A DNA stretch of 64,000 nt from Thiosulfatimonas sediminis (GTDB lineage Bacteria; Pseudomonadota; Gammaproteobacteria; Thiomicrospirales; Thiomicrospiraceae). Shown here piece by piece: positions 1 to 64,000 of this stretch. Numbering within the stretch: position 1 is the stretch's first letter; each line of letters begins with the position of its first letter. The position numbers and the translations under genes were made by a program. The stretch lies in assembly GCF_011398355.1 (NCBI RefSeq), contig NZ_AP021889.1:434001-498000 (forward strand), in the 5' to 3' direction. The notes under the pieces are model-generated. The model ran no database searches, had not been told where the DNA came from, and was given only the letters and a program-made list of their open reading frames with translations.

Positions 1-852
1 TTTGGACACTGTTTTTTTACAATTTTCATACTCAATCGGCGTTAAATCACCGTTCGCAGTATGAAGCCTTTTTAAGTTGTAGTAACGCATGTAATCCGCT
101 ACGTCTTGTTTCATGCTCTCGCGTGTTGGATGATAGGCTTTAAACAGCCAGTCATGTTTTAAGCTGCCAAAAAATCGTTCAACAACGGCATTATCCCAAC
201 AGGCTCCGACATCGCCCATAGAGGCTGTCATATTTTGCTTAGCGAGTAGCGTGGCAAACCGTTTGCTCGTGTACTGAGAACCACGATCACTGTGAAAAAT
301 CACGCCTTTGGGATGCCCTCGTAGCCAATACGCTTGCTGTAAGGATTGCATGACGAGTTCGACCGTCATTCTTTCACTCACGGCCCAACCGATAATGCGG
401 CGAGAATACAGGTCCATTACGACACTCAAATACAGCCAACCTTCAGGTGTTTTCAAGTAGGTAATATCGCCTGCCCAAACTTGATTCATCGCGCTTGGAT
501 TGAACTTCATCTTGACCAAGTTATCCGCCACTCGATGTGTCAGGTTACGCTTAGTCGTTATTTTATAAGCTCGACGCTGCTTGACGACTAATCCCAGTGT
601 TTTCATGAGCCGACGTGCTTTCTCTCGGCTGACGGGAAACCCAGCCTTACGAAGGGCTTTGGCGAGTTCACGAGAGCCCAAACTGTCACGGCTCTCTTTG
701 AAGAGCTGTTTGGCTGTACGATAGAGTTCAAGTTGTTCTGTCTTGATTGCCTTTTTAGGTCGTTTTTTCCATGCGTAATAGCCTGAACGACTGAGTTTCA
801 ACACTTGGCTCACAGGCTTAACTGGCAAGCCCTCCTGAATCAATTCATCCAT
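1..852 (-). CDS. IS3-family transposase orfB (DDE integrase), partial at left edge
   Basis: I translated this frame by hand from 852 to base 1; it has no stop and runs off the window. It contains the rve integrase fold with the catalytic DDE residues in context: D in VWAGDITYL, D in FHSDRGSQYTS and E in VVERFFGSLKHD. An N-terminal HTH_21-like part precedes them. The first in-frame ATG is at 852-850, but the frame is open upstream to the A-run at 903-897. A -1 shift there would give the OrfAB transposase, the form that carries out strand transfer in this family. The shift is inferred from the heptamer and the frame relation (orfA codons 905, 902, 899; orfB codons 897, 894). Confidence 0.9.
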   Translation of the reverse strand, partial: MDELIQEGLPVKPVSQVLKLSRSGYYAWKKRPKKAIKTEQLELYRTAKQLFKESRDSLGSRELAKALRKAGFPVSREKARRLMKTLGLVVKQRRAYKITTKRNLTHRVADNLVKMKFNPSAMNQVWAGDITYLKTPEGWLYLSVVMDLYSRRIIGWAVSERMTVELVMQSLQQAYWLRGHPKGVIFHSDRGSQYTSKRFATLLAKQNMTASMGDVGACWDNAVVERFFGSLKHDWLFKAYHPTRESMKQDVADYMRYYNLKRLHTANGDLTPIEYENCKKTVSK

Positions 853-863
853 GAATGAAAACG

Positions 864-1160
864 TTATCGGATGTCTTGCGCCAGAAGGGCTGAAGCTTTT
901 TTTAAGATCTCTTTTTCGAGTTTTAAGCGCTTGTTTTCAGCGCGCAACTGTTTCAACTCAGCGCGTTCATCCTGACTCAGTGCTGACCCATTGGCTTGGG
1001 CTTCAAACTTCTCTTTCCACTTGTAAATCAAATTCGTTCTGACACCTAAGGATTCAGCCGCCTCAGCCACACTGTAACCTTGATCCGTTACCAACGCGAC
1101 GGCTTCTTTTTTAAACTCATCGGTGTAAGTTTTATAAGTTCTCTTTTGACTCATGATCAC
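864..1160 (-). CDS. IS3-family transposase orfA (HTH DNA-binding subunit)
   Basis: This 98-residue protein has the standard IS3 OrfA layout. A helix-turn-helix of the HTH_8/InsE type lies near residues 10-50 (YTDEFKKEAVALV, then SVAEAAESLGV and NLIYKWKEKF). A leucine-zipper-like coiled coil follows at about 62-90. OrfA binds the terminal repeats, alone or as part of the OrfAB fusion. Near its 3' end the mRNA reads TTA AAA AAA GCT (905-894), the A-AAA-AAA heptamer at which IS3 elements make the -1 shift into orfB. The termination codon lies at 866-864. Confidence 0.9.
   Translation of the reverse strand: MIMSQKRTYKTYTDEFKKEAVALVTDQGYSVAEAAESLGVRTNLIYKWKEKFEAQANGSALSQDERAELKQLRAENKRLKLEKEILKKASALLAQDIR
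897..903 (-). promoter_or_regulatory. Probable -1 ribosomal frameshift site of the IS3 element
   Basis: On the minus strand a run of seven A residues is read A-AAA-AAA in the orfA frame and is followed by GC. A slip of one base back enters the orfB frame (next codon AGC), which continues open to the window edge. Such heptamers drive OrfAB production in IS3 elements. The location is seen; its function is inferred. Confidence 0.75.
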
Positions 1161-1294
1161 TCCTAGTTCGACAACATCTATTGTCTCTTATAAAAGTGTC
1201 CACTGCTATTAGACCAGTTCACTTCAAAACTCTTCCTTGATCACTCCTCTTCATGTATCCAAAATGGATTTAAAAGCAATTTGCATAGCATGCG

Positions 1295-1495
1295 TTGGGT
1301 ATTAAGTCGGATGATGTGTGTTATAAACAGGTGCATGGTCAAAGGCTATTAATCCAAAATGGACAATTGAATGCAGAGGTGATTGCTCCTATTGTTGCGG
1401 CCTTGGGTGCCGATCTGAATGCGGCAACGGAACAGAGCGGCACCAAAAAAAACCTGTATGCAAAGGTTGGCAGTTTAGTTATTGCGGATAAATAA
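1295..1495 (+). pseudogene. Possible 3' remnant of an unidentified gene
   Basis: A 66-codon frame just downstream of the IS reads like ordinary protein (a hydrophobic-acidic mix such as EVIAPIVAALGADLNAATEQ, ending SLVIADK). It starts only with a TTG, has no evident ribosome binding site, and an in-frame stop (TAG) lies a few codons upstream. It could be the surviving C-terminal end of a gene removed when the IS and the repeats entered the region. I recognise no family. A chance open frame is equally possible. Confidence 0.25.
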
Positions 1496-1539
1496 CAAAT
1501 AATGGTTGCGAGTACTAATCGGATTTTTTTTGTACGGTG

Positions 1540-1731
1540 ACAGTCGGGAAACATTGAATTTTGAATGCCTTCAGTTGTCCTTGTAAGTCATTCCGGTAGG
1601 GGTTTTGAAAAACTCAATGGCGCTGCGCTGCTTGTTTGTGACAGGTTAATGTGAAGGCAAACAATCGCCTTGTACAATCAAATTCTTCTATGCCTGATGC
1701 CATTTGGACGTGTCTTGTGTTTCCCCAACGC
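1540..1731 (+). repeat. Degenerate copy of MITE-like intergenic repeat
   Basis: This stretch aligns by eye with the longer copy at 19698-19962. Shared blocks include the CTGTTTGTG-like segment, the GCAAACA..CGCCTTG block and the terminal ATTTGGAC...TTCCCC end, which corresponds to ATTTGAACTGATTCTGTGTCTCC in the full copy. The left terminus is not recognisable, so the copy looks truncated or decayed. Confidence 0.55.
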
Positions 1732-1884
1732 AAATCAAGAATAGAATTTTCGTGATTAGGCGATCGAATCCCTTTGTATCAGATTGTTTGATATAAGTTA
1801 AAAATAAGGCAATTATTTACTATGAAGTTGTGTGGTAAATTATGCTATTGGTTGCGTAATTGTGCTAGTTGGTTGGCGGAGCAA

Positions 1885-2012
1885 GTCCCTATTGATTTCA
1901 GTACGGTGTTGCCTGTTTTTGTCAGGTCTCGACATGATGGCAAACACCTGCCTTGCTCGGTCAAATTTTCTGAGCCTAAAGCCATTTGAACTTGCTCTGT
2001 ATCTCCCCAACC
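1885..2012 (+). repeat. Degenerate copy of MITE-like intergenic repeat
   Basis: This is a second partial copy in the same orientation. It shares GTGTTGCCTGTTT, GGCAAACACCTGCCTTGCTC and the right terminus AGCCATTTGAACTTGCTC followed by TGTATCTCC with the copies at 19698-19962 and 60964-61043. Its left terminus is missing or unrecognisable. Confidence 0.6.
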
Positions 2013-2130
2013 CATGAGTAGGTTGGCAAAAAAAGAGTTCTGTGCTCACTTAGATAGGCGTTAAGTTAGCGCAATTAACGCATCGTTTTGGGTATTTGTT
2101 ATAGGCAATCATTGTCGTGAGGGTGGGGTA

Positions 2131-3402
2131 GTGAATCATAATCGTCGTACATTTCTGAAGAAAGCCGCTGTTGCTTCTGCCGCTTTCAAATTTCCTGGTA
2201 TTTTACACGCCGAGAATAAGTATCCTACCCTCCGCGTACTTGGCACTCACGTAACACTGCAAGAACCGATTCGTCAGCGCGCTATGAAAGAGTTGGGGAT
2301 TAATATCGAGTTCTCTCCAGGTGGAAGTGCAGAAGTTTTGATGAAAGCGATTGCGGACCCGAATAGCTTTGATTTATACGAACAATGGTCTAACAGCACC
2401 AGACTATTATGGCGTTCAGATGCGATTCAGGGAATTGATATCAAGCGCCTCAAGTATTGGAATGAAATCAATGATCTTCCAAAAACCGGTATTATTCGAC
2501 CCGGTGTTTCACCGGGTGCCGGCGATGTTCCAAATAAAATCCTCTATATTCAGCCTGATGGAATGCTTGGCGACCAGCCGAGTAATCAAGTTAGCTTTAT
2601 GCCTTATGTTCACAATGTAGATTCATTTGGTTACAACACGCAGAAAATTCCGCTAGGGATTCCTTACGAGACTGAGAGCTGGGGCTGGTTACTTGATGAG
2701 CGTTACAAAGGCAAAGTGGCGCTCGTAAATGAGCCGACCATCGGGATTTTTGATGCGGCGCTGGCTGCTGAGGCAAAGGGTTTGATGCATTTCAACGACA
2801 TTGGCAACATGAGCCGTGTTGAAATTGATGAGCTGTTTAGGATTCTTTTCAGTTTAAAGCAGTCAGGGCATTTCAGAGGTTTGTGGAACTCAACGCCGCA
2901 CTCGATTGAGCTGATGAAAAATGGTTCTGTCGACATTGAAAGTATGTTTTCTCCAGCCGTGGCGGCACTGAATGGAAAGGGTATCCCGTGTGTCTATGCC
3001 GCGCCAAAAGAGGGATACCGCGCTTGGTACGGAGTGATGAGTCTTTCAAGCAAATCTGAAGGTGAACAAAAAGACGCGGCATATGAGTACATGAATTGGT
3101 GGCTTTCTGGTTGGCCAGGTGCATTCATTGCTCGACAGGGGTACTACATTTCTAATCCTGAGCGTTCACGCCAATTTATGGAAAAAGAAGAATGGGATTA
3201 CTGGTACGAAGGAAAGCCTGCTGCAACATCTCTAATCGGAACAGATGGCAGCTTTGTGGTAAGTAAAGGCGATGTTCGTACAGGCGGTTCCTATATCAAC
3301 CGTTTTAGCCATATTGCCGTTTGGAACACCGTTATGCCAAACTTTGAATATTCGCTACGGAAATGGAGTGAGTTTGTCAATATTAAAGCTAAGGTAAGCT
3401 AA
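2131..3402 (+). CDS. Tat-exported PotD-like periplasmic solute-binding protein
   Basis: This 423-residue protein begins with a twin-arginine signal (NRRTFLKKAAVASAAF, cleavage expected near residue 27). The mature part resembles the PotD/spermidine-putrescine and iron-type extracellular solute-binding family (LRVLGTHVTLQEPIRQRA, then FSPGGSAEVLMKAI). The start is GTG at 2131, behind the purine-rich GAGGGTGGGG. No permease or ATPase follows. Instead the next gene, one base downstream, is a membrane-bound hybrid histidine kinase. I infer that this protein binds a ligand in the periplasm and presents it to the kinase rather than to a transporter. The ligand is unknown; polyamine is only the name of the nearest family. 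Confidence in the family is good, in the role moderate. Confidence 0.8.
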   Translation: MNHNRRTFLKKAAVASAAFKFPGILHAENKYPTLRVLGTHVTLQEPIRQRAMKELGINIEFSPGGSAEVLMKAIADPNSFDLYEQWSNSTRLLWRSDAIQGIDIKRLKYWNEINDLPKTGIIRPGVSPGAGDVPNKILYIQPDGMLGDQPSNQVSFMPYVHNVDSFGYNTQKIPLGIPYETESWGWLLDERYKGKVALVNEPTIGIFDAALAAEAKGLMHFNDIGNMSRVEIDELFRILFSLKQSGHFRGLWNSTPHSIELMKNGSVDIESMFSPAVAALNGKGIPCVYAAPKEGYRAWYGVMSLSSKSEGEQKDAAYEYMNWWLSGWPGAFIARQGYYISNPERSRQFMEKEEWDYWYEGKPAATSLIGTDGSFVVSKGDVRTGGSYINRFSHIAVWNTVMPNFEYSLRKWSEFVNIKAKVS

Positions 3403-3403
3403 C

Positions 3404-6400
3404 ATGAATACGCCCTTCAGTCTTCGCACTAAAGCTTATTTGGCCGCGTTCTTCTCTGGTCTATTGCTCTCATCGTTATTAGTGATTTCCACCGCGCAAA
3501 TGCAGTCGCTGGAAACGACAGCCCGACACTTATATAACACCAATACGGATTTAAAGGCCTATGTTCAGTTGACGGCTGAAATCGAAAAACTCAAAGGCTT
3601 CGTACAGCGTTATCAGTTGACTTTATCTCCTATTCTGAATGATGAAATCGGAGCACTTAATGAAAAAATTGATGCCATTATTGAAAAACCGGTAACGCAA
3701 ACTTCGGATGAATTGCAGGAGCATATCATCTTGCTTAAAACCCACCTCCAAACTTTTCGGGATCATTTTGAGAAGCTTAAACGTGAGCTGATGATACAAC
3801 AACAGCTGCAAGCCACATTGCTCGAAAACAGCGAACGACTGGAAAATTTCTTGCTGAAGAATGACGAGGAACGTTCATCTCTGATTGCACTTCAATCGAT
3901 TGAGATTGACCTTTTTCGCTATCAGGCACATCTTGACTCTACGTATGCCCAAAAAGTTCGAAAAGCACTTTCCACACTGAGTAATGCCTTGGAGCAGAAT
4001 AGTCGCTTTGATCAGCAACAGCAGACATGGTTTATCCGTTTTAAAGACAGTTCATTGCGGGCAATTCAGCATCAAAGTGCGTTGATGATGCTCAGTGATG
4101 TGGTTATGCCGGGTGAATCGTCCGAGATTATTTATCACGCTTATCAGGTTCAGAATTTGGCTAATCTACAAATTGAACAGATTAACGACGATATTGCACA
4201 GCTGACCAATAAAACGACGCAAGTGATTTTTATTACAGGCATCATTTTCGTTCTGGGCCTGTTTATCACCGCCTGGCTGATTATTCGGATGGTAACGCAA
4301 CCCGTTGTAAAACTGACGCAAGTTTTTGAGCAAATCATAAGCGGAGATAAAAAGCCTATTTTGCTTAAATCCGTTGCGGAAGATGAAATTGGTCGACTAA
4401 CCAGTGCGGCCATTACCTTCAGTGAATGGGGAGTAGAGCTCAGAGACTTGGCGCGTGAACAGAAGACCTTACTTTCCTTGTTTGATAAAGGCGATGCGGT
4501 TTTATTCAAATGGCGCAACGATGCCGAGTGGAGCATCGCGTCGGTCTCGTCCAATGTGGAAGCACTGCTTGGTTATAGTGTCGAACAACTTCTTGAACAG
4601 AAGATTGTCTATCGAGACCTGATTCATCCGAAAGATCTCGAAGAGGTTAATCTTGAGCTCAGCTCTGCGCTTGAAGCCGATGAGGATTACTTTCGTCATG
4701 AACCCTACCGGATTATTACAGCAGATGGTCAAGAAAAATGGATTCTTGATTACACGGTCACTCAAAAGGACGAGAATGGGCGTGTCACCCACTTTATCGG
4801 TTATCTGAGCGATTTCACCAAACAGAAAAATTATGAGTTCTCGCTTCGTATGCAAGCGCTTAAGCTTCAACTCGCGTCCAAGTCGGCTGAAATGGGCGTT
4901 TGGACATGGGATCTGATAGAAAACACCCTGGAATGGAATGATAACATGTACAAAATTTACGGGCTGGAGCGTGGCGAGGCTGATAATCATTACTCGATGT
5001 GGAGTAACGCCTTACTAGACGAAGACCGACCTCGATCTGAAGCCAGAATCAATCAAGCCGTTGCCGAGGATGGTCTTTTTGATGATATTTTCCGAATCAG
5101 ACGTCCAGACGGAAGCATACGTTACATTAAAGCATCCGGCATGTGTGAGATTGATGATGAAGGGCGCAAGGTTGCGATGGTGGGAACCAACATTGACGTC
5201 ACTCAAGCGGAAACGTTCAAGCAAAGTCTTTTCGAGGCGAAAGAAGAGGCTGAGCAGGCCAATCGTGCTAAATCAGACTTCCTAGCTAATATGAGTCATG
5301 AAATCCGAACCCCTCTGAATGGTGTCATTGGTCTTACCGACCTTACCCTGAAAACCGAACTCAATGAGCAGCAACGCCTCTACTTAGAGCAGTCAATGAG
5401 TTCTTCCAAAAGCTTACTCAACGTTATTAATGACATACTGGATTATTCCAAGATCGAGGCGGGCAAACTTGAACTCGAATCGATTCCATTCCTGCTTGAA
5501 AATTCGGTCAGAAACAGTGTCTTTCTGTTCAGCAAGCAAGCTGAAGAAAAAGGAATCGAAATGCATGTCAATATGGACAGCCGTCTCATGACGACCCTCA
5601 AAGGGGATCCGCTGAGATTGCAGCAGATTCTAAATAACTTGATTGCAAACGCAATAAAATTCACCGAACGAGGTGATATTACCGTCAAAATCGAATTGAT
5701 CTCACAGGATGAACAACATTTATCTTTGCAATTTTGCGTGAGTGATACCGGTATTGGTATCGATGAGAAGAAGATGGCCAGTCTTTTTGATGCCTTTACG
5801 CAAAGTGACACTTCCGATTCGCGAAGATATGGCGGAACTGGATTGGGGCTTTCAATCTGTAAACATCTCACTGAATTAATGAATGGTGAGATTTGGGCTA
5901 AGAGCATTAAGGGTGAAGGAAGCTCTTTTTGCTTTAGCGTAATGTTTGAAAAAAGCGAAATCCAGCTTGCCGAATCTTTGAAAATAGAGAACATTCGTAA
6001 CAAACGCTTTCTCGTCGTGGACGACAACGAAATCGAACTTAAATTGTTATGTGATATTTTCGATTCTTGGAAAGTTGACTACAAGGCATGCCAGTCCGGA
6101 AAAGATGGACTTCAGGCCGCGCTTGCAGAGCATTTTGACTACATCATATTAGACTGGAAAATGCCGGATGTAGATGGATTGAGAGTGATTCATCAACTGC
6201 ATCAACAAAAGCCAACGGATCAGGTGAACATTATCATGGTCACCGCATACATGAAAGAAGAGCTCATCAAAAATGCCCAAGCTATTGGTGAAACGATCCC
6301 TGTCATACTTGAAAAACCTGTTTTAGCATCAAACCTTTTCCAAGCATTGGGCGTCTATGAATTGCCAATCGACTTGCGTGCTTTGCAAGAACAGTCTCAA

Positions 6401-7369
6401 TGGACGTTCGACGCCGACATTCTTGTTGCCGAAGACAACGCTGTAAACCAACTGGTGATAAAAGATTATCTTACCTCTTTTGGATGCCGTGTTACCTTGG
6501 CTGAGAATGGTAAAAAAGCGGTGGAAGCACTGCAAAATAATCATTTTGATCTGATTATGATGGATATCCAAATGCCCGTTATGGATGGGTATCAAGCGAC
6601 GCAAATCATCCGAGAGTCTAACGCCAATATAGCGATTATCGCCTTAAGTGCTGCGGTGATGGAGCGAGACAAAAAAGCGTCGCACATGGCGGGAATGAAT
6701 GAACACATTGGTAAACCGATCGATCCAGAGGAGCTTCTCTCTGTCATGCAGAAATACCTCGATGCAGAGAAAGTGACAGTCGAATCGAAATCTATGCCAT
6801 TTGAACTACCAGCGATCGAAAAAATCAATATAGCGGCTTTGGCTAAAGCGTTCAGTAGTAAAGGCGCCATTAGGCAAATGTTTACCTCGTTTATTAAAGG
6901 GTTTGGTGATGTAAAAGAACGATTTGATGATGCCTTGCCGGTTGAAATCTTGCAGAAGCATATTCATGCTTTAAACGGGGCCAGTGGCAATCTCTTTATG
7001 GAAGATTTGTTCCAGCTTGTCAAAGCCATGAACGAGAGCAAGGATGAGGTTTTCATCCGTGAGCATCTCGCAAAACTGCGCTTAGAACTTGAAGCGGTAC
7101 TTCATTCGATAAGACGTTACCTTGAAAGTGAAGAGAAGCCATCTGAGATGAAAATGACGATGGAAGAAGCATCGGACTTGCTTGATGGACTTGTTCAGAT
7201 GCTTGGGTTGGGAAGGTATGTTCCTGCAGGAGAATTGGAACGATACCATTCTGCGATTACATTGCTGAGCGATACGGAAGTAGCAAATCACATAGTGGAG
7301 CTGATTGCCGAACTTGAATATCAAGAGGCAGAGCAACAGCTTAAGGATTTACGGTCAAAAAAAGCATGA
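3404..7369 (+). CDS. Hybrid histidine kinase (HAMP-PAS-PAS-HisKA-HATPase-REC-REC-Hpt)
   Basis: This 1321-residue membrane sensor has TM1 at about 11-33, a helical periplasmic region to about 270 and TM2 at 270-297. Then come HAMP, PAS/PAC modules at about 355-475 and 484-602, and HisKA with the phosphoacceptor H632 in MSHEIRTPLNG. The HATPase has its N box (LNNLIANAIKFTERG) and GTGLGL. The first receiver has D917 in LDWKMPDVDG, the second D1054 in MMDIQMPVMDG. A C-terminal Hpt carries H1188 in IHALNGASGN. All residues for a multistep phosphorelay are present, but no output regulator lies nearby, so the final receiver must be elsewhere. The ATG starts one base after the stop of the binding-protein gene, implying co-transcription and a paired sensor. 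The architecture recalls TorS/TorT and BvgS-like systems. Confidence 0.92.
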   Translation: MNTPFSLRTKAYLAAFFSGLLLSSLLVISTAQMQSLETTARHLYNTNTDLKAYVQLTAEIEKLKGFVQRYQLTLSPILNDEIGALNEKIDAIIEKPVTQTSDELQEHIILLKTHLQTFRDHFEKLKRELMIQQQLQATLLENSERLENFLLKNDEERSSLIALQSIEIDLFRYQAHLDSTYAQKVRKALSTLSNALEQNSRFDQQQQTWFIRFKDSSLRAIQHQSALMMLSDVVMPGESSEIIYHAYQVQNLANLQIEQINDDIAQLTNKTTQVIFITGIIFVLGLFITAWLIIRMVTQPVVKLTQVFEQIISGDKKPILLKSVAEDEIGRLTSAAITFSEWGVELRDLAREQKTLLSLFDKGDAVLFKWRNDAEWSIASVSSNVEALLGYSVEQLLEQKIVYRDLIHPKDLEEVNLELSSALEADEDYFRHEPYRIITADGQEKWILDYTVTQKDENGRVTHFIGYLSDFTKQKNYEFSLRMQALKLQLASKSAEMGVWTWDLIENTLEWNDNMYKIYGLERGEADNHYSMWSNALLDEDRPRSEARINQAVAEDGLFDDIFRIRRPDGSIRYIKASGMCEIDDEGRKVAMVGTNIDVTQAETFKQSLFEAKEEAEQANRAKSDFLANMSHEIRTPLNGVIGLTDLTLKTELNEQQRLYLEQSMSSSKSLLNVINDILDYSKIEAGKLELESIPFLLENSVRNSVFLFSKQAEEKGIEMHVNMDSRLMTTLKGDPLRLQQILNNLIANAIKFTERGDITVKIELISQDEQHLSLQFCVSDTGIGIDEKKMASLFDAFTQSDTSDSRRYGGTGLGLSICKHLTELMNGEIWAKSIKGEGSSFCFSVMFEKSEIQLAESLKIENIRNKRFLVVDDNEIELKLLCDIFDSWKVDYKACQSGKDGLQAALAEHFDYIILDWKMPDVDGLRVIHQLHQQKPTDQVNIIMVTAYMKEELIKNAQAIGETIPVILEKPVLASNLFQALGVYELPIDLRALQEQSQWTFDADILVAEDNAVNQLVIKDYLTSFGCRVTLAENGKKAVEALQNNHFDLIMMDIQMPVMDGYQATQIIRESNANIAIIALSAAVMERDKKASHMAGMNEHIGKPIDPEELLSVMQKYLDAEKVTVESKSMPFELPAIEKINIAALAKAFSSKGAIRQMFTSFIKGFGDVKERFDDALPVEILQKHIHALNGASGNLFMEDLFQLVKAMNESKDEVFIREHLAKLRLELEAVLHSIRRYLESEEKPSEMKMTMEEASDLLDGLVQMLGLGRYVPAGELERYHSAITLLSDTEVANHIVELIAELEYQEAEQQLKDLRSKKA

Positions 7370-7635
7370 TATGAACAGCAATCAGGTGGTTTCATTGTCG
7401 GAGACATACAGGGAAAAAAGTGCTCAAAATTTCTATGAAATGAGGAGTTGCCTGATTCAATGCATCTTATTTACAGAGATAGTTAATTGAGTCGCAGTTG
7501 CTGGGTTAGCAACAGAAATATTTGCATGACAAGATAAAATGGTGTGAACCGTGGTTTGATTCTCTATGAACGCTCTCAACTCAAGCCTTTATTCATGGGG
7601 GTGATGAGTTTCTCTGATAGCCACCATATTTTAAT

Positions 7636-7663
7636 AAACCCGAACATTGTTTCGGGTTTTTTT
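7636..7663 (+). terminator. Rho-independent terminator
   Basis: AAACCCGAA (7636-7644) pairs with TTCGGGTTT (7651-7659) around a short loop and is followed by a T-run. It lies about 270 bases after the hybrid-kinase stop and isolates the downstream sigma-54 promoter from upstream transcription. Confidence 0.85.
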
Positions 7664-7731
7664 ATACCTGTGTTGTGCATTTTTAACTTTCTTGTGTTTT
7701 GGTTGGCTTGATGCTGTTTGTTACAAATCAG

Positions 7732-7742
7732 TACAAAGTTAT
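7732..7742 (+). promoter_or_regulatory. Candidate activator-binding site shared with cynS
   Basis: The sequence TACAAAGTTAT occurs here, 38 bases before the -24 GG of the importer promoter, and again at 17539-17549 upstream of the cynS sigma-54 promoter. It sits among related TACAAA-containing words (7721-7726, 7753-7758). It may be a binding site of the sigma-54 activator encoded at 11274. The shared word is seen; the function is inferred, and chance in AT-rich DNA is possible. Confidence 0.35.
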
Positions 7743-7778
7743 CCATTGGTGCTACAAAGAGTTACATTGTTTGATAAT

Positions 7779-7795
7779 TTGGTGCATTTATTGCC
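7779..7795 (+). promoter_or_regulatory. Sigma-54 (-24/-12) promoter of the ABC importer operon
   Basis: TTGGTGCATTTATTGCC has GG (7781-7782) and GC (7793-7794) separated by exactly ten bases, with TTGC at the -12 element, matching the RpoN consensus TTGGCACN5TTGCW well. Initiation would fall near 7806, leaving a leader of about 115 bases. The sigma-54 activator encoded within the same neighbourhood (11274) supports use of this site. Confidence 0.7.
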
Positions 7796-7920
7796 CTTAT
7801 ATGGATTATATTCATTGCTTTACATAGAAGTTTCTACTTAAGGTATTGAATTTTAATGTTTTTTTGGTTTTGGTTAGTTAGGTGGTATAAGCATTTCGTA
7901 ATTAATTTTAGGAGTGCATT

Positions 7921-8766
7921 ATGTCGAACGCGTCACCAATCTGGATTTCGGATTTAACTCATTACTACAATCGTCAACAAAGTATGCCGACTTTGGATGA
8001 TATCAATCTTTCTATTCCTCAAGGTCAGTTGACGGCGCTTATCGGCCGAAGCGGTTGTGGTAAGTCGACCTTACTGCAAATGGTGGCCGGCTTGTTAATG
8101 CCGACCGAAGGTGCCGTTCGTATTAGAGCACACACGGTGACCAAGCCGAGTGCGAAATGGAACATGATGTTCCAGAAACCGTCACTTTATCCGTGGATGA
8201 CAGTTCGTGAAAACGCGGCTTTAGGATTGGTGTTCGCAGGCACTTATAAACACAAGAAGGATCGTGTTGAGCACTTGCTTGATATGGTTGGTTTGAGTGA
8301 GCACAAAGATAAAAATGTGCAAGATCTCTCGGGCGGACAGCAGCAGCGTGTCGCCTTAGCACGTTCTCTGGCGACTGAGCCGGAAGTTTTACTTTTGGAT
8401 GAACCTTTCTCTGCATTGGATGCCTTTACCCGTTCCGCTCTGCAAACCGAAGTGGCGCAAATCTGCCATGATCAAAACATCACTATGGTTCTGGTTACTC
8501 ATGATATCGAAGAGGCTGTGGCTATGGCGGATCAAGTGGTGATTATGAGCCATAACCCAGGGCAGATTGTCGGCGAGAAGTCGATTCCTTTATCGTACCC
8601 TCGCGATCGAAATAGTGCCGACTTTACCAAGTTGAAAGATGAGTTGTTCGCTGAGTTTGAAACCATCGACCAAGCCAAACAACAGAAGCCTTTCGAGCGT
8701 TTAGAAGTCGAACGTCCAAAGGTTGTCGCGCCGACGATTGAAGAGATTTTTCAACAGGCGTCTTAA
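7921..8766 (+). CDS. ABC importer ATPase, NrtD/SsuB/TauB type
   Basis: This 281-residue nucleotide-binding subunit has Walker A (GRSGCGKST, near residue 43), the signature LSGGQQQRVALARS, Walker B (VLLLDEPFSALD) and the switch histidine (LVTHDIEEAV). The family energises uptake of nitrate, cyanate, bicarbonate, taurine or alkanesulfonates. A C-terminal tail of about 50 residues (from KLKDELF onward) extends beyond the usual core. A strong AGGAG lies eight bases upstream of the ATG. It is the first gene of an operon with the binding protein and permease and lies behind the -24/-12 promoter at 7779. Substrate cannot be read from the ATPase. Confidence 0.9.
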   Translation: MSNASPIWISDLTHYYNRQQSMPTLDDINLSIPQGQLTALIGRSGCGKSTLLQMVAGLLMPTEGAVRIRAHTVTKPSAKWNMMFQKPSLYPWMTVRENAALGLVFAGTYKHKKDRVEHLLDMVGLSEHKDKNVQDLSGGQQQRVALARSLATEPEVLLLDEPFSALDAFTRSALQTEVAQICHDQNITMVLVTHDIEEAVAMADQVVIMSHNPGQIVGEKSIPLSYPRDRNSADFTKLKDELFAEFETIDQAKQQKPFERLEVERPKVVAPTIEEIFQQAS

Positions 8767-8831
8767 TCCCCAGAGTTTTTACCGTTTTTATTTATCGTAT
8801 TAGTTAAGTATTTTGCTGTCAGGAGAATTTT

Positions 8832-10091
8832 ATGTGTCAGTATTGCAGCCCAGATAATCCAATGTCCCACCACGATTATGTGTTTAATCCAAAAAAAGGT
8901 CGTCGTGAATTTATATTAGATTCGATGGCCGCCGCCGGTGGTTTAACCGCTGCGTTGGGTGGTTTAACTTTACCGAACCAAGCGATGGCAGCGGATGAGC
9001 CATTTGATGAAGTGGTGCGTATCGGTTATCTGCCGATTACTGATGCAAGTGCTCTTCTTGTGGCGCACGCAATGGGCTTTTTTGAAGATGAAGGTCTGAA
9101 GGTTGATAAGCCGACTCTGATTCGTGGTTGGTCACCGTTGATTGAAGGCTTTGCAGCACATAAATTTAACCTTGTTCATTTTCTGAAACCGATTCCGGTT
9201 TGGATGCGTTATAACAATAACTTCCCAGTCAAAATCACTGGTTGGGCGCACACCAATGGTTCAGGCGTCGTGATTGGTCGTCATCTTAAGGCGGATTCTT
9301 TCGCTGATCTTGGTGGTAAACAGCTGGCGGTGCCTTACTGGTATTCGATGCACAATATCGTGCTACAGATGGCTTTGAAAAATGCTGGTTTAGAGCCTGT
9401 GATTCAAGATCAGACTGATCCGTTAAAACCAAATCAAGTAAACCTACAAATCATGCCTCCACCGGATATGCCACCGGCATTGGCAGCGAAGAAAATCGAT
9501 GCGTATATCGTTGCTGAGCCATTCAATGCGGCGGGTGAAGTGCTGGCCGGCGGTAAGATGTTGCGTTTCACCGGTGATATCTGGAAGAACCACCCTTGTT
9601 GTGTCGTTTGTATGCATGATGAGCATACCGAGAAACGCAAAGCATGGTCGCAAAAAGTGATGAATGCCGTGGTGCGCGGTGCGGTTTATGCACAAGAGAA
9701 TAAAGAAGAAGTCGCAAAAATGCTGTCACGTGAAGGCAAGCGTTACCTACCGATGAAAGCGGAAGTGGTTTTGAAAGCGATGACTGATTACAGCCCTGCG
9801 AATTATGCAACACCGGATGCGATCAAGCACGAAGATTGGGATGTTGGCCGTATCGACTTCAATCCATATCCATATCCTTCAGCAACGAAATTTATCATCG
9901 ACCAACTGAAAGAGACATTGGTCACCGGCGATACCACTTTCTTGAAAGAATTGGATACCGACTTTGTGGTCAATGATTTGGTGGAGTATGAGTTCGTCAA
10001 GAACGCCATGGATAAATACAAGGTGTGGGATAAGGTCAAAGGCGTTAATCCAGAGAATCGGCTAGAGCGTGAAGAGGTGTTTGAACTATGA
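8832..10091 (+). CDS. NrtA/SsuA-type substrate-binding protein with Tat signal
   Basis: This 419-residue periplasmic binding protein has a twin-arginine motif (KKGRREFILDSMAAAGG) and an expected cleavage after AMA near residue 53. The mature part is of the NMT1/NrtA class (VRIGYLPITDASALLVAHA, FFEDEGL, AYIVAEPFNAAGEV). This class binds nitrate, cyanate, bicarbonate, sulfonates or pyrimidine precursors. The pre-Tat segment is unusual in starting MCQYC, and a cluster HPCCVVCMHDEH is found in the mature domain. GGAGA precedes the ATG at 8832. The stop overlaps the permease ATG (ATGA), so translation is probably coupled. Cyanate is a candidate substrate only because cynS is close and appears to be co-regulated. 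Confidence 0.85.
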   Translation: MCQYCSPDNPMSHHDYVFNPKKGRREFILDSMAAAGGLTAALGGLTLPNQAMAADEPFDEVVRIGYLPITDASALLVAHAMGFFEDEGLKVDKPTLIRGWSPLIEGFAAHKFNLVHFLKPIPVWMRYNNNFPVKITGWAHTNGSGVVIGRHLKADSFADLGGKQLAVPYWYSMHNIVLQMALKNAGLEPVIQDQTDPLKPNQVNLQIMPPPDMPPALAAKKIDAYIVAEPFNAAGEVLAGGKMLRFTGDIWKNHPCCVVCMHDEHTEKRKAWSQKVMNAVVRGAVYAQENKEEVAKMLSREGKRYLPMKAEVVLKAMTDYSPANYATPDAIKHEDWDVGRIDFNPYPYPSATKFIIDQLKETLVTGDTTFLKELDTDFVVNDLVEYEFVKNAMDKYKVWDKVKGVNPENRLEREEVFEL

Positions 10092-10921
10092 GTACGATAC
10101 AAGTAAGTATGGGAGTTGCATTCTTTTCGCAGCTTTCGCAAAACTTTAAAAAACTACCTTTGTGGGTGCAAAGCACAACCAATGCGGCTTTAGGGATGTC
10201 GATTCTGCTATTGCTATGGTGGCTTGGAGGTCTGGCGATTGCCAGCAATCCAGATACGGCGGCCTTTTCTGACTTCGCTCCGGGTCCGACGTTTTCGGCG
10301 CTGGGTTATATGCTGGAAACCGGTAGCCTCTGGGAAACCATCTACTCAAGTCTGTACCGCATTGCGATTGGGCTTTTCTGGGGGATCGTGATTGGTGTTC
10401 CGGTTGGTGTGATGATGGGTTATTTCTTGGCGGTGCGTCAGGTTGCGAACATGCCATTCCAGTTCTTGCGTATGGTTAGTCCGTTGGCGTGGATGCCGAT
10501 TGCAGTCCTGGCTTTCGAGACTTGGGATGCCGCGATTATCTTCCTGATTGTGATGGCAACGGTTTGGCCTATCGTATTCGGTACAGCTCACGGTGTACAA
10601 CGTATTGATCCGAACTGGTTCCGTGTGGCACGTAATCTTGGTGCCGATGGTTTCCAAATGTTGCGTCGTGTGATTATGCCGGCGATTGCACAAGATGTTT
10701 TCGCAGGGATCCGTCTGGCGATCGGTGTAGCGTGGGTTGTGCTAGTTCCGGCTGAGTATTTAGGTGTAACCTCAGGTCTTGGTTATGCAATCAACGATGC
10801 CCGTGATGTTCTTGAATACGATACTTTGGCAGCGATTGTTGTGATCATCGGTGTAATCGGTTACCTGCTTGATGCAATTGCAGTGTTCTTGATCAAGCGT
10901 TATTCATGGCATGCGAGCTAA
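10088..10921 (+). CDS. ABC importer permease, NrtB/SsuC type
   Basis: This 277-residue integral membrane protein of the BPD_transp_1 class has about six transmembrane segments and a cytoplasmic EAA-type loop near residues 178-200 (ARNLGADGFQMLRRVIMPA). That loop contacts the ATPase encoded at 7921. A long first membrane segment (SILLLLWWLGGLAI) follows a 35-residue cytoplasmic start. Its ATG overlaps the stop of the binding-protein gene by four bases. A terminator follows at 10964-10987, ending the three-gene operon. The family is shared by nitrate, sulfonate and taurine importers, so substrate is not resolved. Confidence 0.9.
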   Translation: MSTIQVSMGVAFFSQLSQNFKKLPLWVQSTTNAALGMSILLLLWWLGGLAIASNPDTAAFSDFAPGPTFSALGYMLETGSLWETIYSSLYRIAIGLFWGIVIGVPVGVMMGYFLAVRQVANMPFQFLRMVSPLAWMPIAVLAFETWDAAIIFLIVMATVWPIVFGTAHGVQRIDPNWFRVARNLGADGFQMLRRVIMPAIAQDVFAGIRLAIGVAWVVLVPAEYLGVTSGLGYAINDARDVLEYDTLAAIVVIIGVIGYLLDAIAVFLIKRYSWHAS

Positions 10922-10963
10922 AAATATGACACTTTGTAAGTGTAAATGGTCATAAAACGACAG

Positions 10964-10987
10964 GGTCTGCTTTGGCAGGCCTTTTTT
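10964..10987 (+). terminator. Rho-independent terminator after the importer operon
   Basis: GGTCTGC (10964-10970) pairs with GCAGGCC (10975-10981), with one G-T pair, and is followed by TTTTTT. It lies about 45 bases after the permease stop. A second small hairpin, ACACTT/AAGTGT, precedes it at about 10929-10942. Confidence 0.8.
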
Positions 10988-11005
10988 GTCTGTAGAATAA
11001 TGTCG

Positions 11006-11203
11006 TTAAGTGATGACCTGATCAACATTGTCCAGTGGGATTTTTTCATCTTCGGGAGTGACCAGAAACTCTTTACCATCCTGAGTCGTGAGGGTTTTGA
11101 CTTTCCCTTGGTAGATCACTTCACCGTTTTCAATTAAGGTGACTTCCTTACGATGCATGGCGGCGACTTCAAGTTCGCTGTAGTAATGACAGGCAAGTGG
11201 CAT
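11006..11203 (-). CDS. Small Rof-like protein (Rho-binding antiterminator family), copy 1
   Basis: This 65-residue protein shows the compact Rof/YaeO pattern: an N-terminal CxxYxxLExA (CHYYSELEVAAM), a central beta pair (VTLIENGEVIYQGKV) and GKEFLV...IPLDNVDQV. Rof of Escherichia coli binds Rho and inhibits termination; whether this one does is not known. GGAGCG precedes the ATG by seven bases. It is divergent from the sigma-54 activator, with 70 bases between, and convergent with the importer operon. A close paralogue, about three quarters identical by eye, is encoded at 25905-26105 next to the gsp operon. Family assignment is from sequence pattern and moderately sure. Confidence 0.6.
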   Translation of the reverse strand: MPLACHYYSELEVAAMHRKEVTLIENGEVIYQGKVKTLTTQDGKEFLVTPEDEKIPLDNVDQVIT

Positions 11204-11273
11204 GAGTAAGCGCTCCGTTATTGGGCAAAATTTAAATCATAGTAAATAATCAAGAAAACAGCTAGGGGGCGAT

Positions 11274-12959
11274 ATGCCTGATTCACTGGATATAGCAAAC
11301 CATTCTGAGTACATCGTGATTCGACAAGCCGCAGAACAGATCGAGCGTGCGCACAAGCCGGAAGAGGCGATTACCGATATTTTGAGTTTGATTTCGCGGC
11401 AGATGGGGCTTAACCGTGGTCGCGTGCTGTTGCATGATAAAAGCGATTCCGTGCTCTATGCTGCTTACTCTTTCGGGTTAACCGACTTGGAAGTTTCGCG
11501 TAGCCGTTTTGCCGATAACGAAGGGATTAGCGGCAAGGTAATGAAAATGGGTTCACCGGTGATTATTCCGAATATCGATTTGGAAGACGATTACCTGTGC
11601 CGTACGGTGGCACGTTCGACCCTACCGCAAGAAACGGTTGCCTTTATCGCCACGCCGATTTTGCGCAAGGGTAAGAACATCGGTGTATTAGCGGTCAACC
11701 GCTTGAGAAACCGTTCGCGTTCCTTGGACAGAGATTTAGGTATTCTTAAATTGATTGCTCTGTTCATTGGGGAAATTCTTGCGGTGAATGAACTGATTGA
11801 AAAACAGACGCAGGTGCTGAAAGAAGAGAATGAACAGTTGCGTGCCATGGCGGTTAGCCAAGGCAGTCAATACGGTATTATCGGCGAAAGTCCGGCGGTC
11901 ATGGCATCGTTGAACAAAGCCGCTCGCGCCGCCAATGTGTCGGTGACGGTATTGCTGAAGGGCGAATCAGGAACCGGTAAAGAAAAATTCTCGCGCATGT
12001 TGCACATGGCGTCCAATCGTCAGGACGGCCCTTTTATCGCCATCAACTGTGCTGCGATTCCGTTGGAATTGTTGGAGTCAGAATTGTTCGGCCACGAAAA
12101 AGGGGCTTTTACCGGCGCCACCGCGACTAAGCCAGGTAAAATCGAAATGGCCAATAAGGGCACGCTCTTCTTGGATGAGATCGGTGATCTTGATTTAGGG
12201 TTGCAGGCCAAGTTACTGCGCGTATTGGAAGAGCGCAGTATTACGCGTATCGGCTCGAATAAAGCGATTCCGGTGGATGTACGGATTATTGTTGCCTCGC
12301 ACAAAAACCTGCAAGAGTCGGTCAACCAAGGTAATTTCCGACTGGATTTATTCTATCGTCTGAATGTGTTTCCGATTGAATTGCCGGCGCTGCGTGAGCG
12401 AGATGGCGATATTCGTCTGCTGGCGCGTCACTTCTTGAATCAGGCAAATCAGGAATATCACACCAATGTTATTTTTGATCGCGGGGCACTAGAGTTTCTA
12501 GAGCGCTATGAATGGCCGGGGAATATCCGTCAGTTAGAGAACGTGATAAAGCGCGCGGTATTGTTGGCGGAAGATGGACAGATGATCACCGATCGCTTGA
12601 TTCAGCGAATCATCCGTGAAGAAAGCGGGATTGTCTTTAATGAAAATACGCCGCCGCCGGCCGCAATTTCCGCGCCGGAAGCTGTAAACGCAGCAGCTTC
12701 TCGGGTGGGCGCGATGCCGCCGCTAACCGTTGCGGAAACAGTACATTATGCGCAAGCGATGCCGCCAACCCCTCCGCCTAACGCTTTTAACGCTGACAGT
12801 GAAATCAAGCGTAATTATTGGAAGGTAAGCGATTCTGAGAAGGATTTATTGCTACAGGCGCTGGAAAGAGCGCATGGCAATAAAAGCCATGCCGCACGTA
12901 TGCTTAATATGACGCCAAGGCAATACAATTACCGTTATAAAAAACTTGGACTCGGTTAG
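11274..12959 (+). CDS. Sigma-54-dependent activator (GAF-AAA-Fis HTH, NifA-like)
   Basis: This 561-residue enhancer-binding protein has an N-terminal GAF sensor domain (about 20-175) and a central AAA domain (about 205-435) with Walker A ([10 protein letters not shown]), the sigma-54 contact loop GAFTGA at 277-282 and Walker B (LFLDEIGDL). A Pro/Ala-rich linker (about 460-515) leads to a Fis-type helix-turn-helix at the C-terminus ([22 protein letters not shown]). The order matches NifA/VnfA and also NorR and SfnR-type activators. No nitrogenase genes are present, so nif control is not implied. Sigma-54 promoters before the importer operon and cynS make those the likely targets. The GAF ligand is unknown. 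GGGGG lies just upstream of the ATG. Confidence 0.9.
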
Positions 12960-13059
12960 ATCTTTTTAAGCGCGTTCTGTTTTTATTAATTTAGTGCTAG
13001 TATCTATGTGTAATAAAATATCTAAAAATATTGATGAATTACACGGTATAAAGCACTAA

Positions 13060-14067
13060 ATGATAATTAAAGAAATCGAATCTAAGGTAGAATCTCTCCA
13101 ACTGCTGGAATCCCTACTAGCAGGGAAAATCACCCCAAATCAACGAAAAAACATCCAAGCGGAAATTAATGCCCTGAAAAAAGGTGTTGCAGGGGAAAAG
13201 CAGGCCGCCTTCTATATCAATCAAATCTTTAGTAAAAGCTTTAAAGCCCATGATATTCGTTTGAATGTTGATGGTGATATAGCTCAGATTGACCATATCG
13301 CCATGAATAAATACGGTGCTGTATTTTTATTTGAAACCAAGAATTTTTCAAATGATGTCAAAATTGATGAAGATGGGATCTTTAATTTCTATGATTCAAG
13401 AAAAAAGGATTTTCGTCCTTTTCCTTCACCTATCGAACAGTCTAAACGTCATGAAAGAGTGTTGAGAAAAGCATTCGAGCAAATTGGTTTTATACCTATT
13501 GGGGTTGAGCATTTTGTGATTTTTGATTACAAGGCAAAAATTTCAAAACCTAAAACTGGGTTTGATAATGTTTGTTATCCAGATATGCTCGAGAAAGCGC
13601 ATGAAAAATTTGTAAACAGTATTGATGTGGTAGGTGCGTTTAAGGGGCTTGGTAATTTAGCCTTGAGAACGATTAAGTCGGATAGTCTTGCAGTAGAGGA
13701 ATCATTGCAAGTTTTGATTGATAGATTTCATCAACCCGCTGAAATTGATTACAGAGCAAAGTTTGGCATTTATCTTGAGGAAGAAGCTAAAGGGGCAGAG
13801 TCTGTGCAGGAGGTGTTTGCTTCTGAGTCTCAAGAGGCCAAAGAAAAAGAGTTCACTATGTTGACCCTTGCTAAAGCAGCCAAGCAAATTGGTATGAAGA
13901 CCAAGGAACTTGAGGATATTTTAGTGAATGATGGGTTTATGTCTCGGAACGAAAACGGCTTTGTAACAGTAACTGATAAAGGGAAACAAAATGGTATTCA
14001 GTGGCGGAAAGGTAGGGGAGGATACTATTTCTTGATACCTAAAGACCAATTACCAAAAGTTAGTTAG
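13060..14067 (+). CDS. NERD-domain protein with C-terminal winged-helix-like domain
   Basis: This 335-residue protein starts with a short coiled coil, then carries a nuclease-related (NERD) domain at about 48-160. It has the restriction-endonuclease-like core AQIDHIAMNKYGAVFLFETKN (D, E, K conserved) and the helix GVAGEKQAAFYI. Residues from about 265 (LTLAKAAKQIGMKTKELE, DILVNDGFMSRNENG, WRKGRGGYYF) resemble the DNA-binding end of phage antirepressors (KilAC-type). That would give a nuclease-like core with a DNA-binding tail. The gene looks more AT-rich than its neighbours and sits alone between terminator-flanked units, which suggests transfer. A role in DNA processing or defence is possible but not shown. 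Confidence 0.7.
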   Translation: MIIKEIESKVESLQLLESLLAGKITPNQRKNIQAEINALKKGVAGEKQAAFYINQIFSKSFKAHDIRLNVDGDIAQIDHIAMNKYGAVFLFETKNFSNDVKIDEDGIFNFYDSRKKDFRPFPSPIEQSKRHERVLRKAFEQIGFIPIGVEHFVIFDYKAKISKPKTGFDNVCYPDMLEKAHEKFVNSIDVVGAFKGLGNLALRTIKSDSLAVEESLQVLIDRFHQPAEIDYRAKFGIYLEEEAKGAESVQEVFASESQEAKEKEFTMLTLAKAAKQIGMKTKELEDILVNDGFMSRNENGFVTVTDKGKQNGIQWRKGRGGYYFLIPKDQLPKVS

Positions 14068-14105
14068 GTTTGGTTGACACTTGATTGTGTTGCTATTAAA
14101 TATAA

Positions 14106-14133
14106 AGGGTTCTGAAAACAGAACCCTATTTTG
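14106..14133. terminator. Bidirectional terminator between convergent genes
   Basis: AGGGTTCTG (14106-14114), an AAAA loop and CAGAACCCT (14119-14127) form a perfect nine-pair stem. It is followed by ATTTTGTT on the plus strand and by a T-rich run on the minus strand. It serves the NERD gene and the minus-strand rubredoxin-reductase gene. Confidence 0.85.
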
Positions 14134-14147
14134 TTGTTTGAGTTTAA

Positions 14148-15530
14148 TCAAGCTGCATCGGTAATCTGTTTGTAGAGATTATTGGCTTGATTGACCAATT
14201 CTCCGCTAAGGGCAAAGCCTTGCAGGTGGTCTTCCTGATCTTTGTACACCAGTTTTTGGTTGTCGCCGATTTGCGTTTCGGTTTGCCAAGCGTCTTGGTC
14301 GTTCGCACCAAGCGGTAGGCTGAGCATAATCGACAGGGTCGAGGTTTTGGTTTTAATCAAAGGTGACACTGCATCGAAGGTCACGTCGATATTGCCATTC
14401 AGGTGGGCGGCAATAGTGGTGGCTTGGCGGCGAATCGGTTCAAGGAAGGCTTGCACTCCCGCATCTGACTCAGCACAGTCACCAATTGCGTACACATCCG
14501 GGTTCGATGTTTGGCAGTAATGATTGATTTTGATACCGCGATTGACTTCCAAACTCAGTTTCTTAGCTAGGCCGACATTTGGCGCGATGCCGATTGCGGA
14601 TAGCACTAGCCCTGTCGTCAGTTGTTCACCGTTATCTAAGCTTAGATCGTAAGCACCGCTTGTACCGTTCATTTCGGTTACCGTCTGACCAAAGCGAATA
14701 TCAACGCCTTTTACGGCCAATTTGTCTGCTAGGTCTGCGGCAATCGATTTCGGTAACATGCCTGACATTAATTGTTGTTCTCGTACCATTAAGGTCACCG
14801 ATATACCGGCTTCGATTAGGTCTTCCGCCATTTCTGTTCCAATTAAGCCGCCGCCGATAATGGTGATGTGATCAATTTCGGTAATCGTTTGGCGGAATCG
14901 GCGATAACTCGGCAAATCGTTTAAAGTGACCATTTCATGGGCGACCGAACCGGCAATTTGTGGTTTTAGTGCCTTGGCGCCAGTGGCGATGATCAGTTTG
15001 TCATAATAGAAGTTACCACGAGTGGTCAGTACCTTCTTATACTTTTCGCTAACCGACATCACGCGGGTTAACGTTTTTACGCCGATATTCAGTTCTGTCG
15101 ATTTTTGCGCTGCGCTGTATTCTTTCAAGTCGTCGGCAGAGCGTTCTTGGCGGAGTGCCATCGATAGTGATGGTTTTGGGTAAACGATTCCGTCATCAGC
15201 GGTAATCAGTGTGATCTCTGCATCCGGCAGTTCTTTACGTACTGCTTCGGCAACTTGCCAACCTGCGTAGCCGGAGCCGATAATCATTACATCGGCATGA
15301 TTGCTGACTTTGTGAGAAGGTTGTGTGCCGTCATCTGGAGTTGCATGCGCCATCTCTTCAAGCGGGATAAAGTCAGCTTTGCTCACCAAGCAGAGTGGGC
15401 AGTACCAATCGTCTGGAATGTCATCGAAACGGGTTCCTGGGGCTAATCCTGAATCCGGATCGCCTTCTTCTTCGTCGTAGATCAGTCCGCACACTTTACA
15501 GATGTACTTGCGATATTCTTGCTGGCTCAT
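14148..15530 (-). CDS. Rubredoxin / rubredoxin-NAD(+) reductase fusion
   Basis: This 460-residue protein joins two electron-transfer modules. Residues 1-60 are a rubredoxin with both iron ligand pairs, CKVC and CPLC, in the standard spacing and [10 protein letters not shown] context. From about 78 onward comes a FAD/NAD(P) disulfide-reductase-like domain ([13 protein letters not shown] for [16 protein letters not shown] for [12 protein letters not shown] near the C-terminus). Such proteins pass electrons from NADH through FAD to rubredoxin and on to oxygenases or peroxide-reducing enzymes. AAGGAGA lies before the ATG. It is 38 bases downstream of the flavoprotein gene, so it may supply reducing power to that enzyme. 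The pairing is inference. Confidence 0.88.
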
Positions 15531-15568
15531 AATTTATCTCCTTTTGCCGTTGCTGCACTGCTTGCTTG

Positions 15569-16663
15569 TTAAGCAGCGGCTAGCCCAACTTCTAGGCGCT
15601 GAATTTCTTTGCGTAAATGTTTGATTGATGGCGTAACCAGAATGACGAAATAGGCCTCGCGCCATTTGCGTTGCGCGGTGGCATCGACGATATAGCCTTT
15701 CGCGCCGGCATGTTGCATTACCGAATCGGCAGAGCGTTTGGTGATTTCCGCACCCAGTAAACGCGCTTCCAAAATCGTGCGGAAGAAGTCGTCGCCCGGT
15801 GTGTAAATTTTGCTGGCGAGTTGTTCTATCAGTTCCAGTGCGTCATCAAGTTCTTCTTGTAATTCTTCCGGTTTGTTATCCAGATATTGGTTGATGGCAC
15901 TTAGCGATAGATTCGATTTGTGCATGTCGTTAATCATGCCTTGGATAACGCCGGCAGCCATGCCGGTTTGTAGCAGCACAAAGCCGGCTTTGATTTTCTG
16001 TAAATACGGTTTCACCGGATCTGCCAACAGGTATTTCTTCGGCAGGAATGCATCTTTGAAGAACATCGCATAAGTCCCGGTGCCTTCCATGCCGACGAAT
16101 TCGACTTGTTGTTTTAAAGTGAAGCCTTCTAAGTCGCACGGAATGATTGCCATAACATCACGTAATGTATTGCCTTCTTCATCGACCACATGGAAAACCG
16201 AACCGAAGAAATGCTCGGATGATTCCGGTGCTAGATTGGATACCCAAGGTAGTGAGCCATTGATGATATAACCGTCTTCGGTTTCCACCGCGCTCAGTTT
16301 TAGCGGTTCGATACCGGCAAAATATTTCATTGGATTCGATAGGCTAGTCGCCCCGAATGCTTCGCCATTAATCATTTTCGGTAAGATATTCTCTTTTAAC
16401 CAAGGGTTTTCCGAATTTTCGATATACCAGCAGCAAACTACGTGCGCCCACATCATGAAACCGGTCGACATACACTCTTCGGAAACTTGCGCCATATTCT
16501 GAATGGTTTTGAATAGATCCAGTTCGGTTCCGCTGACAGAAGGTGCAATTTCAGTGTAAGCACCGGCTTTGCCTAATTCAGCGAGTACTTTGGTGGTGTA
16601 TTCGCCATGGTCGATTGATAGGGTTAAAGGTTTAAGTGTTTTTTCGATAACTTGGGATAACAT
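15569..16663 (-). CDS. Acyl-CoA-dehydrogenase-like flavoprotein
   Basis: This protein is 364 residues when started at the ATG at 16663, which has AAGGAGAAG directly upstream; the frame is open 13 codons further. Its helical N-domain, the beta-barrel part (GEAFGATSLSNP, with GYIINGSLPWVSNL) and the C-terminal helical bundle (SADSVMQHAGAKGYI) follow the acyl-CoA dehydrogenase fold. The usual catalytic glutamate near the C-terminus (YEGTNEI-type) is not evident and the protein is short. The fold is also used by FMN-dependent monooxygenases such as DszC and SfnC/SfnB. With a rubredoxin reductase downstream and an OsmC protein upstream, an oxidising or monooxygenase role on a small imported compound is more likely than fatty-acid oxidation. 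Substrate unknown. Confidence 0.75.
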   Translation of the reverse strand: MLSQVIEKTLKPLTLSIDHGEYTTKVLAELGKAGAYTEIAPSVSGTELDLFKTIQNMAQVSEECMSTGFMMWAHVVCCWYIENSENPWLKENILPKMINGEAFGATSLSNPMKYFAGIEPLKLSAVETEDGYIINGSLPWVSNLAPESSEHFFGSVFHVVDEEGNTLRDVMAIIPCDLEGFTLKQQVEFVGMEGTGTYAMFFKDAFLPKKYLLADPVKPYLQKIKAGFVLLQTGMAAGVIQGMINDMHKSNLSLSAINQYLDNKPEELQEELDDALELIEQLASKIYTPGDDFFRTILEARLLGAEITKRSADSVMQHAGAKGYIVDATAQRKWREAYFVILVTPSIKHLRKEIQRLEVGLAAA

Positions 16664-16686
16664 TTTCTTCTCCTTAAGCTTCTTAG

Positions 16687-16713
16687 GGAGCCTCTGATTC
16701 AATAAGAGGCTCC
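16687..16713. other. Perfect hairpin between the OsmC and flavoprotein genes
   Basis: GGAGCCTCT (16687-16695) and AGAGGCTCC (16705-16713) form a nine-pair stem with a nine-base loop, flanked by TTAGG/CCTTAGG words. It is in the 172-base gap upstream of the flavoprotein gene. It lacks a T-run on the minus strand, so it may be an mRNA-processing or stability element or a repeat relic. Confidence 0.5.
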
Positions 16714-16787
16714 TTAGGGAAGTGTCGAATAAGTCCTGAATGTGCTGTGCCAGAGCTAATTAAAGGCGTATTCGGCACTTCCTTAAA
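16713..16787. repeat. Palindromic intergenic repeat (diverged member)
   Basis: A left arm CTTAGGGAAGTGTCGAATAA and a right arm TATTCGGCACTTCCTTAA are near-perfect inverted repeats about 75 bases end to end. The ends resemble the termini of the copies at 60964-61043 and 19698-19962 (CTTAGGG..., AATAAGTCC). Membership in the same family is likely but the match is weaker. Confidence 0.5.
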
Positions 16788-16835
16788 TTGCCGTGCCGCC
16801 ACAATCTGGGTGACGACACAGGCAAGTGAAATGGT

Positions 16836-17381
16836 TTACATTAATTCAGCTTTTACTGGTACTGGGTTGATGTAAGTGTTAGCAACCGGTGACCATTTCG
16901 TCGCATGCTTAACTAGATCGTCTAATTCTTCACGAGTCGCATCTGGTGATTCCACATCGTAGAATGCACGCACTTCACGTACACCTAGAACCTTCTCTGG
17001 ATCGACGTCGCCTGTCCCCCAAACCGCAGTAATATTAATGTCCGCTTCTAGGTTTACTTCGAGTTTGGTTAGGGTGATGCCGCGAGCTGTCGCATTTGCT
17101 TGGATCCCTACCGAGAGACATGAACCTAAAGAAAGTAGCGCCATCTCAGAAGGGTTAGGTGCAGTGTCTTCACCAAGTAGCCCTGGTGGTTCGTCAACGA
17201 TGATTGGGTCAAGACCGCGAATGTAGTTAAGGTTTTTGAATTGACCTTCAAGAACCGTTTTCGATTTAAGCGTCTTGATTTGATTTGGATCCGCTTTACC
17301 CGCTTCACCTAGTTTGGTTAGACCGTCGCTATCGATTGGACGTAGGCATGATGGTACATAGATTTGTTGAGCTTCAGACAT
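16836..17381 (-). CDS. OsmC/Ohr-family protein with only one of the two usual cysteines
   Basis: This protein is 181 residues from the ATG at 17381, chosen for its AGGAGAAATAAC leader; the frame extends 16 codons further upstream without a second good site. The OsmC fold is visible (NPSEMALLSLGSCLSVGI, then WSPVANTYINPV). OsmC and Ohr enzymes reduce peroxides with two cysteines. The first is present (GSCLSVG), but the position of the second, normally CPV/CPS, reads SPV. It may therefore not be a standard peroxidase. It heads the minus-strand set with the flavoprotein and rubredoxin-reductase genes and is divergent from cynS. Such variants are often found beside sulfur or nitrogen scavenging genes, but their role is unsettled. 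Confidence 0.82.
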   Translation of the reverse strand: MSEAQQIYVPSCLRPIDSDGLTKLGEAGKADPNQIKTLKSKTVLEGQFKNLNYIRGLDPIIVDEPPGLLGEDTAPNPSEMALLSLGSCLSVGIQANATARGITLTKLEVNLEADINITAVWGTGDVDPEKVLGVREVRAFYDVESPDATREELDDLVKHATKWSPVANTYINPVPVKAELM

Positions 17382-17464
17382 GTTATTTCTCCTAAAACAA
17401 TCTGTTTCTTTAAATGAATTTTTAATCACGAAGATATTTCGTTGTTGAAATATGTTGAATACAT

Positions 17465-17480
17465 AGCGCTAGAGATACCA
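17465..17480 (-). promoter_or_regulatory. Weak sigma-54-like promoter before the OsmC gene
   Basis: Read on the minus strand, TGGTATCTCTAGCGCT has GG and GC ten bases apart, as needed for -24/-12, but the -12 element GCGC departs from TTGC. It would start transcription about 70 bases upstream of the OsmC ATG. This is suggestive only. Confidence 0.25.
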
Positions 17481-17538
17481 GTTTTTAAAAAATACTTTAA
17501 AATCAATAAGTTATTTATTTATGGTGTATTTTTTTGTT

Positions 17539-17549
17539 TACAAAGTTAT
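17539..17549 (+). promoter_or_regulatory. Candidate activator-binding site shared with the importer operon
   Basis: TACAAAGTTAT is identical to 7732-7742. Here it is about 140 bases upstream of the cynS -24 element, a normal distance for an enhancer-binding protein. It is inferred to be an activator site. Confidence 0.35.
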
Positions 17550-17688
17550 ACAATTTTTTGCAAATGTAAGAAGTGTTTTTGTGAATGTATTAAATTGTCC
17601 GACAATGTTGTTTTGGATTTGCTTTGGTTTTGCTGTAGTCAATGTCAAAAGCTTGTTAAATCAATAGGTTATGTTTTTGGTTAGAAAT

Positions 17689-17705
17689 TGGCATAAGTTG
17701 TGCAA
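17689..17705 (+). promoter_or_regulatory. Sigma-54 (-24/-12) promoter of cynS
   Basis: TTGGCATAAGTTGTGCAA has GG (17690-17691) and GC (17702-17703) ten bases apart and TGGCA at -24, close to the RpoN consensus. Transcription would begin near 17715, about 100 bases before the cynS ATG. Confidence 0.7.
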
Positions 17706-17815
17706 TAGGATTAAGGCTTAAAAAATTATTTGTTTTTAGTCGACACTGAGTAACGGATTTAAAATTTAAATGCGTTATCAATGTCGACGATTCAATTACT
17801 CAAGGAGAGTCCCTA

Positions 17816-18259
17816 ATGATGACTAAAGTAGAAATGACTGAATCGATTGTATTGGCGAAATCAGAGAAAGGCGTGGGCTGGGTGGATATCGCAGCTGCAT
17901 CTGGGTTAAGTGAGGTGTATACAACCTCTGCCTGTTTAGGCATGAATCATTTAGATAAAGAGCCTGCGGAAAAAGTAGCCGATTTTCTTGGTTTAGGCGC
18001 TGATGTCGTTGCGGCATTACAGACTTTCCCGCACAAGAGTTGGGATCAAATTGTGCCGACCGATCCGTTAATTTACCGTCTGTATGAATTGGTTGGTGTT
18101 TACGGTCCGACCATGAAAGAGGTGATTCATGAAAAATTCGGTGACGGTATTATGAGTGCGATTGATTTTTCAATGGATATCGACAAGGAAGATAATCCGG
18201 CTGGTGATCGTGTTGTGATTACCTTGAACGGTAAGTTCCTGCCTTATAAAGCTTGGTAA
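17816..18259 (+). CDS. cynS: Cyanate hydratase (cyanase)
   Basis: This 147-residue cytosolic enzyme decomposes cyanate with bicarbonate to ammonia and carbon dioxide. The length is close to the family norm (about 156 in E. coli). The C-terminal catalytic domain is well conserved (PTDPLIYRLYELVGVYGPTM), with the active-site triad R88, E91 and S114 in YRLYE and GIMSAIDF, and the typical FLPYKAW end. The N-terminal helix-turn-helix-like domain is present. AAGGAGAG precedes tandem ATG codons; either may be used. It lies alone behind a sigma-54 promoter and is followed by a terminator. The nearby importer may bring in cyanate or a compound that yields it; the enzyme gives nitrogen plus CO2 useful to an autotroph and removes a toxic anion. 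Confidence 0.96.
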   Translation: MMTKVEMTESIVLAKSEKGVGWVDIAAASGLSEVYTTSACLGMNHLDKEPAEKVADFLGLGADVVAALQTFPHKSWDQIVPTDPLIYRLYELVGVYGPTMKEVIHEKFGDGIMSAIDFSMDIDKEDNPAGDRVVITLNGKFLPYKAW

Positions 18260-18293
18260 AAAGCGGGCACAAAATAGAATTTTGCGAAATAAC

Positions 18294-18322
18294 AATGCCT
18301 GCTTGAATGCGGGCATTTTTTG
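18294..18322 (+). terminator. Rho-independent terminator after cynS
   Basis: AATGCCTGC (18294-18302) pairs with GCGGGCATT (18309-18317) around TTGAAT, followed by TTTTTG. It lies about 35 bases after the cynS stop. Confidence 0.85.
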
Positions 18323-18377
18323 TTAAAGAAATAGTCAATGAGCGATGCAAGTTTTAATCAAAAAGGCGAGATTTAAA

Positions 18378-18422
18378 TTAAGGGGACACATAATAAGTCC
18401 CTATTGACGCTTATTCGCTGGC
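18378..18422 (+). repeat. Possible half-copy of the palindromic intergenic repeat
   Basis: TAAGGGGACACATAATAAGT resembles the left terminus of the repeat family (GGAGACACAGAATAAGTCC). The right arm is poorly conserved (GCTTATTCGCTGG), so this is either a decayed copy or a chance likeness. Confidence 0.35.
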
Positions 18423-18433
18423 ATCTTGCTGGG

Positions 18434-19636
18434 TTATAAAATCAAATCAATTTGTTGGACGGTTCCTGCTTGCCCTGAGTCTTCATATAAAAACACCGAG
18501 CTGCTTCGCGTTTGTGCCTGGAGTTCGTTTTGTGCATTTTTGTGACTGAATTCGGTGCTAATGTTGTGCAGAGAAATCGCGCCAATATTTAGCTCCATCA
18601 AGCCATTCAGTTGCATCATTCCATTTTCGGCTTGATGGTAAATTCGTAGCTCTGCGAATACAGGGTCATTTTCATCAATCCACCCGTTTTGGTCTAAATC
18701 ATAGTGAGCTAGGTCTTGAAAACCATTGCCACTTTGTGGTCCAAACAGTTCCGAGCCTTTAGATATTTGACCGTCTTGGTTTTTATCTAACGCCAAAAAA
18801 CCGCTTCCAGGTTTCATCACGTTTATCTGCTTCATTTCTAAATTGTCGTTAATGTCCAGTGCGATTTGATGAAGGCTGAGTTCTGCCGGTTGGCCGCCAA
18901 AGTTCACAACCAGTGGGTCTTTGGGAATAACGCCTTTTTCAAGTAAGAGTTCAGATTGTGTTGAAAAGGTTCTGGACTGTGTCATGGCTAACGAAAAGTC
19001 GATTAAGCGACCATCCGCTGTTTTGACATTCCCCATTGCCTCGAAACGAACGCTTTCCGTCTCTGAGAAGTAATGTGACATAGAGAGTCGTTGTCCATTG
19101 CCTGTCGGCGGCGATTCGCTCAAAACGGTGGGATTTTCGGCCTTGAAAGCGCTTTGATTGAATGGTGTTACTTGCGATTGGTCATCGCCACGATGGTAGC
19201 CGTAGACTTCTAGGGTGTAGGGTTTTCCTGTTAATCTTTCCATCATCGCTTCAATTGCTTCAATCATTTTAATTAAATGAGGAGGCAAAGGATTTTGTTG
19301 CGTAGGGTTTTGCGCGCTGTTGGTGGTTAATTCGGGAGTATGTTGTTGTCTGATTAATGGATTGAATGGTTTCGTCAATGGCGTTGGCATCAATTCAGAC
19401 GAGCGGTTCCAGCCGCTTTCCGGTTTAACCAACCTTTGATTTGAATGATACTCCGAAGTATTCGATTTGACGCTTAACGCGTGCTGAGAGTAGCTCGTAT
19501 TCTCATTTTTTGTGTGTCGCTGAGCCTCAGCGCTCAAGCTACCATTGGTAAACTGCTGAAGCCTTTGTTGCGATTGCTCGCTTTGGTGGAAATAACGTTG
19601 AGAAGATAAGTGTAGTTGCTGATCCTGAATAATCAT
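18434..19636 (-). CDS. Hypothetical protein with two EF-hand-like calcium loops
   Basis: This 400-residue protein has no signal peptide or membrane segment. The first 120 residues are Gln/Ser/Asn-rich and low in complexity. A conserved C-terminal part from about 240 (FGGQPAELSLHQIALDIN) contains two DxDxDG-type loops, DKNQDGQISKGS at 284-295 and DLDQNGWIDEND at 314-325, with the SELFGPQSGNGF link between them. This arrangement recurs in a widespread uncharacterised proteobacterial family. GGAGGAC precedes the ATG. Calcium binding is inferred from the loops. The gene stands alone, with repeats on both sides. Confidence 0.75.
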   Translation of the reverse strand: MIIQDQQLHLSSQRYFHQSEQSQQRLQQFTNGSLSAEAQRHTKNENTSYSQHALSVKSNTSEYHSNQRLVKPESGWNRSSELMPTPLTKPFNPLIRQQHTPELTTNSAQNPTQQNPLPPHLIKMIEAIEAMMERLTGKPYTLEVYGYHRGDDQSQVTPFNQSAFKAENPTVLSESPPTGNGQRLSMSHYFSETESVRFEAMGNVKTADGRLIDFSLAMTQSRTFSTQSELLLEKGVIPKDPLVVNFGGQPAELSLHQIALDINDNLEMKQINVMKPGSGFLALDKNQDGQISKGSELFGPQSGNGFQDLAHYDLDQNGWIDENDPVFAELRIYHQAENGMMQLNGLMELNIGAISLHNISTEFSHKNAQNELQAQTRSSSVFLYEDSGQAGTVQQIDLIL

Positions 19637-20295
19637 GTCACAGTCCTCCGCATCAATGGCAGCTAACTTCCCTCGTGACCTTGTCTATTATTTGTATTTA
19701 GAGAGACACAGAATAAATTCATTTATTTCGGCAAGCTCCTACAGGGGGCAAATTCTAGGCTTGCTTCGAAATACATTGCCAAAGCGATGGATGTGAAGCG
19801 TAGCAACGAAGTTTGTAAGCCTTGCCCTCAAGGGCTTTGAAGAATTTAACTGCACTGTGTTGCCTGTTTGTGTCCGATATGGACATGGCTGCAAACAGTC
19901 GCCTTGCTCAGCTAAACGCTTTTATGCATGAAGTCATTTGAACTGATTCTGTGTCTCCTTAGACGGTTATCGGCTTCAACTTAAAAATAGTTAGCGCAAA
20001 GTTAGAGGATCACAAGTTAAATTGATTTTAGGCTCGAGGTTTGCATACCGGTCACTGCGTTTTTATTACGAGCGACAGTGTAGTAATTGCGTACATAGAG
20101 TGAATAAAATTTACTTTTTTTCAGGTGTTTTTATTGACGAGGCGCAATAAGCAATGTCATTACTTGTTTTTTAAATAGCCTTATTTAATATCATTATTGT
20201 CATGGTTCTGCATTTTAAATGTAGCGTGTTTTGACATTTAAGCGCGGTAGGTTTTGTGCGCGAGCAATGTCATTTTCTGATTTGAGGAGAGTTTC
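19637..20295. other. Intergenic region containing the full-length repeat copy
   Basis: There is no gene in about 660 bases. The left part (19698-19962) is the longest copy of the MITE-like repeat. The remainder is AT-rich and should contain the promoter of the chemoreceptor gene; I found no convincing flagellar-type or sigma-70 match. GAGGAG precedes the ATG at 20296. Confidence 0.55.
19698..19962. repeat. MITE-like intergenic repeat, full-length copy (about 265 bp)
   Basis: The ends are inverted repeats: left TTAGAGAGACACAGAATAAA, right (reverse complement) CTAAGGAGACACAGAATCAG. The interior (GTGTTGCCTGTTTGTG, CAAACAGTCGCCTTGCTC) is shared with the degenerate copies at about 1540-1731 and 1885-2012. 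The short copy at 60964-61043 has the same two termini but lacks the interior. No open reading frame of a transposase is present, so the element is non-autonomous. Confidence 0.7.
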
Positions 20296-22485
20296 ATGAC
20301 GTGGTTCTTTGATTTATCCGTTCGTACTAAATTAATGAGTTTAGTCGGGCTTCTTTTGGTGTTAATGCTCAGTGTAGGGGTTCTCGGATTAAACTCGGTT
20401 TCTAAAATTAATACGATGGCGGACAGTATGTATGAGCGAGAGTTGCTCGGTTTAAATTATATTAAAGAAGCCAATATTGATTTGCTGTATCAGGCGAGAG
20501 CGGTGCGCAATTTGTTGTTGGCGCAAACCGACGATAGCATTGACCAAGCGGAGTATTACCAAGCGGTTGAAAAATACGCGACAAGAATGCAAGAGAATTT
20601 GAACGAAGCTGAGAAGTTGATTACTGCTCCCGAAGCGATAGCACTTTTTGCTCGGATGCGTGAAGCCAACCAAGAATACAGTAAAGCCACTGCCCAATTA
20701 TTGGAAGCCGCCCGCTTAGAAAAAAGCAGCGGTCAATTGACGATGCAAAATCGTGAATCGGTACAGATTGCCCTAGTCGATAATCGTAAGATTAATGAGC
20801 AGGTTGATAATTTATTAACCGAATTAACATTGATAAAAGTCAATAACGCTGCAGATGCCAGTGCGCTTTCGACGGAATTATTTAATCAGTCGTCGGTTTT
20901 AATTATCAGCATGATCGTCATCGCCTTGGCTTTGGGACTGGGTTTAGGTCTACTGATTTCGGCACGTATTAGTCGTAATGTTGCGACCTTAGCGCGAGGT
21001 TTGGACAATTTGGCACAGCAACAGGATTTTTCATACCGAGCGCAAATTAGCGATCGTGATGAAATTGGGGCCATGAGCGATTCGGTCAATAATCTGTTAA
21101 ATGCACTGCAAAAAACCATTAGCGAAGCCAATCGAACCGTTAATGCTTTAGCAGAGGGGGATTTTAGCCAGCGTATGGCACTTGAAGTAAACGGTGATTT
21201 ATTGCAGTTGAAAACGGGGATTAATGACAGTGCGGACAGCATTACCGATGTGGTTGATGCATTGAATAACGTAATGCAATCGATTCAAGCTGGGCAATTT
21301 TCAGTACAGATTGATGCCGATGTATCGGGTGAATATCGTCGTATGTTGGATTTAGCGAGCGGCTCGATGCGTGAAATGAATGAAGTGATTAATGACATCA
21401 ATAATGTGATGGATCACGTTTCGCAAGGTGTTTTTAGTCAACGTGTAGAAGCCGCAGCCAATGGTGAAATGTTGGATTTGAAAGAGTCGATTAATGCGAC
21501 TGTTAGAGTGTTGGATGAAGTAATCAGTGATATTACTGGAGTGATGAACGCGCAAGGTAAAGGTGACTTAACTCGTCAAGTCAGCGCGCAATGCGGCGGA
21601 CAGTTAGCGGACATTAAAAAAGCGATTAACACCACCGCAGAAAATCTGAGCGCGATTATTGCACAAGCGGTTAATGCTTCAGAAATCGTGCAAGGCGCTT
21701 CCGATGAAGTTACTAAAGGGGCGTTGGATTTGAGTCAACGCGTGCAGCAGCAAGCGGCGTCCTTAGAGGAAACCTCGGCAACCATGGAGCAGATGAACGC
21801 AACGGTTCAGCAAAATACACAAAGTGCTCAAGATGTTGCGCGTCTTGCCACGGAAGTTCAGGCCAAAGCAACCCAAGGCAGTGCCGTGATGAAGCAAACC
21901 ATTGCAGCGATGACCTCAATTCAAGATTCCAGTAACCGCATTGTCGATATTGTTAGCTTAATTGATGGGATTGCTTTTCAGACGAATTTATTGGCGCTAA
22001 ATGCCGCGGTAGAGGCGGCACGTGCCGGTGAGCAAGGGCGTGGTTTTGCCGTGGTCGCTGGTGAAGTTCGCGCTTTGGCGCAAAAATCTGCGGATGCCGC
22101 GAAAGACATTAAAAATCTTATTGATGACAATGTTGCGCTTATTAACCAAGGGACCGAGCTGGCGGGTGAGTCTGGCAGTATGTTGGAAAATATCAATGAT
22201 TCGGTTAAACAGGTTTCGCAAATGATTGACCATATTGCCAAAGCCTCTGCCGAGCAAGCCGAAGGGATTTCGCAAGTGCATTTGGCGATCAGTCAAATTG
22301 ATGAAGTGACTCAGCAGAATGCTGCGTTGGTGGAAGAAACATCGGCAGCGGCGGAAAGCATGAGTGAACAGGCGAATCAGTTAGGTGAAAATATGGCTTT
22401 TTTCAACACTAACGAATCCGATGGTCATCATCCGCTGAATGATTCTGTGGCGCGTTTGTCTGCGACAACCGTAAGCCTCCATTAA
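20296..22485 (+). CDS. Methyl-accepting chemotaxis protein
   Basis: This 729-residue chemoreceptor has TM1 at about 11-32 (LMSLVGLLLVLMLSVGVLGL), a four-helix-bundle periplasmic sensor (about 33-198) and TM2 at about 200-222. HAMP and further HAMP-like repeats occupy about 223-460. A long signalling domain carries the invariant hairpin tip EAARAGEQGRGFAVVAGEVR near 573-592. The repeated EMNEVINDINNVMDHV-type helices suggest poly-HAMP. It has no C-terminal NWETF-type pentapeptide for CheR docking. The ligand is unknown. GAGGAG precedes the ATG. The gene is isolated from other chemotaxis genes, and a palindromic repeat begins right after its stop. Confidence 0.93.
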   Translation: MTWFFDLSVRTKLMSLVGLLLVLMLSVGVLGLNSVSKINTMADSMYERELLGLNYIKEANIDLLYQARAVRNLLLAQTDDSIDQAEYYQAVEKYATRMQENLNEAEKLITAPEAIALFARMREANQEYSKATAQLLEAARLEKSSGQLTMQNRESVQIALVDNRKINEQVDNLLTELTLIKVNNAADASALSTELFNQSSVLIISMIVIALALGLGLGLLISARISRNVATLARGLDNLAQQQDFSYRAQISDRDEIGAMSDSVNNLLNALQKTISEANRTVNALAEGDFSQRMALEVNGDLLQLKTGINDSADSITDVVDALNNVMQSIQAGQFSVQIDADVSGEYRRMLDLASGSMREMNEVINDINNVMDHVSQGVFSQRVEAAANGEMLDLKESINATVRVLDEVISDITGVMNAQGKGDLTRQVSAQCGGQLADIKKAINTTAENLSAIIAQAVNASEIVQGASDEVTKGALDLSQRVQQQAASLEETSATMEQMNATVQQNTQSAQDVARLATEVQAKATQGSAVMKQTIAAMTSIQDSSNRIVDIVSLIDGIAFQTNLLALNAAVEAARAGEQGRGFAVVAGEVRALAQKSADAAKDIKNLIDDNVALINQGTELAGESGSMLENINDSVKQVSQMIDHIAKASAEQAEGISQVHLAISQIDEVTQQNAALVEETSAAAESMSEQANQLGENMAFFNTNESDGHHPLNDSVARLSATTVSLH

Positions 22486-22486
22486 T

Positions 22487-22563
22487 CCAAGGCAGCGCAG
22501 AATAAGTCGAACAGCTCTTGCTGCTGGTTAAAGCCTGTGAGAGTTTATTCTGCGTTTTCTTAA
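22487..22563. repeat. Palindromic intergenic repeat directly after the chemoreceptor stop
   Basis: The left arm CCAAGGCAGCGCAGAATAAG and right arm TTTATTCTGCGTTTTCTTA form inverted termini like those of the repeats at 60964 and 19698. The interior differs. Its position two bases after the stop suggests it may also act as a transcript 3' end. Confidence 0.55.
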
Positions 22564-22748
22564 CCGATCCAGTAAGCTTGCGCATTTATGGCGCTTTTTT
22601 GATGTCATAATAGGCTCTTCTTAAGAAACCTTCACTCTAATCGTAATTGTTCAGTATACTGCCCTTAATAAGTAGTTTGTCGTATTTCATGGGCGTAAGA
22701 GCCGTTTTATTCGGTTGGGTGCATCGGTTATGTTAGTGGAGAGTGTTG

Positions 22749-25115
22749 ATGAGTTCTTTAAGACAAATTCGGATTAACCTCTTATTGCTATTCAGCATTA
22801 TTGTCAGTGGCTTAATCGCCATCACGTTTTATTATCATGTCCAAACGATTGAAACACTTGCTCAGGATGAGTTTGAGCAGACACTCTCTTCAAAGGGCCA
22901 AGAGTTGGCGGTGGATGTGCAAACTTTGCTTCGTCAAAATATCGAAAAAGTGCAGGTTATTGGCTCAAATCAGTTGCTTACTCAAGCATTGCGTTCCAGT
23001 AATGAAAACTATGCACAGATAGGTGTGGCAGCGCGCAAAGCGCAAATTGCGGAGCAAAATGAGGCATGGAAAACACACAATACATCGCCGCTAATTGAAA
23101 GCGTTTTGACTAATCCAGTGGCGATGTATTTACGCGATGTGAAAAGCGGCTTACCCAATTTAATGGGAGAGATCTTTGTCACTAACCGCTTTGGTGTTGC
23201 CATTGCCTCAACCAATAAATTAACCACGTTTGCGCATCAACATAAATATTGGTGGCAAGGTGCATACCATCAGGGTCGAGGGCAAGTTTTCATTGACGAT
23301 CGCGGTTTTGATGAGAGCGCCAATGCTTATGTTTTGGGGATAGTGATACCGCTGCTTGAACAGGGCGAAGTGATTGGCTTGCTTAAAGCCAATTTAAAAC
23401 TGTCCGGATTGTTTTTAGATTTAATTGCGCGGCATAACGAGGTGAGTGCGTTCGAATCGATTATCGTGCGCTCTTATGGCCAAGTGGTTTTTCAGGAAAA
23501 TTGGCAGTCCTTAACCCGTGCCGTGCCACCTGAGTTACTTAAACTGTTGAATCAAAAACGGGGCAGTCCGTTGTTGTATAAGTTATTTGGCGAGTCAGTT
23601 TTTGTCGCCCAAAACAACATTCAATTGAGCGATATTCTGCAATTCAATGTCGAATTTGGCGGTATGCCGGTGACGGTCGATCGCGACGCCACGCAAGGTA
23701 ATAAAGGCGAACAGTGGTTGGTGCTGACCTTTGGTGCTTTTGATAAAGGGGCGGCGTTGATTGCAAATACCACTTCCTATGCGGTGAGTATTGCGATTGC
23801 TTTGGTGTTTTTCGGACTGGTATTAGGTTTTATCGGCGTGCAATTGATTATCCATAAAGAGCAGGAGTATCAAGCGCGTTTGCAAGAGCGGGCGTTAAAA
23901 ACGGAGCGCGATTTAATTCTTAAAACGCGTGAAAATGCGATCCAGCTTGAGGTTGTTCATAAGCACAGTAAAAATGCGCTCTTGGGTGAGATGCTTGGGT
24001 CGATTGCACATCAGTGGCGACAACCGCTGAACGAATTATCGCTTAGGTTGGTTAAGTTTTCTGGGCAGTATCATCAGGGTGAAATGAATAACGCATTGTT
24101 TGAGGATTTTGTTAAAGAACAGAACCGGCTTATCGACTTCATGGGGCAAACGGTCAGTGATTTTCAGAACTTTTTTAGACAAGATAAAGTGCCACAAAAC
24201 TTTGCTTTAAAATCGGCAATCAGTCAGGTACTGAAACTTTTAGAAGGGCGCTTAAACAAGCATCGCATCATGGTTTATGTCACTGGGGTTAACTTGCAAG
24301 TAAACGGTTATGAGGGCGAGTTTAAACAGGTTTTAATCAACTTGATTGCCAACTCGATTGATGCGATTAAGGAAAATTTGGTGCAGAAGCCAAGGATTGA
24401 TTTGCACCTTAGCGCCAGCGGTATGGTTTTTTCGGATAATGCCGGTGGCATTGATGAGCAAATCTTGTCGCAAATTTTTGACCCCTATTTCACCACTAAA
24501 TTTACGCAAGGCGGCAGTGGTTTGGGGTTGTATATATCAAAACTGATTGTTGAGGGTATGGGCGGTAAAATTGAGGCACGCAACACCGAGAATGGTGTAG
24601 GGTTTGAGATTCATTTTGCTCAGTGTGCGGTTTTAGAGGCTGTCCCCGATTTTACTCCGCGGATGGCGGTGGAGGCACCAAAGCCGGAGCCTATAGCGGT
24701 TCAGCCGCAAGTCAAGTTGCAAGGTAAAACGGTATTGGTGGTTGAGGATGTCGAAGTGAACCGTACCGTGCTCCTCTATCTTTTGCAAGAGATGGGGTTG
24801 TCCGTGCTACAAGCCAGTAATGGTTTTGAAGCACTTGAGGTGATTGGCAAAAACGCGGTGGATGTTATTTTAATGGATATTGAAATGCCCGCTATGGACG
24901 GTTTAAAGGCAACCCAAAAAATACGCGAACAGTTGCGATTGTCGATGCCGATTATTGCGTTGACCGGCAATAGCAATCAAGAGACCATTCAAAAAGCCTT
25001 TGCTGTCGGCATGGACGCTTATCTGACCAAGCCAATTGACCGCGAACTATTATTGAACCAGCTGAATACGGTGTTGTCCAATAGCGGCTTAAATAAAGTC
25101 TTGATGAGCAAGTAG
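22749..25115 (+). CDS. Hybrid histidine kinase with extracellular sensor and C-terminal receiver
   Basis: This protein is 788 residues from the ATG at 22749, six bases after GGAG; an in-frame GTG two codons earlier is possible. TM1 at about 7-29 and TM2 at about 341-364 enclose a periplasmic Cache-like sensor. The kinase core starts with an unusual dimerisation motif, H421 in AHQWRQPLNELSL, instead of SHELRTPL. The HATPase boxes are clear (LINLIANSIDAI, GGSGLGLYISK). A receiver domain at about 655-775 has D710 in LMDIEMPAMDG and a conserved lysine in YLTKPID. The signal is unknown. The HQWRQPL group is common in sulfur-oxidising and epsilonproteobacterial sensors. No separate output regulator is adjacent. 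Confidence 0.92.
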   Translation: MSSLRQIRINLLLLFSIIVSGLIAITFYYHVQTIETLAQDEFEQTLSSKGQELAVDVQTLLRQNIEKVQVIGSNQLLTQALRSSNENYAQIGVAARKAQIAEQNEAWKTHNTSPLIESVLTNPVAMYLRDVKSGLPNLMGEIFVTNRFGVAIASTNKLTTFAHQHKYWWQGAYHQGRGQVFIDDRGFDESANAYVLGIVIPLLEQGEVIGLLKANLKLSGLFLDLIARHNEVSAFESIIVRSYGQVVFQENWQSLTRAVPPELLKLLNQKRGSPLLYKLFGESVFVAQNNIQLSDILQFNVEFGGMPVTVDRDATQGNKGEQWLVLTFGAFDKGAALIANTTSYAVSIAIALVFFGLVLGFIGVQLIIHKEQEYQARLQERALKTERDLILKTRENAIQLEVVHKHSKNALLGEMLGSIAHQWRQPLNELSLRLVKFSGQYHQGEMNNALFEDFVKEQNRLIDFMGQTVSDFQNFFRQDKVPQNFALKSAISQVLKLLEGRLNKHRIMVYVTGVNLQVNGYEGEFKQVLINLIANSIDAIKENLVQKPRIDLHLSASGMVFSDNAGGIDEQILSQIFDPYFTTKFTQGGSGLGLYISKLIVEGMGGKIEARNTENGVGFEIHFAQCAVLEAVPDFTPRMAVEAPKPEPIAVQPQVKLQGKTVLVVEDVEVNRTVLLYLLQEMGLSVLQASNGFEALEVIGKNAVDVILMDIEMPAMDGLKATQKIREQLRLSMPIIALTGNSNQETIQKAFAVGMDAYLTKPIDRELLLNQLNTVLSNSGLNKVLMSK

Positions 25116-25442
25116 ATGCAAAACGCGATCGTTTAAGCAGATTTTTTGTGGTTTTGGCGGGCATGCTGTTTACATTAAGCGCTTGGTTGCATGCTGTTGC
25201 ACGCGAGACAAGGTGCTTTTGGGGTTTTGCATCGAGTCGATTTGTGGTCAAGGTATGCTTAAAATATCGGTAAAATCGTTGTTTTGTTTCTCTTTCGTTA
25301 GCCGCTGGTCACTTGATTTCCGCCAACTCCGCTGGCGCGTGCCACTTGTAAATAAAAATTCAAAATAGTGAATGAGTCGGATTGCCATACGTCAAAATGG
25401 GTATATAATTACGCATTAATACTTAATTTTTGTAGGGAGATT
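25116..25442. other. Intergenic region with decayed-looking coding sequence
   Basis: No intact gene is present. A frame near 25150-25270 begins VVLAGMLFTLSAWLHAVA, reads like a signal peptide and then ends after about 40 codons, with no proper start or ribosome binding site. It could be the remnant of an exported-protein gene. A sigma-70 promoter for the next gene is at 25382-25409. Confidence 0.35.
25382..25409 (+). promoter_or_regulatory. Sigma-70-type promoter
   Basis: TTGCCA (25382-25387) and TATAAT (25404-25409) are 16 bases apart, upstream of the small gene at 25443. The -10 hexamer is a perfect match. Confidence 0.6.
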
Positions 25443-25799
25443 ATGCAAGCCAGTATGTCTTTAAAGGTGGTGTCTGCTTCTTCGCGTCAAGCGATTGCGT
25501 TAGCAAGTATCGCGATGTTTGATTCACCAGAGGATTGTGTGCGTGAATGGCAAGCGATTATGCCGGCAGGCAGTATTGACCAGGCCACATTTGAATGGGG
25601 GGATCAACTCTACTATTTTTTACTTAATCGCGTGTGCCCGATACATGATGATTTTAACCGTGAAAAAGTCGTTTCCAAAGACGTCGCTTTAGCGATTTGC
25701 AACGCAAAGATAGAGCGTTTGATGGGTATGGCTTTACAAACTTTAAGCCATTGTCATCCCCGTGATTTTGAGACTTTGCTTAATCGACAAGCGATATAA
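25443..25799 (+). CDS. Hypothetical protein
   Basis: This protein is 118 residues from the ATG at 25443, which follows GTAGGGAG by four bases; the frame is open 25 codons further but that part lies over the promoter. It has no signal peptide or membrane segment, is mostly helical, and has features such as SPEDCVREWQAIMP, FEWGDQLYYFLLNRVCPIHDDF and a C-terminal LSHCHPRDFETLL. I do not recognise the family. Its own promoter and ribosome site support it being real. The following small gene is convergent. Confidence 0.6.
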   Translation: MQASMSLKVVSASSRQAIALASIAMFDSPEDCVREWQAIMPAGSIDQATFEWGDQLYYFLLNRVCPIHDDFNREKVVSKDVALAICNAKIERLMGMALQTLSHCHPRDFETLLNRQAI

Positions 25800-25904
25800 A
25801 AGCGTTCAGTCTCTCTTTCGGGACGCATGGTCAGCAACGCCTCTCCTGAGCTGTTGCACTTAAAAGCTTGAAGCGGGGGGTCTCTATAGGTTTAAAATGC
25901 CTTC

Positions 25905-26105
25905 CTAGTATTTTTCAACTCGCTCTACATTATCCAGTGGAATCCTTTCATCCTCGGGTGTAACCAAAAACTCCTTTCCGGCCTGGGTCGATAGAGTTTT
26001 AACTTTACCTTGATACAGTATCTTCCCGTTTTCGATTAGGGTTACCGAGGTATTCCGCATCGCGGCGACTTCCAGTTCACTGTAATATTGACAAGCCAGT
26101 GGCAT
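25905..26105 (-). CDS. Small Rof-like protein (Rho-binding antiterminator family), copy 2
   Basis: This protein is 66 residues from the ATG at 26105, eight bases after AGGAG. It is nearly the twin of the protein encoded at 11006-11203: both begin MPLAC, share YYSELEVAAM and YQGKVKTL, and carry GKEFLVTPED. The two differ mainly in the stretch after AAM and at the C-terminus. As with copy 1, the family is inferred from the small beta-barrel pattern of Rof. It is divergent from the gsp operon, with a palindromic repeat in between. Confidence 0.6.
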   Translation of the reverse strand: MPLACQYYSELEVAAMRNTSVTLIENGKILYQGKVKTLSTQAGKEFLVTPEDERIPLDNVERVEKY

Positions 26106-26422
26106 ATTCACGCTCCTAAACAATTAAATGGCTGTGCGCGCTGTCGTCAGTCGAGCATTTTGCACAAACCTGCGCGGTATTTTCACGCTTAGTGAGACCT
26201 TAAGCAAGCCCTAAGGAGAGGCTGTGTAAGTCCCGATTGAAGCGATTTGGATCTGTTCTGCGCCTTCTTAATGGGTGGGCTTGTTAAGGATTTCACGAAA
26301 ACGTCATTTTTTCAGAAGTGTATTTTTACGAAAGACGGTGCGCTTTAGGCTACAATTCGAACCGTATTTATAAATTAATTTCTTTGTTGACGCGTTATTG
26401 TAAGGTGAATTTGAGTATTTCG
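26106..26422. other. Intergenic region upstream of the gsp operon
   Basis: No gene is supported. It contains a palindromic repeat (26211-26272). The frame open from 26318 in the gspC reading frame is probably leader. I could not pick a convincing promoter for the secretion operon. Confidence 0.45.
26211..26272. repeat. Palindromic intergenic repeat upstream of gspC
   Basis: Left end CTAAGGAGAGGCTGTGTAAG and right end GATTTGGATCTGTTCTGCG followed by CCTTCTTA correspond to the termini of the repeat at 60964-61043 (ATTTGGATTTGTTCTGTAT plus CTCC). The interior is short, so this is a hairpin-like small member of about 60 bases. Confidence 0.55.
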
Positions 26423-27265
26423 ATGACCAATAAAAACTACCTATCCCTGTTTGAGCAAGCCTTGGCATGGCTGTTGTTATTGGCGGCCTTTTGGGTGTTG
26501 GGCAAAGTCATTAATCAAGCATTCCAACCGGCGGTAGATATTTTACAGCCGGCATTGCAAAAATCCGATAATCTCACTGTCGCGCCACTGGCGCCAGCAA
26601 AGCCCTCTTTTCTTTTAGGGCAAGTTCAAGTGCAACCGAGTCTTGTCGAAGCGGAACCCAATAAGCCGCAGGTCGATGATCTTGAAAATCTTCAAAGCAC
26701 GCAATTAAACATCAAATTGACAGGGATTCTCTATACGCCAAACGATGCTGTTGCGGTCATTGAAGAAGGGCGCAATACCTTAGTCTTGCGTGCCGCAGAG
26801 GAATTACGTCCACAAGTGCAGATTGAACAGATAGAACCGACTTTTGTCGTCTTGAATAATCGCGGGAAATTAGAAAAATTACAGCTGCAAGAGAGTGATA
26901 TTCCACAGTCTCCAGCAGGCACGGCCAATGATGTTGCGCCGAGTATGGCGTTGGATCCAGAGAAATTGGCGAAAATTCGCAGCGATGTCAAAAAGACCCC
27001 TTTGGCCCTTAATCGTTACGTGCGTTTCCGTAACTTGAACCGTGACGGAAAAATGTATGCGTTGCAGGTTTGGCCACGCCAAGAGCGCGAGTTGTTTGAA
27101 GGCTTGGGTTTTAAAAGTGGCGACAAAATTTTAGCGGTTGATGGCGTGTCGGTGGGGGATATGGGACAAGACCCAAAACAGTTTCAGCAACTGTTGCAAA
27201 AATCGCAGTTTCGGTTACAGATTGAACGCAGCGGACAACTTCAGGATTTATTCGTCTCACTTTAA
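26423..27265 (+). CDS. gspC: Type II secretion system protein GspC
   Basis: This protein is 280 residues from the ATG at 26423; AAGGTG lies 15 bases upstream, and a TTG at 26411 is closer to it, so the start is not certain. It has one inner-membrane anchor (FEQALAWLLLLAAFWVLGKVI), a proline-rich linker, the HR domain (IKLTGILYTPNDAVAVIEEG) that contacts the secretin, and a C-terminal PDZ-like part (ALQVWPRQERELFEGLGF, GDKILAVDGVSVGDM). GspC links the inner-membrane platform to GspD and takes part in substrate selection. It is the first gene of a contiguous gspC-N operon. Confidence 0.92.
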   Translation: MTNKNYLSLFEQALAWLLLLAAFWVLGKVINQAFQPAVDILQPALQKSDNLTVAPLAPAKPSFLLGQVQVQPSLVEAEPNKPQVDDLENLQSTQLNIKLTGILYTPNDAVAVIEEGRNTLVLRAAEELRPQVQIEQIEPTFVVLNNRGKLEKLQLQESDIPQSPAGTANDVAPSMALDPEKLAKIRSDVKKTPLALNRYVRFRNLNRDGKMYALQVWPRQERELFEGLGFKSGDKILAVDGVSVGDMGQDPKQFQQLLQKSQFRLQIERSGQLQDLFVSL

Positions 27266-27307
27266 GTGAGGTGATACAGATAGCATATGAGCGAAAAGGC
27301 ATACTGC

Positions 27308-29476
27308 ATGACACAGATTTTAAGGCTTAACTCAACCAGCAAATTACGCCAAGGCATTTTGCGCCTTGTTCTCGGCGGCTCTCTTATTTGTGCTGCCGCG
27401 CCAATCGGCAGTGTTTTGGCTGCCCCAGAGGAAATGGCAACCCAGAGTTTTGGGAATTTCCAAAACGTTGAACTCACCACGGTGATAGAAGCGGTGGCCA
27501 AATTGTCTGGACATAACTTTGTGATTGATCCACGGGTTAAAGGCAAGGTAACCCTGATTGCGCCGCAAGGAATGCATCCGGACGCACTTTACCAGACGTT
27601 ATTATCGGTTTTGAGTGTGCATGGTTATGTCGCGGTGGATGCCGACGGAGTGACCAAAATCGTGCCAGCCAATATGGCGAAAGACCAGCTACCGTATCGC
27701 AACAACCGAGAAACCTCAGAAGATTGGGTGACCGAGGTGTTGGATGTGAGCAATGTTGAAGCGACGAAATTGGTGGCGATTTTGCGTCCTTTGGTCGCGC
27801 GTGAGGGCCATTTAGTCGGTTTGGCTGAGAGCAATCGCCTGATTATTACCGATACGGTCGCCAATATTCGTCGTATCAAAAGCATCTTACGTAAGGTGGA
27901 TGTAAACAATTATGGTCAGTTTGAAGTCATTCAAATCGAACATGCCCCAGCGGATGATTTAGCCAAGACCGTAAAAGGATTGATTCCAAAAAATCAAGGT
28001 GGTACTGATGTGACCATCGCCGCAGATGAACGCTCTAACCGTATTATTTTGACGGGTGACGAGCAAAAACGCATGATGATGCGCGCCCTTTTGGCAGAGT
28101 TGGACGTGCCAACCTCCTCCGAAGGGCGTGTTCAAGTGATTTATCTGCGTTATGCCAAAGCCACTGATATTGTGCAAGTGCTGCAAAAAATAGCCAGTAA
28201 CCAATCATTAGCCCAGTCGGGCTTAGGGGCTGATGAAGGTGCTCAGAGCGCGCCGGATACAGCCGTATCTCAGCCCGATTCGAACGATAAAGCACCCGCA
28301 GCGGTCGGCGGCACGACCGTGTTGATGAATGACAGTAAGCAACTTAAAGAGCGCATTAGCATTGAAGCGGATGAGCGTATGAATGCGCTGATTATCAGCG
28401 CACCAACACAAATTGTCAGCGCCTTAAAAGAGGTGATTCGCCAGTTGGATATTCGTCGCGCACAAGTGTTAATCGAGGCGATTTTTGTGGAAGTTTCCGA
28501 AGACCGTGCGGCCAATTTGGGCGTGGAATGGGGTGTTTTTGGCGAACAGGGTGCAGGGTTGATTAATTTCAGCGGTACCTTGCCGACCTTAATTGGCAAT
28601 GTTGGTAATCCTTTGGCACAGGCCGCCGCCTTAGGTTCTGGGGTGAATTTTGCCGCCGGTCAATATAACGGTAACAATGGTTGGGCGGCTTTTTTAAAGG
28701 CGCTGAACAGTGATTCGGCCTCCAATATTTTAGCCACCCCCTCCCTATTGACTCTGGATAATGAAGAAGCGGAGATTTTGGTCGGTCGCGAAGTGCCTTT
28801 CCAAACGGGCAGTTACACCTCGACAGCCACCAGCGTGACCAATCCGTTTAGTACTATTGAGCGTAAAAATGTCGGCTTGAGCCTGAAAGTGAAACCGCAG
28901 ATTAATGAAGGAGATGAGATTTATCTGGAAATCGATCAAGAAGTGTCTGACGTAATACCTAAAGGCGAAGCGGTGGATATTCAAACCACTAAGCGACAAA
29001 TTAAGACGCGAGTGATTGTCGGTGACGGCAACGTGGTGGTATTAGGTGGTTTAATTGACGAGAAAGAGACGCAGGTTGATTCCAAAGTCCCTGGTTTGGG
29101 GGATATTCCCGGCCTTGGTGCGCTATTTCGCTCAACTGACAGCAGTCGTCAAAAAACTAATTTAATGGTTTTTTTGCGTCCGGTGATTGTGCGCGATAAT
29201 CTCAAAAGCGATTTTTACAGTCGTCAAAAATACAATATGATTTTTGACGAGCAACAGCGTATTTTGCAACTGCCGCAGCGTTCGTGGATTAAACCTGGCT
29301 TGCGTCCGCAGTTACCGCAATACCAAGAGTGGCGCAATGATAACGCCACCGTTGCACCTGTTGATACGCCTGCCGCTTCGGCACCGATTGCGCCAAAAGC
29401 TGCGCCAACGCAAGCCCCCATTGAGTCGGAGTCGTCTGGATTTGGTGATAGTTATGATGCCTTCTATGACTTTTAA
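27308..29476 (+). CDS. gspD: Type II secretion system secretin GspD
   Basis: This protein is 722 residues from the ATG at 27308 (AAAAGG eight bases before); an upstream ATG at 27287 would add seven residues. A signal peptide ends near SVLAAPEE. The N0 domain (NFQNVELTTVIEAVAKLSG) and the N1-N3 repeats (VLDVSNVEATKLVAILRPL and similar) precede the C-terminal secretin core (VPGLGDIPGLGALFR, TNLMVFLRPVIV). It forms the outer-membrane channel of the T2SS. The tail is rich in Pro/Ala and may bind a pilotin; none is encoded here. Its 3' end overlaps gspE. Confidence 0.96.
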   Translation: MTQILRLNSTSKLRQGILRLVLGGSLICAAAPIGSVLAAPEEMATQSFGNFQNVELTTVIEAVAKLSGHNFVIDPRVKGKVTLIAPQGMHPDALYQTLLSVLSVHGYVAVDADGVTKIVPANMAKDQLPYRNNRETSEDWVTEVLDVSNVEATKLVAILRPLVAREGHLVGLAESNRLIITDTVANIRRIKSILRKVDVNNYGQFEVIQIEHAPADDLAKTVKGLIPKNQGGTDVTIAADERSNRIILTGDEQKRMMMRALLAELDVPTSSEGRVQVIYLRYAKATDIVQVLQKIASNQSLAQSGLGADEGAQSAPDTAVSQPDSNDKAPAAVGGTTVLMNDSKQLKERISIEADERMNALIISAPTQIVSALKEVIRQLDIRRAQVLIEAIFVEVSEDRAANLGVEWGVFGEQGAGLINFSGTLPTLIGNVGNPLAQAAALGSGVNFAAGQYNGNNGWAAFLKALNSDSASNILATPSLLTLDNEEAEILVGREVPFQTGSYTSTATSVTNPFSTIERKNVGLSLKVKPQINEGDEIYLEIDQEVSDVIPKGEAVDIQTTKRQIKTRVIVGDGNVVVLGGLIDEKETQVDSKVPGLGDIPGLGALFRSTDSSRQKTNLMVFLRPVIVRDNLKSDFYSRQKYNMIFDEQQRILQLPQRSWIKPGLRPQLPQYQEWRNDNATVAPVDTPAASAPIAPKAAPTQAPIESESSGFGDSYDAFYDF

Positions 29477-30929
29477 TCTGCCATTTAGTTTTGCACGTAA
29501 GAATCAGCTTGTGCTCGAGCATCAAGAGGGGTTGAGCGTGTTATTCACCGAGCAAACCCCTTTGGCGGCCCTGCAAGACGTGCAGGCGCAATTGTGGATT
29601 TTGCATCCGCAGCAGTCGATTGAATGGCGCAAAGTTTCTGCTGAACAGCTTAGTCAAAAAGTGCAAGTCGCCTATGCCGATAGCGGCAGTAATTCGATTG
29701 ATGTTGCGGATTCGATTCAGACGGATGATTTAGCGACAGTGTTTGCCGAATTGGGCGAACCCGAAGACTTGCTCGATAGCGCTGATGATGCGCCGATAAT
29801 CAAATTACTCAATGCGGTCTTGACCGAAGCGATTCGCGCTGAAGCGTCTGATATTCATATTGAACCTTACGAGAATCAATTGCGGGTGCGTTTCCGAGTG
29901 GATGGCGTTTTAAAAACCGTACTTAGCCCCAAGCCTGGATTAGCATCGATGCTCGTGTCACGTATTAAAGTGATGGCGCGTCTGGATATCGCCGAGAAAC
30001 GTATCCCACAAGATGGCCGCATGGCATTGAAGTTAGGCGGGCGCGCGGTTGATTTACGGGTTTCGACCCTGCCTTCGAGTTTTGGCGAACGTGTGGTATT
30101 GCGTCTGCTGGATAAGGGGGCGGAGCGCTTGACCTTAAAAGATTTAGGGATGCCAGCACGCATGGAGGCGGATGTCGCTAAGGCCTTGTCAAAAGCACAT
30201 GGAATTTTTCTTGTGACTGGGCCAACCGGTTCCGGAAAGACCACCACACTGTACGCCGGTTTGATGGGACTCAACGACACACAGCGCAATATTATGACGA
30301 TTGAAGATCCCGTTGAATACAACATCGACGGGATTAACCAGACGCAAGTCAATACCAAAGCGGATTTGACTTTTGCTCGTGGTTTGCGTGCGTTACTGCG
30401 ACAAGACCCAGATGTGGTGATGATTGGTGAGATTCGTGACCCAGAAACCGCACAAATTGCAGTGCAAGCTTCGTTAACAGGGCATTTGGTGTTATCAACT
30501 CTGCACACCAATACTGCCGTTGGCGCTTTGACGCGTTTGCGCGATATGGGAACCGAAGCGTTTTTGTTGGCTTCCAGTTTGAATGGGGTTTTGGCGCAAC
30601 GCTTGGTGCGTAAACTGTGTGTGCATTGTAAGCAGCCGCACACGGCGGACAGCGCCGAATGCGCTCAGCTCGGTGTGGCCAGTGCGACTGTCTATCAAGC
30701 GAACGGCTGTGACATTTGTCAGCACACCGGTTACGCCGGACGCATGGGGTTGTACGAGTTGTTGTTGGTCGATGATAAGGTGCGCTCGATGATTCATTCA
30801 CAGCAGTCTGAAGCGGAGATTGATGCGTATTTGCGTCAATCGGCACCGTCTTTAAATCAGAGTGGTTTTCAAGCGGTGTTGGATGGAAAAACCAGTTTGG
30901 ACGAAGTACTTCGTGTGACGCAAAATTAA
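29454..30929 (+). CDS. gspE: Type II secretion ATPase GspE
   Basis: The start is placed at the tandem ATG 29454, overlapping the end of gspD by 23 bases; the frame is open further upstream but only inside gspD. The protein is about 491 residues. It has a short N1 region, Walker A GPTGSGKTTTLYAGL, the Asp box (NIMTIEDPVEYNIDG), Walker B (LLRQDPDVVMIGEIRDPETA) and the His box (STLHTNTAVGALTRL). A zinc-binding cysteine set follows (CVHCK, CDIC). GspE powers assembly of the pseudopilus and docks to GspL. Confidence 0.95.
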   Translation: MMPSMTFNLPFSFARKNQLVLEHQEGLSVLFTEQTPLAALQDVQAQLWILHPQQSIEWRKVSAEQLSQKVQVAYADSGSNSIDVADSIQTDDLATVFAELGEPEDLLDSADDAPIIKLLNAVLTEAIRAEASDIHIEPYENQLRVRFRVDGVLKTVLSPKPGLASMLVSRIKVMARLDIAEKRIPQDGRMALKLGGRAVDLRVSTLPSSFGERVVLRLLDKGAERLTLKDLGMPARMEADVAKALSKAHGIFLVTGPTGSGKTTTLYAGLMGLNDTQRNIMTIEDPVEYNIDGINQTQVNTKADLTFARGLRALLRQDPDVVMIGEIRDPETAQIAVQASLTGHLVLSTLHTNTAVGALTRLRDMGTEAFLLASSLNGVLAQRLVRKLCVHCKQPHTADSAECAQLGVASATVYQANGCDICQHTGYAGRMGLYELLLVDDKVRSMIHSQQSEAEIDAYLRQSAPSLNQSGFQAVLDGKTSLDEVLRVTQN

Positions 30930-30931
30930 GC

Positions 30932-32146
30932 ATGGCTGTTTTTGAATATAAAGCCTTGACTCAACAAGGCAAAAGTAAAAAAGGGATGCTGGAAAGCGAT
31001 TCTGAACGCTTGGCGCGCCAACAAATGCGCGACCAAGGGTTAATCCCGATTGCTTTACAAGAAGTCAAAGCCGCCAAACCAAGCAAATCGACCAGCAACT
31101 GGTTGCAAGCCAAGCTGGCGACCGAAGATTTAGCCTTATTCACGCGTGAATTGCATACCTTACTGGAAGCCGGCACACCGCTAAATAATGCCCTTAAAGC
31201 CTTAACTGAACAGGCTGAGAAGAAAGTGACTATGCGTTTTATTCGCAGTCTGCACTCTAAAGTGAGCGAAGGCTATTCGCTGACGCAGGCTTTACAGAAA
31301 GCGCCTTATAAAATTCCGGCCGACTATGTCGCAATCATTCAAGCCGGTGAACACAGTGGCCACTTGACCGAAGTGATGTCGCGTTTGGCAGACACCATCG
31401 AACAACGCGAGAAGATGAATAAAAAACTCAAAACAGCGATGATTTATCCGATTTTGATGGTTGTCGTTGCGTTTGCAATCGTGTTTTTTCTGATGGTGTA
31501 TGTGGTGCCCAAAGTGGTCGGCGTGTTTGATAATATGCAGCAGACGTTACCTCCCTTAACGCAAGGATTACTCAGCGCCAGTGCTTTTGTGCAGACGCAC
31601 TGGGGAGCGATGTTATTCACGGTGGTCGGCGTTTGGTTGTTATACCGTTGGCTTATGTCTCGCCCGAGCAGCCGCTTTAAGATACATCGTTTGTGGTTGC
31701 GTTTGCCGGGGGCGCGGAAGTTTTTGCTGTATTCTGCGGCGGCACGTTGGGCGCGTACTTTTGGGGTTTTGTTGGCCTCTGGCGTTACGGTACGAGATGC
31801 GATGACCATTTCCGCGGAAGTGATGACCATCGACCCGCTGAAAAAATCGGTGTTAGCCATGGTCGAGTTGGTACGCCAAGGCAAAAGTGTGCATTTTGCC
31901 ATGCAGCAGTCGAAAGTGTTTCCCCCGCTGCTGTTGAACTTAGTTGGCACCGGCGAGGGCAAAGGGCAGCTGCATTCGATGCTATTGCGCGGCGCGCAAC
32001 ATTATGAAAATGAAGTAGAAAACGCGGCGGCAACGCTGGTCAGTTTGATTGAACCGATTTTGATTATGGTGATGGGCGCAGTTGTCTTGACGATTGTGCT
32101 CGCCATTATGTTGCCCATTTTTGAAATGAACCAAATGGTTGGATAA
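30932..32146 (+). CDS. gspF: Type II secretion inner-membrane platform protein GspF
   Basis: This 404-residue protein has two repeated T2SSF domains (about 70-190 and 270-395), each ending in membrane segments (YPILMVVVAFAIVFFLMVYVV; VSLIEPILIMVMGAVVLTIV). A typical opening, FEYKALTQQGKSKKGMLESDS, identifies the family. It lies two bases after gspE. GspF forms the rotary or platform core contacted by GspE and GspL. Confidence 0.95.
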   Translation: MAVFEYKALTQQGKSKKGMLESDSERLARQQMRDQGLIPIALQEVKAAKPSKSTSNWLQAKLATEDLALFTRELHTLLEAGTPLNNALKALTEQAEKKVTMRFIRSLHSKVSEGYSLTQALQKAPYKIPADYVAIIQAGEHSGHLTEVMSRLADTIEQREKMNKKLKTAMIYPILMVVVAFAIVFFLMVYVVPKVVGVFDNMQQTLPPLTQGLLSASAFVQTHWGAMLFTVVGVWLLYRWLMSRPSSRFKIHRLWLRLPGARKFLLYSAAARWARTFGVLLASGVTVRDAMTISAEVMTIDPLKKSVLAMVELVRQGKSVHFAMQQSKVFPPLLLNLVGTGEGKGQLHSMLLRGAQHYENEVENAAATLVSLIEPILIMVMGAVVLTIVLAIMLPIFEMNQMVG

Positions 32147-32151
32147 TTTAG

Positions 32152-32586
32152 ATGAAAAAACAAAATAACAGTAAACAACACGGTTTTACGTTGATTGAAT
32201 TAATGGTTGTGGTCGTCATTTTGGCGGTTTTAGCCGGTTTTGTGGTACCCAAGTTAATGGATCGTCCGGATGAGGCGCGTTTGGTAAAAGCGAAACAGGA
32301 CATTGGTGCAATCGCCTCGGCACTGCAATTGTATAAGTTGGATAACTATAATTATCCGACCACTGACCAAGGGCTTGAGGCTTTAGTGAGCCAGCCAACG
32401 GATGACCCACAACCGAAAAACTGGAAAAAACTGTTGGATAATCTGCCGCTTGACCCTTGGGGAAATCCCTATTTGTATCTGATGCCAGGCGAACACGGTG
32501 AATTTGATTTATATACCTTAGGGGCCGATGGGATGGACGGTGGCGAGGACATCAATGCCACCATCGGCAACTGGCAAGCAAAGTAG
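32152..32586 (+). CDS. gspG: Major pseudopilin GspG
   Basis: This 144-residue protein carries a prepilin peptidase site after a short basic leader, HG/FTLIELMVVVVILAVLAGF, with the conserved E5 of the mature pilin. The C-terminal globular part has the GspG calcium-site region (GLEALVSQPT, LPLDPWGNPYLY, DLYTLGADG). It builds the pseudopilus shaft. Processing needs a GspO/PilD peptidase that is not encoded in this window. Confidence 0.96.
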   Translation: MKKQNNSKQHGFTLIELMVVVVILAVLAGFVVPKLMDRPDEARLVKAKQDIGAIASALQLYKLDNYNYPTTDQGLEALVSQPTDDPQPKNWKKLLDNLPLDPWGNPYLYLMPGEHGEFDLYTLGADGMDGGEDINATIGNWQAK

Positions 32587-32598
32587 ACGCTGCTTGAA

Positions 32599-33105
32599 AT
32601 GATGCGCCAGCGCGGCTTTACGCTGCTTGAATTAATGGTCGTGTTGTTGGTTATTGGTGTGCTTTTGTCTGCTGGAATGCTGAGTTTGCAGAACAATGAC
32701 GCCGCCCAGTCGCGTGAACAAGCGGCTAAAATCCAAGGCCTGTTTAAGCAGGCGCAAGATCAAGCGACTTGGACGCAACGTACTCATTTAGTGGGTGTGA
32801 GTGCGCAAGGTTTACAGGTGTATCAATGGTCGCAAGGGCGTTGGCAGACTGCCAGTAAGCTGCAACCTCTTTCTTGGTCGGCGCTGTGGACTGTCGAATG
32901 GCAGTTGCCACTCAATCAGCCGCCATTCTTTTTGGTTGACGATGCTCGCCAAGTGACTTTGGCGGGTTGGTTGCTGTTGCCCAATGGTGAGGCGCAGTTG
33001 GGCCAGATTTCTTGGCAATTAACAAACCAAGGGGGCGATGCGCCACTGAGCGTATTGCAATGGGATAGGTGGTTAAATTTTGAACTCCTCGCTGAGATGG
33101 AATAG
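32599..33105 (+). CDS. gspH: Minor pseudopilin GspH
   Basis: This 168-residue protein has the N-methylation motif RG/FTLLELMVVLLVIGVLLS directly after a five-residue leader. The globular part (QAKIQGLFKQAQDQATWTQ, QVYQWSQGRWQ) agrees with GspH. It belongs to the minor pseudopilin tip complex with GspI, J and K. The gene lies between gspG and gspI in the normal order. Confidence 0.9.
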   Translation: MMRQRGFTLLELMVVLLVIGVLLSAGMLSLQNNDAAQSREQAAKIQGLFKQAQDQATWTQRTHLVGVSAQGLQVYQWSQGRWQTASKLQPLSWSALWTVEWQLPLNQPPFFLVDDARQVTLAGWLLLPNGEAQLGQISWQLTNQGGDAPLSVLQWDRWLNFELLAEME

Positions 33106-33111
33106 AGCGCA

Positions 33112-33483
33112 GTGAAAAAACGTCAATCGGGTTTTACGCTTATTGAGGTGCTGATTGCTTTAGTGATTGCTGCAATTGCTTTGGCTGCGTTAAGTCGAAC
33201 CATGGGCATGACGACGCACAACCAGACGCTGTTAGAGGAAAAAGTGCTGGCCACTTGGGTGGCACAAAATGCGCTTTTGCAAGAGCAGCTTGGCGGCCAG
33301 CTTAACGGTGCTGATAAAAAAGTACAGATGCTCGGACGAACTTGGCTTGTCGAGCAGAAAATAGAACCGACCCAGTTGCCAGAGTTTAGAAAATTGAGCA
33401 TCGAAGTGCGCCAGCAGAATGCATCTGGCGATGGCTCGCTTAGTGCTCGTTTAGTGAGTGTGGTTAGCGCGGATGGATTGTAA
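33112..33483 (+). CDS. gspI: Minor pseudopilin GspI
   Basis: This 123-residue protein starts at GTG 33112. Prepilin motif SG/FTLIEVLIALVIAAIALAAL follows a basic leader, and the C-terminal part includes WVAQNALLQEQL and a conserved GRTWLVEQKI strand. GspI initiates the pseudopilus tip complex. The 3' end overlaps gspJ by 11 bases. Confidence 0.92.
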   Translation: MKKRQSGFTLIEVLIALVIAAIALAALSRTMGMTTHNQTLLEEKVLATWVAQNALLQEQLGGQLNGADKKVQMLGRTWLVEQKIEPTQLPEFRKLSIEVRQQNASGDGSLSARLVSVVSADGL

Positions 33484-34246
33484 ACCGCGGATTCGCCAAC
33501 AAGGGTTTACCCTGATTGAATTGCTGATTGCGATGAGCATTGCAGCCGTTATCAGTTTGATGGCTTATCAAAGTATTGATGCCAGTGTTCGCTCTAATCA
33601 GATATTAGAGCGTCATCAACAAGATTTACGTCAGGTGCAATCCGCTTGGTGGTGGTTGGAGCAAGATTTAATGCAACTGGCGCCGCGGGCAGTGAGCGAC
33701 GGTTTGGGCGGTACATTGCCTGCTTTGGCTTACCGTACCGATATTCCGCTGGAGTTTAGTCGCTTCAGCGTGGCCGATAGCCCTTTGGCACAGGCTGGAC
33801 GTTATGGTGTGCTGCGAGTCGCTTATCTGTTCGAGGGGAGTGAGTTGATACGTTTGCAATGGCCGGTGTCAGATCGCGCCCCTGATTCACAGCCCAGTCG
33901 CCGAGTGTTATTGCAAGACGTGCAACAATTTGCGTTGCGCTTTTTAGATCAAAACGGACAGTGGCAAAGCAGTTGGCCGCCGGTTAATCAAACGCCGGCA
34001 TCGTTGAATAATCGCCTGCCTAAAGCGCTGGAAGTCAGTATGCAAACTGCACAAGGAGAGGTGCGTCGCCTGTTTGCGGGTGTGGATTGGTTGGATTTCA
34101 ATCCGTATACAACCGCGACCTCGGCAGCCGAAAATTCATCGGATACGTCGTCTGAAAGTACGCCGCAAGCTCCGACTCCCGAGGTTAATGCCACGGACAG
34201 CATCGAAGTGTCCGTGCCTCCGCCGGAGTTGTTGGATGCTAATTAA
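33473..34246 (+). CDS. gspJ: Minor pseudopilin GspJ
   Basis: This protein is 257 residues from the ATG at 33473 inside the end of gspI. The prepilin motif QG/FTLIELLIAMSIAAVISLM, then the family strand pattern (WWWLEQDLMQLAPRAV, RYGVLRVAYLFEGSELIRLQWP) identify GspJ. A Ser/Thr/Pro-rich C-terminal tail of about 40 residues is longer than usual. It overlaps gspK by 11 bases. Confidence 0.92.
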   Translation: MDCKPRIRQQGFTLIELLIAMSIAAVISLMAYQSIDASVRSNQILERHQQDLRQVQSAWWWLEQDLMQLAPRAVSDGLGGTLPALAYRTDIPLEFSRFSVADSPLAQAGRYGVLRVAYLFEGSELIRLQWPVSDRAPDSQPSRRVLLQDVQQFALRFLDQNGQWQSSWPPVNQTPASLNNRLPKALEVSMQTAQGEVRRLFAGVDWLDFNPYTTATSAAENSSDTSSESTPQAPTPEVNATDSIEVSVPPPELLDAN

Positions 34247-35222
34247 ACAGCGCGGTTTTGCCTTAATAACGGTCTTGCTGGTTGCGGCTTTGGTGGCGAT
34301 TATCAGTAGCCAGTTGCTCGGTCAACAAAATGCCCAAATTCAACGCAGTGGTTATATGTTGCATCAAGCCCAAGCGTTAAGTGTTGCTTGGGGATTGGAA
34401 AGTTGGGTTAAACAAGGTTTAAAGCTGGATGGACAAAATAACAAAACCGATCATTTAAACGAAGTTTGGGCGCAAGCTTTACCACCGATTGCGTTTGAGG
34501 ACGGTGAAATAAGCGGCGTGTTGCTTGATGCGCAAGCCAATCTCAATGTGAATAATTTGCTTTTGCCGGTCGCCAATCCGCCGCAAGAGGGGACGAGCAG
34601 CGCCGAACAATTATGGCAGCAAGTGTTTGATCGTTACGCCGAACAGCAGGGGATAAATCAGCCCTTGGCAGATGTGATTGGTGACTGGATTGATCAGGAT
34701 TCCGAGCCGCGTATACGTGGTGCTGAAACCGATCAATATCTGTTGAGGCAGCCGGCCTACCGTGCCGCTAATGTCTTGATGGTCAGCACGCAAGAAGTGT
34801 TGAACTTACAGGGCATGAGTGAGTTGGATTATGCTCAGCAGCAACGTTTAATAATGCATTTAAGCGCATTGCCCAAGAGCGTTCCGGTGAATATTAATAC
34901 GGCACCGGAGGCGGTGTTAATGGCGTTAAGCGATTGGATGACCCCGCAGCTGGTGCAAGCTTGGCTCAGCGAGCGTTTAGTCACACCGGCCGATGGGCTA
35001 GAAAATTTTTATCAATTTTTAGTGCAAGCATCGGGGTTGACTCAGGCGGAGATTACCCAAGCGTTACCGCAGAGTTTGATTGCGGTGCGTAGCGAATTTT
35101 TTATCTTACATGGACGAGTCGATTTTGGCTTGGCGCAGCAACAGGTGTCTGCGCTCTTTTACCGTGATCCAGAAAACCAAGTGAAGTTACTCCAAAGGTG
35201 GTTAAGTGTCCCTGAATCCTAA
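34236..35222 (+). CDS. gspK: Minor pseudopilin GspK
   Basis: This protein is 328 residues from the ATG at 34236 inside the end of gspJ. It has the GspK-type N-terminus RG/FALITVLLVAALVAIISS, with the hydrophobic segment lacking the E5 found in the other pseudopilins, as is normal for GspK. The large globular part includes LADVIGDWIDQDSEP and a helix-hairpin-like NINTAPEAVLMAL. GspK caps the pseudopilus. It overlaps gspL. Confidence 0.92.
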   Translation: MLIKQRGFALITVLLVAALVAIISSQLLGQQNAQIQRSGYMLHQAQALSVAWGLESWVKQGLKLDGQNNKTDHLNEVWAQALPPIAFEDGEISGVLLDAQANLNVNNLLLPVANPPQEGTSSAEQLWQQVFDRYAEQQGINQPLADVIGDWIDQDSEPRIRGAETDQYLLRQPAYRAANVLMVSTQEVLNLQGMSELDYAQQQRLIMHLSALPKSVPVNINTAPEAVLMALSDWMTPQLVQAWLSERLVTPADGLENFYQFLVQASGLTQAEITQALPQSLIAVRSEFFILHGRVDFGLAQQQVSALFYRDPENQVKLLQRWLSVPES

Positions 35223-36381
35223 TCCAACGCATCAAAATCACGCTGACGTAAACGTCGGTGCGCTGCGTTTTAATCGCCAAGGTGAATTGCACTGGCAGCA
35301 GTGGCAAGATGAGCGTCTGCAGAGTGAGCCTGTGGCTAAATTGTTGCAGCAAGGGCGGATAACAAGGGCGCAGCTCTTGGCGTTTGGCGTAATCTGGGTG
35401 CCGACTGAGTTATTGGTGTTGACTGAAGTGACATTGCCCGCTAAAAGACGTGCTGAGATTGATGCTGCTCTGCCTTTTGCGATGGAAGAGCAGTTGGCAC
35501 AGCCGGTGGAAAGCTATCATTTTGTGATTTTGGATAAACAAGTGCACGCTAAGGGGGCGGTTTTGCAAGTCGCTGCGGTTGCCAGAACACAGATGCAAGC
35601 GTGGATTGCTGCGATAAAATCGTTGAATTTGGACTCTTTAGTTTTGGTGGCGGACTGTTTTGCATTGCCCTTGCATAAAGGACAAGCCGTCTGTTTAACC
35701 ACGCCGATGGAGGGTGGAATATCCTTATGTCGTACCGGCCAAAGTGTGGGTGTGGCTCTGCCTGCGCCAGTGTTGACGCTAAAGGGTTTAGAGCATGCCG
35801 AATCGGTTCAATGGTCGCAAGCGTTGTGGGCCAAAGCGGCTTACAGTGCTCTGCAGTGGCGTGAATTATCTGCTTTGAATTTAAGGATTGGCGAGTTCAG
35901 TGCGCAACAGCGCACGCAAATCGGCAAACTGTGGTTATGGCCAAATTTGGCGGCGGGTGTCTTAATGGTCACCATGTTGGGTTCGTTGTATTTGAGCAGT
36001 CAGCAAGCGTTACAAGACGCACAAGCTTATCAAGTGCAGAGTGAACAACTGTTTCGAGCGATGTTTCCTGAAGTGAAACGGGTGGTGAATCTAAAGGCGC
36101 AGACGCTGAGCCGTCTACAGCCCGCGGCAGAGGCGCAGAACGCGCAATTGATGCCGTTGATTTATCAGTTAGAGCCACTATTGACTCAGGCCGATGGTGT
36201 TTTGATAGATGAAATCCGTTGGAATCAAAGCCGTGCTACTTTACAGCTAAAAGTACGCGCTTTGCAAAGTCGTCAGTTACAGTTGCTGGAACCGAGATTA
36301 GCGAACATCAATGGCAAATTAAGTATTAACAGTGTGACCCCGGAAGCGGCATTAGGAGTGATTGATGTGGTTGCAAATTGA
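35206..36381 (+). CDS. gspL: Type II secretion protein GspL
   Basis: This 391-residue protein starts at GTG 35206 with AAAGGTGG upstream. A cytoplasmic actin-like domain (WVPTELLVLTEVTLPAKRRAEI, LPFAMEEQLAQPVESYHF) comes first, then a single membrane segment near 245-266 (LWPNLAAGVLMVTMLGSLYL) and a periplasmic ferredoxin-like domain. GspL recruits the ATPase GspE to the membrane and pairs with GspM. The gene overlaps gspK and gspM, as expected for translational coupling. Confidence 0.9.
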   Translation: MSLNPNPTHQNHADVNVGALRFNRQGELHWQQWQDERLQSEPVAKLLQQGRITRAQLLAFGVIWVPTELLVLTEVTLPAKRRAEIDAALPFAMEEQLAQPVESYHFVILDKQVHAKGAVLQVAAVARTQMQAWIAAIKSLNLDSLVLVADCFALPLHKGQAVCLTTPMEGGISLCRTGQSVGVALPAPVLTLKGLEHAESVQWSQALWAKAAYSALQWRELSALNLRIGEFSAQQRTQIGKLWLWPNLAAGVLMVTMLGSLYLSSQQALQDAQAYQVQSEQLFRAMFPEVKRVVNLKAQTLSRLQPAAEAQNAQLMPLIYQLEPLLTQADGVLIDEIRWNQSRATLQLKVRALQSRQLQLLEPRLANINGKLSINSVTPEAALGVIDVVAN

Positions 36382-36895
36382 GCAAATGTTAACGTCTCTC
36401 AAGTTCCGTTTTAACCAGTTTTGGTTGCCTCTGGCGCAGCGCGAAAAAAACCTTTTGAGCGCGCTGGCCGTGTTTTTGGTTTGGGTGCTGCTGTACGCCT
36501 TTTTGTGGTTGCCGATGCAGCACAGCCAAACGCAAGCCGAGCAGAAGTTGCACGCCGCGCAGCAGCAATGGCAGTGGTTGCAGCAGCAGATTCCGGCTTG
36601 GCAAAAACGTGCTGGTGATTCACAGAGTGTTCAGGTGCAAGACCGTAATCAGTTAATGAGTATGGTGCAGTCCAGTTTGCGCCAGATGAATTTACATCAG
36701 CAAATTAGCAGCATCGATTTAACCAATAAGGGCGTGAAGGTGGTGTTTAAAGATGTTGCTGCCAGCCGCTTGTTTCAGTGGTTAGCCACTTTAGAACAGC
36801 AGGGCGTGAGCAGTGATAAAGTGCAAATAACTCCGAATAGCGAAGCCGCCAAGCAAGGCTTTGCCGCCGCGCAAATTGATTTTGTTTCTCCTTAG
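36365..36895 (+). CDS. gspM: Type II secretion protein GspM
   Basis: This protein is 176 residues from the ATG at 36365, overlapping the end of gspL. One membrane anchor (NLLSALAVFLVWVLLYAFLWLP) is followed by a Gln-rich coiled coil and a small periplasmic domain (IDLTNKGVKVVFKDVAASRLFQWLATLEQQG) of the GspM type. It forms the inner-membrane subcomplex with GspL. Confidence 0.9.
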   Translation: MWLQIEQMLTSLKFRFNQFWLPLAQREKNLLSALAVFLVWVLLYAFLWLPMQHSQTQAEQKLHAAQQQWQWLQQQIPAWQKRAGDSQSVQVQDRNQLMSMVQSSLRQMNLHQQISSIDLTNKGVKVVFKDVAASRLFQWLATLEQQGVSSDKVQITPNSEAAKQGFAAAQIDFVSP

Positions 36896-36977
36896 TTGTT
36901 CATTTTGCTTTGTTTGGCGTCAACTGAACCGGTCTGGCAATTCTTGAGACAAATTTACTCTTAACCACTGAGCGCTT

Positions 36978-37796
36978 ATGAAAGTCACGAAATCCCGACC
37001 AATTTTGCTACTATCCCTATTTGCTATTGGGGTTTTAACGGTCTCGTTATTCAGTCATCTACAGGTCGCTTTACTGGCTGACAACTGGCTCGATAAAAAG
37101 TTGCTGAACCCCGTTGTGTTGAGTGAATGGCAAGGGGATTTGCTGGACGGTTCGGCCAATGTGGCGCTCTCCTTTAAGCAAGGTAATCAGTCCATAGGTC
37201 GTTTGACTTGGCAAAATTCACCGAGCGCAGGTGGTTTTTTAGCACCACAAATGCGTGTTCAGTTGCAGGGGCTGCAAAGTCGTTTGCAGTTTTTGGCGGT
37301 GTATTCTGTATTGGCATCCTCGCGGCAGTTGAGTCTTCAAGATTCACATCTTAGCAGCGTTGATTTGCAACCGTTCTGGCAGTTGAATCGCGATTACGGT
37401 CGCTGGTTAACGGGTGTGGAATGGCGATTAAGCGGATTAAATCTACAAGCTGATTGGACTGCGCAATCGGATTGGCCAAGCCAAGCAGGTGGCCGAGCTC
37501 AACTACTGGATTTGCAGTTTATGGGCGAAGAATTTCCGCCGATTAATTTACAGTTAGAGCAACACGAGCAAGCGTTGGTAGTGACTATTCAGGCTCAGCA
37601 AGGATGGCGTTTAGCGGGTGAGATTCGTTTAACGCCCGTTTTTAACGGTCAAAATGTGCAAGCCATTGCTTACCAAGGGTCAATCGAGGTTCAGGCGGAC
37701 AGTGCAGAGGCTTTACCAAATTGGGCAAGTTTAATGCGTCCCCAAGGTGAGCGCGCTGCGACCACAACATTTACAGGGCAGTTGGTACTCAATTAA
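36978..37796 (+). CDS. gspN: Type II secretion protein GspN
   Basis: This 272-residue protein has an N-terminal membrane anchor (PILLLSLFAIGVLTVSLFSHL) and a beta-rich periplasmic part (LSEWQGDLLDGSANVALSF, GRLTWQNSPSAGGFLAP) as in GspN. GspN is not essential in many systems. It ends the gsp operon and its 3' end is 20 bases from the protease gene, so the two may be co-transcribed. Confidence 0.85.
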   Translation: MKVTKSRPILLLSLFAIGVLTVSLFSHLQVALLADNWLDKKLLNPVVLSEWQGDLLDGSANVALSFKQGNQSIGRLTWQNSPSAGGFLAPQMRVQLQGLQSRLQFLAVYSVLASSRQLSLQDSHLSSVDLQPFWQLNRDYGRWLTGVEWRLSGLNLQADWTAQSDWPSQAGGRAQLLDLQFMGEEFPPINLQLEQHEQALVVTIQAQQGWRLAGEIRLTPVFNGQNVQAIAYQGSIEVQADSAEALPNWASLMRPQGERAATTTFTGQLVLN

Positions 37797-37815
37797 CTGT
37801 GCCAAGGGGGGGTTC

Positions 37816-39633
37816 ATGACAGATTCTTCGGTGCAGCCAGTGCGCTTGATGAGCGATGCTTTTCATTTGCGATGGTTTACGCTAGTGCCCTTGCTTGCCG
37901 CGGCATTATTAAGTGCTTGTGGTGGCGGCTCGTCTGAAGATCCTGCTCCGGTTCCGGTGATTCAGCCGGATGTGGCGATTGCCAGTTTCGACGATCCTTT
38001 GGTCGGTTATCAGTGGTATCTGGAAAGTATTCGTGCGGTTAGTCAGGGGGACTATGTGCGCAATCGCAGCGGCGATTTAATCACCGGCAATCAAGTGCGA
38101 GTGGCGGTGATTGACACTGGATTGGAAATTACGCACCCTGACATTCAGGAAAATCTGACACCAAACGCGTCTTACAATTTTTTTACGCGAGGGAGCGACC
38201 CCGCGCCAAACACCACCACCGAAGGGGATCATGGTACCGCGGTAGCAGGCCTGCTGGCTGCAAGGGGCGGCAATTCGAAGGGGATGATTGGGGTGGCGCC
38301 CAGTGCCGAATTACGCGCGTTTAAAATATTAAACTCCGAGGGGGTTACCAATATTTCGATTACGGATCAATTGGCCGCGATTGGTTACGACCCGCAGATC
38401 AATCATCCAAGCTTAGTTACATCGGATTTGGCGGTGTTTAATTTGAGTTACGGCTTTCCGATCACCTATGACCCGACGCCGAATGCAGGCGCTTATGATA
38501 GTTATTATGATCCGTTATTCCTTGGTTTAGAAAGCGGCACGCAAACCCTTCGTGCCGGCAAGGGCGCGCTCTATGTTAAGGCGGCCGGTAATGAATTTGA
38601 AAAAATTGATACCAGTGGTTCGTGCGCGCAAGCCAATCAGTATGATGTCACCTGTTTTAATACCAATTTTGAACCTGATCAGACCATCCCTTATGTGATT
38701 CCGATTGGTGCTTACTCAACCGATGATAAAAAAGCGTGGTTTTCAAATACGGGTTCTGCCTTGTGGCTTACTGCGCCGGGAGTGACGGTTCTCTCAACCG
38801 ACCAGTCGGGATGTGCCACTGGCTACAGTCAAATTAACAATGGCACTCGCACAGATAGTGCTTTGGCAACGGTTGATGAGAATTGCGATTACATCAGTTA
38901 TTTTGGCGGGAGTTCAGCAGCAACACCAATCGTCAGTGGTGCCTTGGCCTTGTTGTTAGAAGCCAATCCCAATTTAACTTGGCGAGATGCCAAACACATT
39001 CTTGCTTTGAGTGCGCGTAAAATTGACGCCAATCTAAGTGGTAAAACGTTGAGTGTTCCAGCCGTGGCGATTGAACAAGGTTGGGTGACGAATGCGGCGA
39101 ATATTCCGTTCTCAAATTATTACGGTTTTGGTGCTTTGGATGTGAGTGCAGCCGTGGCGATGGCAACCGATAATTATCAGTCTTTACCGGCGTTACAACT
39201 TATCGGCGGCGATGATGACCGCCGCCTGTTCGGTTCAGTGACTAATGGCGGTGCAATTGCCGATAAGAGTGCTGTTGGTATCACCGAACGATTGAATGTA
39301 AATCAAACAGATAATTTACAAGTAGAGAGTGTTCGCTTGACCTTGTCGATGACGGCTCAAGGCGCGCTGAGTAATTTCGATTTTAGCGATTATGTGATTA
39401 CCTTGATTTCGCCTTCCGGTACACAAAGTATTGTGATGACGCCGTTCACCGGATTTGACAAGCAGAGCGCAGTCACTGATTTGCCGATGATCAGTCACGC
39501 TTTTTATGGGGAGCGTTTAAACGGTGATTGGCAGTTAAAAATTCAGGATGTCGATTCGCAATCCGGATTGACTGGGCTAGGGAAACTGGTCGATTGGTCA
39601 CTCTCTTTTTATGCACATGAGGCACAAGAATAA
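37816..39633 (+). CDS. Subtilisin-family (S8) lipoprotein protease with P-domain
   Basis: This protein is 605 residues from the ATG at 37816, eight bases after the purine run AAGGGGGGG. A lipobox, LLSACGGGSSEDPAP, predicts a lipid-anchored protein. The S8 triad is complete: D100 in VAVIDTGLE, H139 in GDHGTAVAGL and S367 in GGSSAATPIVSG, with the oxyanion Asn in KAAGNE. The C-terminal 130 residues form a proprotein-convertase P-domain (IADKSAVGITERLNV, VITLISPSGTQSIVMTPF). There is no clear N-terminal propeptide between the lipobox and the catalytic domain. Its place right after gspN suggests it is exported to the surface by the type II system. The stop overlaps the ATG of the next gene. Confidence 0.9.
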   Translation: MTDSSVQPVRLMSDAFHLRWFTLVPLLAAALLSACGGGSSEDPAPVPVIQPDVAIASFDDPLVGYQWYLESIRAVSQGDYVRNRSGDLITGNQVRVAVIDTGLEITHPDIQENLTPNASYNFFTRGSDPAPNTTTEGDHGTAVAGLLAARGGNSKGMIGVAPSAELRAFKILNSEGVTNISITDQLAAIGYDPQINHPSLVTSDLAVFNLSYGFPITYDPTPNAGAYDSYYDPLFLGLESGTQTLRAGKGALYVKAAGNEFEKIDTSGSCAQANQYDVTCFNTNFEPDQTIPYVIPIGAYSTDDKKAWFSNTGSALWLTAPGVTVLSTDQSGCATGYSQINNGTRTDSALATVDENCDYISYFGGSSAATPIVSGALALLLEANPNLTWRDAKHILALSARKIDANLSGKTLSVPAVAIEQGWVTNAANIPFSNYYGFGALDVSAAVAMATDNYQSLPALQLIGGDDDRRLFGSVTNGGAIADKSAVGITERLNVNQTDNLQVESVRLTLSMTAQGALSNFDFSDYVITLISPSGTQSIVMTPFTGFDKQSAVTDLPMISHAFYGERLNGDWQLKIQDVDSQSGLTGLGKLVDWSLSFYAHEAQE

Positions 39634-40205
39634 TGAAATCGCGGTTGAAGTCTTCTCTGCACGCGGCGCTGTTTGCGACCCTGTTGAGCAGTAGCGCTGC
39701 GCAAGCGTATTTGCTGCCCTGTCAATTAGTGACTCAGATGGCTGGAACGGAAATCTACGAAGCGCAGTTACAGCGCGTAGCCTCACTCTTAGCGCCGCAA
39801 GACTTGCCCGCTGAACTTGATTTGGCGTTATTGCAACGCCACGGCGGTTGGTATATTTATCACACTCCGCAAGTGTGGTTTAGCAAGCAGACCTGTGGCC
39901 CTTTAGACAAAACATTCAACGACAAGCATTATGCGTTTATGCCGGTGCTGTTGAATAAGAAAACCGGTAATAATGCTGTGTTGACGGGCACCTTTGTGTT
40001 GCGTACCTATCGACCAGAACATCTGCAAGAGGTAATCGATCGTTATGGGTTTAAGATGGTGACGCGGTTGCCGAAAGACGATATGGCAATTATTGACGTC
40101 AAACCAATTCAGTCATACGACGACATGATTGAGGCGTTGGATAAGGATCGAGATGTCGATTTGATTGCACCGATAATGAGTGAGCCGCGTTTTAGACCGC
40201 GCTAA
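39633..40205 (+). CDS. Exported protein, possible detached subtilase propeptide or inhibitor
   Basis: This 190-residue protein has a signal peptide (KSSLHAALFATLLSSSAAQAY). Its ATG shares bases with the stop of the protease gene (TAATG), so translation is coupled. The C-terminal 75 residues (TFVLRTYRPEHLQEVIDRYG, MVTRLPKDDMAIIDV, MIEALDKDRDVDLIAP) have the pattern of an I9-type subtilase propeptide: strand, helix, strand, helix, and a final strand ending before SEPRFRPR. Propeptides act as folding chaperones and inhibitors of S8 enzymes. Since the protease upstream lacks one, this protein may serve in trans. The likeness is read by eye and the role is inferred. Confidence 0.6.
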   Translation: MKSRLKSSLHAALFATLLSSSAAQAYLLPCQLVTQMAGTEIYEAQLQRVASLLAPQDLPAELDLALLQRHGGWYIYHTPQVWFSKQTCGPLDKTFNDKHYAFMPVLLNKKTGNNAVLTGTFVLRTYRPEHLQEVIDRYGFKMVTRLPKDDMAIIDVKPIQSYDDMIEALDKDRDVDLIAPIMSEPRFRPR

Positions 40206-40207
40206 CC

Positions 40208-40243
40208 AAAAAAGGGGGAGAAGTTAGATTCTGCCCCTTTTTT
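40208..40243. terminator. Bidirectional terminator between convergent genes
   Basis: AAAAAGGGGGAGAAG and TTCTGCCCCTTTTTTT form a stem with flanking A- and T-runs, ending the secretion/protease operon on the plus strand and the minus-strand thioredoxin-like gene. Confidence 0.75.
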
Positions 40244-40263
40244 TGATGTCCATCGCGAGAGTG

Positions 40264-40833
40264 TTATTGCGGCTGGTAGTTCACTTTGCTCTCTTCGACC
40301 ATCTTGTAGATGTCGACGCGTTTATCATTACCGAGTTTTGCCAGTGCTTGATTGATGGCGCGTTCTAGGTTGCCAGGATAAAATTCTTCGAGTGTTAAGC
40401 CGATAATCGGATCAGCAATTTGGTTGCCTTCGCCATCAAAAAATAAGGTTGTAGGTGCCACGATAACCCCCAATTTCGGTCCTAGGGTTTTCATTTCGAT
40501 GTCGCTGCCATTAAAGTCTTTCATCATCCAATGTGACTTGTCTAATACCAGTTGGCTGAACTGGGCGTAGTTTTCCAAATCCGTCGTTTGCAGCAGCGGA
40601 TAAAGAATGTTTTGTTCCAGTTTTTTACAGTAGTTACACCATGTGGCGGTGGCAAAAATCACCACAGGTACTTTGTTTTTGGTGGCAATCTGTCCCGACT
40701 TTTGTAAATCCACCGCCAATGGCAGGATTTCACCCGCATGAGCATCCGAATTGACGCTAAGGAGGGCGATGCTGAGAGTGAGTACCGCGCTAAGTTGACG
40801 CATTTTTGTGGATAAAAAAATTGGTTTGAGCAT
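40264..40833 (-). CDS. Periplasmic thioredoxin-fold protein
   Basis: This protein is 189 residues from the ATG at 40833, seven bases after AGGAG; two upstream in-frame ATGs are less well placed. A signal peptide (LSAVLTLSIALLSVNSDAHA) leads to a thioredoxin fold with the redox motif CNYC in IFATATWCNYCKKLEQN and a cis-proline region (IVAPTTLFFDGEG). It belongs to the DsbD-gamma/SoxW-like class of thiol-disulfide proteins, which reduce or repair periplasmic cysteines. The specific partner is unknown. It is co-directional with the lipoprotein gene upstream, 20 bases away. Confidence 0.85.
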   Translation of the reverse strand: MLKPIFLSTKMRQLSAVLTLSIALLSVNSDAHAGEILPLAVDLQKSGQIATKNKVPVVIFATATWCNYCKKLEQNILYPLLQTTDLENYAQFSQLVLDKSHWMMKDFNGSDIEMKTLGPKLGVIVAPTTLFFDGEGNQIADPIIGLTLEEFYPGNLERAINQALAKLGNDKRVDIYKMVEESKVNYQPQ

Positions 40834-40853
40834 ATCCATTCTCCTGATCTGGG

Positions 40854-41498
40854 TTAGCGTTGTTTGCGTAATTTGCAATACATCGGTTTAACGCCCAGCT
40901 CTTCAATATAAGCTTTTATTTGCAATTGTTCTTGTCCGCTGATGGCTAAGCGTTGCTTGTATTCCGCACCACAGTCCCATTTACCATCACTAACAAAGCG
41001 AATTTGGTCGTTACTCGCTTGACGATATAGCTGTAATTCTACTGCGCTTCCCTCTTGGCGATAATGAAGATAGGCTGGCAGGCTTTGGGTCTTGCCATTT
41101 TGCGGATTGCGCAGTTGCAGTTGGATGGCTTTGTTTTCTGAACGGGCGATGCTAAAACTCTCTGGACGAAGCTGCCAAGTGACCTTGTCGCGTTGCATCT
41201 CGCCCTGCAGAATATTGACGCGTACTACATTGCTTTGCATCGGGTTTTTATAGAGATGTTGCAGGCGTTTTTTTTCTTCCAATTCCACTTGCAGTTGCAG
41301 TTCGCGTGCACGATTGTCAGCGTCTTGTTGCACTCGCGCTTGTTCGGCATCGATTTGTTGCTGTTTGAGCAGTAGCTGTTCGCGCGCTTGCGGGCTGAGT
41401 TGTTTCCACTGTTCATCGTTCATCCCAACTGGGTTTGATGAGCAGCCGTACAATAATGGCAGGGTGAAGAAAGAGATCAATAGGAAACGGGAAATCAT
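40854..41498 (-). CDS. Lipoprotein of unknown function with coiled coil
   Basis: This 214-residue protein has a lipobox (FTLPLLYGCSSNP). A charged Gln/Glu-rich helix follows at about 35-80 (QLSPQAREQLLLKQQQ and on), then a beta-rich C-terminal domain with two cysteines (KWDCGAEYKQRL, KPMYCKLRKQR) that may form a disulfide. I do not recognise the family. The thioredoxin-like gene just downstream could act on that disulfide. The gene is followed by no clear terminator. Confidence 0.65.
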   Translation of the reverse strand: MISRFLLISFFTLPLLYGCSSNPVGMNDEQWKQLSPQAREQLLLKQQQIDAEQARVQQDADNRARELQLQVELEEKKRLQHLYKNPMQSNVVRVNILQGEMQRDKVTWQLRPESFSIARSENKAIQLQLRNPQNGKTQSLPAYLHYRQEGSAVELQLYRQASNDQIRFVSDGKWDCGAEYKQRLAISGQEQLQIKAYIEELGVKPMYCKLRKQR

Positions 41499-41518
41499 TT
41501 AATACTCCAATCGCGTGG

Positions 41519-43135
41519 TTATTTTTTTAAAGCGAAATAAGCGGCAAGGGCCCAGATAATCGCAACCGCTGAGAAATCTAAATAAATTTCTAATTGAGCG
41601 ATTAAAATCGGCAGCAGCACAAGGATAATCGCGATATTGCGATGCCGTGCAATGCGGTTTTGTTGTACCAGCGCTTGTTCGATGCGCACGAGTTGCTCAG
41701 ATTGCAGGCCCATACCGCCATGCGCCATTTTATTAAGCGTGCTGTGCAGCAGGCCGGGTAAAGTCGGCGCTTGCTCGATCCAGAACGGCAGGTTGGCTTT
41801 GATGTTTTTTGCCAAACCTTTCGGCCCGACGCGCTCTTTCATCCAATCTTCAAGGAAAGGTTTGGCGGTATCCCATAAATCCAGTTCGTCATCTAATTGG
41901 CGGCCTAACCCTTCAATGTTCAATAGGGTTTTTTGCAGTAGCACTAATTGTGGTTGAATTTCCATCCCAAAACGACGCGCGGTTTGAAATAGACGCATTA
42001 ATACCAGACCAAACGAAATCTCTTTTAGCGGACGATCCCAAATCGGTTCACAGACCGAGCGAATTGCCGATTCCAGTTCATTGACACGGGTATGGCGCGG
42101 CACCCATTCTGATTCGATATGCAGTTCGGAAACGCGCAGATAGTCGCGGTTAAAAAAGGCTAAAAAGTTTTCCGCCAGATAGCGTTGATCTTCCGGCGTG
42201 AGCGTGCCCATGATGCCGAAATCAATCGCGGCATAGCGTCCGTCTGGCAGAACAAAAATATTGCCTGGGTGCATATCTGCGTGGAAGAAGTTGTGTTTGA
42301 ACACTTGCGTAAAGAAGATAATCACGCCTTTGGCGGAGAGGTCTTTTAAATCCACACCCGCTTCGATCAGCTTCTCGGTTTCTGAGATGCGAATGCCATA
42401 AATGCGCTCCATCGTCATCACGTTCTCTGCGGTATGCGACCAGTAAATTTCTGGCACATACAGCAGGTCAGAACCTTCAAAGTTACGTTTTAATTGTGCC
42501 GCATTGGATGCCTCGCGAACCATGTCGAGTTCGTCGAGAATGGTTTTTTCAAACTCTGCGACCACTTCCACCGGATGCAAGCGCTTGGCGATTTTAACGG
42601 CCTTTTCAAACAAACTGGCGAGCATAAACATGATAGCCACGTCTTGTTCAATGACTGGCTTAATGTCAGGGCGTACCACTTTAACCACCACTTCTTGCCC
42701 ATCCGGCAGTTTTGCAGCGTGCACTTGTGCAATCGACGCAGATGCCATCGGCATAGGGTCGAATTCGCTAAAAGCCTCGTTGACGCTTTTGCCCAGTGCT
42801 TTTTCAATCAGTTCGAGCGAGTGTTTTTCATCAAACGGTGGACAGTCGTCCTGTAATTTGGCAAGTTCAATCGCGATGTCGTGTGGTAGCAAATCTTTGC
42901 GTGTGGAGAGCGCCTGGCCGAGTTTAATAAAAATTGGCCCCAGCTCTTCCAACGCTAAGCGAATGCGTTCGCCACGGCTTAATTTGGAACGGCTTTTCCA
43001 GTTCCATGGCAATAGGGCGTTAAACCAGACCAGCCACGCGAACTTGGTGCCACCAAGCACCATTTTGTCGATTTCGTAATGCGCGAGAACGCGGTTGATT
43101 TTAATGAGACGGCGAAGTTGGCGAATGGCTTTCAT
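41519..43135 (-). CDS. ubiB: Ubiquinone biosynthesis atypical kinase/ATPase UbiB
   Basis: This 538-residue protein has the KxGQ motif of the ABC1/ADCK family (GPIFIKLGQALSTRKDLLP), the alanine-rich nucleotide loop (MASASIAQVHAAKL), kinase residues (VVVKVVRP, HNFFHADMHPGN, YAAIDFGIMG) and two C-terminal membrane helices. UbiB is needed for ubiquinone synthesis, probably extracting lipid intermediates from the membrane. The ATG overlaps the stop of ubiJ by four bases, and the order ubiE-ubiJ-ubiB is the standard gammaproteobacterial operon. Confidence 0.96.
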   Translation of the reverse strand: MKAIRQLRRLIKINRVLAHYEIDKMVLGGTKFAWLVWFNALLPWNWKSRSKLSRGERIRLALEELGPIFIKLGQALSTRKDLLPHDIAIELAKLQDDCPPFDEKHSLELIEKALGKSVNEAFSEFDPMPMASASIAQVHAAKLPDGQEVVVKVVRPDIKPVIEQDVAIMFMLASLFEKAVKIAKRLHPVEVVAEFEKTILDELDMVREASNAAQLKRNFEGSDLLYVPEIYWSHTAENVMTMERIYGIRISETEKLIEAGVDLKDLSAKGVIIFFTQVFKHNFFHADMHPGNIFVLPDGRYAAIDFGIMGTLTPEDQRYLAENFLAFFNRDYLRVSELHIESEWVPRHTRVNELESAIRSVCEPIWDRPLKEISFGLVLMRLFQTARRFGMEIQPQLVLLQKTLLNIEGLGRQLDDELDLWDTAKPFLEDWMKERVGPKGLAKNIKANLPFWIEQAPTLPGLLHSTLNKMAHGGMGLQSEQLVRIEQALVQQNRIARHRNIAIILVLLPILIAQLEIYLDFSAVAIIWALAAYFALKK

Positions 43136-43752
43136 ACAGGCGTGTGTCGTTTAATGAGTTGATGAATGCGAGCGTCTAGCTGCTCGAGGTCTTGACTGAG
43201 TTGTGTAACGTCTTGATTAAAGTGTCGCACTTGCGAGGGTGTTGGAACCGCATTGATCTCAAATTGCAGATACTCTTTGAGTGTCTGTTCGATGCTTGCG
43301 CGTTGGCGGCGTTTTAGTTCCAAGTATGAGCGCACCCCATGGCCAACTTTAAACGCGATAAAGTCACCGGTTAGGCTGGCGAGATGTTCTTCCCAGTCGA
43401 TTTCGATATGCGCTAGAGCGTTTAAAAACTGTTCGCCCAAGGCGCGTTCACCATCGAAATGAAACGCATCAAGTTTTGGGTGGTCTGCGGCTAAGCCAAG
43501 CCAAGCGCTTGCCGGTGCGGTAATGCTGGCATCTGCAGCGCCGCTTAAATGGCTCTGTACGCTGATTTGGCTTTCAGCAAGCAGGCAGTATAAGGGCGTT
43601 TTCAGCGGCGCTATGTGTAGCTCAATAACACGGCCTGTCGGGAGTTTATCGAACGCTTGACCGTGTTCGATATCCAGTTTGCGCGCTTGTTGTAAGGCGC
43701 TCTCCAAGGCGTAGGCTAAGAGTGCGGCAGTGCGGGAAAAATCGGCAGACAT
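43132..43752 (-). CDS. ubiJ: Ubiquinone biosynthesis accessory factor UbiJ
   Basis: This protein is 206 residues from the ATG at 43752, with GGAGTG upstream; an ATG two codons earlier is possible. The SCP2-like lipid-binding domain takes the first 110 residues (GRVIELHIAPLKTPLYCLLA, SLTGDFIAFKVGHG), followed by a C-terminal coiled coil (VRHFNQDVTQLSQDLEQLD). UbiJ holds the hydrophobic ubiquinone precursors in the soluble Ubi complex. It sits between ubiE and ubiB. Confidence 0.9.
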   Translation of the reverse strand: MSADFSRTAALLAYALESALQQARKLDIEHGQAFDKLPTGRVIELHIAPLKTPLYCLLAESQISVQSHLSGAADASITAPASAWLGLAADHPKLDAFHFDGERALGEQFLNALAHIEIDWEEHLASLTGDFIAFKVGHGVRSYLELKRRQRASIEQTLKEYLQFEINAVPTPSQVRHFNQDVTQLSQDLEQLDARIHQLIKRHTPV

Positions 43753-43767
43753 AAACACTCCGTGAAA

Positions 43768-44520
43768 TTAATATTTCCAGCCACGATGTAGGGCGACGAT
43801 GCCTTGTGACATATTAAGGTATTCCGCTTTGTCAAAACCGGCCTGCAACATCATCTGTTTTAGGGTTTCTTGGTCGGGGTGCATTCGAATGGACTCGGCG
43901 AGGTATTGGTAACTGGCTTCGTCATCGGCAATCACTTTACCCATTTTAGGCAGGATGTTAAATGAGTAGAAATCGTATAACTTGGCCATTGCCGGATTGG
44001 TTACTTTGGAAAATTCCAAAATTAACAGCTGACCGCCTGGTTTCAGCACACGGTATAGTTCGGCTAACGCTTGGTCTTTGTTGGTGACATTGCGTAATCC
44101 AAAGGCGATGGTTGCGACATCAAAACTATTATCCGGAAAGGCCAGCGCTTCGGCATTGGTGATGGTGTAATCGACATTGCCACTAATGCCTTGGTTAATC
44201 AGGCGATCACGCCCGACGCGTACCATGCTTTCGTTGATATCGGCTAAAATAACCTGTCCGGTTTTGCCGACCCGTTTGGCAAAGGCTTTGGTTAGGTCGC
44301 CGGTCCCGCCAGCCAAATCCAACACTTTATAGCCGGGACGAACACCGCTTAAATCAATGGTTTGGCGTTTCCATACGCGATGGATGCCGAGCGACATGAC
44401 ATCGTTCATAATGTCGTAGTTGCCAGCAACGGAATCGAAAACGCCTTTAACGCGCTTTACTTTTTCTTCAAGCGGAACTTCGCTAAAACCAAAGTCGATA
44501 GTGGATTTGTTATTGCTCAT
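43768..44520 (-). CDS. ubiE: Ubiquinone/menaquinone C-methyltransferase UbiE
   Basis: This protein is 250 residues from the ATG at 44520, preceded by GAGGACACT; the upstream in-frame ATG overlaps the DUF971 gene. It carries SAM-binding motif I ([16 protein letters not shown]), the family signatures [17 protein letters not shown] and [12 protein letters not shown], and LLILEFSK. It methylates the demethoxy-ubiquinol intermediate using S-adenosylmethionine. It heads ubiE-ubiJ-ubiB. Confidence 0.96.
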
Positions 44521-44543
44521 AGTGTCCTCGTTTGCCGTCACGT

Positions 44544-44927
44544 TCAATGGGTTTGCTGCGCTTTGAGTGCGTCTAATTCGGGATGGCTATGGCCACCACG
44601 CAGTAATTTGCGTAAATAGTCCATCCAGTATTTGGGCTGATTTTTACCCAAATCGTATAACCGTTCCCAAGTATAAAGCCCTGTGTCGTGGCCGTCATCA
44701 AAATGCAGCTTGACCGCGTAGTTGCCCACTGGGGTAATGGCGTCGATATTAACGTGCTGTTTATTCAGTTGCAGCGTCTCTTGCCCTGGTCCATGGCCGG
44801 TGACTTCGGCGGACTGCGAATAGACGCGCAGATATTCGCAGCTCATCTCAAACGTTTCGCCGTTATCGAAGCTGACTTCCAGTTTGCGCGATTTTTGATG
44901 CAGTTTGAGTTCAGTCGGATATGGCAC
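44544..44927 (-). CDS. DUF971-family protein
   Basis: This 127-residue protein matches the DUF971 (gamma-butyrobetaine hydroxylase N-terminal-like) pattern: [49 protein letters not shown] and YLRKLL. The fold is also found in ApbC/Mrp-linked proteins and may bind metal or Fe-S clusters. The function is unknown. The gene sits eight bases after hslU and just before ubiE, an arrangement common in gammaproteobacteria. Confidence 0.85.
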
Positions 44928-44935
44928 AACAGCTC

Positions 44936-46255
44936 CTACAATATGTATTGTGATAGGTCTTGGTCGACCGCTAATTCACCCAAGCGCTGTTCAACAAATG
45001 CGCTGGTGATTTCAACGTGGGCGCCGCGCATATCAGAGGCTTCAAAAGAGATGTCTTCCAATAAGCGTTCTAAAACCGTGTGTAGACGACGCGCACCGAT
45101 GTTTTCGGTGTTTTCGTTCACTTGAAACGCGATTTCCGCTAAACGACGAATACCGTCTTCTTTAAAGACTAAATCGACCCCTTCTGTGGCTAAAAGTGCG
45201 CTCGCTTGCAGGGTTAAGGCCGCTTTGGGTTCCGTTAAAATACGCACAAAATCTTCAACGCTCAGAGACTTCATCTCAACGCGAATCGGTAAACGGCCTT
45301 GCAGTTCTGGAATCAAGTCTGACGGTTTGGCTAAATGGAAAGCACCGGAGGCGATAAACAGGATGTGGTCGGTTTTAATCATGCCGTATTTAGTGGATAC
45401 CGTGCAGCCTTCGATTAGCGGTAACAAATCGCGTTGCACGCCTTCGCGCGACACGCCGCCACTGCTGTTGTCATGATTTTTAGCGACCTTATCAATTTCA
45501 TCAATAAAAACGATGCCGTTGTTTTCGATGTTTTCCAGTGCTTGCGCTTTAATCTGTTCTTCATTCACCAGATTCGCGGCTTCTTCCTCAACCAGCGCTT
45601 TTAATGCTTGTTTAATCGGCAGTTTACGTTTCTCTTTTTTGCCTTTACCGAAGCCTTCAAACAGACCCTGTAGCTGTTGGGTCATCTCTTCCATGCCCGG
45701 CGCACCCATGATTTCAACTTGTGCTGGTGCCGCGCTGAGTTCTAGCTCAATTTCTTTATGATCTAAATCCCCTTCGCGCAGACGTTTGCGAAACTTTTGG
45801 CGTGTGTCGGCCATGTTGTTATAACTTTCTTCTTCGCGGCCGCGCGCAGGGGGAAGCAGAATGTCTAGGATGCGTTCTTCAGCGCGGTCTTCGGCTTGGC
45901 GTTGCACATCTTGCATTGCCAGTTCACGTTGCATTTTGACGGCGTTTTCTGCAAGGTCACGGATTATTGAATCGACATCACGACCAACATAGCCGACTTC
46001 AGTGAACTTAGTGGCCTCGATTTTTAAAAAGGGCGCATTGGTCAGCTTGGCTAAACGACGGGCGATTTCGGTTTTACCCACCCCTGTTGGGCCAATCATT
46101 AAGATGTTTTTCGGCGTGACTTCCGGCTTTAAATCGTCCGCTAACTGACTACGACGCCAGCGATTACGCAGCGCAATCGCCACGGCACGTTTGGCATCTG
46201 CTTGTCCAACAATGTGGGCATTTAGGCTGTTAACAATCTCTTTAGGCGTCATCAT
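44936..46255 (-). CDS. hslU: ATP-dependent protease ATPase subunit HslU
   Basis: This 439-residue AAA+ unfoldase has Walker A ([14 protein letters not shown]), the pore-loop motif [15 protein letters not shown], Walker B ([12 protein letters not shown]), sensor residues and the C-terminal DLSQYIL that docks into HslV. The intermediate domain (about 110-240) is present. Its partner hslV lies 3 kb away on the other strand (49084), separated by dapF, DUF484 and xerC; in many bacteria the two are adjacent. Confidence 0.96.
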
Positions 46256-46422
46256 CTTGGGTACATCCTTGCAATCTTATTTTTGTTAATGAGTGATTCT
46301 GTGCTGACTAATGGGGGCATTATAAGACTTATCAAAGGGGCTTTCAGGCTAAGTTGGTTTGCGCGATGGCGCGGAGTCTGCTAAATTCAGCAAAATTAAC
46401 TCGTTAAATTGAATCGCGACGC

Positions 46423-47262
46423 ATGAAAACCCTTAAATTTAGCAAAATGCACGGCCTTGGTAATGATTTTATGGTGATTGATGCCATTAATCAGCAAGTT
46501 GAATTTACCCCGAGCAAAGTCCAAGCTTGGGCGGATCGCCATTTTGGTATCGGCTTTGACCAACTCTTGGTGGTAGAGCGCGCCCAGCAAGTGGGTGTGG
46601 ATTTCCGTTATCGCATTTTTAATGCCGATGGTTCGGAAGTGCAGCAGTGCGGCAACGGCGCGCGCTGTTTTGCGCGTTTTGTGGTAGAGCAAGGCTTAAC
46701 CGACAAGCACGACATTACCGTGGAAACTGCGTCTGGGATTATCGTTCTGTATGTGCAAGATAATCATTGGGTGCGCGTTAATATGGGCAAACCGAATTTT
46801 GCGCCGGCAAGTTTGCCGTTTGAATTTGCACAACAGCAGGCAAAATATCACATACAAGTAGCCGATGAATCGCTTGAGATTGGCGCGGTGTCGATGGGAA
46901 ATCCGCACGCAGTGCTGCTGGTGGACGATATTGACACCGCGCCAGTCGCTTTGTTGGGTAAGGCTCTTGAATCGCATCCGCTGTTTCCGCAAAGGGTGAA
47001 TGTCGGTTTTGCGCAAGTCATCGACTCGGCGACAGTCAAGTTACGCGTTTATGAGCGCGGTGCGACAGAGACCTTGGCGTGCGGCACTGGCGCTTGTGCG
47101 GCGATGGTGGTGTTGCGTGCTTGGCAATTAGTTGGCGATGATGTGCGGCTCTCTTTGCCTGGTGGCGATTTACAGGTGCAATGGGATGGTGGGCCGGATT
47201 CGGTGGTGTGGATGACCGGCCCGGCAGAGATGGTTTTCACGGGGACGATAGCGGATGACTGA
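46423..47262 (+). CDS. dapF: Diaminopimelate epimerase
   Basis: This 279-residue enzyme interconverts LL- and meso-diaminopimelate for lysine and peptidoglycan synthesis. Both catalytic cysteines are present in conserved loops, [13 protein letters not shown] and [12 protein letters not shown], and the start [12 protein letters not shown] is typical. Its 3' end overlaps the next gene by eight bases; the order dapF-DUF484-xerC is conserved in gammaproteobacteria. Confidence 0.96.
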
Positions 47263-48058
47263 ATCCATTTTGCCGCCGGCTAAAGCCCAAGAGGTTGTGG
47301 AATTTTTAACGCAAAATCCGACTTTTTTTGCGGAATATCCGCAGCTTTTGGAGCGTCTTGTCTTGCCGCATCCTCAAGGTGAGAATGCAGTGTCGTTGGT
47401 GGAACGGCAGTTACAGCAGTTTCGCCAGCAGCGAGACAGTCTCAAAAGCGAGTTCATGAGTTTGCTGAACATTGCTGGCGAAAATAATTCGTTGTTTGAA
47501 AAAGTGATGCAGTTTACTTTGAGTTTACTGGCGACACAGAACGAAACTCAGGCGTTACAGCAAATCGAGCAGCAGCTGCAAACGTTGTTTGTCGTTGATT
47601 GTGTCAAAATATTTTCGTTTGAAATGCCTAAGCGTTCAGTGGCGGGTATTCAACAGTTGGGAATGTCGAGCCGTTGGAGCGAACTGTTGAACGGTTTATT
47701 GCAGCCGAAAACTCCGTATTGTGGGGCTTTGGAAAAAGAGTGGCGCGAAGGCTTATTTGCCGACAATGGCCAAGTTTCTTCCACTTGTTTGCTGCCTTTA
47801 GGGGAAACACGCGTCTGGGGTGTCTTAGCCCTGGGGCGTTATGATTTGGGGTATGAGAACGATTTTGGACACTTCTTTTTAAGGCTTATTTCGCAGATTG
47901 TTACCGCGAAATTAATTGACTTGTTTGAAGACGATTATCAGCCAGTATCGACACTGCAGCAGACTGCCGAGGCGACAACACCAAAAACCAGCCCCGCCGA
48001 AACCTTACCCGGCGACAAGATCATTCCGATTTCGCGCGCTGTCAGTAAGGCCGATTAA
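47255..48058 (+). CDS. DUF484-family protein
   Basis: This 267-residue cytosolic protein begins with the DUF484 signature ([36 protein letters not shown]), followed by a coiled coil and a GAF-like part ([17 protein letters not shown]). The family is found between dapF and xerC in gammaproteobacteria, but its function is not established. Overlap with dapF and a two-base gap to xerC indicate one operon. Confidence 0.92.
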
Positions 48059-48060
48059 AG

Positions 48061-48990
48061 ATGTCGGTGCTTGACGCGCAGCTGCAACAATACCTCGATG
48101 GGTTGCAGGCTAAAAATGCTTCGGCACACACCATTAAAAATTATTTGGCTGACCTGAACGACTTTGCGGCTTTTGTTTTGACCTATTCTGCGGCTCCTTC
48201 AACGGACTTACTCATCGACTGGTCAAGGGTAGATGCGCAGTGCTTGCAAACCTATCTGAGCCAGCGTTTTGAAGAGGGGTTGAGTGCGGCGAGCATTGCG
48301 CGCAAACTGTCCAGTTTGCGCAGTTTTTTTGGGTTTTTAGTGCAACGCAATCTGCTGGCATTAAACCCTACGGTTGGCTTAAAAGCCCCAAAGCGGCCGA
48401 AACCTTTGCCGAAAAGTATTGATGTTGATCTCACTGCGCAGTTGTTGGAGCAGCCGCAACACACGTGGCAAGAGGTGCGTGACCAAGCGATTTTTGAACT
48501 GCTTTATTCAGCCGGTCTGCGGGTGAGCGAATGTACGCAATTGGATTTGTCGCCCGGTTTGGACAGTCTGCAAGCTGGCTGGGTTCAGGTGTTGGGTAAG
48601 GGCGCGAAAGAGCGTTTGGCGCCGGTAGGTAGTCAGGCGTTGCAGGCGCTGAATCGCTGGTTGCAAATCCGAGCAGCACACGCCGCGCAAGCTGAACAAG
48701 CGGTGTTTGTGAATCGATTTGGTGGGCGTTTAAGTGTGCGTTCGGTGCAAATGCGTTTGGATAAACGCGCACTCGAAGCCGGTATGCCGACTAAGATGTC
48801 GCCACACCGTTTGCGTCATGCTTGCGCGACCCATGTTTTGGAATCCAGCGGCGATTTGCGCGCGGTGCAAGAGATGCTCGGTCACGAAAATTTATCGACC
48901 ACGCAAATCTATACTAAGCTCGACATGCAGCATCTCGCTAAGGTTTATGATGCTGCCCATCCGCGCGCCAAAAAGCGCCGCCATGAATAA
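48061..48990 (+). CDS. xerC: Tyrosine recombinase XerC
   Basis: This 309-residue recombinase has the SAM-like N-terminal core-binding domain and a catalytic domain with all active-site residues in context: R in SAGLRVSECTQL, K in GKGAKERLAP, HRLRH, GHENLSTTQIY with the nucleophilic tyrosine. With XerD it resolves chromosome dimers at dif. The genetic place after dapF-DUF484 supports XerC rather than an integron or phage integrase. Confidence 0.93.
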   Translation: MSVLDAQLQQYLDGLQAKNASAHTIKNYLADLNDFAAFVLTYSAAPSTDLLIDWSRVDAQCLQTYLSQRFEEGLSAASIARKLSSLRSFFGFLVQRNLLALNPTVGLKAPKRPKPLPKSIDVDLTAQLLEQPQHTWQEVRDQAIFELLYSAGLRVSECTQLDLSPGLDSLQAGWVQVLGKGAKERLAPVGSQALQALNRWLQIRAAHAAQAEQAVFVNRFGGRLSVRSVQMRLDKRALEAGMPTKMSPHRLRHACATHVLESSGDLRAVQEMLGHENLSTTQIYTKLDMQHLAKVYDAAHPRAKKRRHE

Positions 48991-49083
48991 TTCATCGTCT
49001 AGGTTCGTGGAAAGCACTAAATTCTTATAGAATAGGCGCATTTAAAAACAATGATTCGATTACATAGATTAAAGGGAGAGCCG

Positions 49084-49623
49084 ATGTCTTTCAGAGGAAC
49101 CACAATTTTATGCGCGAAACGCGCCGGTGAAATGGTCATCGGTGGTGACGGTCAGGTTACCTTAGGTCACGTGGTGATGAAAGGCAATGCGCGCAAGGTA
49201 CGCCGTTTATACAATGGCAAAGTGCTGGCGGGCTTTGCCGGCGCCACCGCTGATGCGTTTACTCTGTTTGAGCGTTTCGAGGCGCGTTTGCAGACGCATA
49301 ACGGCCAACTGATGCGTGCCGCGGTAGAGATGGCGAAAGATTGGCGCACCGACCGCGCGTTACGAAAATTGGAGGCGATGATGTTGGTCGCTGACCAAGA
49401 GAATATGTTGCTGATTTCCGGTACCGGCGATGTCATCGAGCCGCAAGAGAATTTTATTGCGATTGGTTCCGGCGGGAATTATGCCTATGCCGCAGCGGCC
49501 GCTTTAATGGGCAATACCGATTTGAGTGCGCGCGAGGTGGTGGAGAAGTCGTTGACGATTGCCGGCGATTTATGCATCTACACCAATCACAATTTAACCA
49601 TTGAGAGCCTGCGAGCCGAGTAG
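49084..49623 (+). CDS. hslV: ATP-dependent protease peptidase subunit HslV
   Basis: This protein is 179 residues from the ATG at 49084, four bases after AAAGGGAGAG. The catalytic N-terminal threonine lies in [11 protein letters not shown], exposed after removal of a short leader of about five residues, which is longer than the single Met in E. coli. [11 protein letters not shown] and [17 protein letters not shown] are typical. HslV forms the proteolytic ring with HslU, encoded on the other strand at 44936. Confidence 0.94.
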
Positions 49624-49650
49624 TCGAGTAAGGTAATAGAGGAGAGGTAA

Positions 49651-50232
49651 ATGGCGCAGATTGAAGAGCATGAAGCCGCCGATCACACCAATATGGTCTG
49701 TGTGCCGGTTAAGCAAGGTAGGGTTGAAAAGTCGGTGGAGTACGCCTTGTGGAACAGTCGCTTTGTGGTGATGGTCGCGGTGGTTGCTAGTTTGTTAACC
49801 GCGTTCGCGATTTTTTACATTACCATGATTGATGTGTTTTATACCATCTCCCATTTGGCGCATTATCATCAGTTGGACGATGCTGGGCGTGCCGATTTAA
49901 AAGCCTTAACGGTGGCACACGCAGTGTCTTCGGTGGATGGGTTTTTATTGGGTGCGATTATGTTGATTTTCTCATTGGGTTTGTATGAGTTGTTTATCTC
50001 TAAAATCGACTTGGCTAAGGGAAATAACACCAGCAAGATTCTGATTATCAACTCCTTGGATGACTTAAAAGACAAACTCGCCAAAGTGATTTTGATGATC
50101 TTGGTGGTGATGTTTTTCGAGCAGGCGATCTTCCTCAAGCCGACCGGCCCGCTGGAGCTTCTGTACTACGCCTTGGCGATTATGCTGGTCGCTTTGGCGC
50201 TGTTCCTGTCGCATAAAGCCTACAAACACTAA
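49651..50232 (+). CDS. UPF0114 (YqhA-like) membrane protein
   Basis: This 193-residue protein has a cytoplasmic N-terminus and about four membrane helices (FVVMVAVVASLLTAFAIFYI; VDGFLLGAIMLIFSLGLYEL; VILMILVVMFFEQAIFL; LELLYYALAIMLVALALFL). The conserved loop LYELFISKIDLA and SLDDLKDKLAKV place it in UPF0114, of unknown function. GAGGAGAGG precedes the ATG. It follows hslV by 27 bases and is followed by a terminator. Confidence 0.88.
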   Translation: MAQIEEHEAADHTNMVCVPVKQGRVEKSVEYALWNSRFVVMVAVVASLLTAFAIFYITMIDVFYTISHLAHYHQLDDAGRADLKALTVAHAVSSVDGFLLGAIMLIFSLGLYELFISKIDLAKGNNTSKILIINSLDDLKDKLAKVILMILVVMFFEQAIFLKPTGPLELLYYALAIMLVALALFLSHKAYKH

Positions 50233-50255
50233 ATTAAATTCTTCATTAATGAGGT

Positions 50256-50290
50256 CGGCCCGCTTTGGATTTTCCCAGCGGGCTTTTTTA
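50256..50290 (+). terminator. Rho-independent terminator
   Basis: GCCCGCT and AGCGGGC form a seven-pair stem around a loop of about 12 bases, followed by TTTTTT. It closes the dapF-to-UPF0114 gene run. Confidence 0.85.
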
Positions 50291-50408
50291 TCGGTTTAAA
50301 AAAAGTGTCATCATTTTGTTATTAAGCTGTTACAAGCGACTCTTATCATCAACGCATATTTTCATGAGCAAATTTTTGTTTGCTTCACATCACGTTCAAG
50401 AGGTGTTT

Positions 50409-51032
50409 ATGCGTTTTTCTAAAGCGGTTTTAGGTTCGGCGATGGCCGCGGCATTACTGGCAGGCTGTCAGTCGTTAGAAGTTTATGATCCTGATAGCAA
50501 AAAAGCGGTGGTCAATGTGAATTTGCAACCTGCGGTGTTTGATCCAGACAGCAAAGCTCCGCTGACGGACGCGGCCAAACCTAAGGTGGCGCAATTGTTT
50601 GAAGTCCATCACGACGGTCGCATTTACAGTTTTTATGATTTCGCCGAATACCAGTCCTTTTTAGCCGTCGGCGAAACGCCGTTTCAACTGACGCGTATCG
50701 GTGCCGGGCCAAAAGGCGAAACCATGGTTTTCGGTCTGACCAAAGACGATAAGAAGAAAGGCGAAAAAACGCCGGCGGTGATGTTGATGGACGGCAAAGC
50801 CGACGTTGCCGGTGAGTTTTACGGTGAAATAAAACGTCACGGTCGTATCTATGTGTTTGATAATAAAGCCGATATGGATGGCGTGCGTCAGTTGGGCGAA
50901 GCGGTGTTTATGTACACGGAAATCGGCGGCGGCATTAACGGCGAGACGGTGGTTTATGTGCTCAATAAGGGCAATAACAAAGTCAAGCCAGTGAAATTGA
51001 TGGAAAAATACCACGCGATAAACGCGAAATAA
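50409..51032 (+). CDS. Lipoprotein with two tandem homologous modules
   Basis: This protein is 207 residues from the ATG at 50409, after AGAGGTG; the frame is open upstream, but only over the terminator. The lipobox is LLAGCQSLE. Two copies of a module of about 55 residues follow: residues ~65-115 (HHDGRIYSFYDFAEYQSF, IGAGPKGETMVFGL) and ~135-190 (RHGRIYVFDNKADMDGV, IGGGINGETVVYVL), an internal duplication. The HGRIYVFxxxxxxxxF pattern is reminiscent of YHS-like modules, but the assignment is not firm. A terminator follows at 51057. Confidence 0.7.
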   Translation: MRFSKAVLGSAMAAALLAGCQSLEVYDPDSKKAVVNVNLQPAVFDPDSKAPLTDAAKPKVAQLFEVHHDGRIYSFYDFAEYQSFLAVGETPFQLTRIGAGPKGETMVFGLTKDDKKKGEKTPAVMLMDGKADVAGEFYGEIKRHGRIYVFDNKADMDGVRQLGEAVFMYTEIGGGINGETVVYVLNKGNNKVKPVKLMEKYHAINAK

Positions 51033-51056
51033 TCGGCGTTTAAGCCAATCTGCAAG

Positions 51057-51092
51057 AAAGCCGCTGCGAGTGAATCGCTGCGGCTTTTTTCT
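51057..51092. terminator. Terminator between convergent genes
   Basis: AAAGCCGCTGCGA and TCGCTGCGGCTTTTTT form a long stem with a T-run, between the lipoprotein gene and waaA, which run towards each other. Confidence 0.8.
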
Positions 51093-51107
51093 TTTAGACT
51101 CAGAGAA

Positions 51108-52382
51108 TCAGTCGAGCAGCGCGGCAAGGTCATCCAACAAGCGTTGCAGTGCGCCGCTGTGTTTTTGAAAAGCCGCATAACCGCGTTCGGCTTGCTCGGC
51201 GAGTCGGTTCGGATGACTCGCAAAGACGTTCAGATGTTTGGCGAGTTGTTCGGCGCAATCGACAATCACCACGCCATTTTCGGCGCGCATGGCATCGTAT
51301 AAGGCTTGTAAATTATGGTGCCATTTGCCGGAAATTACGGCGGTTTTCAACGCCGCCGGCTCGAGAATATTGTGGCCGCCGAAAGGCACTAAACTGCCGC
51401 CGACAAACGCGACATCGGCAAGGGTAAACCACAGCAGCATTTCCCCAACGCTATCGGCCAGATAGACTTGGGTTGCGGGCTGAATCGGTTTGCCGCTGGA
51501 GCGGGTCACATAGGCTATTTTTTGCTGTTGCAGCAGCCGTTCGACTTCGGCAAAACGGTCGGCTTGGCGCGGCACTAAAATCAACAGGCTATCCGGCGCT
51601 AAGTGTGAGTGCGCTTGCAGCATCAAGGTTTCTTCGTTTTCATGGGTGCTGGCCGCGACCCAGATAAATTTCCCTCGGCTGTCGGGATTGGCACTGCGCC
51701 ACTGCTGCGCTTGCTTGGGCAGTTGCGGCGGAATGGCTAAATCGAATTTCAGGTTGCCGTGCAGTTTCAGTGTGTTTGGGTTCACCCCGAGTTGTTGAAA
51801 ATGCGCCGCATCGCTTGGAAACTGGCAGCCGATCCATGCCAGCGAATCAAGGCAGTCCGTTAACCAAGCGCCACCGAATTTGCGGTAGGCGTGCATCGAA
51901 CTGGCTTTAAGACGAGCGTTGACCATCACCATCGGAATTTTATGTTGTGCGGCGGATCGGATGAGATTCGGCCAGATTTCGGTTTCGACCACGAAGATGA
52001 GTTTGGGTTGCAGTTTGGCTAAAAAGGCATTGACGGCGAACGGGTAGTCGAGCGGTAGAAAGTGATGCTCGATATTCTTCGGCAGGGTGCCGGCCAGTTG
52101 TTTGGCGCCGCGCACCGAACCGTTGGTTAGGGTAATCGGTAAGTGCGGATAGCGTTGTTGTAAGGCGCTCAACAAAGGTTGGATTGAGCGGGTTTCCCCG
52201 AGCGACACGGCGTGGATTAAGATGCCGTTGCGCTGTTGGCTGTGTATTTGACCGAACTTTTCGGCAAAGCAGTCCGGCAGGTGCGTATTTTGTCGTTTCG
52301 CTTGACGGCATTTACGCCAGCTGAGCAGTGCAACTGCCGGCAGAGCCAGATGAATCAGTGTTTGATAGAGAAATCCGCGCAT
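51108..52382 (-). CDS. waaA: 3-deoxy-D-manno-octulosonic acid transferase
   Basis: This 424-residue membrane-anchored glycosyltransferase (family 30) adds Kdo to lipid IVA. An N-terminal anchor is followed by EKFGQ and VSLGETRSIQPLLSAL, PITLTNGSVRGA, LIFVVETEIWPNLI, and the donor-site region FVGGSLVPFGGHNILEPAAL. Either mono- or bifunctional activity is possible. kdsD, which starts Kdo synthesis, is 12 bases upstream on the same strand, so the two are co-transcribed. Confidence 0.95.
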   Translation of the reverse strand: MRGFLYQTLIHLALPAVALLSWRKCRQAKRQNTHLPDCFAEKFGQIHSQQRNGILIHAVSLGETRSIQPLLSALQQRYPHLPITLTNGSVRGAKQLAGTLPKNIEHHFLPLDYPFAVNAFLAKLQPKLIFVVETEIWPNLIRSAAQHKIPMVMVNARLKASSMHAYRKFGGAWLTDCLDSLAWIGCQFPSDAAHFQQLGVNPNTLKLHGNLKFDLAIPPQLPKQAQQWRSANPDSRGKFIWVAASTHENEETLMLQAHSHLAPDSLLILVPRQADRFAEVERLLQQQKIAYVTRSSGKPIQPATQVYLADSVGEMLLWFTLADVAFVGGSLVPFGGHNILEPAALKTAVISGKWHHNLQALYDAMRAENGVVIVDCAEQLAKHLNVFASHPNRLAEQAERGYAAFQKHSGALQRLLDDLAALLD

Positions 52383-52394
52383 TCGCTTGGCGGC

Positions 52395-53357
52395 TTACTT
52401 TAAATCGTAAATTTGAATAACGCCGACCACTTGCTGTTGATCGACCACGATCAGGGCGGTAATTTTTAATTCGTTCATCAACTCTTCGGCCTCGCTCAGG
52501 CGCGCTTCGGCAGAGATGGTTTTCGGTGCCGGGCTCATGATTTGTTCGGCGGTTTTACTCATTAATCCGGCGGCATCTTGCTCCATGTGGCGACGCAAGT
52601 CGCCGTCGGTGATGATGCCGACACCGTTTTCCACCACGCAGAGCCCCAAACGTCCCATGCTGATGGTGTGGATCACCTCTTTCATCGGGGCGTCGCGTTG
52701 CACCATTGGTACGTTTTTGCTCATTTCATGTTTAACGCGCGTCAGTAGTTTACGCCCCAGACTGCCGCCCGGATGAAAACGGGCGAATTGATGCGGTTGG
52801 AAATTGCGCGCTTCCATCAATGCCACGGCGAGCGCGTCGCCCATCGCTAAGGTTGCGGTAGTCGACGAGGTTGGTGCAAGTTGGTGCGGACAAGCTTCCT
52901 GTGGAACATCAATGTTTAAGTGGAAGTCGGCATTGGTTGCTAGGGTGGAGTGTGCACGGCCAGTCATTGAAATCAAAATATTGCCGTTATCTTTCAAAAA
53001 GGGGAGCAGGCGAATGACTTCTTCAGTTTCGCCAGAATTGGACAGGGCTAAAAACACATCGTCCGGTGCCACCATCCCCAAGTCGCCGTGAAAGGCTTCG
53101 CCGGGATGCATAAAGAAACAAGGCGTTCCGGTACTGGCGAAGGTCGCCATGATTTTTTTGCCGATTAAACCGGATTTGCCCATACCACAAATGACGACCC
53201 GTCCTTTGGTTTGCAAGATCGCATCAACAGCATAGCTGAAATCGTCATCCAGTTGGTTGCTGAGATTGGCGATGGCTTCGGCTTCGATTTGAAAAACCCG
53301 CTTGGCGGCTTGAAGATAGTAGGGGTTTGGGTTGCTCATACGATTGAATAGATCCAT
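52395..53357 (-). CDS. kdsD: Arabinose-5-phosphate isomerase
   Basis: This protein is 320 residues from the ATG at 53357; the longer open frame upstream has no support and an ATG at 53339 is an alternative. The SIS domain (VVICGMGKSGLIGKKIMATF, ALSNSGETEEVIRLLP) converts ribulose-5-phosphate to arabinose-5-phosphate, the first step to Kdo. A CBS pair follows (VPMVQRDAPMKEVIHTI, TISAEARLSEAEELM). The PGEAFHGDLGMV loop is conserved. It lies upstream of waaA. Confidence 0.94.
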   Translation of the reverse strand: MDLFNRMSNPNPYYLQAAKRVFQIEAEAIANLSNQLDDDFSYAVDAILQTKGRVVICGMGKSGLIGKKIMATFASTGTPCFFMHPGEAFHGDLGMVAPDDVFLALSNSGETEEVIRLLPFLKDNGNILISMTGRAHSTLATNADFHLNIDVPQEACPHQLAPTSSTTATLAMGDALAVALMEARNFQPHQFARFHPGGSLGRKLLTRVKHEMSKNVPMVQRDAPMKEVIHTISMGRLGLCVVENGVGIITDGDLRRHMEQDAAGLMSKTAEQIMSPAPKTISAEARLSEAEELMNELKITALIVVDQQQVVGVIQIYDLK

Positions 53358-54116
53358 TAATTTTGGTTGAGAATTATAACGTGATTTTTGGCTTAATCGC
53401 AGTCTTGTTGGTGTGTTCTTGAGCCTGTTGTTTGGCTGGAATGGCCAAAGAAGTGCAAATTTTTCTAAATTGGCGCACGGAAATTTGCGTATTATCAATT
53501 TTACGAACACTACGGGTGCTTTTAATGATAAATTGAGTCTCGTAAATTACGTATTTTGTTATGATTAATGCGTTTTGGGAGCTTCTGGTTAAGCCAAGGA
53601 TGTGCAGAATCATTCCCGATGGACTTCAAGTAGACCGATTAATGGATTTGTAGGTCGGTTGAGTATTACATGGTCTTGGCTATGGATACTGATCAAGCCA
53701 TGGAGATTTGTTCTGAAATCTCGCCCTCTGTCTTTCTCCTCAGTTTAAACAGACCTTAGTTTCACAAAACCTTAAAAACTTTACCTGTGAAAAGCACGAA
53801 TAATGATTTTGGTTTGTTTTTTGCGATAGTGAACTAAATGCGCGATAAGCAGGCGTTGTTCGCCCCAGAATTACGCGCAAAGATCGGCAAAAAAATAATA
53901 ATATCACCTTGTTAGCTGGATTTTTAACGCTTAAGTTTTTGAGTTTTAAGTAAATTCTGTTTTTTTAGGTTGCAATACATTAGGTTTTTTCTATTTTGGT
54001 GCAAAGCCCATTTTTGAAGCGCAATGGAAGAAGCTATTAACAAAGCTCATAGATAAATTTAGTCCGATTGCTGCATGGTTTACACATTGCGCAATCAACT
54101 CCAGAGGATGCATTGA
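53358..54116. other. Intergenic region between divergent kdsD and glgC
   Basis: About 760 AT-rich bases without a supported gene. It must contain both divergent promoters. A possible sigma-70 promoter for glgC is TTGCAA (about 53972) with TATTTT about 16 bases later. A small ACCGA/TCGGT hairpin lies near 53635-53660. The stretch 53690-53740 has a faint likeness to the repeat termini, too weak to call. Confidence 0.4.
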
Positions 54117-55385
54117 ATGAAATATTACACAGAAACCAAAAGCAGTTCTGCCCTAACGCGTAAAACGTTAGCGCTCGTGCTGGCGGGCGGTGAAGGCAGT
54201 CGTTTAAAAGAACTAACACGTTGGCGCGCTAAGCCGGCTGTGCCGTTTGGTGGCAAATATCGAATTGTGGATTTCGTGCTCTCTAATTGTGTTAACTCCG
54301 GTATTCATAAAATTGGTGTTTTAACTCAGTATAAATCTCACTCGTTGATTCGGCATATTCAGCGTGCTTGGAGTTTTATGCGCTATGAAATCGGTGAGTT
54401 TGTTGAAATTTTACCGGCACAGCAGCGCATAGATAAGGACTGGTATAAAGGCACGGCCGATGCACTTTATCAGAACTTAGACATTATGCGTCGTCACTCG
54501 CCGGAGTATGTTTTGGTGTTGGGCGGTGATCATATTTACTCAATGGATTACAGCAAAATGCTGATGGAACACGCCAATTCCGGGGCGGATGTCACCATTG
54601 GGTGTATTGAGGTGCCGCGCGAAGAAGCCAAAGGTTTTGGCGTTATGTCGATTGATGAGAATTTGCGAATCACAAAATTTAGTGAAAAACCCTCCAATCC
54701 AGAGCCGATGCCTGGGAAGCCGGATATGGCATTGGCGTCGATGGGTATCTATATTTTCTCAACCGAATTTTTGTACCAAAAGCTGATTGAAGACAGCGAT
54801 AACCCAAATTCCAGCCGTGATTTTGGTAAAGACATTATCCCGTCGGTGATTGATGATCAATATGTACGCGCTTATCCGTTTGTTGACCATAATGAGGAGC
54901 CATTGTACTGGCGCGATGTGGGCACAGTGGAGTCTTTCTGGAAGGCGAATTTGGATCTGTGTACGGTCGAGCCCGAATTGAATTTATATGACCGTGATTG
55001 GCCGATTTGGACCTATCAAGCGCAATATCCACCAGCAAAATTTGTGTTTGATGACGAAGGTCGTCGCGGTGAAGCGATTGACTCTATGGTCTCGGGCGGC
55101 TGCATTATTTCGGGCGCACGCATTAAGCGTTCGGTGATTTCCACCGGTTGCCATATCCACAGCTATAGTCTGATTAAAGATTCCGTGCTTTTACCGCGCG
55201 TTGAAGTTGGGCGCAATTGTCGTATTCAAAATGCGGTGATTGATAAGGGGACGATTATCCCGCCAGGGACGATTATTGGCGAAGACCCAGTGGCGGATGC
55301 CGAGCGTTTTTATCTTGAACCGGAGTCCGGGATTGTCCTGGTGACACCGGATATGTTTGGGCAGCGTTTACACGTTGTTCGCTAG
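54117..55385 (+). CDS. glgC: Glucose-1-phosphate adenylyltransferase
   Basis: This 422-residue enzyme makes ADP-glucose, the committed step of glycogen synthesis. The nucleotide-binding motif [13 protein letters not shown], the start of the allosteric/catalytic region [17 protein letters not shown], the active-site [20 protein letters not shown] for glucose-1-phosphate and the C-terminal left-handed beta-helix ([17 protein letters not shown]) are all clear. The order glgC-GH57-malQ-glgB-glgA-glgP on one strand points to a single alpha-glucan operon. Confidence 0.96.
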
Positions 55386-55407
55386 AGTATTCTAAAGAGG
55401 TGATTGC

Positions 55408-57138
55408 ATGCAACAACCGGAATCCGAAAATAAGTTAAAAGTTGTCCTGTGTTGGCATATGCATCAACCGCATTATCGCGATGGGGAAGACGGCGTGTAT
55501 CAACTGCCGTGGGTATACTTGCACGCGCTGAAAGATTACACCGATATGGTTTGGCATTTGGAAAAGCAACCAAACGCCAAAGCAGTGGTGAATTTCGCCC
55601 CGGTGCTGCTAGAACAACTCGATGAGTATCAAGCACAGGTTCATCAGTGGTTGCAAGATGGTACGGCGATGAAAGACCCGTTGCTTAATTGGGTGTCTGG
55701 CGCTGAAGCGATTCCGCAGGACATTGACGAGCGCGTCAAAATTGCAGAAGCTTGTCAAAAAGCGAATGCGCCGACCATCATCAATATCTTCCCCGCGTTT
55801 CGTGAAATGGTCGATTTATTGAATGACAGTAAGTTGTTGAATGAACCCAATCACACTCTAATGAGTTATTTAACCGATCAGTTTTTTGTCGATTTGCTGG
55901 TGTGGTATCACCTTGCATGGATGGGCATCAGTCTGCGCCAAGATGATGAGCGCATTCAGCGTTTAATGGCTAAGAAGTCTGGATACGATGCGGCGGATCG
56001 TAAGTTGTTAATGCAGATTGTGGCGGAAGCGGTGGCGGGCATTATTCCACGTTATAAAGCGTTGCAAGACCGTGGTCAAATTGAGATTTCTATGACGCCT
56101 TACGGGCATCCGATAGTGCCATTGCTGTTGGATTTTAATAGTTTGCATGAAGCCATGCCGCACGCACCCTTACCCAGTTATGCTCAGTATCCCGGTGGGA
56201 GTGAGCGCGCCCATTGGCATATGAAAAAAGGGCTGGATGTGTATAAACGCTATTTTGGTGGCAAACCAAAAGGGGTGTGGTTATCCGAAGGGGCGATTAG
56301 CGATGCGGCGATTGATTTACTGGATGAATACAACATTGCGTGGTGTGCATCGGGTGAAGGGGTCTGGCGACATTCGTGCGAAAAATCGCACATTGACGAG
56401 CATGATTTGAACAGCAAAAAAGCCTTATATCGTCCAATGAAACGCCCAGAAAATCAGTGCTCGCTGTTTTTCCGTGATGATGGTTTGTCTGATTTGATTG
56501 GCTTTCAATACAAAGATTGGCGTGCTGAAGATGCCGCAAATGATTTTGCCCACCACTTGACCAATATTGCGAACTTCGTCTGTAAAGAGGGCGAAAAAAA
56601 TGTGGTCAGTGTGATTTTGGACGGTGAGAACGCTTGGGAATATTATCCGGATAATGCCTATCATTTCTTATTGGAACTTTATGCCAAATTGAGTGACCAT
56701 CCGCGCGTTGAATTATCGACGTTCGCCGAAGTGTTGAGCGACGGAGTTCAGCCGCGGGAACTTTCTTATATTCAGGCCGGAAGTTGGGTTTATGGCTCTT
56801 TTTCGACGTGGATGGGTGACCCGGATAAAAACAAAGGATGGGATTTGTTGGTCGAAGCCAAGCAAGCGTTTGATAAGCAAGTACGCTCTGGTCAACTGAC
56901 GGCGATTCAGCAGAAACAAGCCACTGAACAGCTTGGGATTTGTGAAGGGTCGGATTGGTTCTGGTGGTTTGGTGGCTATAATCCGTCGGACAGTGTGCGC
57001 GATTTTGATCGTCTATATCGTTCGCATTTACGCAAACTCTATCAGCTGCTCGCTTTAGAGGCGCCGAAAAATTTGGATGTGCCAATCTCATTTGGCGGGG
57101 GAGATATGGAAAATTCCGGAACCATGCGTCGTAATTAA
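55408..57138 (+). CDS. Glycoside hydrolase family 57 enzyme
   Basis: This 576-residue protein has the GH57 conserved regions in order: WHMHQPHYRD, TPYGHPIVPLL, the nucleophile region GVWLSEGAISDAA, the acid/base region FFRDDGLSDLIGFQYKDW and VSVILDGENAWEYYPDN. There is no signal peptide, so it acts in the cytoplasm on glycogen or malto-oligosaccharides, as an alpha-amylase-like or transferase enzyme; the exact activity cannot be fixed. AGAGGTGATT precedes the ATG, 22 bases after glgC. Confidence 0.92.
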   Translation: MQQPESENKLKVVLCWHMHQPHYRDGEDGVYQLPWVYLHALKDYTDMVWHLEKQPNAKAVVNFAPVLLEQLDEYQAQVHQWLQDGTAMKDPLLNWVSGAEAIPQDIDERVKIAEACQKANAPTIINIFPAFREMVDLLNDSKLLNEPNHTLMSYLTDQFFVDLLVWYHLAWMGISLRQDDERIQRLMAKKSGYDAADRKLLMQIVAEAVAGIIPRYKALQDRGQIEISMTPYGHPIVPLLLDFNSLHEAMPHAPLPSYAQYPGGSERAHWHMKKGLDVYKRYFGGKPKGVWLSEGAISDAAIDLLDEYNIAWCASGEGVWRHSCEKSHIDEHDLNSKKALYRPMKRPENQCSLFFRDDGLSDLIGFQYKDWRAEDAANDFAHHLTNIANFVCKEGEKNVVSVILDGENAWEYYPDNAYHFLLELYAKLSDHPRVELSTFAEVLSDGVQPRELSYIQAGSWVYGSFSTWMGDPDKNKGWDLLVEAKQAFDKQVRSGQLTAIQQKQATEQLGICEGSDWFWWFGGYNPSDSVRDFDRLYRSHLRKLYQLLALEAPKNLDVPISFGGGDMENSGTMRRN

Positions 57139-57208
57139 TGTTCACTCTTGTCGTTGTCGGCAGGGCCGGCAGTGATTTAACTTCCGGTATTACTCTAGAG
57201 GGCCCGCG

Positions 57209-58672
57209 ATGAAATCGGATATGCACAGGCAACCACCTAGCACCCAGCTTGATGCCCTGCCACCGCCAAGACAGGCTGGGGTGTTGTTACATATCACCTC
57301 GTTACCGAACCCAACGGGCAACTTAGGCTGTTTAGACCAAAATGCTTGGCGATTTTTAGACTGGCTGGAAAGCGCCGGTTTAAGCATTTGGCAAACGTTG
57401 CCGCTGAATCATACGCATTCCGATTTATCGCCCTATTCGGCCATGTCGGCTTTTGCCTTAAATCCGATGTTTTTGCCGGACGATTGGCAGACACATTTTA
57501 CTCCGTCACGCTACCAAGCCTTTTTACAGCGCGCTCCGCATTGGTTAGAAGATTATGCGTTGTTTGTGGTGATCCGTGAGACGTTGCACGGCAAAAGTTG
57601 GTTAGATTGGCCACAGCCGTTAAAGTTTCGTGAGCCGGCCGCCTTAGCGGAATTTTCAGTCACCCATCACGCCGCAATTGAACAGCGAAAACAGCAGCAG
57701 TGTGTGTTGGATTTTTTATGGCAAAAACTCAAGCACGATGCAAATCGCAAAGGGATTCAGCTGTTCGGCGATATGCCGATTTTTGTTGCTTTAGACAGCG
57801 CTGATGTGTGGTCGAACACCGAACTGTTCTTATTAGATGAAAATCTTTTGCCGGAGGTGGTTGCCGGTGTGCCGCCCGACTATTTTTCGGAAACCGGACA
57901 GCGTTGGGGGAATCCGCATTACGATTGGCAAAAAATGCAGCAGCAAGAGTTTACTTGGTGGCAAGCGCGTATCGAACACGCTTTGCAACAGTTTGATTTA
58001 CTCCGCATTGATCATTTTCGCGGTTTACAAGCGTGTTGGCAAATTGCCGCTGCCGAGGAAACCGCCGTTAATGGCACTTGGCAAGAAGTGCCCGGCCATG
58101 CCTTATTGACCAAGCTACAGCAAGCGTTTCCCGATTTACCGCTGATTGCAGAAGACTTAGGTCTAATTACTCCGGAAGTGGTCGCCTTAAAAGAAGCGTT
58201 TTCGTTACCGGGAATGTCCGTTCTGCAATTTGGCTTTAATGGTTTGCCAGACAATCCGCACGCCTTGGATGCGCAAGTGCTCAATTCTGTGGTCTATACT
58301 GGCACGCATGACAACGACACTTCGGTTGGTTGGTTTAGTACTTTAGATGATGCCAGCAAAGATTGGATTTGGCAGCAGTTGAGTAATAACGCCGCTGGCG
58401 AATTGGCGCAGATTGGTTTGCCAGAAGCGATGCCGTGGCCATTAATTGTTGCTGCTTTGCAGTCGGTCGCGCAGCGAGTGATTGTGCCGATGCAAGATTT
58501 GTTGATGCTTGATTCTGAACATCGGATGAACGTTCCAGGGGTCGCGCAAGGCAATTGGCGTTGGCAATTCGAATGGTCACAATTGCCACAACCGCTGGCA
58601 GAGCAGCTTAAACAGCTATTGGCATTGGCCGATAGAATCCCGAATACAGAGACCCAAAACAGCCCATTTTAA
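57209..58672 (+). CDS. malQ: 4-alpha-glucanotransferase (amylomaltase)
   Basis: This 487-residue GH77 enzyme has the typical opening [20 protein letters not shown], catalytic aspartate in [10 protein letters not shown], glutamate in [10 protein letters not shown] and transition-state Asp in [14 protein letters not shown], plus [14 protein letters not shown]. It transfers malto-oligosaccharide units between chains in the cytoplasm, recycling short glucans made during glycogen turnover. A nearby purine-rich stretch (GAGGGCCCG) is its ribosome site. Confidence 0.95.
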
Positions 58673-58683
58673 GGATATTACCT

Positions 58684-60927
58684 ATGACGCCCAGCTTGGA
58701 TAGCGCACCTGATTTAATCGACCTACTCGCCGCGATGGAAAATCCGATTGCTCGTTTGGCAGCGGGAAAACATCATGACCCGTTTGAATTTTTAGGTGTG
58801 CATCCTTCGCCATTGTCCTCTGAGCAAACCCAGTGGGTTCTGCGTGAGTGGTTGCCAACGGCTGAGAAAGCGCGAGTTAAATTACAAAACGGCGAATTTA
58901 TTGAACTGCAACGTGTTCCAAATAGTGATCTTTTTTATACGATATTAAGTTCGCAAGTTTATCAAACGTTACCTGCGCACTACACCGTGAGTTGGTGTGA
59001 AGGCAATGGTATTTGGCATGAATCGGTTTCGCCATACAGTTTTTTGCCAGTGATTGGTGAGTTGGATTTGCATCTGTTCTCTGAAGGGCGTCACTGGGAA
59101 ATTTACGATGTATTGGGCGCGCATCCGCAAACGCAAGATGGGGTTGCTGGCGTTTGTTTTGCGGTTTGGGCGCCGGCAGCAGAGCGCGTTTCCGTGGTTG
59201 GTGACTTTAATGCTTGGCACGGGTTACGGCATCCTATGCGCGTGCTTGGTAGCTCAGGGATTTGGGAGATTTTCATCCCTGGTTTGCAGTCGCTGGACTT
59301 GTATAAATTTGAGATTCGCCATCGTGAAAGTGGTCAGGTGGTGGTGAAAACGGATCCTTACGCACAAGCGATGGAAATGCGTCCGAAAAATGCGTGTAAG
59401 GTGTATCAGTCGCAGTACGAGTGGCAAGACCAAGCATGGTTAGAGCAACGCGCTCAGCAAGCTTGGCACGCTGCACCGATTAATATCTACGAAGTGCATT
59501 TGGGTTCTTGGCAGCGTGATGATGCGGGGCGTTTTTTAAATTACCGCGAGATTGCGCATCGCTTGGTCGCTTATGTGCAGTGGATGGGCTATACACACAT
59601 TGAATTGCTGCCGGTTTCTGAGCATCCACTGGACCAATCTTGGGGCTATCAAACGACCGGTTACTATGCCCCAACGAGTCGTTTTGGTTCACCGGATGAT
59701 TTCCGATATTTTGTTGATTACTGCCATCAAAACGGCATTGGCGTGTTTTTGGACTGGGTGCCAGCGCATTTTCCAAAAGACAGTTTTGCGTTAGGGCGTT
59801 TTGATGGGTCGGCGTTGTTTGAGCATGAAGACCCGCGCTTGGGCGAGCACCAAGATTGGGGGACTTACATCTTTAACTTTGGGCGCAATGAAGTGCGTAA
59901 TTTTTTAATTGCGAATGCCCTTTACTGGCTGAAAACGCTGCATATTGATGGATTGCGAGTCGATGCCGTCGCCTCGATGCTCTACTTGGACTACTCACGC
60001 AATGCCGGCGAGTGGTTGCCGAATAAACATGGCGGCAGAGAAAATCTGGAAGCGATTGAATTTTTACAGACCTTAAATTATGAAGTCCATGCGCAGGTGC
60101 CGGGCGTGTTGATGATGGCTGAAGAATCGACTTCTTGGCCAATGGTATCCCGTCCGACGTGGATGGGCGGCTTGGGTTTTTCGATGAAATGGAATATGGG
60201 ATGGATGAACGATACGCTGTCTTATATGGAAAAAGAGCCGGTGTTCCGTGCTTATCATCACAATGAATTGACCTTTAGCCAAATGTACGCCTATTCGGAG
60301 AATTTTGTATTGCCATTGTCACACGATGAAGTGGTTCATATGAAACATTCGTTGATTGGCAAAATGCCTGGTGACGATTGGCAAAAAGCGGCGAACTTGC
60401 GATTATTATTCGCTTACCAAATGTTGAATCCTGGAAAGAAACTGCTGTTTATGGGCTGCGAGTTTGCTCAATGGGGAGAATGGAATGAATCGCAGTCGCT
60501 GCCGTGGGAGTTGTGTGATGTTCCGCTTAATCGTGGCGTGCAACTGTTTAGCCGTGAGTTAAATCACCTGTATCAGCAGCAAAGTGCGTTGCATCAACGG
60601 GATTTTGAACATCACGGTTTTGAATGGGTGGATTGCCATGATTATCAACAATCTATTTTAAGTTTTATGCGTCACAGTGATGAGCAGAGCCTGATTTGTA
60701 TTTTTAACTTCACCCCTGTGGTGCGTGAAAATTACCGCATTGGTGTGCCGCAGGATGGCATTTATCGCGAGTTATTAAACTCCGATGCGGATTGTTTTGG
60801 CGGCAGTAATGTCGGCAATGGCGGCGAGTTGTATGCACAGCCAGGTGCGTGGATGAATCAATCTCATCATCTTGATTTAACACTGCCGCCGCTTGGCGTA
60901 CTGGTGCTAGAACACGTTCGCAGTTAA
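58684..60927 (+). CDS. glgB: 1,4-alpha-glucan branching enzyme
   Basis: This 747-residue GH13 enzyme has an N-terminal CBM48-like pair ([31 protein letters not shown]) and a TIM barrel with the catalytic residues: D in [19 protein letters not shown] in [14 protein letters not shown] and D in [20 protein letters not shown]. It introduces alpha-1,6 branches in glycogen. It lies 11 bases after malQ. The length is normal for GlgB with the long N-terminus. Confidence 0.96.
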
Positions 60928-60963
60928 TGTTTTTTATTCTCGCTTTGATTATGTCAAAGTCCG

Positions 60964-61043
60964 CTTAGGGCGACACAGAACAAGTTTATTTACTTCAGCG
61001 CGGGATTGCTGAAGCCATTTGGATTTGTTCTGTATCTCCTCGG
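60964..61043. repeat. Palindromic intergenic repeat, short perfect-ended copy
   Basis: Left arm CTTAGGGCGACACAGAACAA and the reverse complement of the right arm, CCGAGGAGATACAGAACAAA, extend to a common TTCAGC, so about 35 bases on each side pair and the 80-base element folds into one hairpin. Both termini match the ends of the longer copy at 19698-19962 but the interior is missing, as in an internally deleted MITE. It lies between glgB and glgA and could affect the operon transcript. Confidence 0.7.
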
Positions 61044-61129
61044 TGTTTACGCCTTGCTGTTCTCGCTGAGGCCAGATAACCTTGATGTCTGTGCCTCACT
61101 AAATAAAAAATTATCGGTTAAGAGTTTTT

Positions 61130-62644
61130 ATGAAAATTTTATACGCCACTTCGGAAGCGCATCCTTTAATCAAAACCGGCGGACTGGCCGATGTTAGCGG
61201 TAGTCTGCCGAACGCTTTAAAAGCCCTGAAGAATCATGTGCGCTTGGTTTTGCCAGCCTATTATGATGTGCTTCAGAAATTACCGAAAAAGTCGTTTCGA
61301 AAGGTGGCCGATTTGCGGGTTGGCGGCTGTAGTCAATTTTATGATGTACGTATTTTACAACTGAGCGCCGGTGCGTTTAATGGCCTGGATGTGCCGGTGT
61401 GGTTAGTGGATATTCCGGCTCTGTTTGGTCGTTCTGGGAATCCGTATCTGGCCGCGGACGGTACAGATTGGTGGGATAACGGTGAACGTTTCGGGGTCTT
61501 TTCTAAGGTGGTGACCGAATTGGCGATGGACCGTGTCGGTTTAAAATGGCAGCCGGATGTGGTGCACTTAAATGATTGGCAGACTGGTTTAGTCAGTGCG
61601 TTATTAAGTTTGGAGGCACCGCGTCCGAAGACCGTGTTTACCATTCATAATATGGCATATCCGGGGAATTTTCCGCAATCGTTGTTTCATGGTTTGGGGT
61701 TGCCACCGTATTTATGGTCAATGCACGGTGTTGAGTTTTGGGGGCATTTTTCATTGCTCAAAGCGGGGGTTGCCTTTGCCGACTGGGTGACAACCGTCAG
61801 CCCAACCTATGCCGCGCAGATTTGTCACTATGAGTTTGCTTACGGTTTTGAGGGTTTGCTGCAGCAAAGGGCTGCACAAGGTCGATTAGTGGGAATTTTA
61901 AATGGCATTGACGACCAAGTTTGGAACCCGCAAACCGATGCGTTGATTCCGTATAACTATTCAGCGGACAAGGGCCGGGTAGCCGCGAAACGCAAAAACA
62001 AAGTCGCCTTGTTAAAAGCTTTCTGTCGAATGCATTCCGAAAAAACGCTGCCAAATGAAGATTGCTTTGAACAATGGATAGAGAAACCGCTAATTGGTTT
62101 TGTCGGTCGTTTGGTGCCACAAAAAGGAATTGATTTGGTCATGCAGGTATTGCCAGATATTTTGCAAAATAGCGATGCTAATATCGCCGTGGTTGGCAGT
62201 GGAGACAAGCAGATTGAGGCGGCAATTTGCCAATTGGCAAAACGCTTTCCGCAGCGCGTCTGGTGTCATATTGGTTATTCTGAGGAACTTGCGCATCTGG
62301 TTGAAGCAGGCTCCGATATGTTTTTGATGCCATCGCGCTTTGAGCCTTGTGGATTAAACCAGATGTACAGCTTGGCTTATGGTACACCACCCATCGTCCA
62401 TAACACCGGCGGTTTGGCGGATACGGTGGTTGATGCCAGCGAGGAGAATCTACAGGCTGGTACAGCAACCGGCTTTGTGTTTGACGAGATGTCGCCGGCA
62501 GCGCTTTCAGCGACGATAATGCACGCTTTGGCGTTGTTTGGTAAAAAACGCCAATGGCAGAAAATGCAAAAAACCGGTATGTTACAGGCGTTTGATTGGA
62601 AAAAAAGCGCTCAGGCTTATCAAGCTCTGTATCTCACCAAATAA
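61130..62644 (+). CDS. glgA: Glycogen synthase
   Basis: This 504-residue GT5 glycosyltransferase starts with the ADP-glucose loop ([19 protein letters not shown]). It has [29 protein letters not shown] and the C-terminal donor site [38 protein letters not shown] (seen as MPSRFEPCG). It extends alpha-1,4 chains of glycogen from ADP-glucose. A repeat hairpin occupies the 200-base gap from glgB; glgP follows 15 bases downstream. Confidence 0.96.
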   Translation: [504 protein letters not shown]

Positions 62645-62659
62645 CGGATAATTGTTTTT

Positions 62660-64000
62660 ATGACTGCGCCATTTGATACCGCTAAGCAATCGGCTGCGAT
62701 TGCCAAGATGCTCGACAATATCGGTATGGATAAAACCTCGATTGAGGCGGATTTTTTAAAGTATTTGTGCCATACCCTTGGCCGACAGTTAGACTCAGAA
62801 GATTACTACCTGTTTAAAGCCCTGTCTTACAGCACCCGCGATCGCTTAATGACGCATTGGAAGCGTACTTGGGCGGCGTACAATCAGCATAAACTCAAAA
62901 AGGCTTATTATTTGTCGATGGAGTTTTTGATTGGCCGCTCATTGACGAATAATCTGCTCAATTTAGGGATTGAAGACGCGACGCATCAGGCGCTCTACGA
63001 TTTGGGTTTGGATTTGGAACAACTTGAAGAGACCGAGCGCGATGCCGGTTTAGGGAATGGTGGTTTGGGACGGTTGGCGGCCTGTTTTATGGACAGTTGT
63101 GCCACCTTACGTTTGCCCGTCATGGGCTATGGCTTGCGCTATGAATATGGAATGTTCCGCCAACAAATTCAGAATGGCTATCAAGTTGAAGAGCCGGACC
63201 ATTGGCTTGGTTTTGGCCCTTATCCGTGGGAAATTCAGCGTAATGAATACACGCAATTAATCAAGTTTGGTGGAACCTCGCGGCATTATGTTGACCCTGT
63301 TAGCGGTCGTTTAATTGTCCATTGGGAGCACGCTGAAGTGGTCTTGGCCGTGCCTTATGATGTGCCGATTCCTGGTTTTAAAAACGCCACCGTAAACACC
63401 TTGCGGTTATGGTCGGCGATGGCTAAAGAAGGGTTTAATCTTTCTGAGTTTAATGCTGGTTCCTATCACGAAGCGGTGGCGGACAAATCTCAAGCGGAAA
63501 ACATCACCAAAGTTCTTTACCCGAATGACACCAGTGAAAACGGGAAAGTTTTGCGTCTGAAACAGCAGTACTTTTTAGTGTCAGCGTCTTTGCAGGACGT
63601 GGTGCAGCAGTGGAATGATCGCTATGGTAGCTTTAGTGATTTTGCCGAGTACAACGCTTTTCAGTTGAATGATACGCATCCGAGTTTAGCCGTGGCGGAA
63701 TTAATGCGTTTGTTGATTGACAAAGAACGTCTGGATTGGGATCAGGCTTGGGCGATTACCACGCAAACCATGGCGTACACCAATCACACTTTGCTACCGG
63801 AAGCCCTAGAGAGGTGGCCGCGTAAACTCCTCCAAGAATTATTGCCAAGACCGCTGGAAATAATTTTAGAGATAAACCGTCGTTTTCTCGCGCAGGTAGC
63901 AATGCGCTGGCCAGCGGACACGCAACGCCAGCAACGGATGTCGATTTTGGATGACAACGATAATATTTGTATGGCGTATTTGGCGATCGTCGGCAGTCAC
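62660..64000 (+). CDS. glgP: Glycogen/alpha-glucan phosphorylase, 5' part (cut by right edge)
   Basis: I read this frame by hand from the ATG at 62660; 447 codons are open to the end of the window. The family signatures are clear: KKAYYLSMEFLIGRSL, AGLGNGGLGRLAACFMDS, MGYGLRYEYGMFRQ, WEIQRNE, FQLNDTHPSLAVAEL and TNHTLLPEALERWP. The enzyme releases glucose-1-phosphate from glycogen using pyridoxal phosphate; the PLP lysine lies beyond the window. It completes the synthesis and breakdown set of this cluster. Confidence 0.95.
   Translation, partial: MTAPFDTAKQSAAIAKMLDNIGMDKTSIEADFLKYLCHTLGRQLDSEDYYLFKALSYSTRDRLMTHWKRTWAAYNQHKLKKAYYLSMEFLIGRSLTNNLLNLGIEDATHQALYDLGLDLEQLEETERDAGLGNGGLGRLAACFMDSCATLRLPVMGYGLRYEYGMFRQQIQNGYQVEEPDHWLGFGPYPWEIQRNEYTQLIKFGGTSRHYVDPVSGRLIVHWEHAEVVLAVPYDVPIPGFKNATVNTLRLWSAMAKEGFNLSEFNAGSYHEAVADKSQAENITKVLYPNDTSENGKVLRLKQQYFLVSASLQDVVQQWNDRYGSFSDFAEYNAFQLNDTHPSLAVAELMRLLIDKERLDWDQAWAITTQTMAYTNHTLLPEALERWPRKLLQELLPRPLEIILEINRRFLAQVAMRWPADTQRQQRMSILDDNDNICMAYLAIVGSH

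Follow-up and report, generated by a model that had tools for sequence, protein, structure and literature searches.

The window, as the whole 64,000-nucleotide stretch of DNA analysed here is called, belongs to a genome that forms a single contig of 2.72 Mb. The nearest named relative is Thiomicrorhabdus marina, whose version of the small protein described below is 73% identical (the search may omit the window's own record). The plus strand carries a T2SS operon (26318..37796) in which Pfam recognises gspC (start 26318, preceding gspD), gspD (27287), gspF (30932), gspG (32152), gspI (33112), gspJ (33458), gspK (about 34254), gspL (35206) and gspM (36362). The plus-strand ORFs in the places of gspE (29244-30929) and gspH (start 32599) were assigned by position. 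The preliminary description had placed the genes of interest after gspN; the T2SS operon is confirmed, and the name gspN rests on the position of an ORF (36978-37796, plus strand) for which a Pfam scan gave no match. At the end of the operon, downstream of the gsp genes, an S8 protease gene and a small gene were found exactly where they had been described. They are followed by an apparent intrinsic terminator (40206..40250, plus strand), recognised by eye from an A/G run, a loop and a C/T run. Convergent with the pair, the minus strand of 40264-41498 encodes a thioredoxin-like protein (PF13098) and a small lipobox protein; the thioredoxin gene recurs close by at 20/22 genus loci that carry the small gene, those of orphans among them.

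The protease gene (37816..39633, plus strand) runs from an ATG at 37816 to a stop codon ending at 39633 and encodes 605 aa; with a start at the in-frame ATG of 37849 instead, the leader would be 24 aa long, a commoner length. A lipobox signal peptide, a Gly-rich tether, a subtilase domain and a P-domain follow one another in this order. The lipobox cysteine is Cys35 (37918..37920, plus strand; LLSAC-GGGSS), directly followed by GGGSS, and a lipobox is present in 18 of 20 S8 relatives, the remaining two being cut by a contig end. Pfam places Peptidase_S8 at residues 91-425 (4e-42) and a P-domain of the proprotein-convertase type at residues 522-598 (39379..39609, plus strand; PF01483 P_proprotein, E 3.9e-12), and names no pro-domain. 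Only about 25 residues separate Cys35 from the start of the catalytic module (DDPLVGYQWYL). When the protein was aligned with 18 relatives, the triad D100/H139/S367, N259 and C35 were invariant in 19/19 sequences, and no common propeptide-sized domain was seen between the lipobox Cys and the catalytic domain. Sequence, Pfam and this alignment bear out the lipobox, triad, P-domain and missing propeptide of the preliminary description. In four of the relatives (L042, L043, L044, L047) the lipobox and the catalytic domain are set apart by additional sequence, which in the three scanned (L042, L044, L047) is a bacterial Ig/cadherin-like domain (Big_9, Pfam). The best PDB match of the window protease is ASP of Aeromonas sobria (3hjr/3wqb_A, 3e-59), with furin far behind (2e-27), and its make-up is that of the ASP type: a kexin-like S8 protease with a P-domain and without a propeptide. 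A further S8 protease of the same genome (L024, G000:C1:2530786-2531523) is a 674-aa open frame with PKD domains; the stretch before its catalytic domain is long enough for a propeptide of its own, and Pfam names none there.

The small gene (39633..40205, plus strand) has its start codon inside the protease stop codon, the two overlapping in TAATG. It encodes a putative ORF2-like external chaperone/inhibitor of 190 aa, so classed from its sequence, an AlphaFold2 model and fold matches. Residues 1-25 (39633..39707) form a signal peptide that ends in AQA and has low pLDDT in the model; junction and export had both been described correctly. The N-terminal domain (residues 26-118; 39708..39986) contains C30 and C88, which may form a disulfide. 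The I9/prodomain-like domain (residues 119-184; 39987..40184) is assigned from its predicted fold and a weak match to PF22148. The protein ends in a tail, PRFRPR (40185..40202), that has an aromatic residue at P4 and a C-terminal Arg as P1 in the alignment and, judged from ORF2, would enter the active site; all of these parts lie on the plus strand. C30, W73, C88, P180 and E184 are invariant in 38/38 rows of the family alignment.

The AlphaFold2 model of the small protein, built from 23 sequences, has a pLDDT of 90.4 and a pTM of 0.80. Its top Foldseek match is 3wqb_B, which is ORF2 in the ASP complex (E 2e-3, prob 1.00), and the search against the PDB gave nothing at E <= 0.001. The same chain comes first in VIA with Z 8.5 over 97/99 residues at 16% identity, a Z value only slightly beyond the range attainable by unrelated folds. 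Next in VIA stand PC1/3 prodomains (Z 5.9 and less) and subtilisin propeptides (Z 4.5), aligned over model residues 113-189, and unrelated ferredoxin-like folds are also listed at Z 3-4. As modelled, the C-terminal part of the small protein has the subtilase prodomain fold. The earlier suggestion that the last 75 residues are I9-like, for which a comparison with I9 domains had been proposed as a check, is upheld by the predicted fold; Pfam alone is weak here, with PF22148 (Fervidolysin_NPro-like) matching residues 128-180 at E 0.0019 and 19.0 bits, below the cut-off of 21. Within the small family PF22148 matches 14/38 members at E <= 0.1, and PF18492 (ORF_2_N) matches 5/38 at the same threshold, the best at 2.6e-5 and 24.9 bits. 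None of the 38 members reaches the PF18492 cut-off of 29.2, and the window protein has no PF18492 match. HMMER did not link the small family to the ORF2 chain; its only hits, RecA and a nucleotide adenylyltransferase, were regarded as fortuitous. A proof of kinship with ORF2 from sequence alone was accordingly given up. The sequence evidence agrees with the ORF2/prodomain fold match but is weak.

ASP is an extracellular secreted protease (PMC5638518). It lacks a propeptide, and ORF2, encoded just downstream, is required for active ASP (PMC5638518, PMC9549277). The C-terminal Gln-Pro-Lys of ORF2 is placed at the ASP catalytic residue 336, with an IC50 of 84 nM, and asp-orf2 operons are named from four other genera (PMC5638518). 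In a 2022 subtilase survey ASP stands as the exception, and AspA as one of only two subtilases without a propeptide (PMC9549277). The window pair resembles ASP/ORF2 (PDB 3hjr, 3wqb, 2mk4; PF18492) in its kexin-like S8 protease with a P-domain and no propeptide, in a partner gene immediately downstream (here with a signal peptide), in the predicted fold of the partner and in a basic C-terminal residue after Pro, which is Lys in ORF2 (QPK) and Arg in the window protein (RPR). It differs in that the protease is a lipoprotein within a T2SS locus, that similarity of the partner to ORF2 is below HMMER detection and that orphan partner genes without a protease exist in the family. Within the window's partner family two cysteines are invariant. 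Subtilase propeptides encoded in cis (MEROPS I9; PF22148, PF05922, PF16470) share the I9-like C-terminal fold and the predicted substrate-like plug. Unlike them, the window helper is encoded apart from the protease, carries a signal peptide of its own as well as an additional N-terminal domain, and has its C-terminus set by a stop codon and not by autocleavage. The pair is the known ASP/ORF2 design, and new are the lineage, the lipid anchor and the T2SS link. The expectation that this design would be uncommon is not upheld, as ASP/ORF2 has already been described (PMC5638518) and the design recurs widely in this subtilase branch. Among the literature matches listed, which cover ASP/ORF2 of Aeromonas, no paper on such a pair in Thiomicrorhabdus or Hydrogenovibrio and none on orphan ORF2 genes was found, subscription papers being mostly outside the scope.

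The occurrence of the two genes was followed in 32 genomes of the genus, 62 of the order and 369 of the class. The small gene is present in 23/32 genus genomes and 36/62 order genomes. The order search gave 39 matches, 38 of which are in the family alignment (A3). The row left out is a second G058 copy on C129 (L151) with an intact tail, EQRYRTR, and an S8 neighbour in pieces; rows L144 and L147 begin at a non-start codon and were taken for their aligned part only. A cognate S8 protease was called from a strong match (E <= 1e-115), found in 22/62 order genomes, and all 22 also carry the small gene. The two are neighbours in 21 loci of the order, window included, with gaps of -11 to 60 bases depending on the start codons chosen, which argues against a chance pairing. 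In the genome G061 they lie 1.6 Mb apart, the protease at 541 kb, 2 kb behind gspL, and the small gene, its tail intact, at 2154 kb. Conservation beside gsp genes, named at the outset as a check on the pair, was found in relatives: in 19/22 genomes the protease has gspL or gspM on its upstream side (G042 is counted by taking its S8 pieces on C70 and C39 as parts of a single gene). Among the remaining three, G002 has gspL on another contig, G003 is cut by a contig end and G014 shows no gsp match in the 1.5 kb between S8 and contig end. T2SSL is present in 22/22 genomes with the protease. Across the class sample of 369 genomes, the small family matches only the window's own genome and G022. The proposal of a trans-acting chaperone/inhibitor for a surface lipoprotein protease gains from the predicted ORF2 fold, the co-occurrence in 22/22 genomes and the upstream gsp genes, but it did not stand as originally worded.

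More distant relatives of the protease were found by profile in 16 of 367 other class-sample genomes. The loci inspected were 14 of the 23 class-wide matches outside G000 and G022 (L183-L192, L199, L200, L203, L204) and three distant relatives in the window's genus (L174, L175, L176 of G018, G023, G025), 17 in total; weaker matches (L193-L198, L201, L202, L205), a second G025 S8 and further G018 pieces were left out. A same-strand downstream gene of 195-221 codons, at a gap of -23 to 85 bases, is present in 16/17 of these loci, and no Pfam pro-domain was seen in the 16 proteases so accompanied. The sole inspected locus without a partner, L192, has a weak internal S8_pro-domain in its protease (PF16470, E 0.0075, below the cut-off), which fits a helper being needed either as a separate gene or built in. 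Thirteen of the 16 partners form one family (A4), all ending in Arg. Its profile matches that of the window's family with hhalign prob 93% and E 3e-7 over 141 columns, a kinship at profile level only; controls (one reversed, 20 column-shuffled) gave E 0.065 or worse. The A4 model has a pLDDT of 76. VIA ranks ORF2 first at Z 7.0, level with prodomains, in a list where ferredoxin-like chains without kinship score up to 5-6.5; Foldseek opens with five rows of PC1/3 prodomains and has no ORF2 among its best 50 rows. The other three partners are those of L185, which passes PF22148, ends in Lys and is not recognised by the A4 profile (E 0.3); of L183, which resembles the A3 profile (prob 70%, E 4e-5); and of L184, which is not recognised by that profile (E 0.066). 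Helpers encoded on their own recur across the whole branch and fall into two or more partner families, whose kinship shows at profile level only. At L174, L175 and L176 an A4-family partner stands beside a distant S8 lipoprotein, and these genomes have no match to the window's small family. The A4-family partners at L186, L187, L200 and L203 are apparently lipoproteins themselves (Cys then QAG after the leader).

Very probably, the pair is a system of the ASP/ORF2 type, in which a propeptide-less S8 lipoprotein, a propeptide supplied in trans and a T2SS route are combined with a re-tasking of orphan helpers. Sequences, conservation, co-occurrence and the correlation of the tail with the protease, given below, are observations; the fold and the ORF2 match come from predicted models. 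The protease, a lipoprotein from the kexin-like branch of S8, would be synthesised lacking a propeptide, and the neighbouring gene would supply the propeptide in trans as an exported two-domain protein. The I9-like C-terminal domain could dock on the nascent protease in the periplasm and aid its folding. The Tyr/Phe-x-x-Arg tail would occupy the substrate cleft, bring its final Arg to the catalytic serine and so block the enzyme; a basic C-terminus is present and conserved in helpers with a cognate protease. The stop codon would define the P1 residue, as autocleavage does in ordinary subtilases. Gene order and lipobox suggest the adjacent T2SS as the most likely route of the blocked lipoprotein to the cell surface, lipobox and T2SS locus both being present for the window protease, and the helper would then be released or degraded. 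By analogy with ASP/ORF2, the helper is expected to bring about folding of the protease and, its tail lodged in the cleft, to keep the enzyme inactive up to export. From the tail, a cleavage preference of the protease for an aromatic residue at P4 and Arg at P1 is predicted.

Does the small protein act as an inhibitor only, guarding the cell from its own protease, which folds unaided? Stand-alone I9 proteins of eukaryotes inhibit subtilases, and their existence has been read as inhibition independent of chaperone activity (PMC6993865); the substrate-like tail is also the feature most strictly tied to the protease. We nevertheless regard this alternative as unlikely. The 19 aligned S8 sequences offer no common propeptide-sized domain of their own, and the closest relative of known structure, ASP, depends on ORF2 for its activation (PMC5638518).

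Frequent occurrence of the small gene without an S8 protease, which the preliminary description had set down as evidence against a partnership, was found in part. The cognate protease is absent from 14/36 genomes with the small gene, and seven of these (G007, G028, G037, G040, G045, G056, G057) have no Peptidase_S8 match at all, among them the single-contig genomes G037 and G056 (100% complete) and G007 (99%). With second copies in G042 and G043, the 14 orphan-only genomes give 16 orphan genes. A tail of the pattern [YF]x[LTP]R ends 22/22 small proteins with a cognate protease in the genome and is shortened or altered in 15/16 orphans, the exception being G045 with a near-intact YQAR (Ala at P2 was admitted after this tail was seen; under the original pattern 0/16 orphans are intact). 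The rule first emerged within one genus, in 15 paired and 8 orphan genes; in other genera the tail is kept in 7/7 cognates and absent in 7/8 orphans. G042 and G043 carry both kinds, a paired copy that keeps the tail and an orphan copy that lost it. These two, and G061, where the protease is unlinked and the tail kept, are the most instructive genomes. With the tail columns excluded, a tree of the family needs six changes for each of the tail and protease traits; its well-supported branches give four independent pairs, on average 3.9 concordant and 0 discordant, and with four pairs a sign test cannot fall below p 0.125. Because of this C-terminal pattern, the sequences suggest that orphans are changed, partner-less versions and not evidence against the partnership where the protease exists.

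Orphans could instead be functionless leftovers decaying after loss of the protease. In six of them the stop codon now lies before the tail, a profile or protein match continuing past it, and the loss or change of the tail in all orphans except that of G045 would fit such a course. From their sequences, though, the orphans do not look like simple decay. All 16 have an uninterrupted frame in the aligned part as far as the stop, and the five invariant residues of the family hold in the orphan rows as well. A seven-member orphan clade has a mean identity of 75% in the I9 domain vs 61% in the N-domain, with differences at codon positions 1/2/3 of 0.22/0.14/0.48 (used instead of dN/dS, as third positions differ too much). 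The corresponding identities are 57% vs 50% in paired genes and 54% vs 40% in other orphans. Decay without function is accordingly rated as quite improbable. In protease-less lineages the helper gene would be kept with its plug tail usually gone, and it probably took or kept another task, because the I9 domain appears to stay under purifying selection. A possible model is provided by stand-alone I9-like inhibitors with a free-standing propeptide fold, such as POIA1, yeast peptidase B inhibitor, Arabidopsis propeptide-like inhibitor 1 and SUB1-ProM (PMC6993865). These differ in being eukaryotic, POIA1 having only 77 residues in its solved form, and the orphans are mostly without an inhibitory-type tail. 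In PfSUB1 the propeptide tail is described as enhancing inhibition and as not essential (PMC6993865); given this precedent, tail loss in the orphans may weaken and not abolish inhibition.

That the small protein is mainly something else (e.g. a T2SS accessory or envelope protein), beside the protease by accident and with a common ferredoxin-like arrangement taken for an I9 fold, is very improbable: the small gene does survive without a cognate S8 protease, in six of those 14 genomes even without T2SSL, and ferredoxin-like folds are common and occur in the VIA list, but the best fold match is ORF2 over nearly its whole chain, followed by prodomains, the tail tracks the presence of the protease even when unlinked, and analogous partners stand beside distant S8 relatives.

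The ASP/ORF2-type reading can be extended, tentatively and at somewhat less than even chances. Among kexin-like lipoprotein subtilases of Gammaproteobacteria, external propeptides may be a general, modular component that, after loss of the protease, is repeatedly kept and recruited as a plug-less, I9-keeping periplasmic chaperone or modulator for another client, the tail acting as a genetic switch between inhibitor and chaperone. ASP is the exception in the 2022 survey (PMC9549277); here the separate helper is found again and again across a whole subtilase branch. The natural absence of the protease is a ready-made experiment, with helpers that have or lack the plug tail and with two in one genome (G042, G043). 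Tail-bearing and tail-less helpers allow chaperone action to be separated from inhibition.

Two further candidates for what the orphans depend on were rejected. A dependence on T2SS does not agree with the 6/14 orphan-only genomes that have no T2SSL match. A service to the other lipoprotein S8 of G006, G008, G011, G012 and G029 was rejected because no S8 match accompanies the small gene in G007 and G028, and because S8 frames of similar length (762-784 aa) occur in G013, G017, G019 and G024, where no small gene was found; these genomes are 79-93% complete and their S8 were likened to the other kind by length alone. This second S8 kind consists of open frames of 784-795 aa (L096 in G006, L098 in G008, L101 in G029, L102 in G012, L103 in G011). 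Pfam names no pro-domain in the three scanned (L096, L101, L102), and a lipobox is present in the four that were read.
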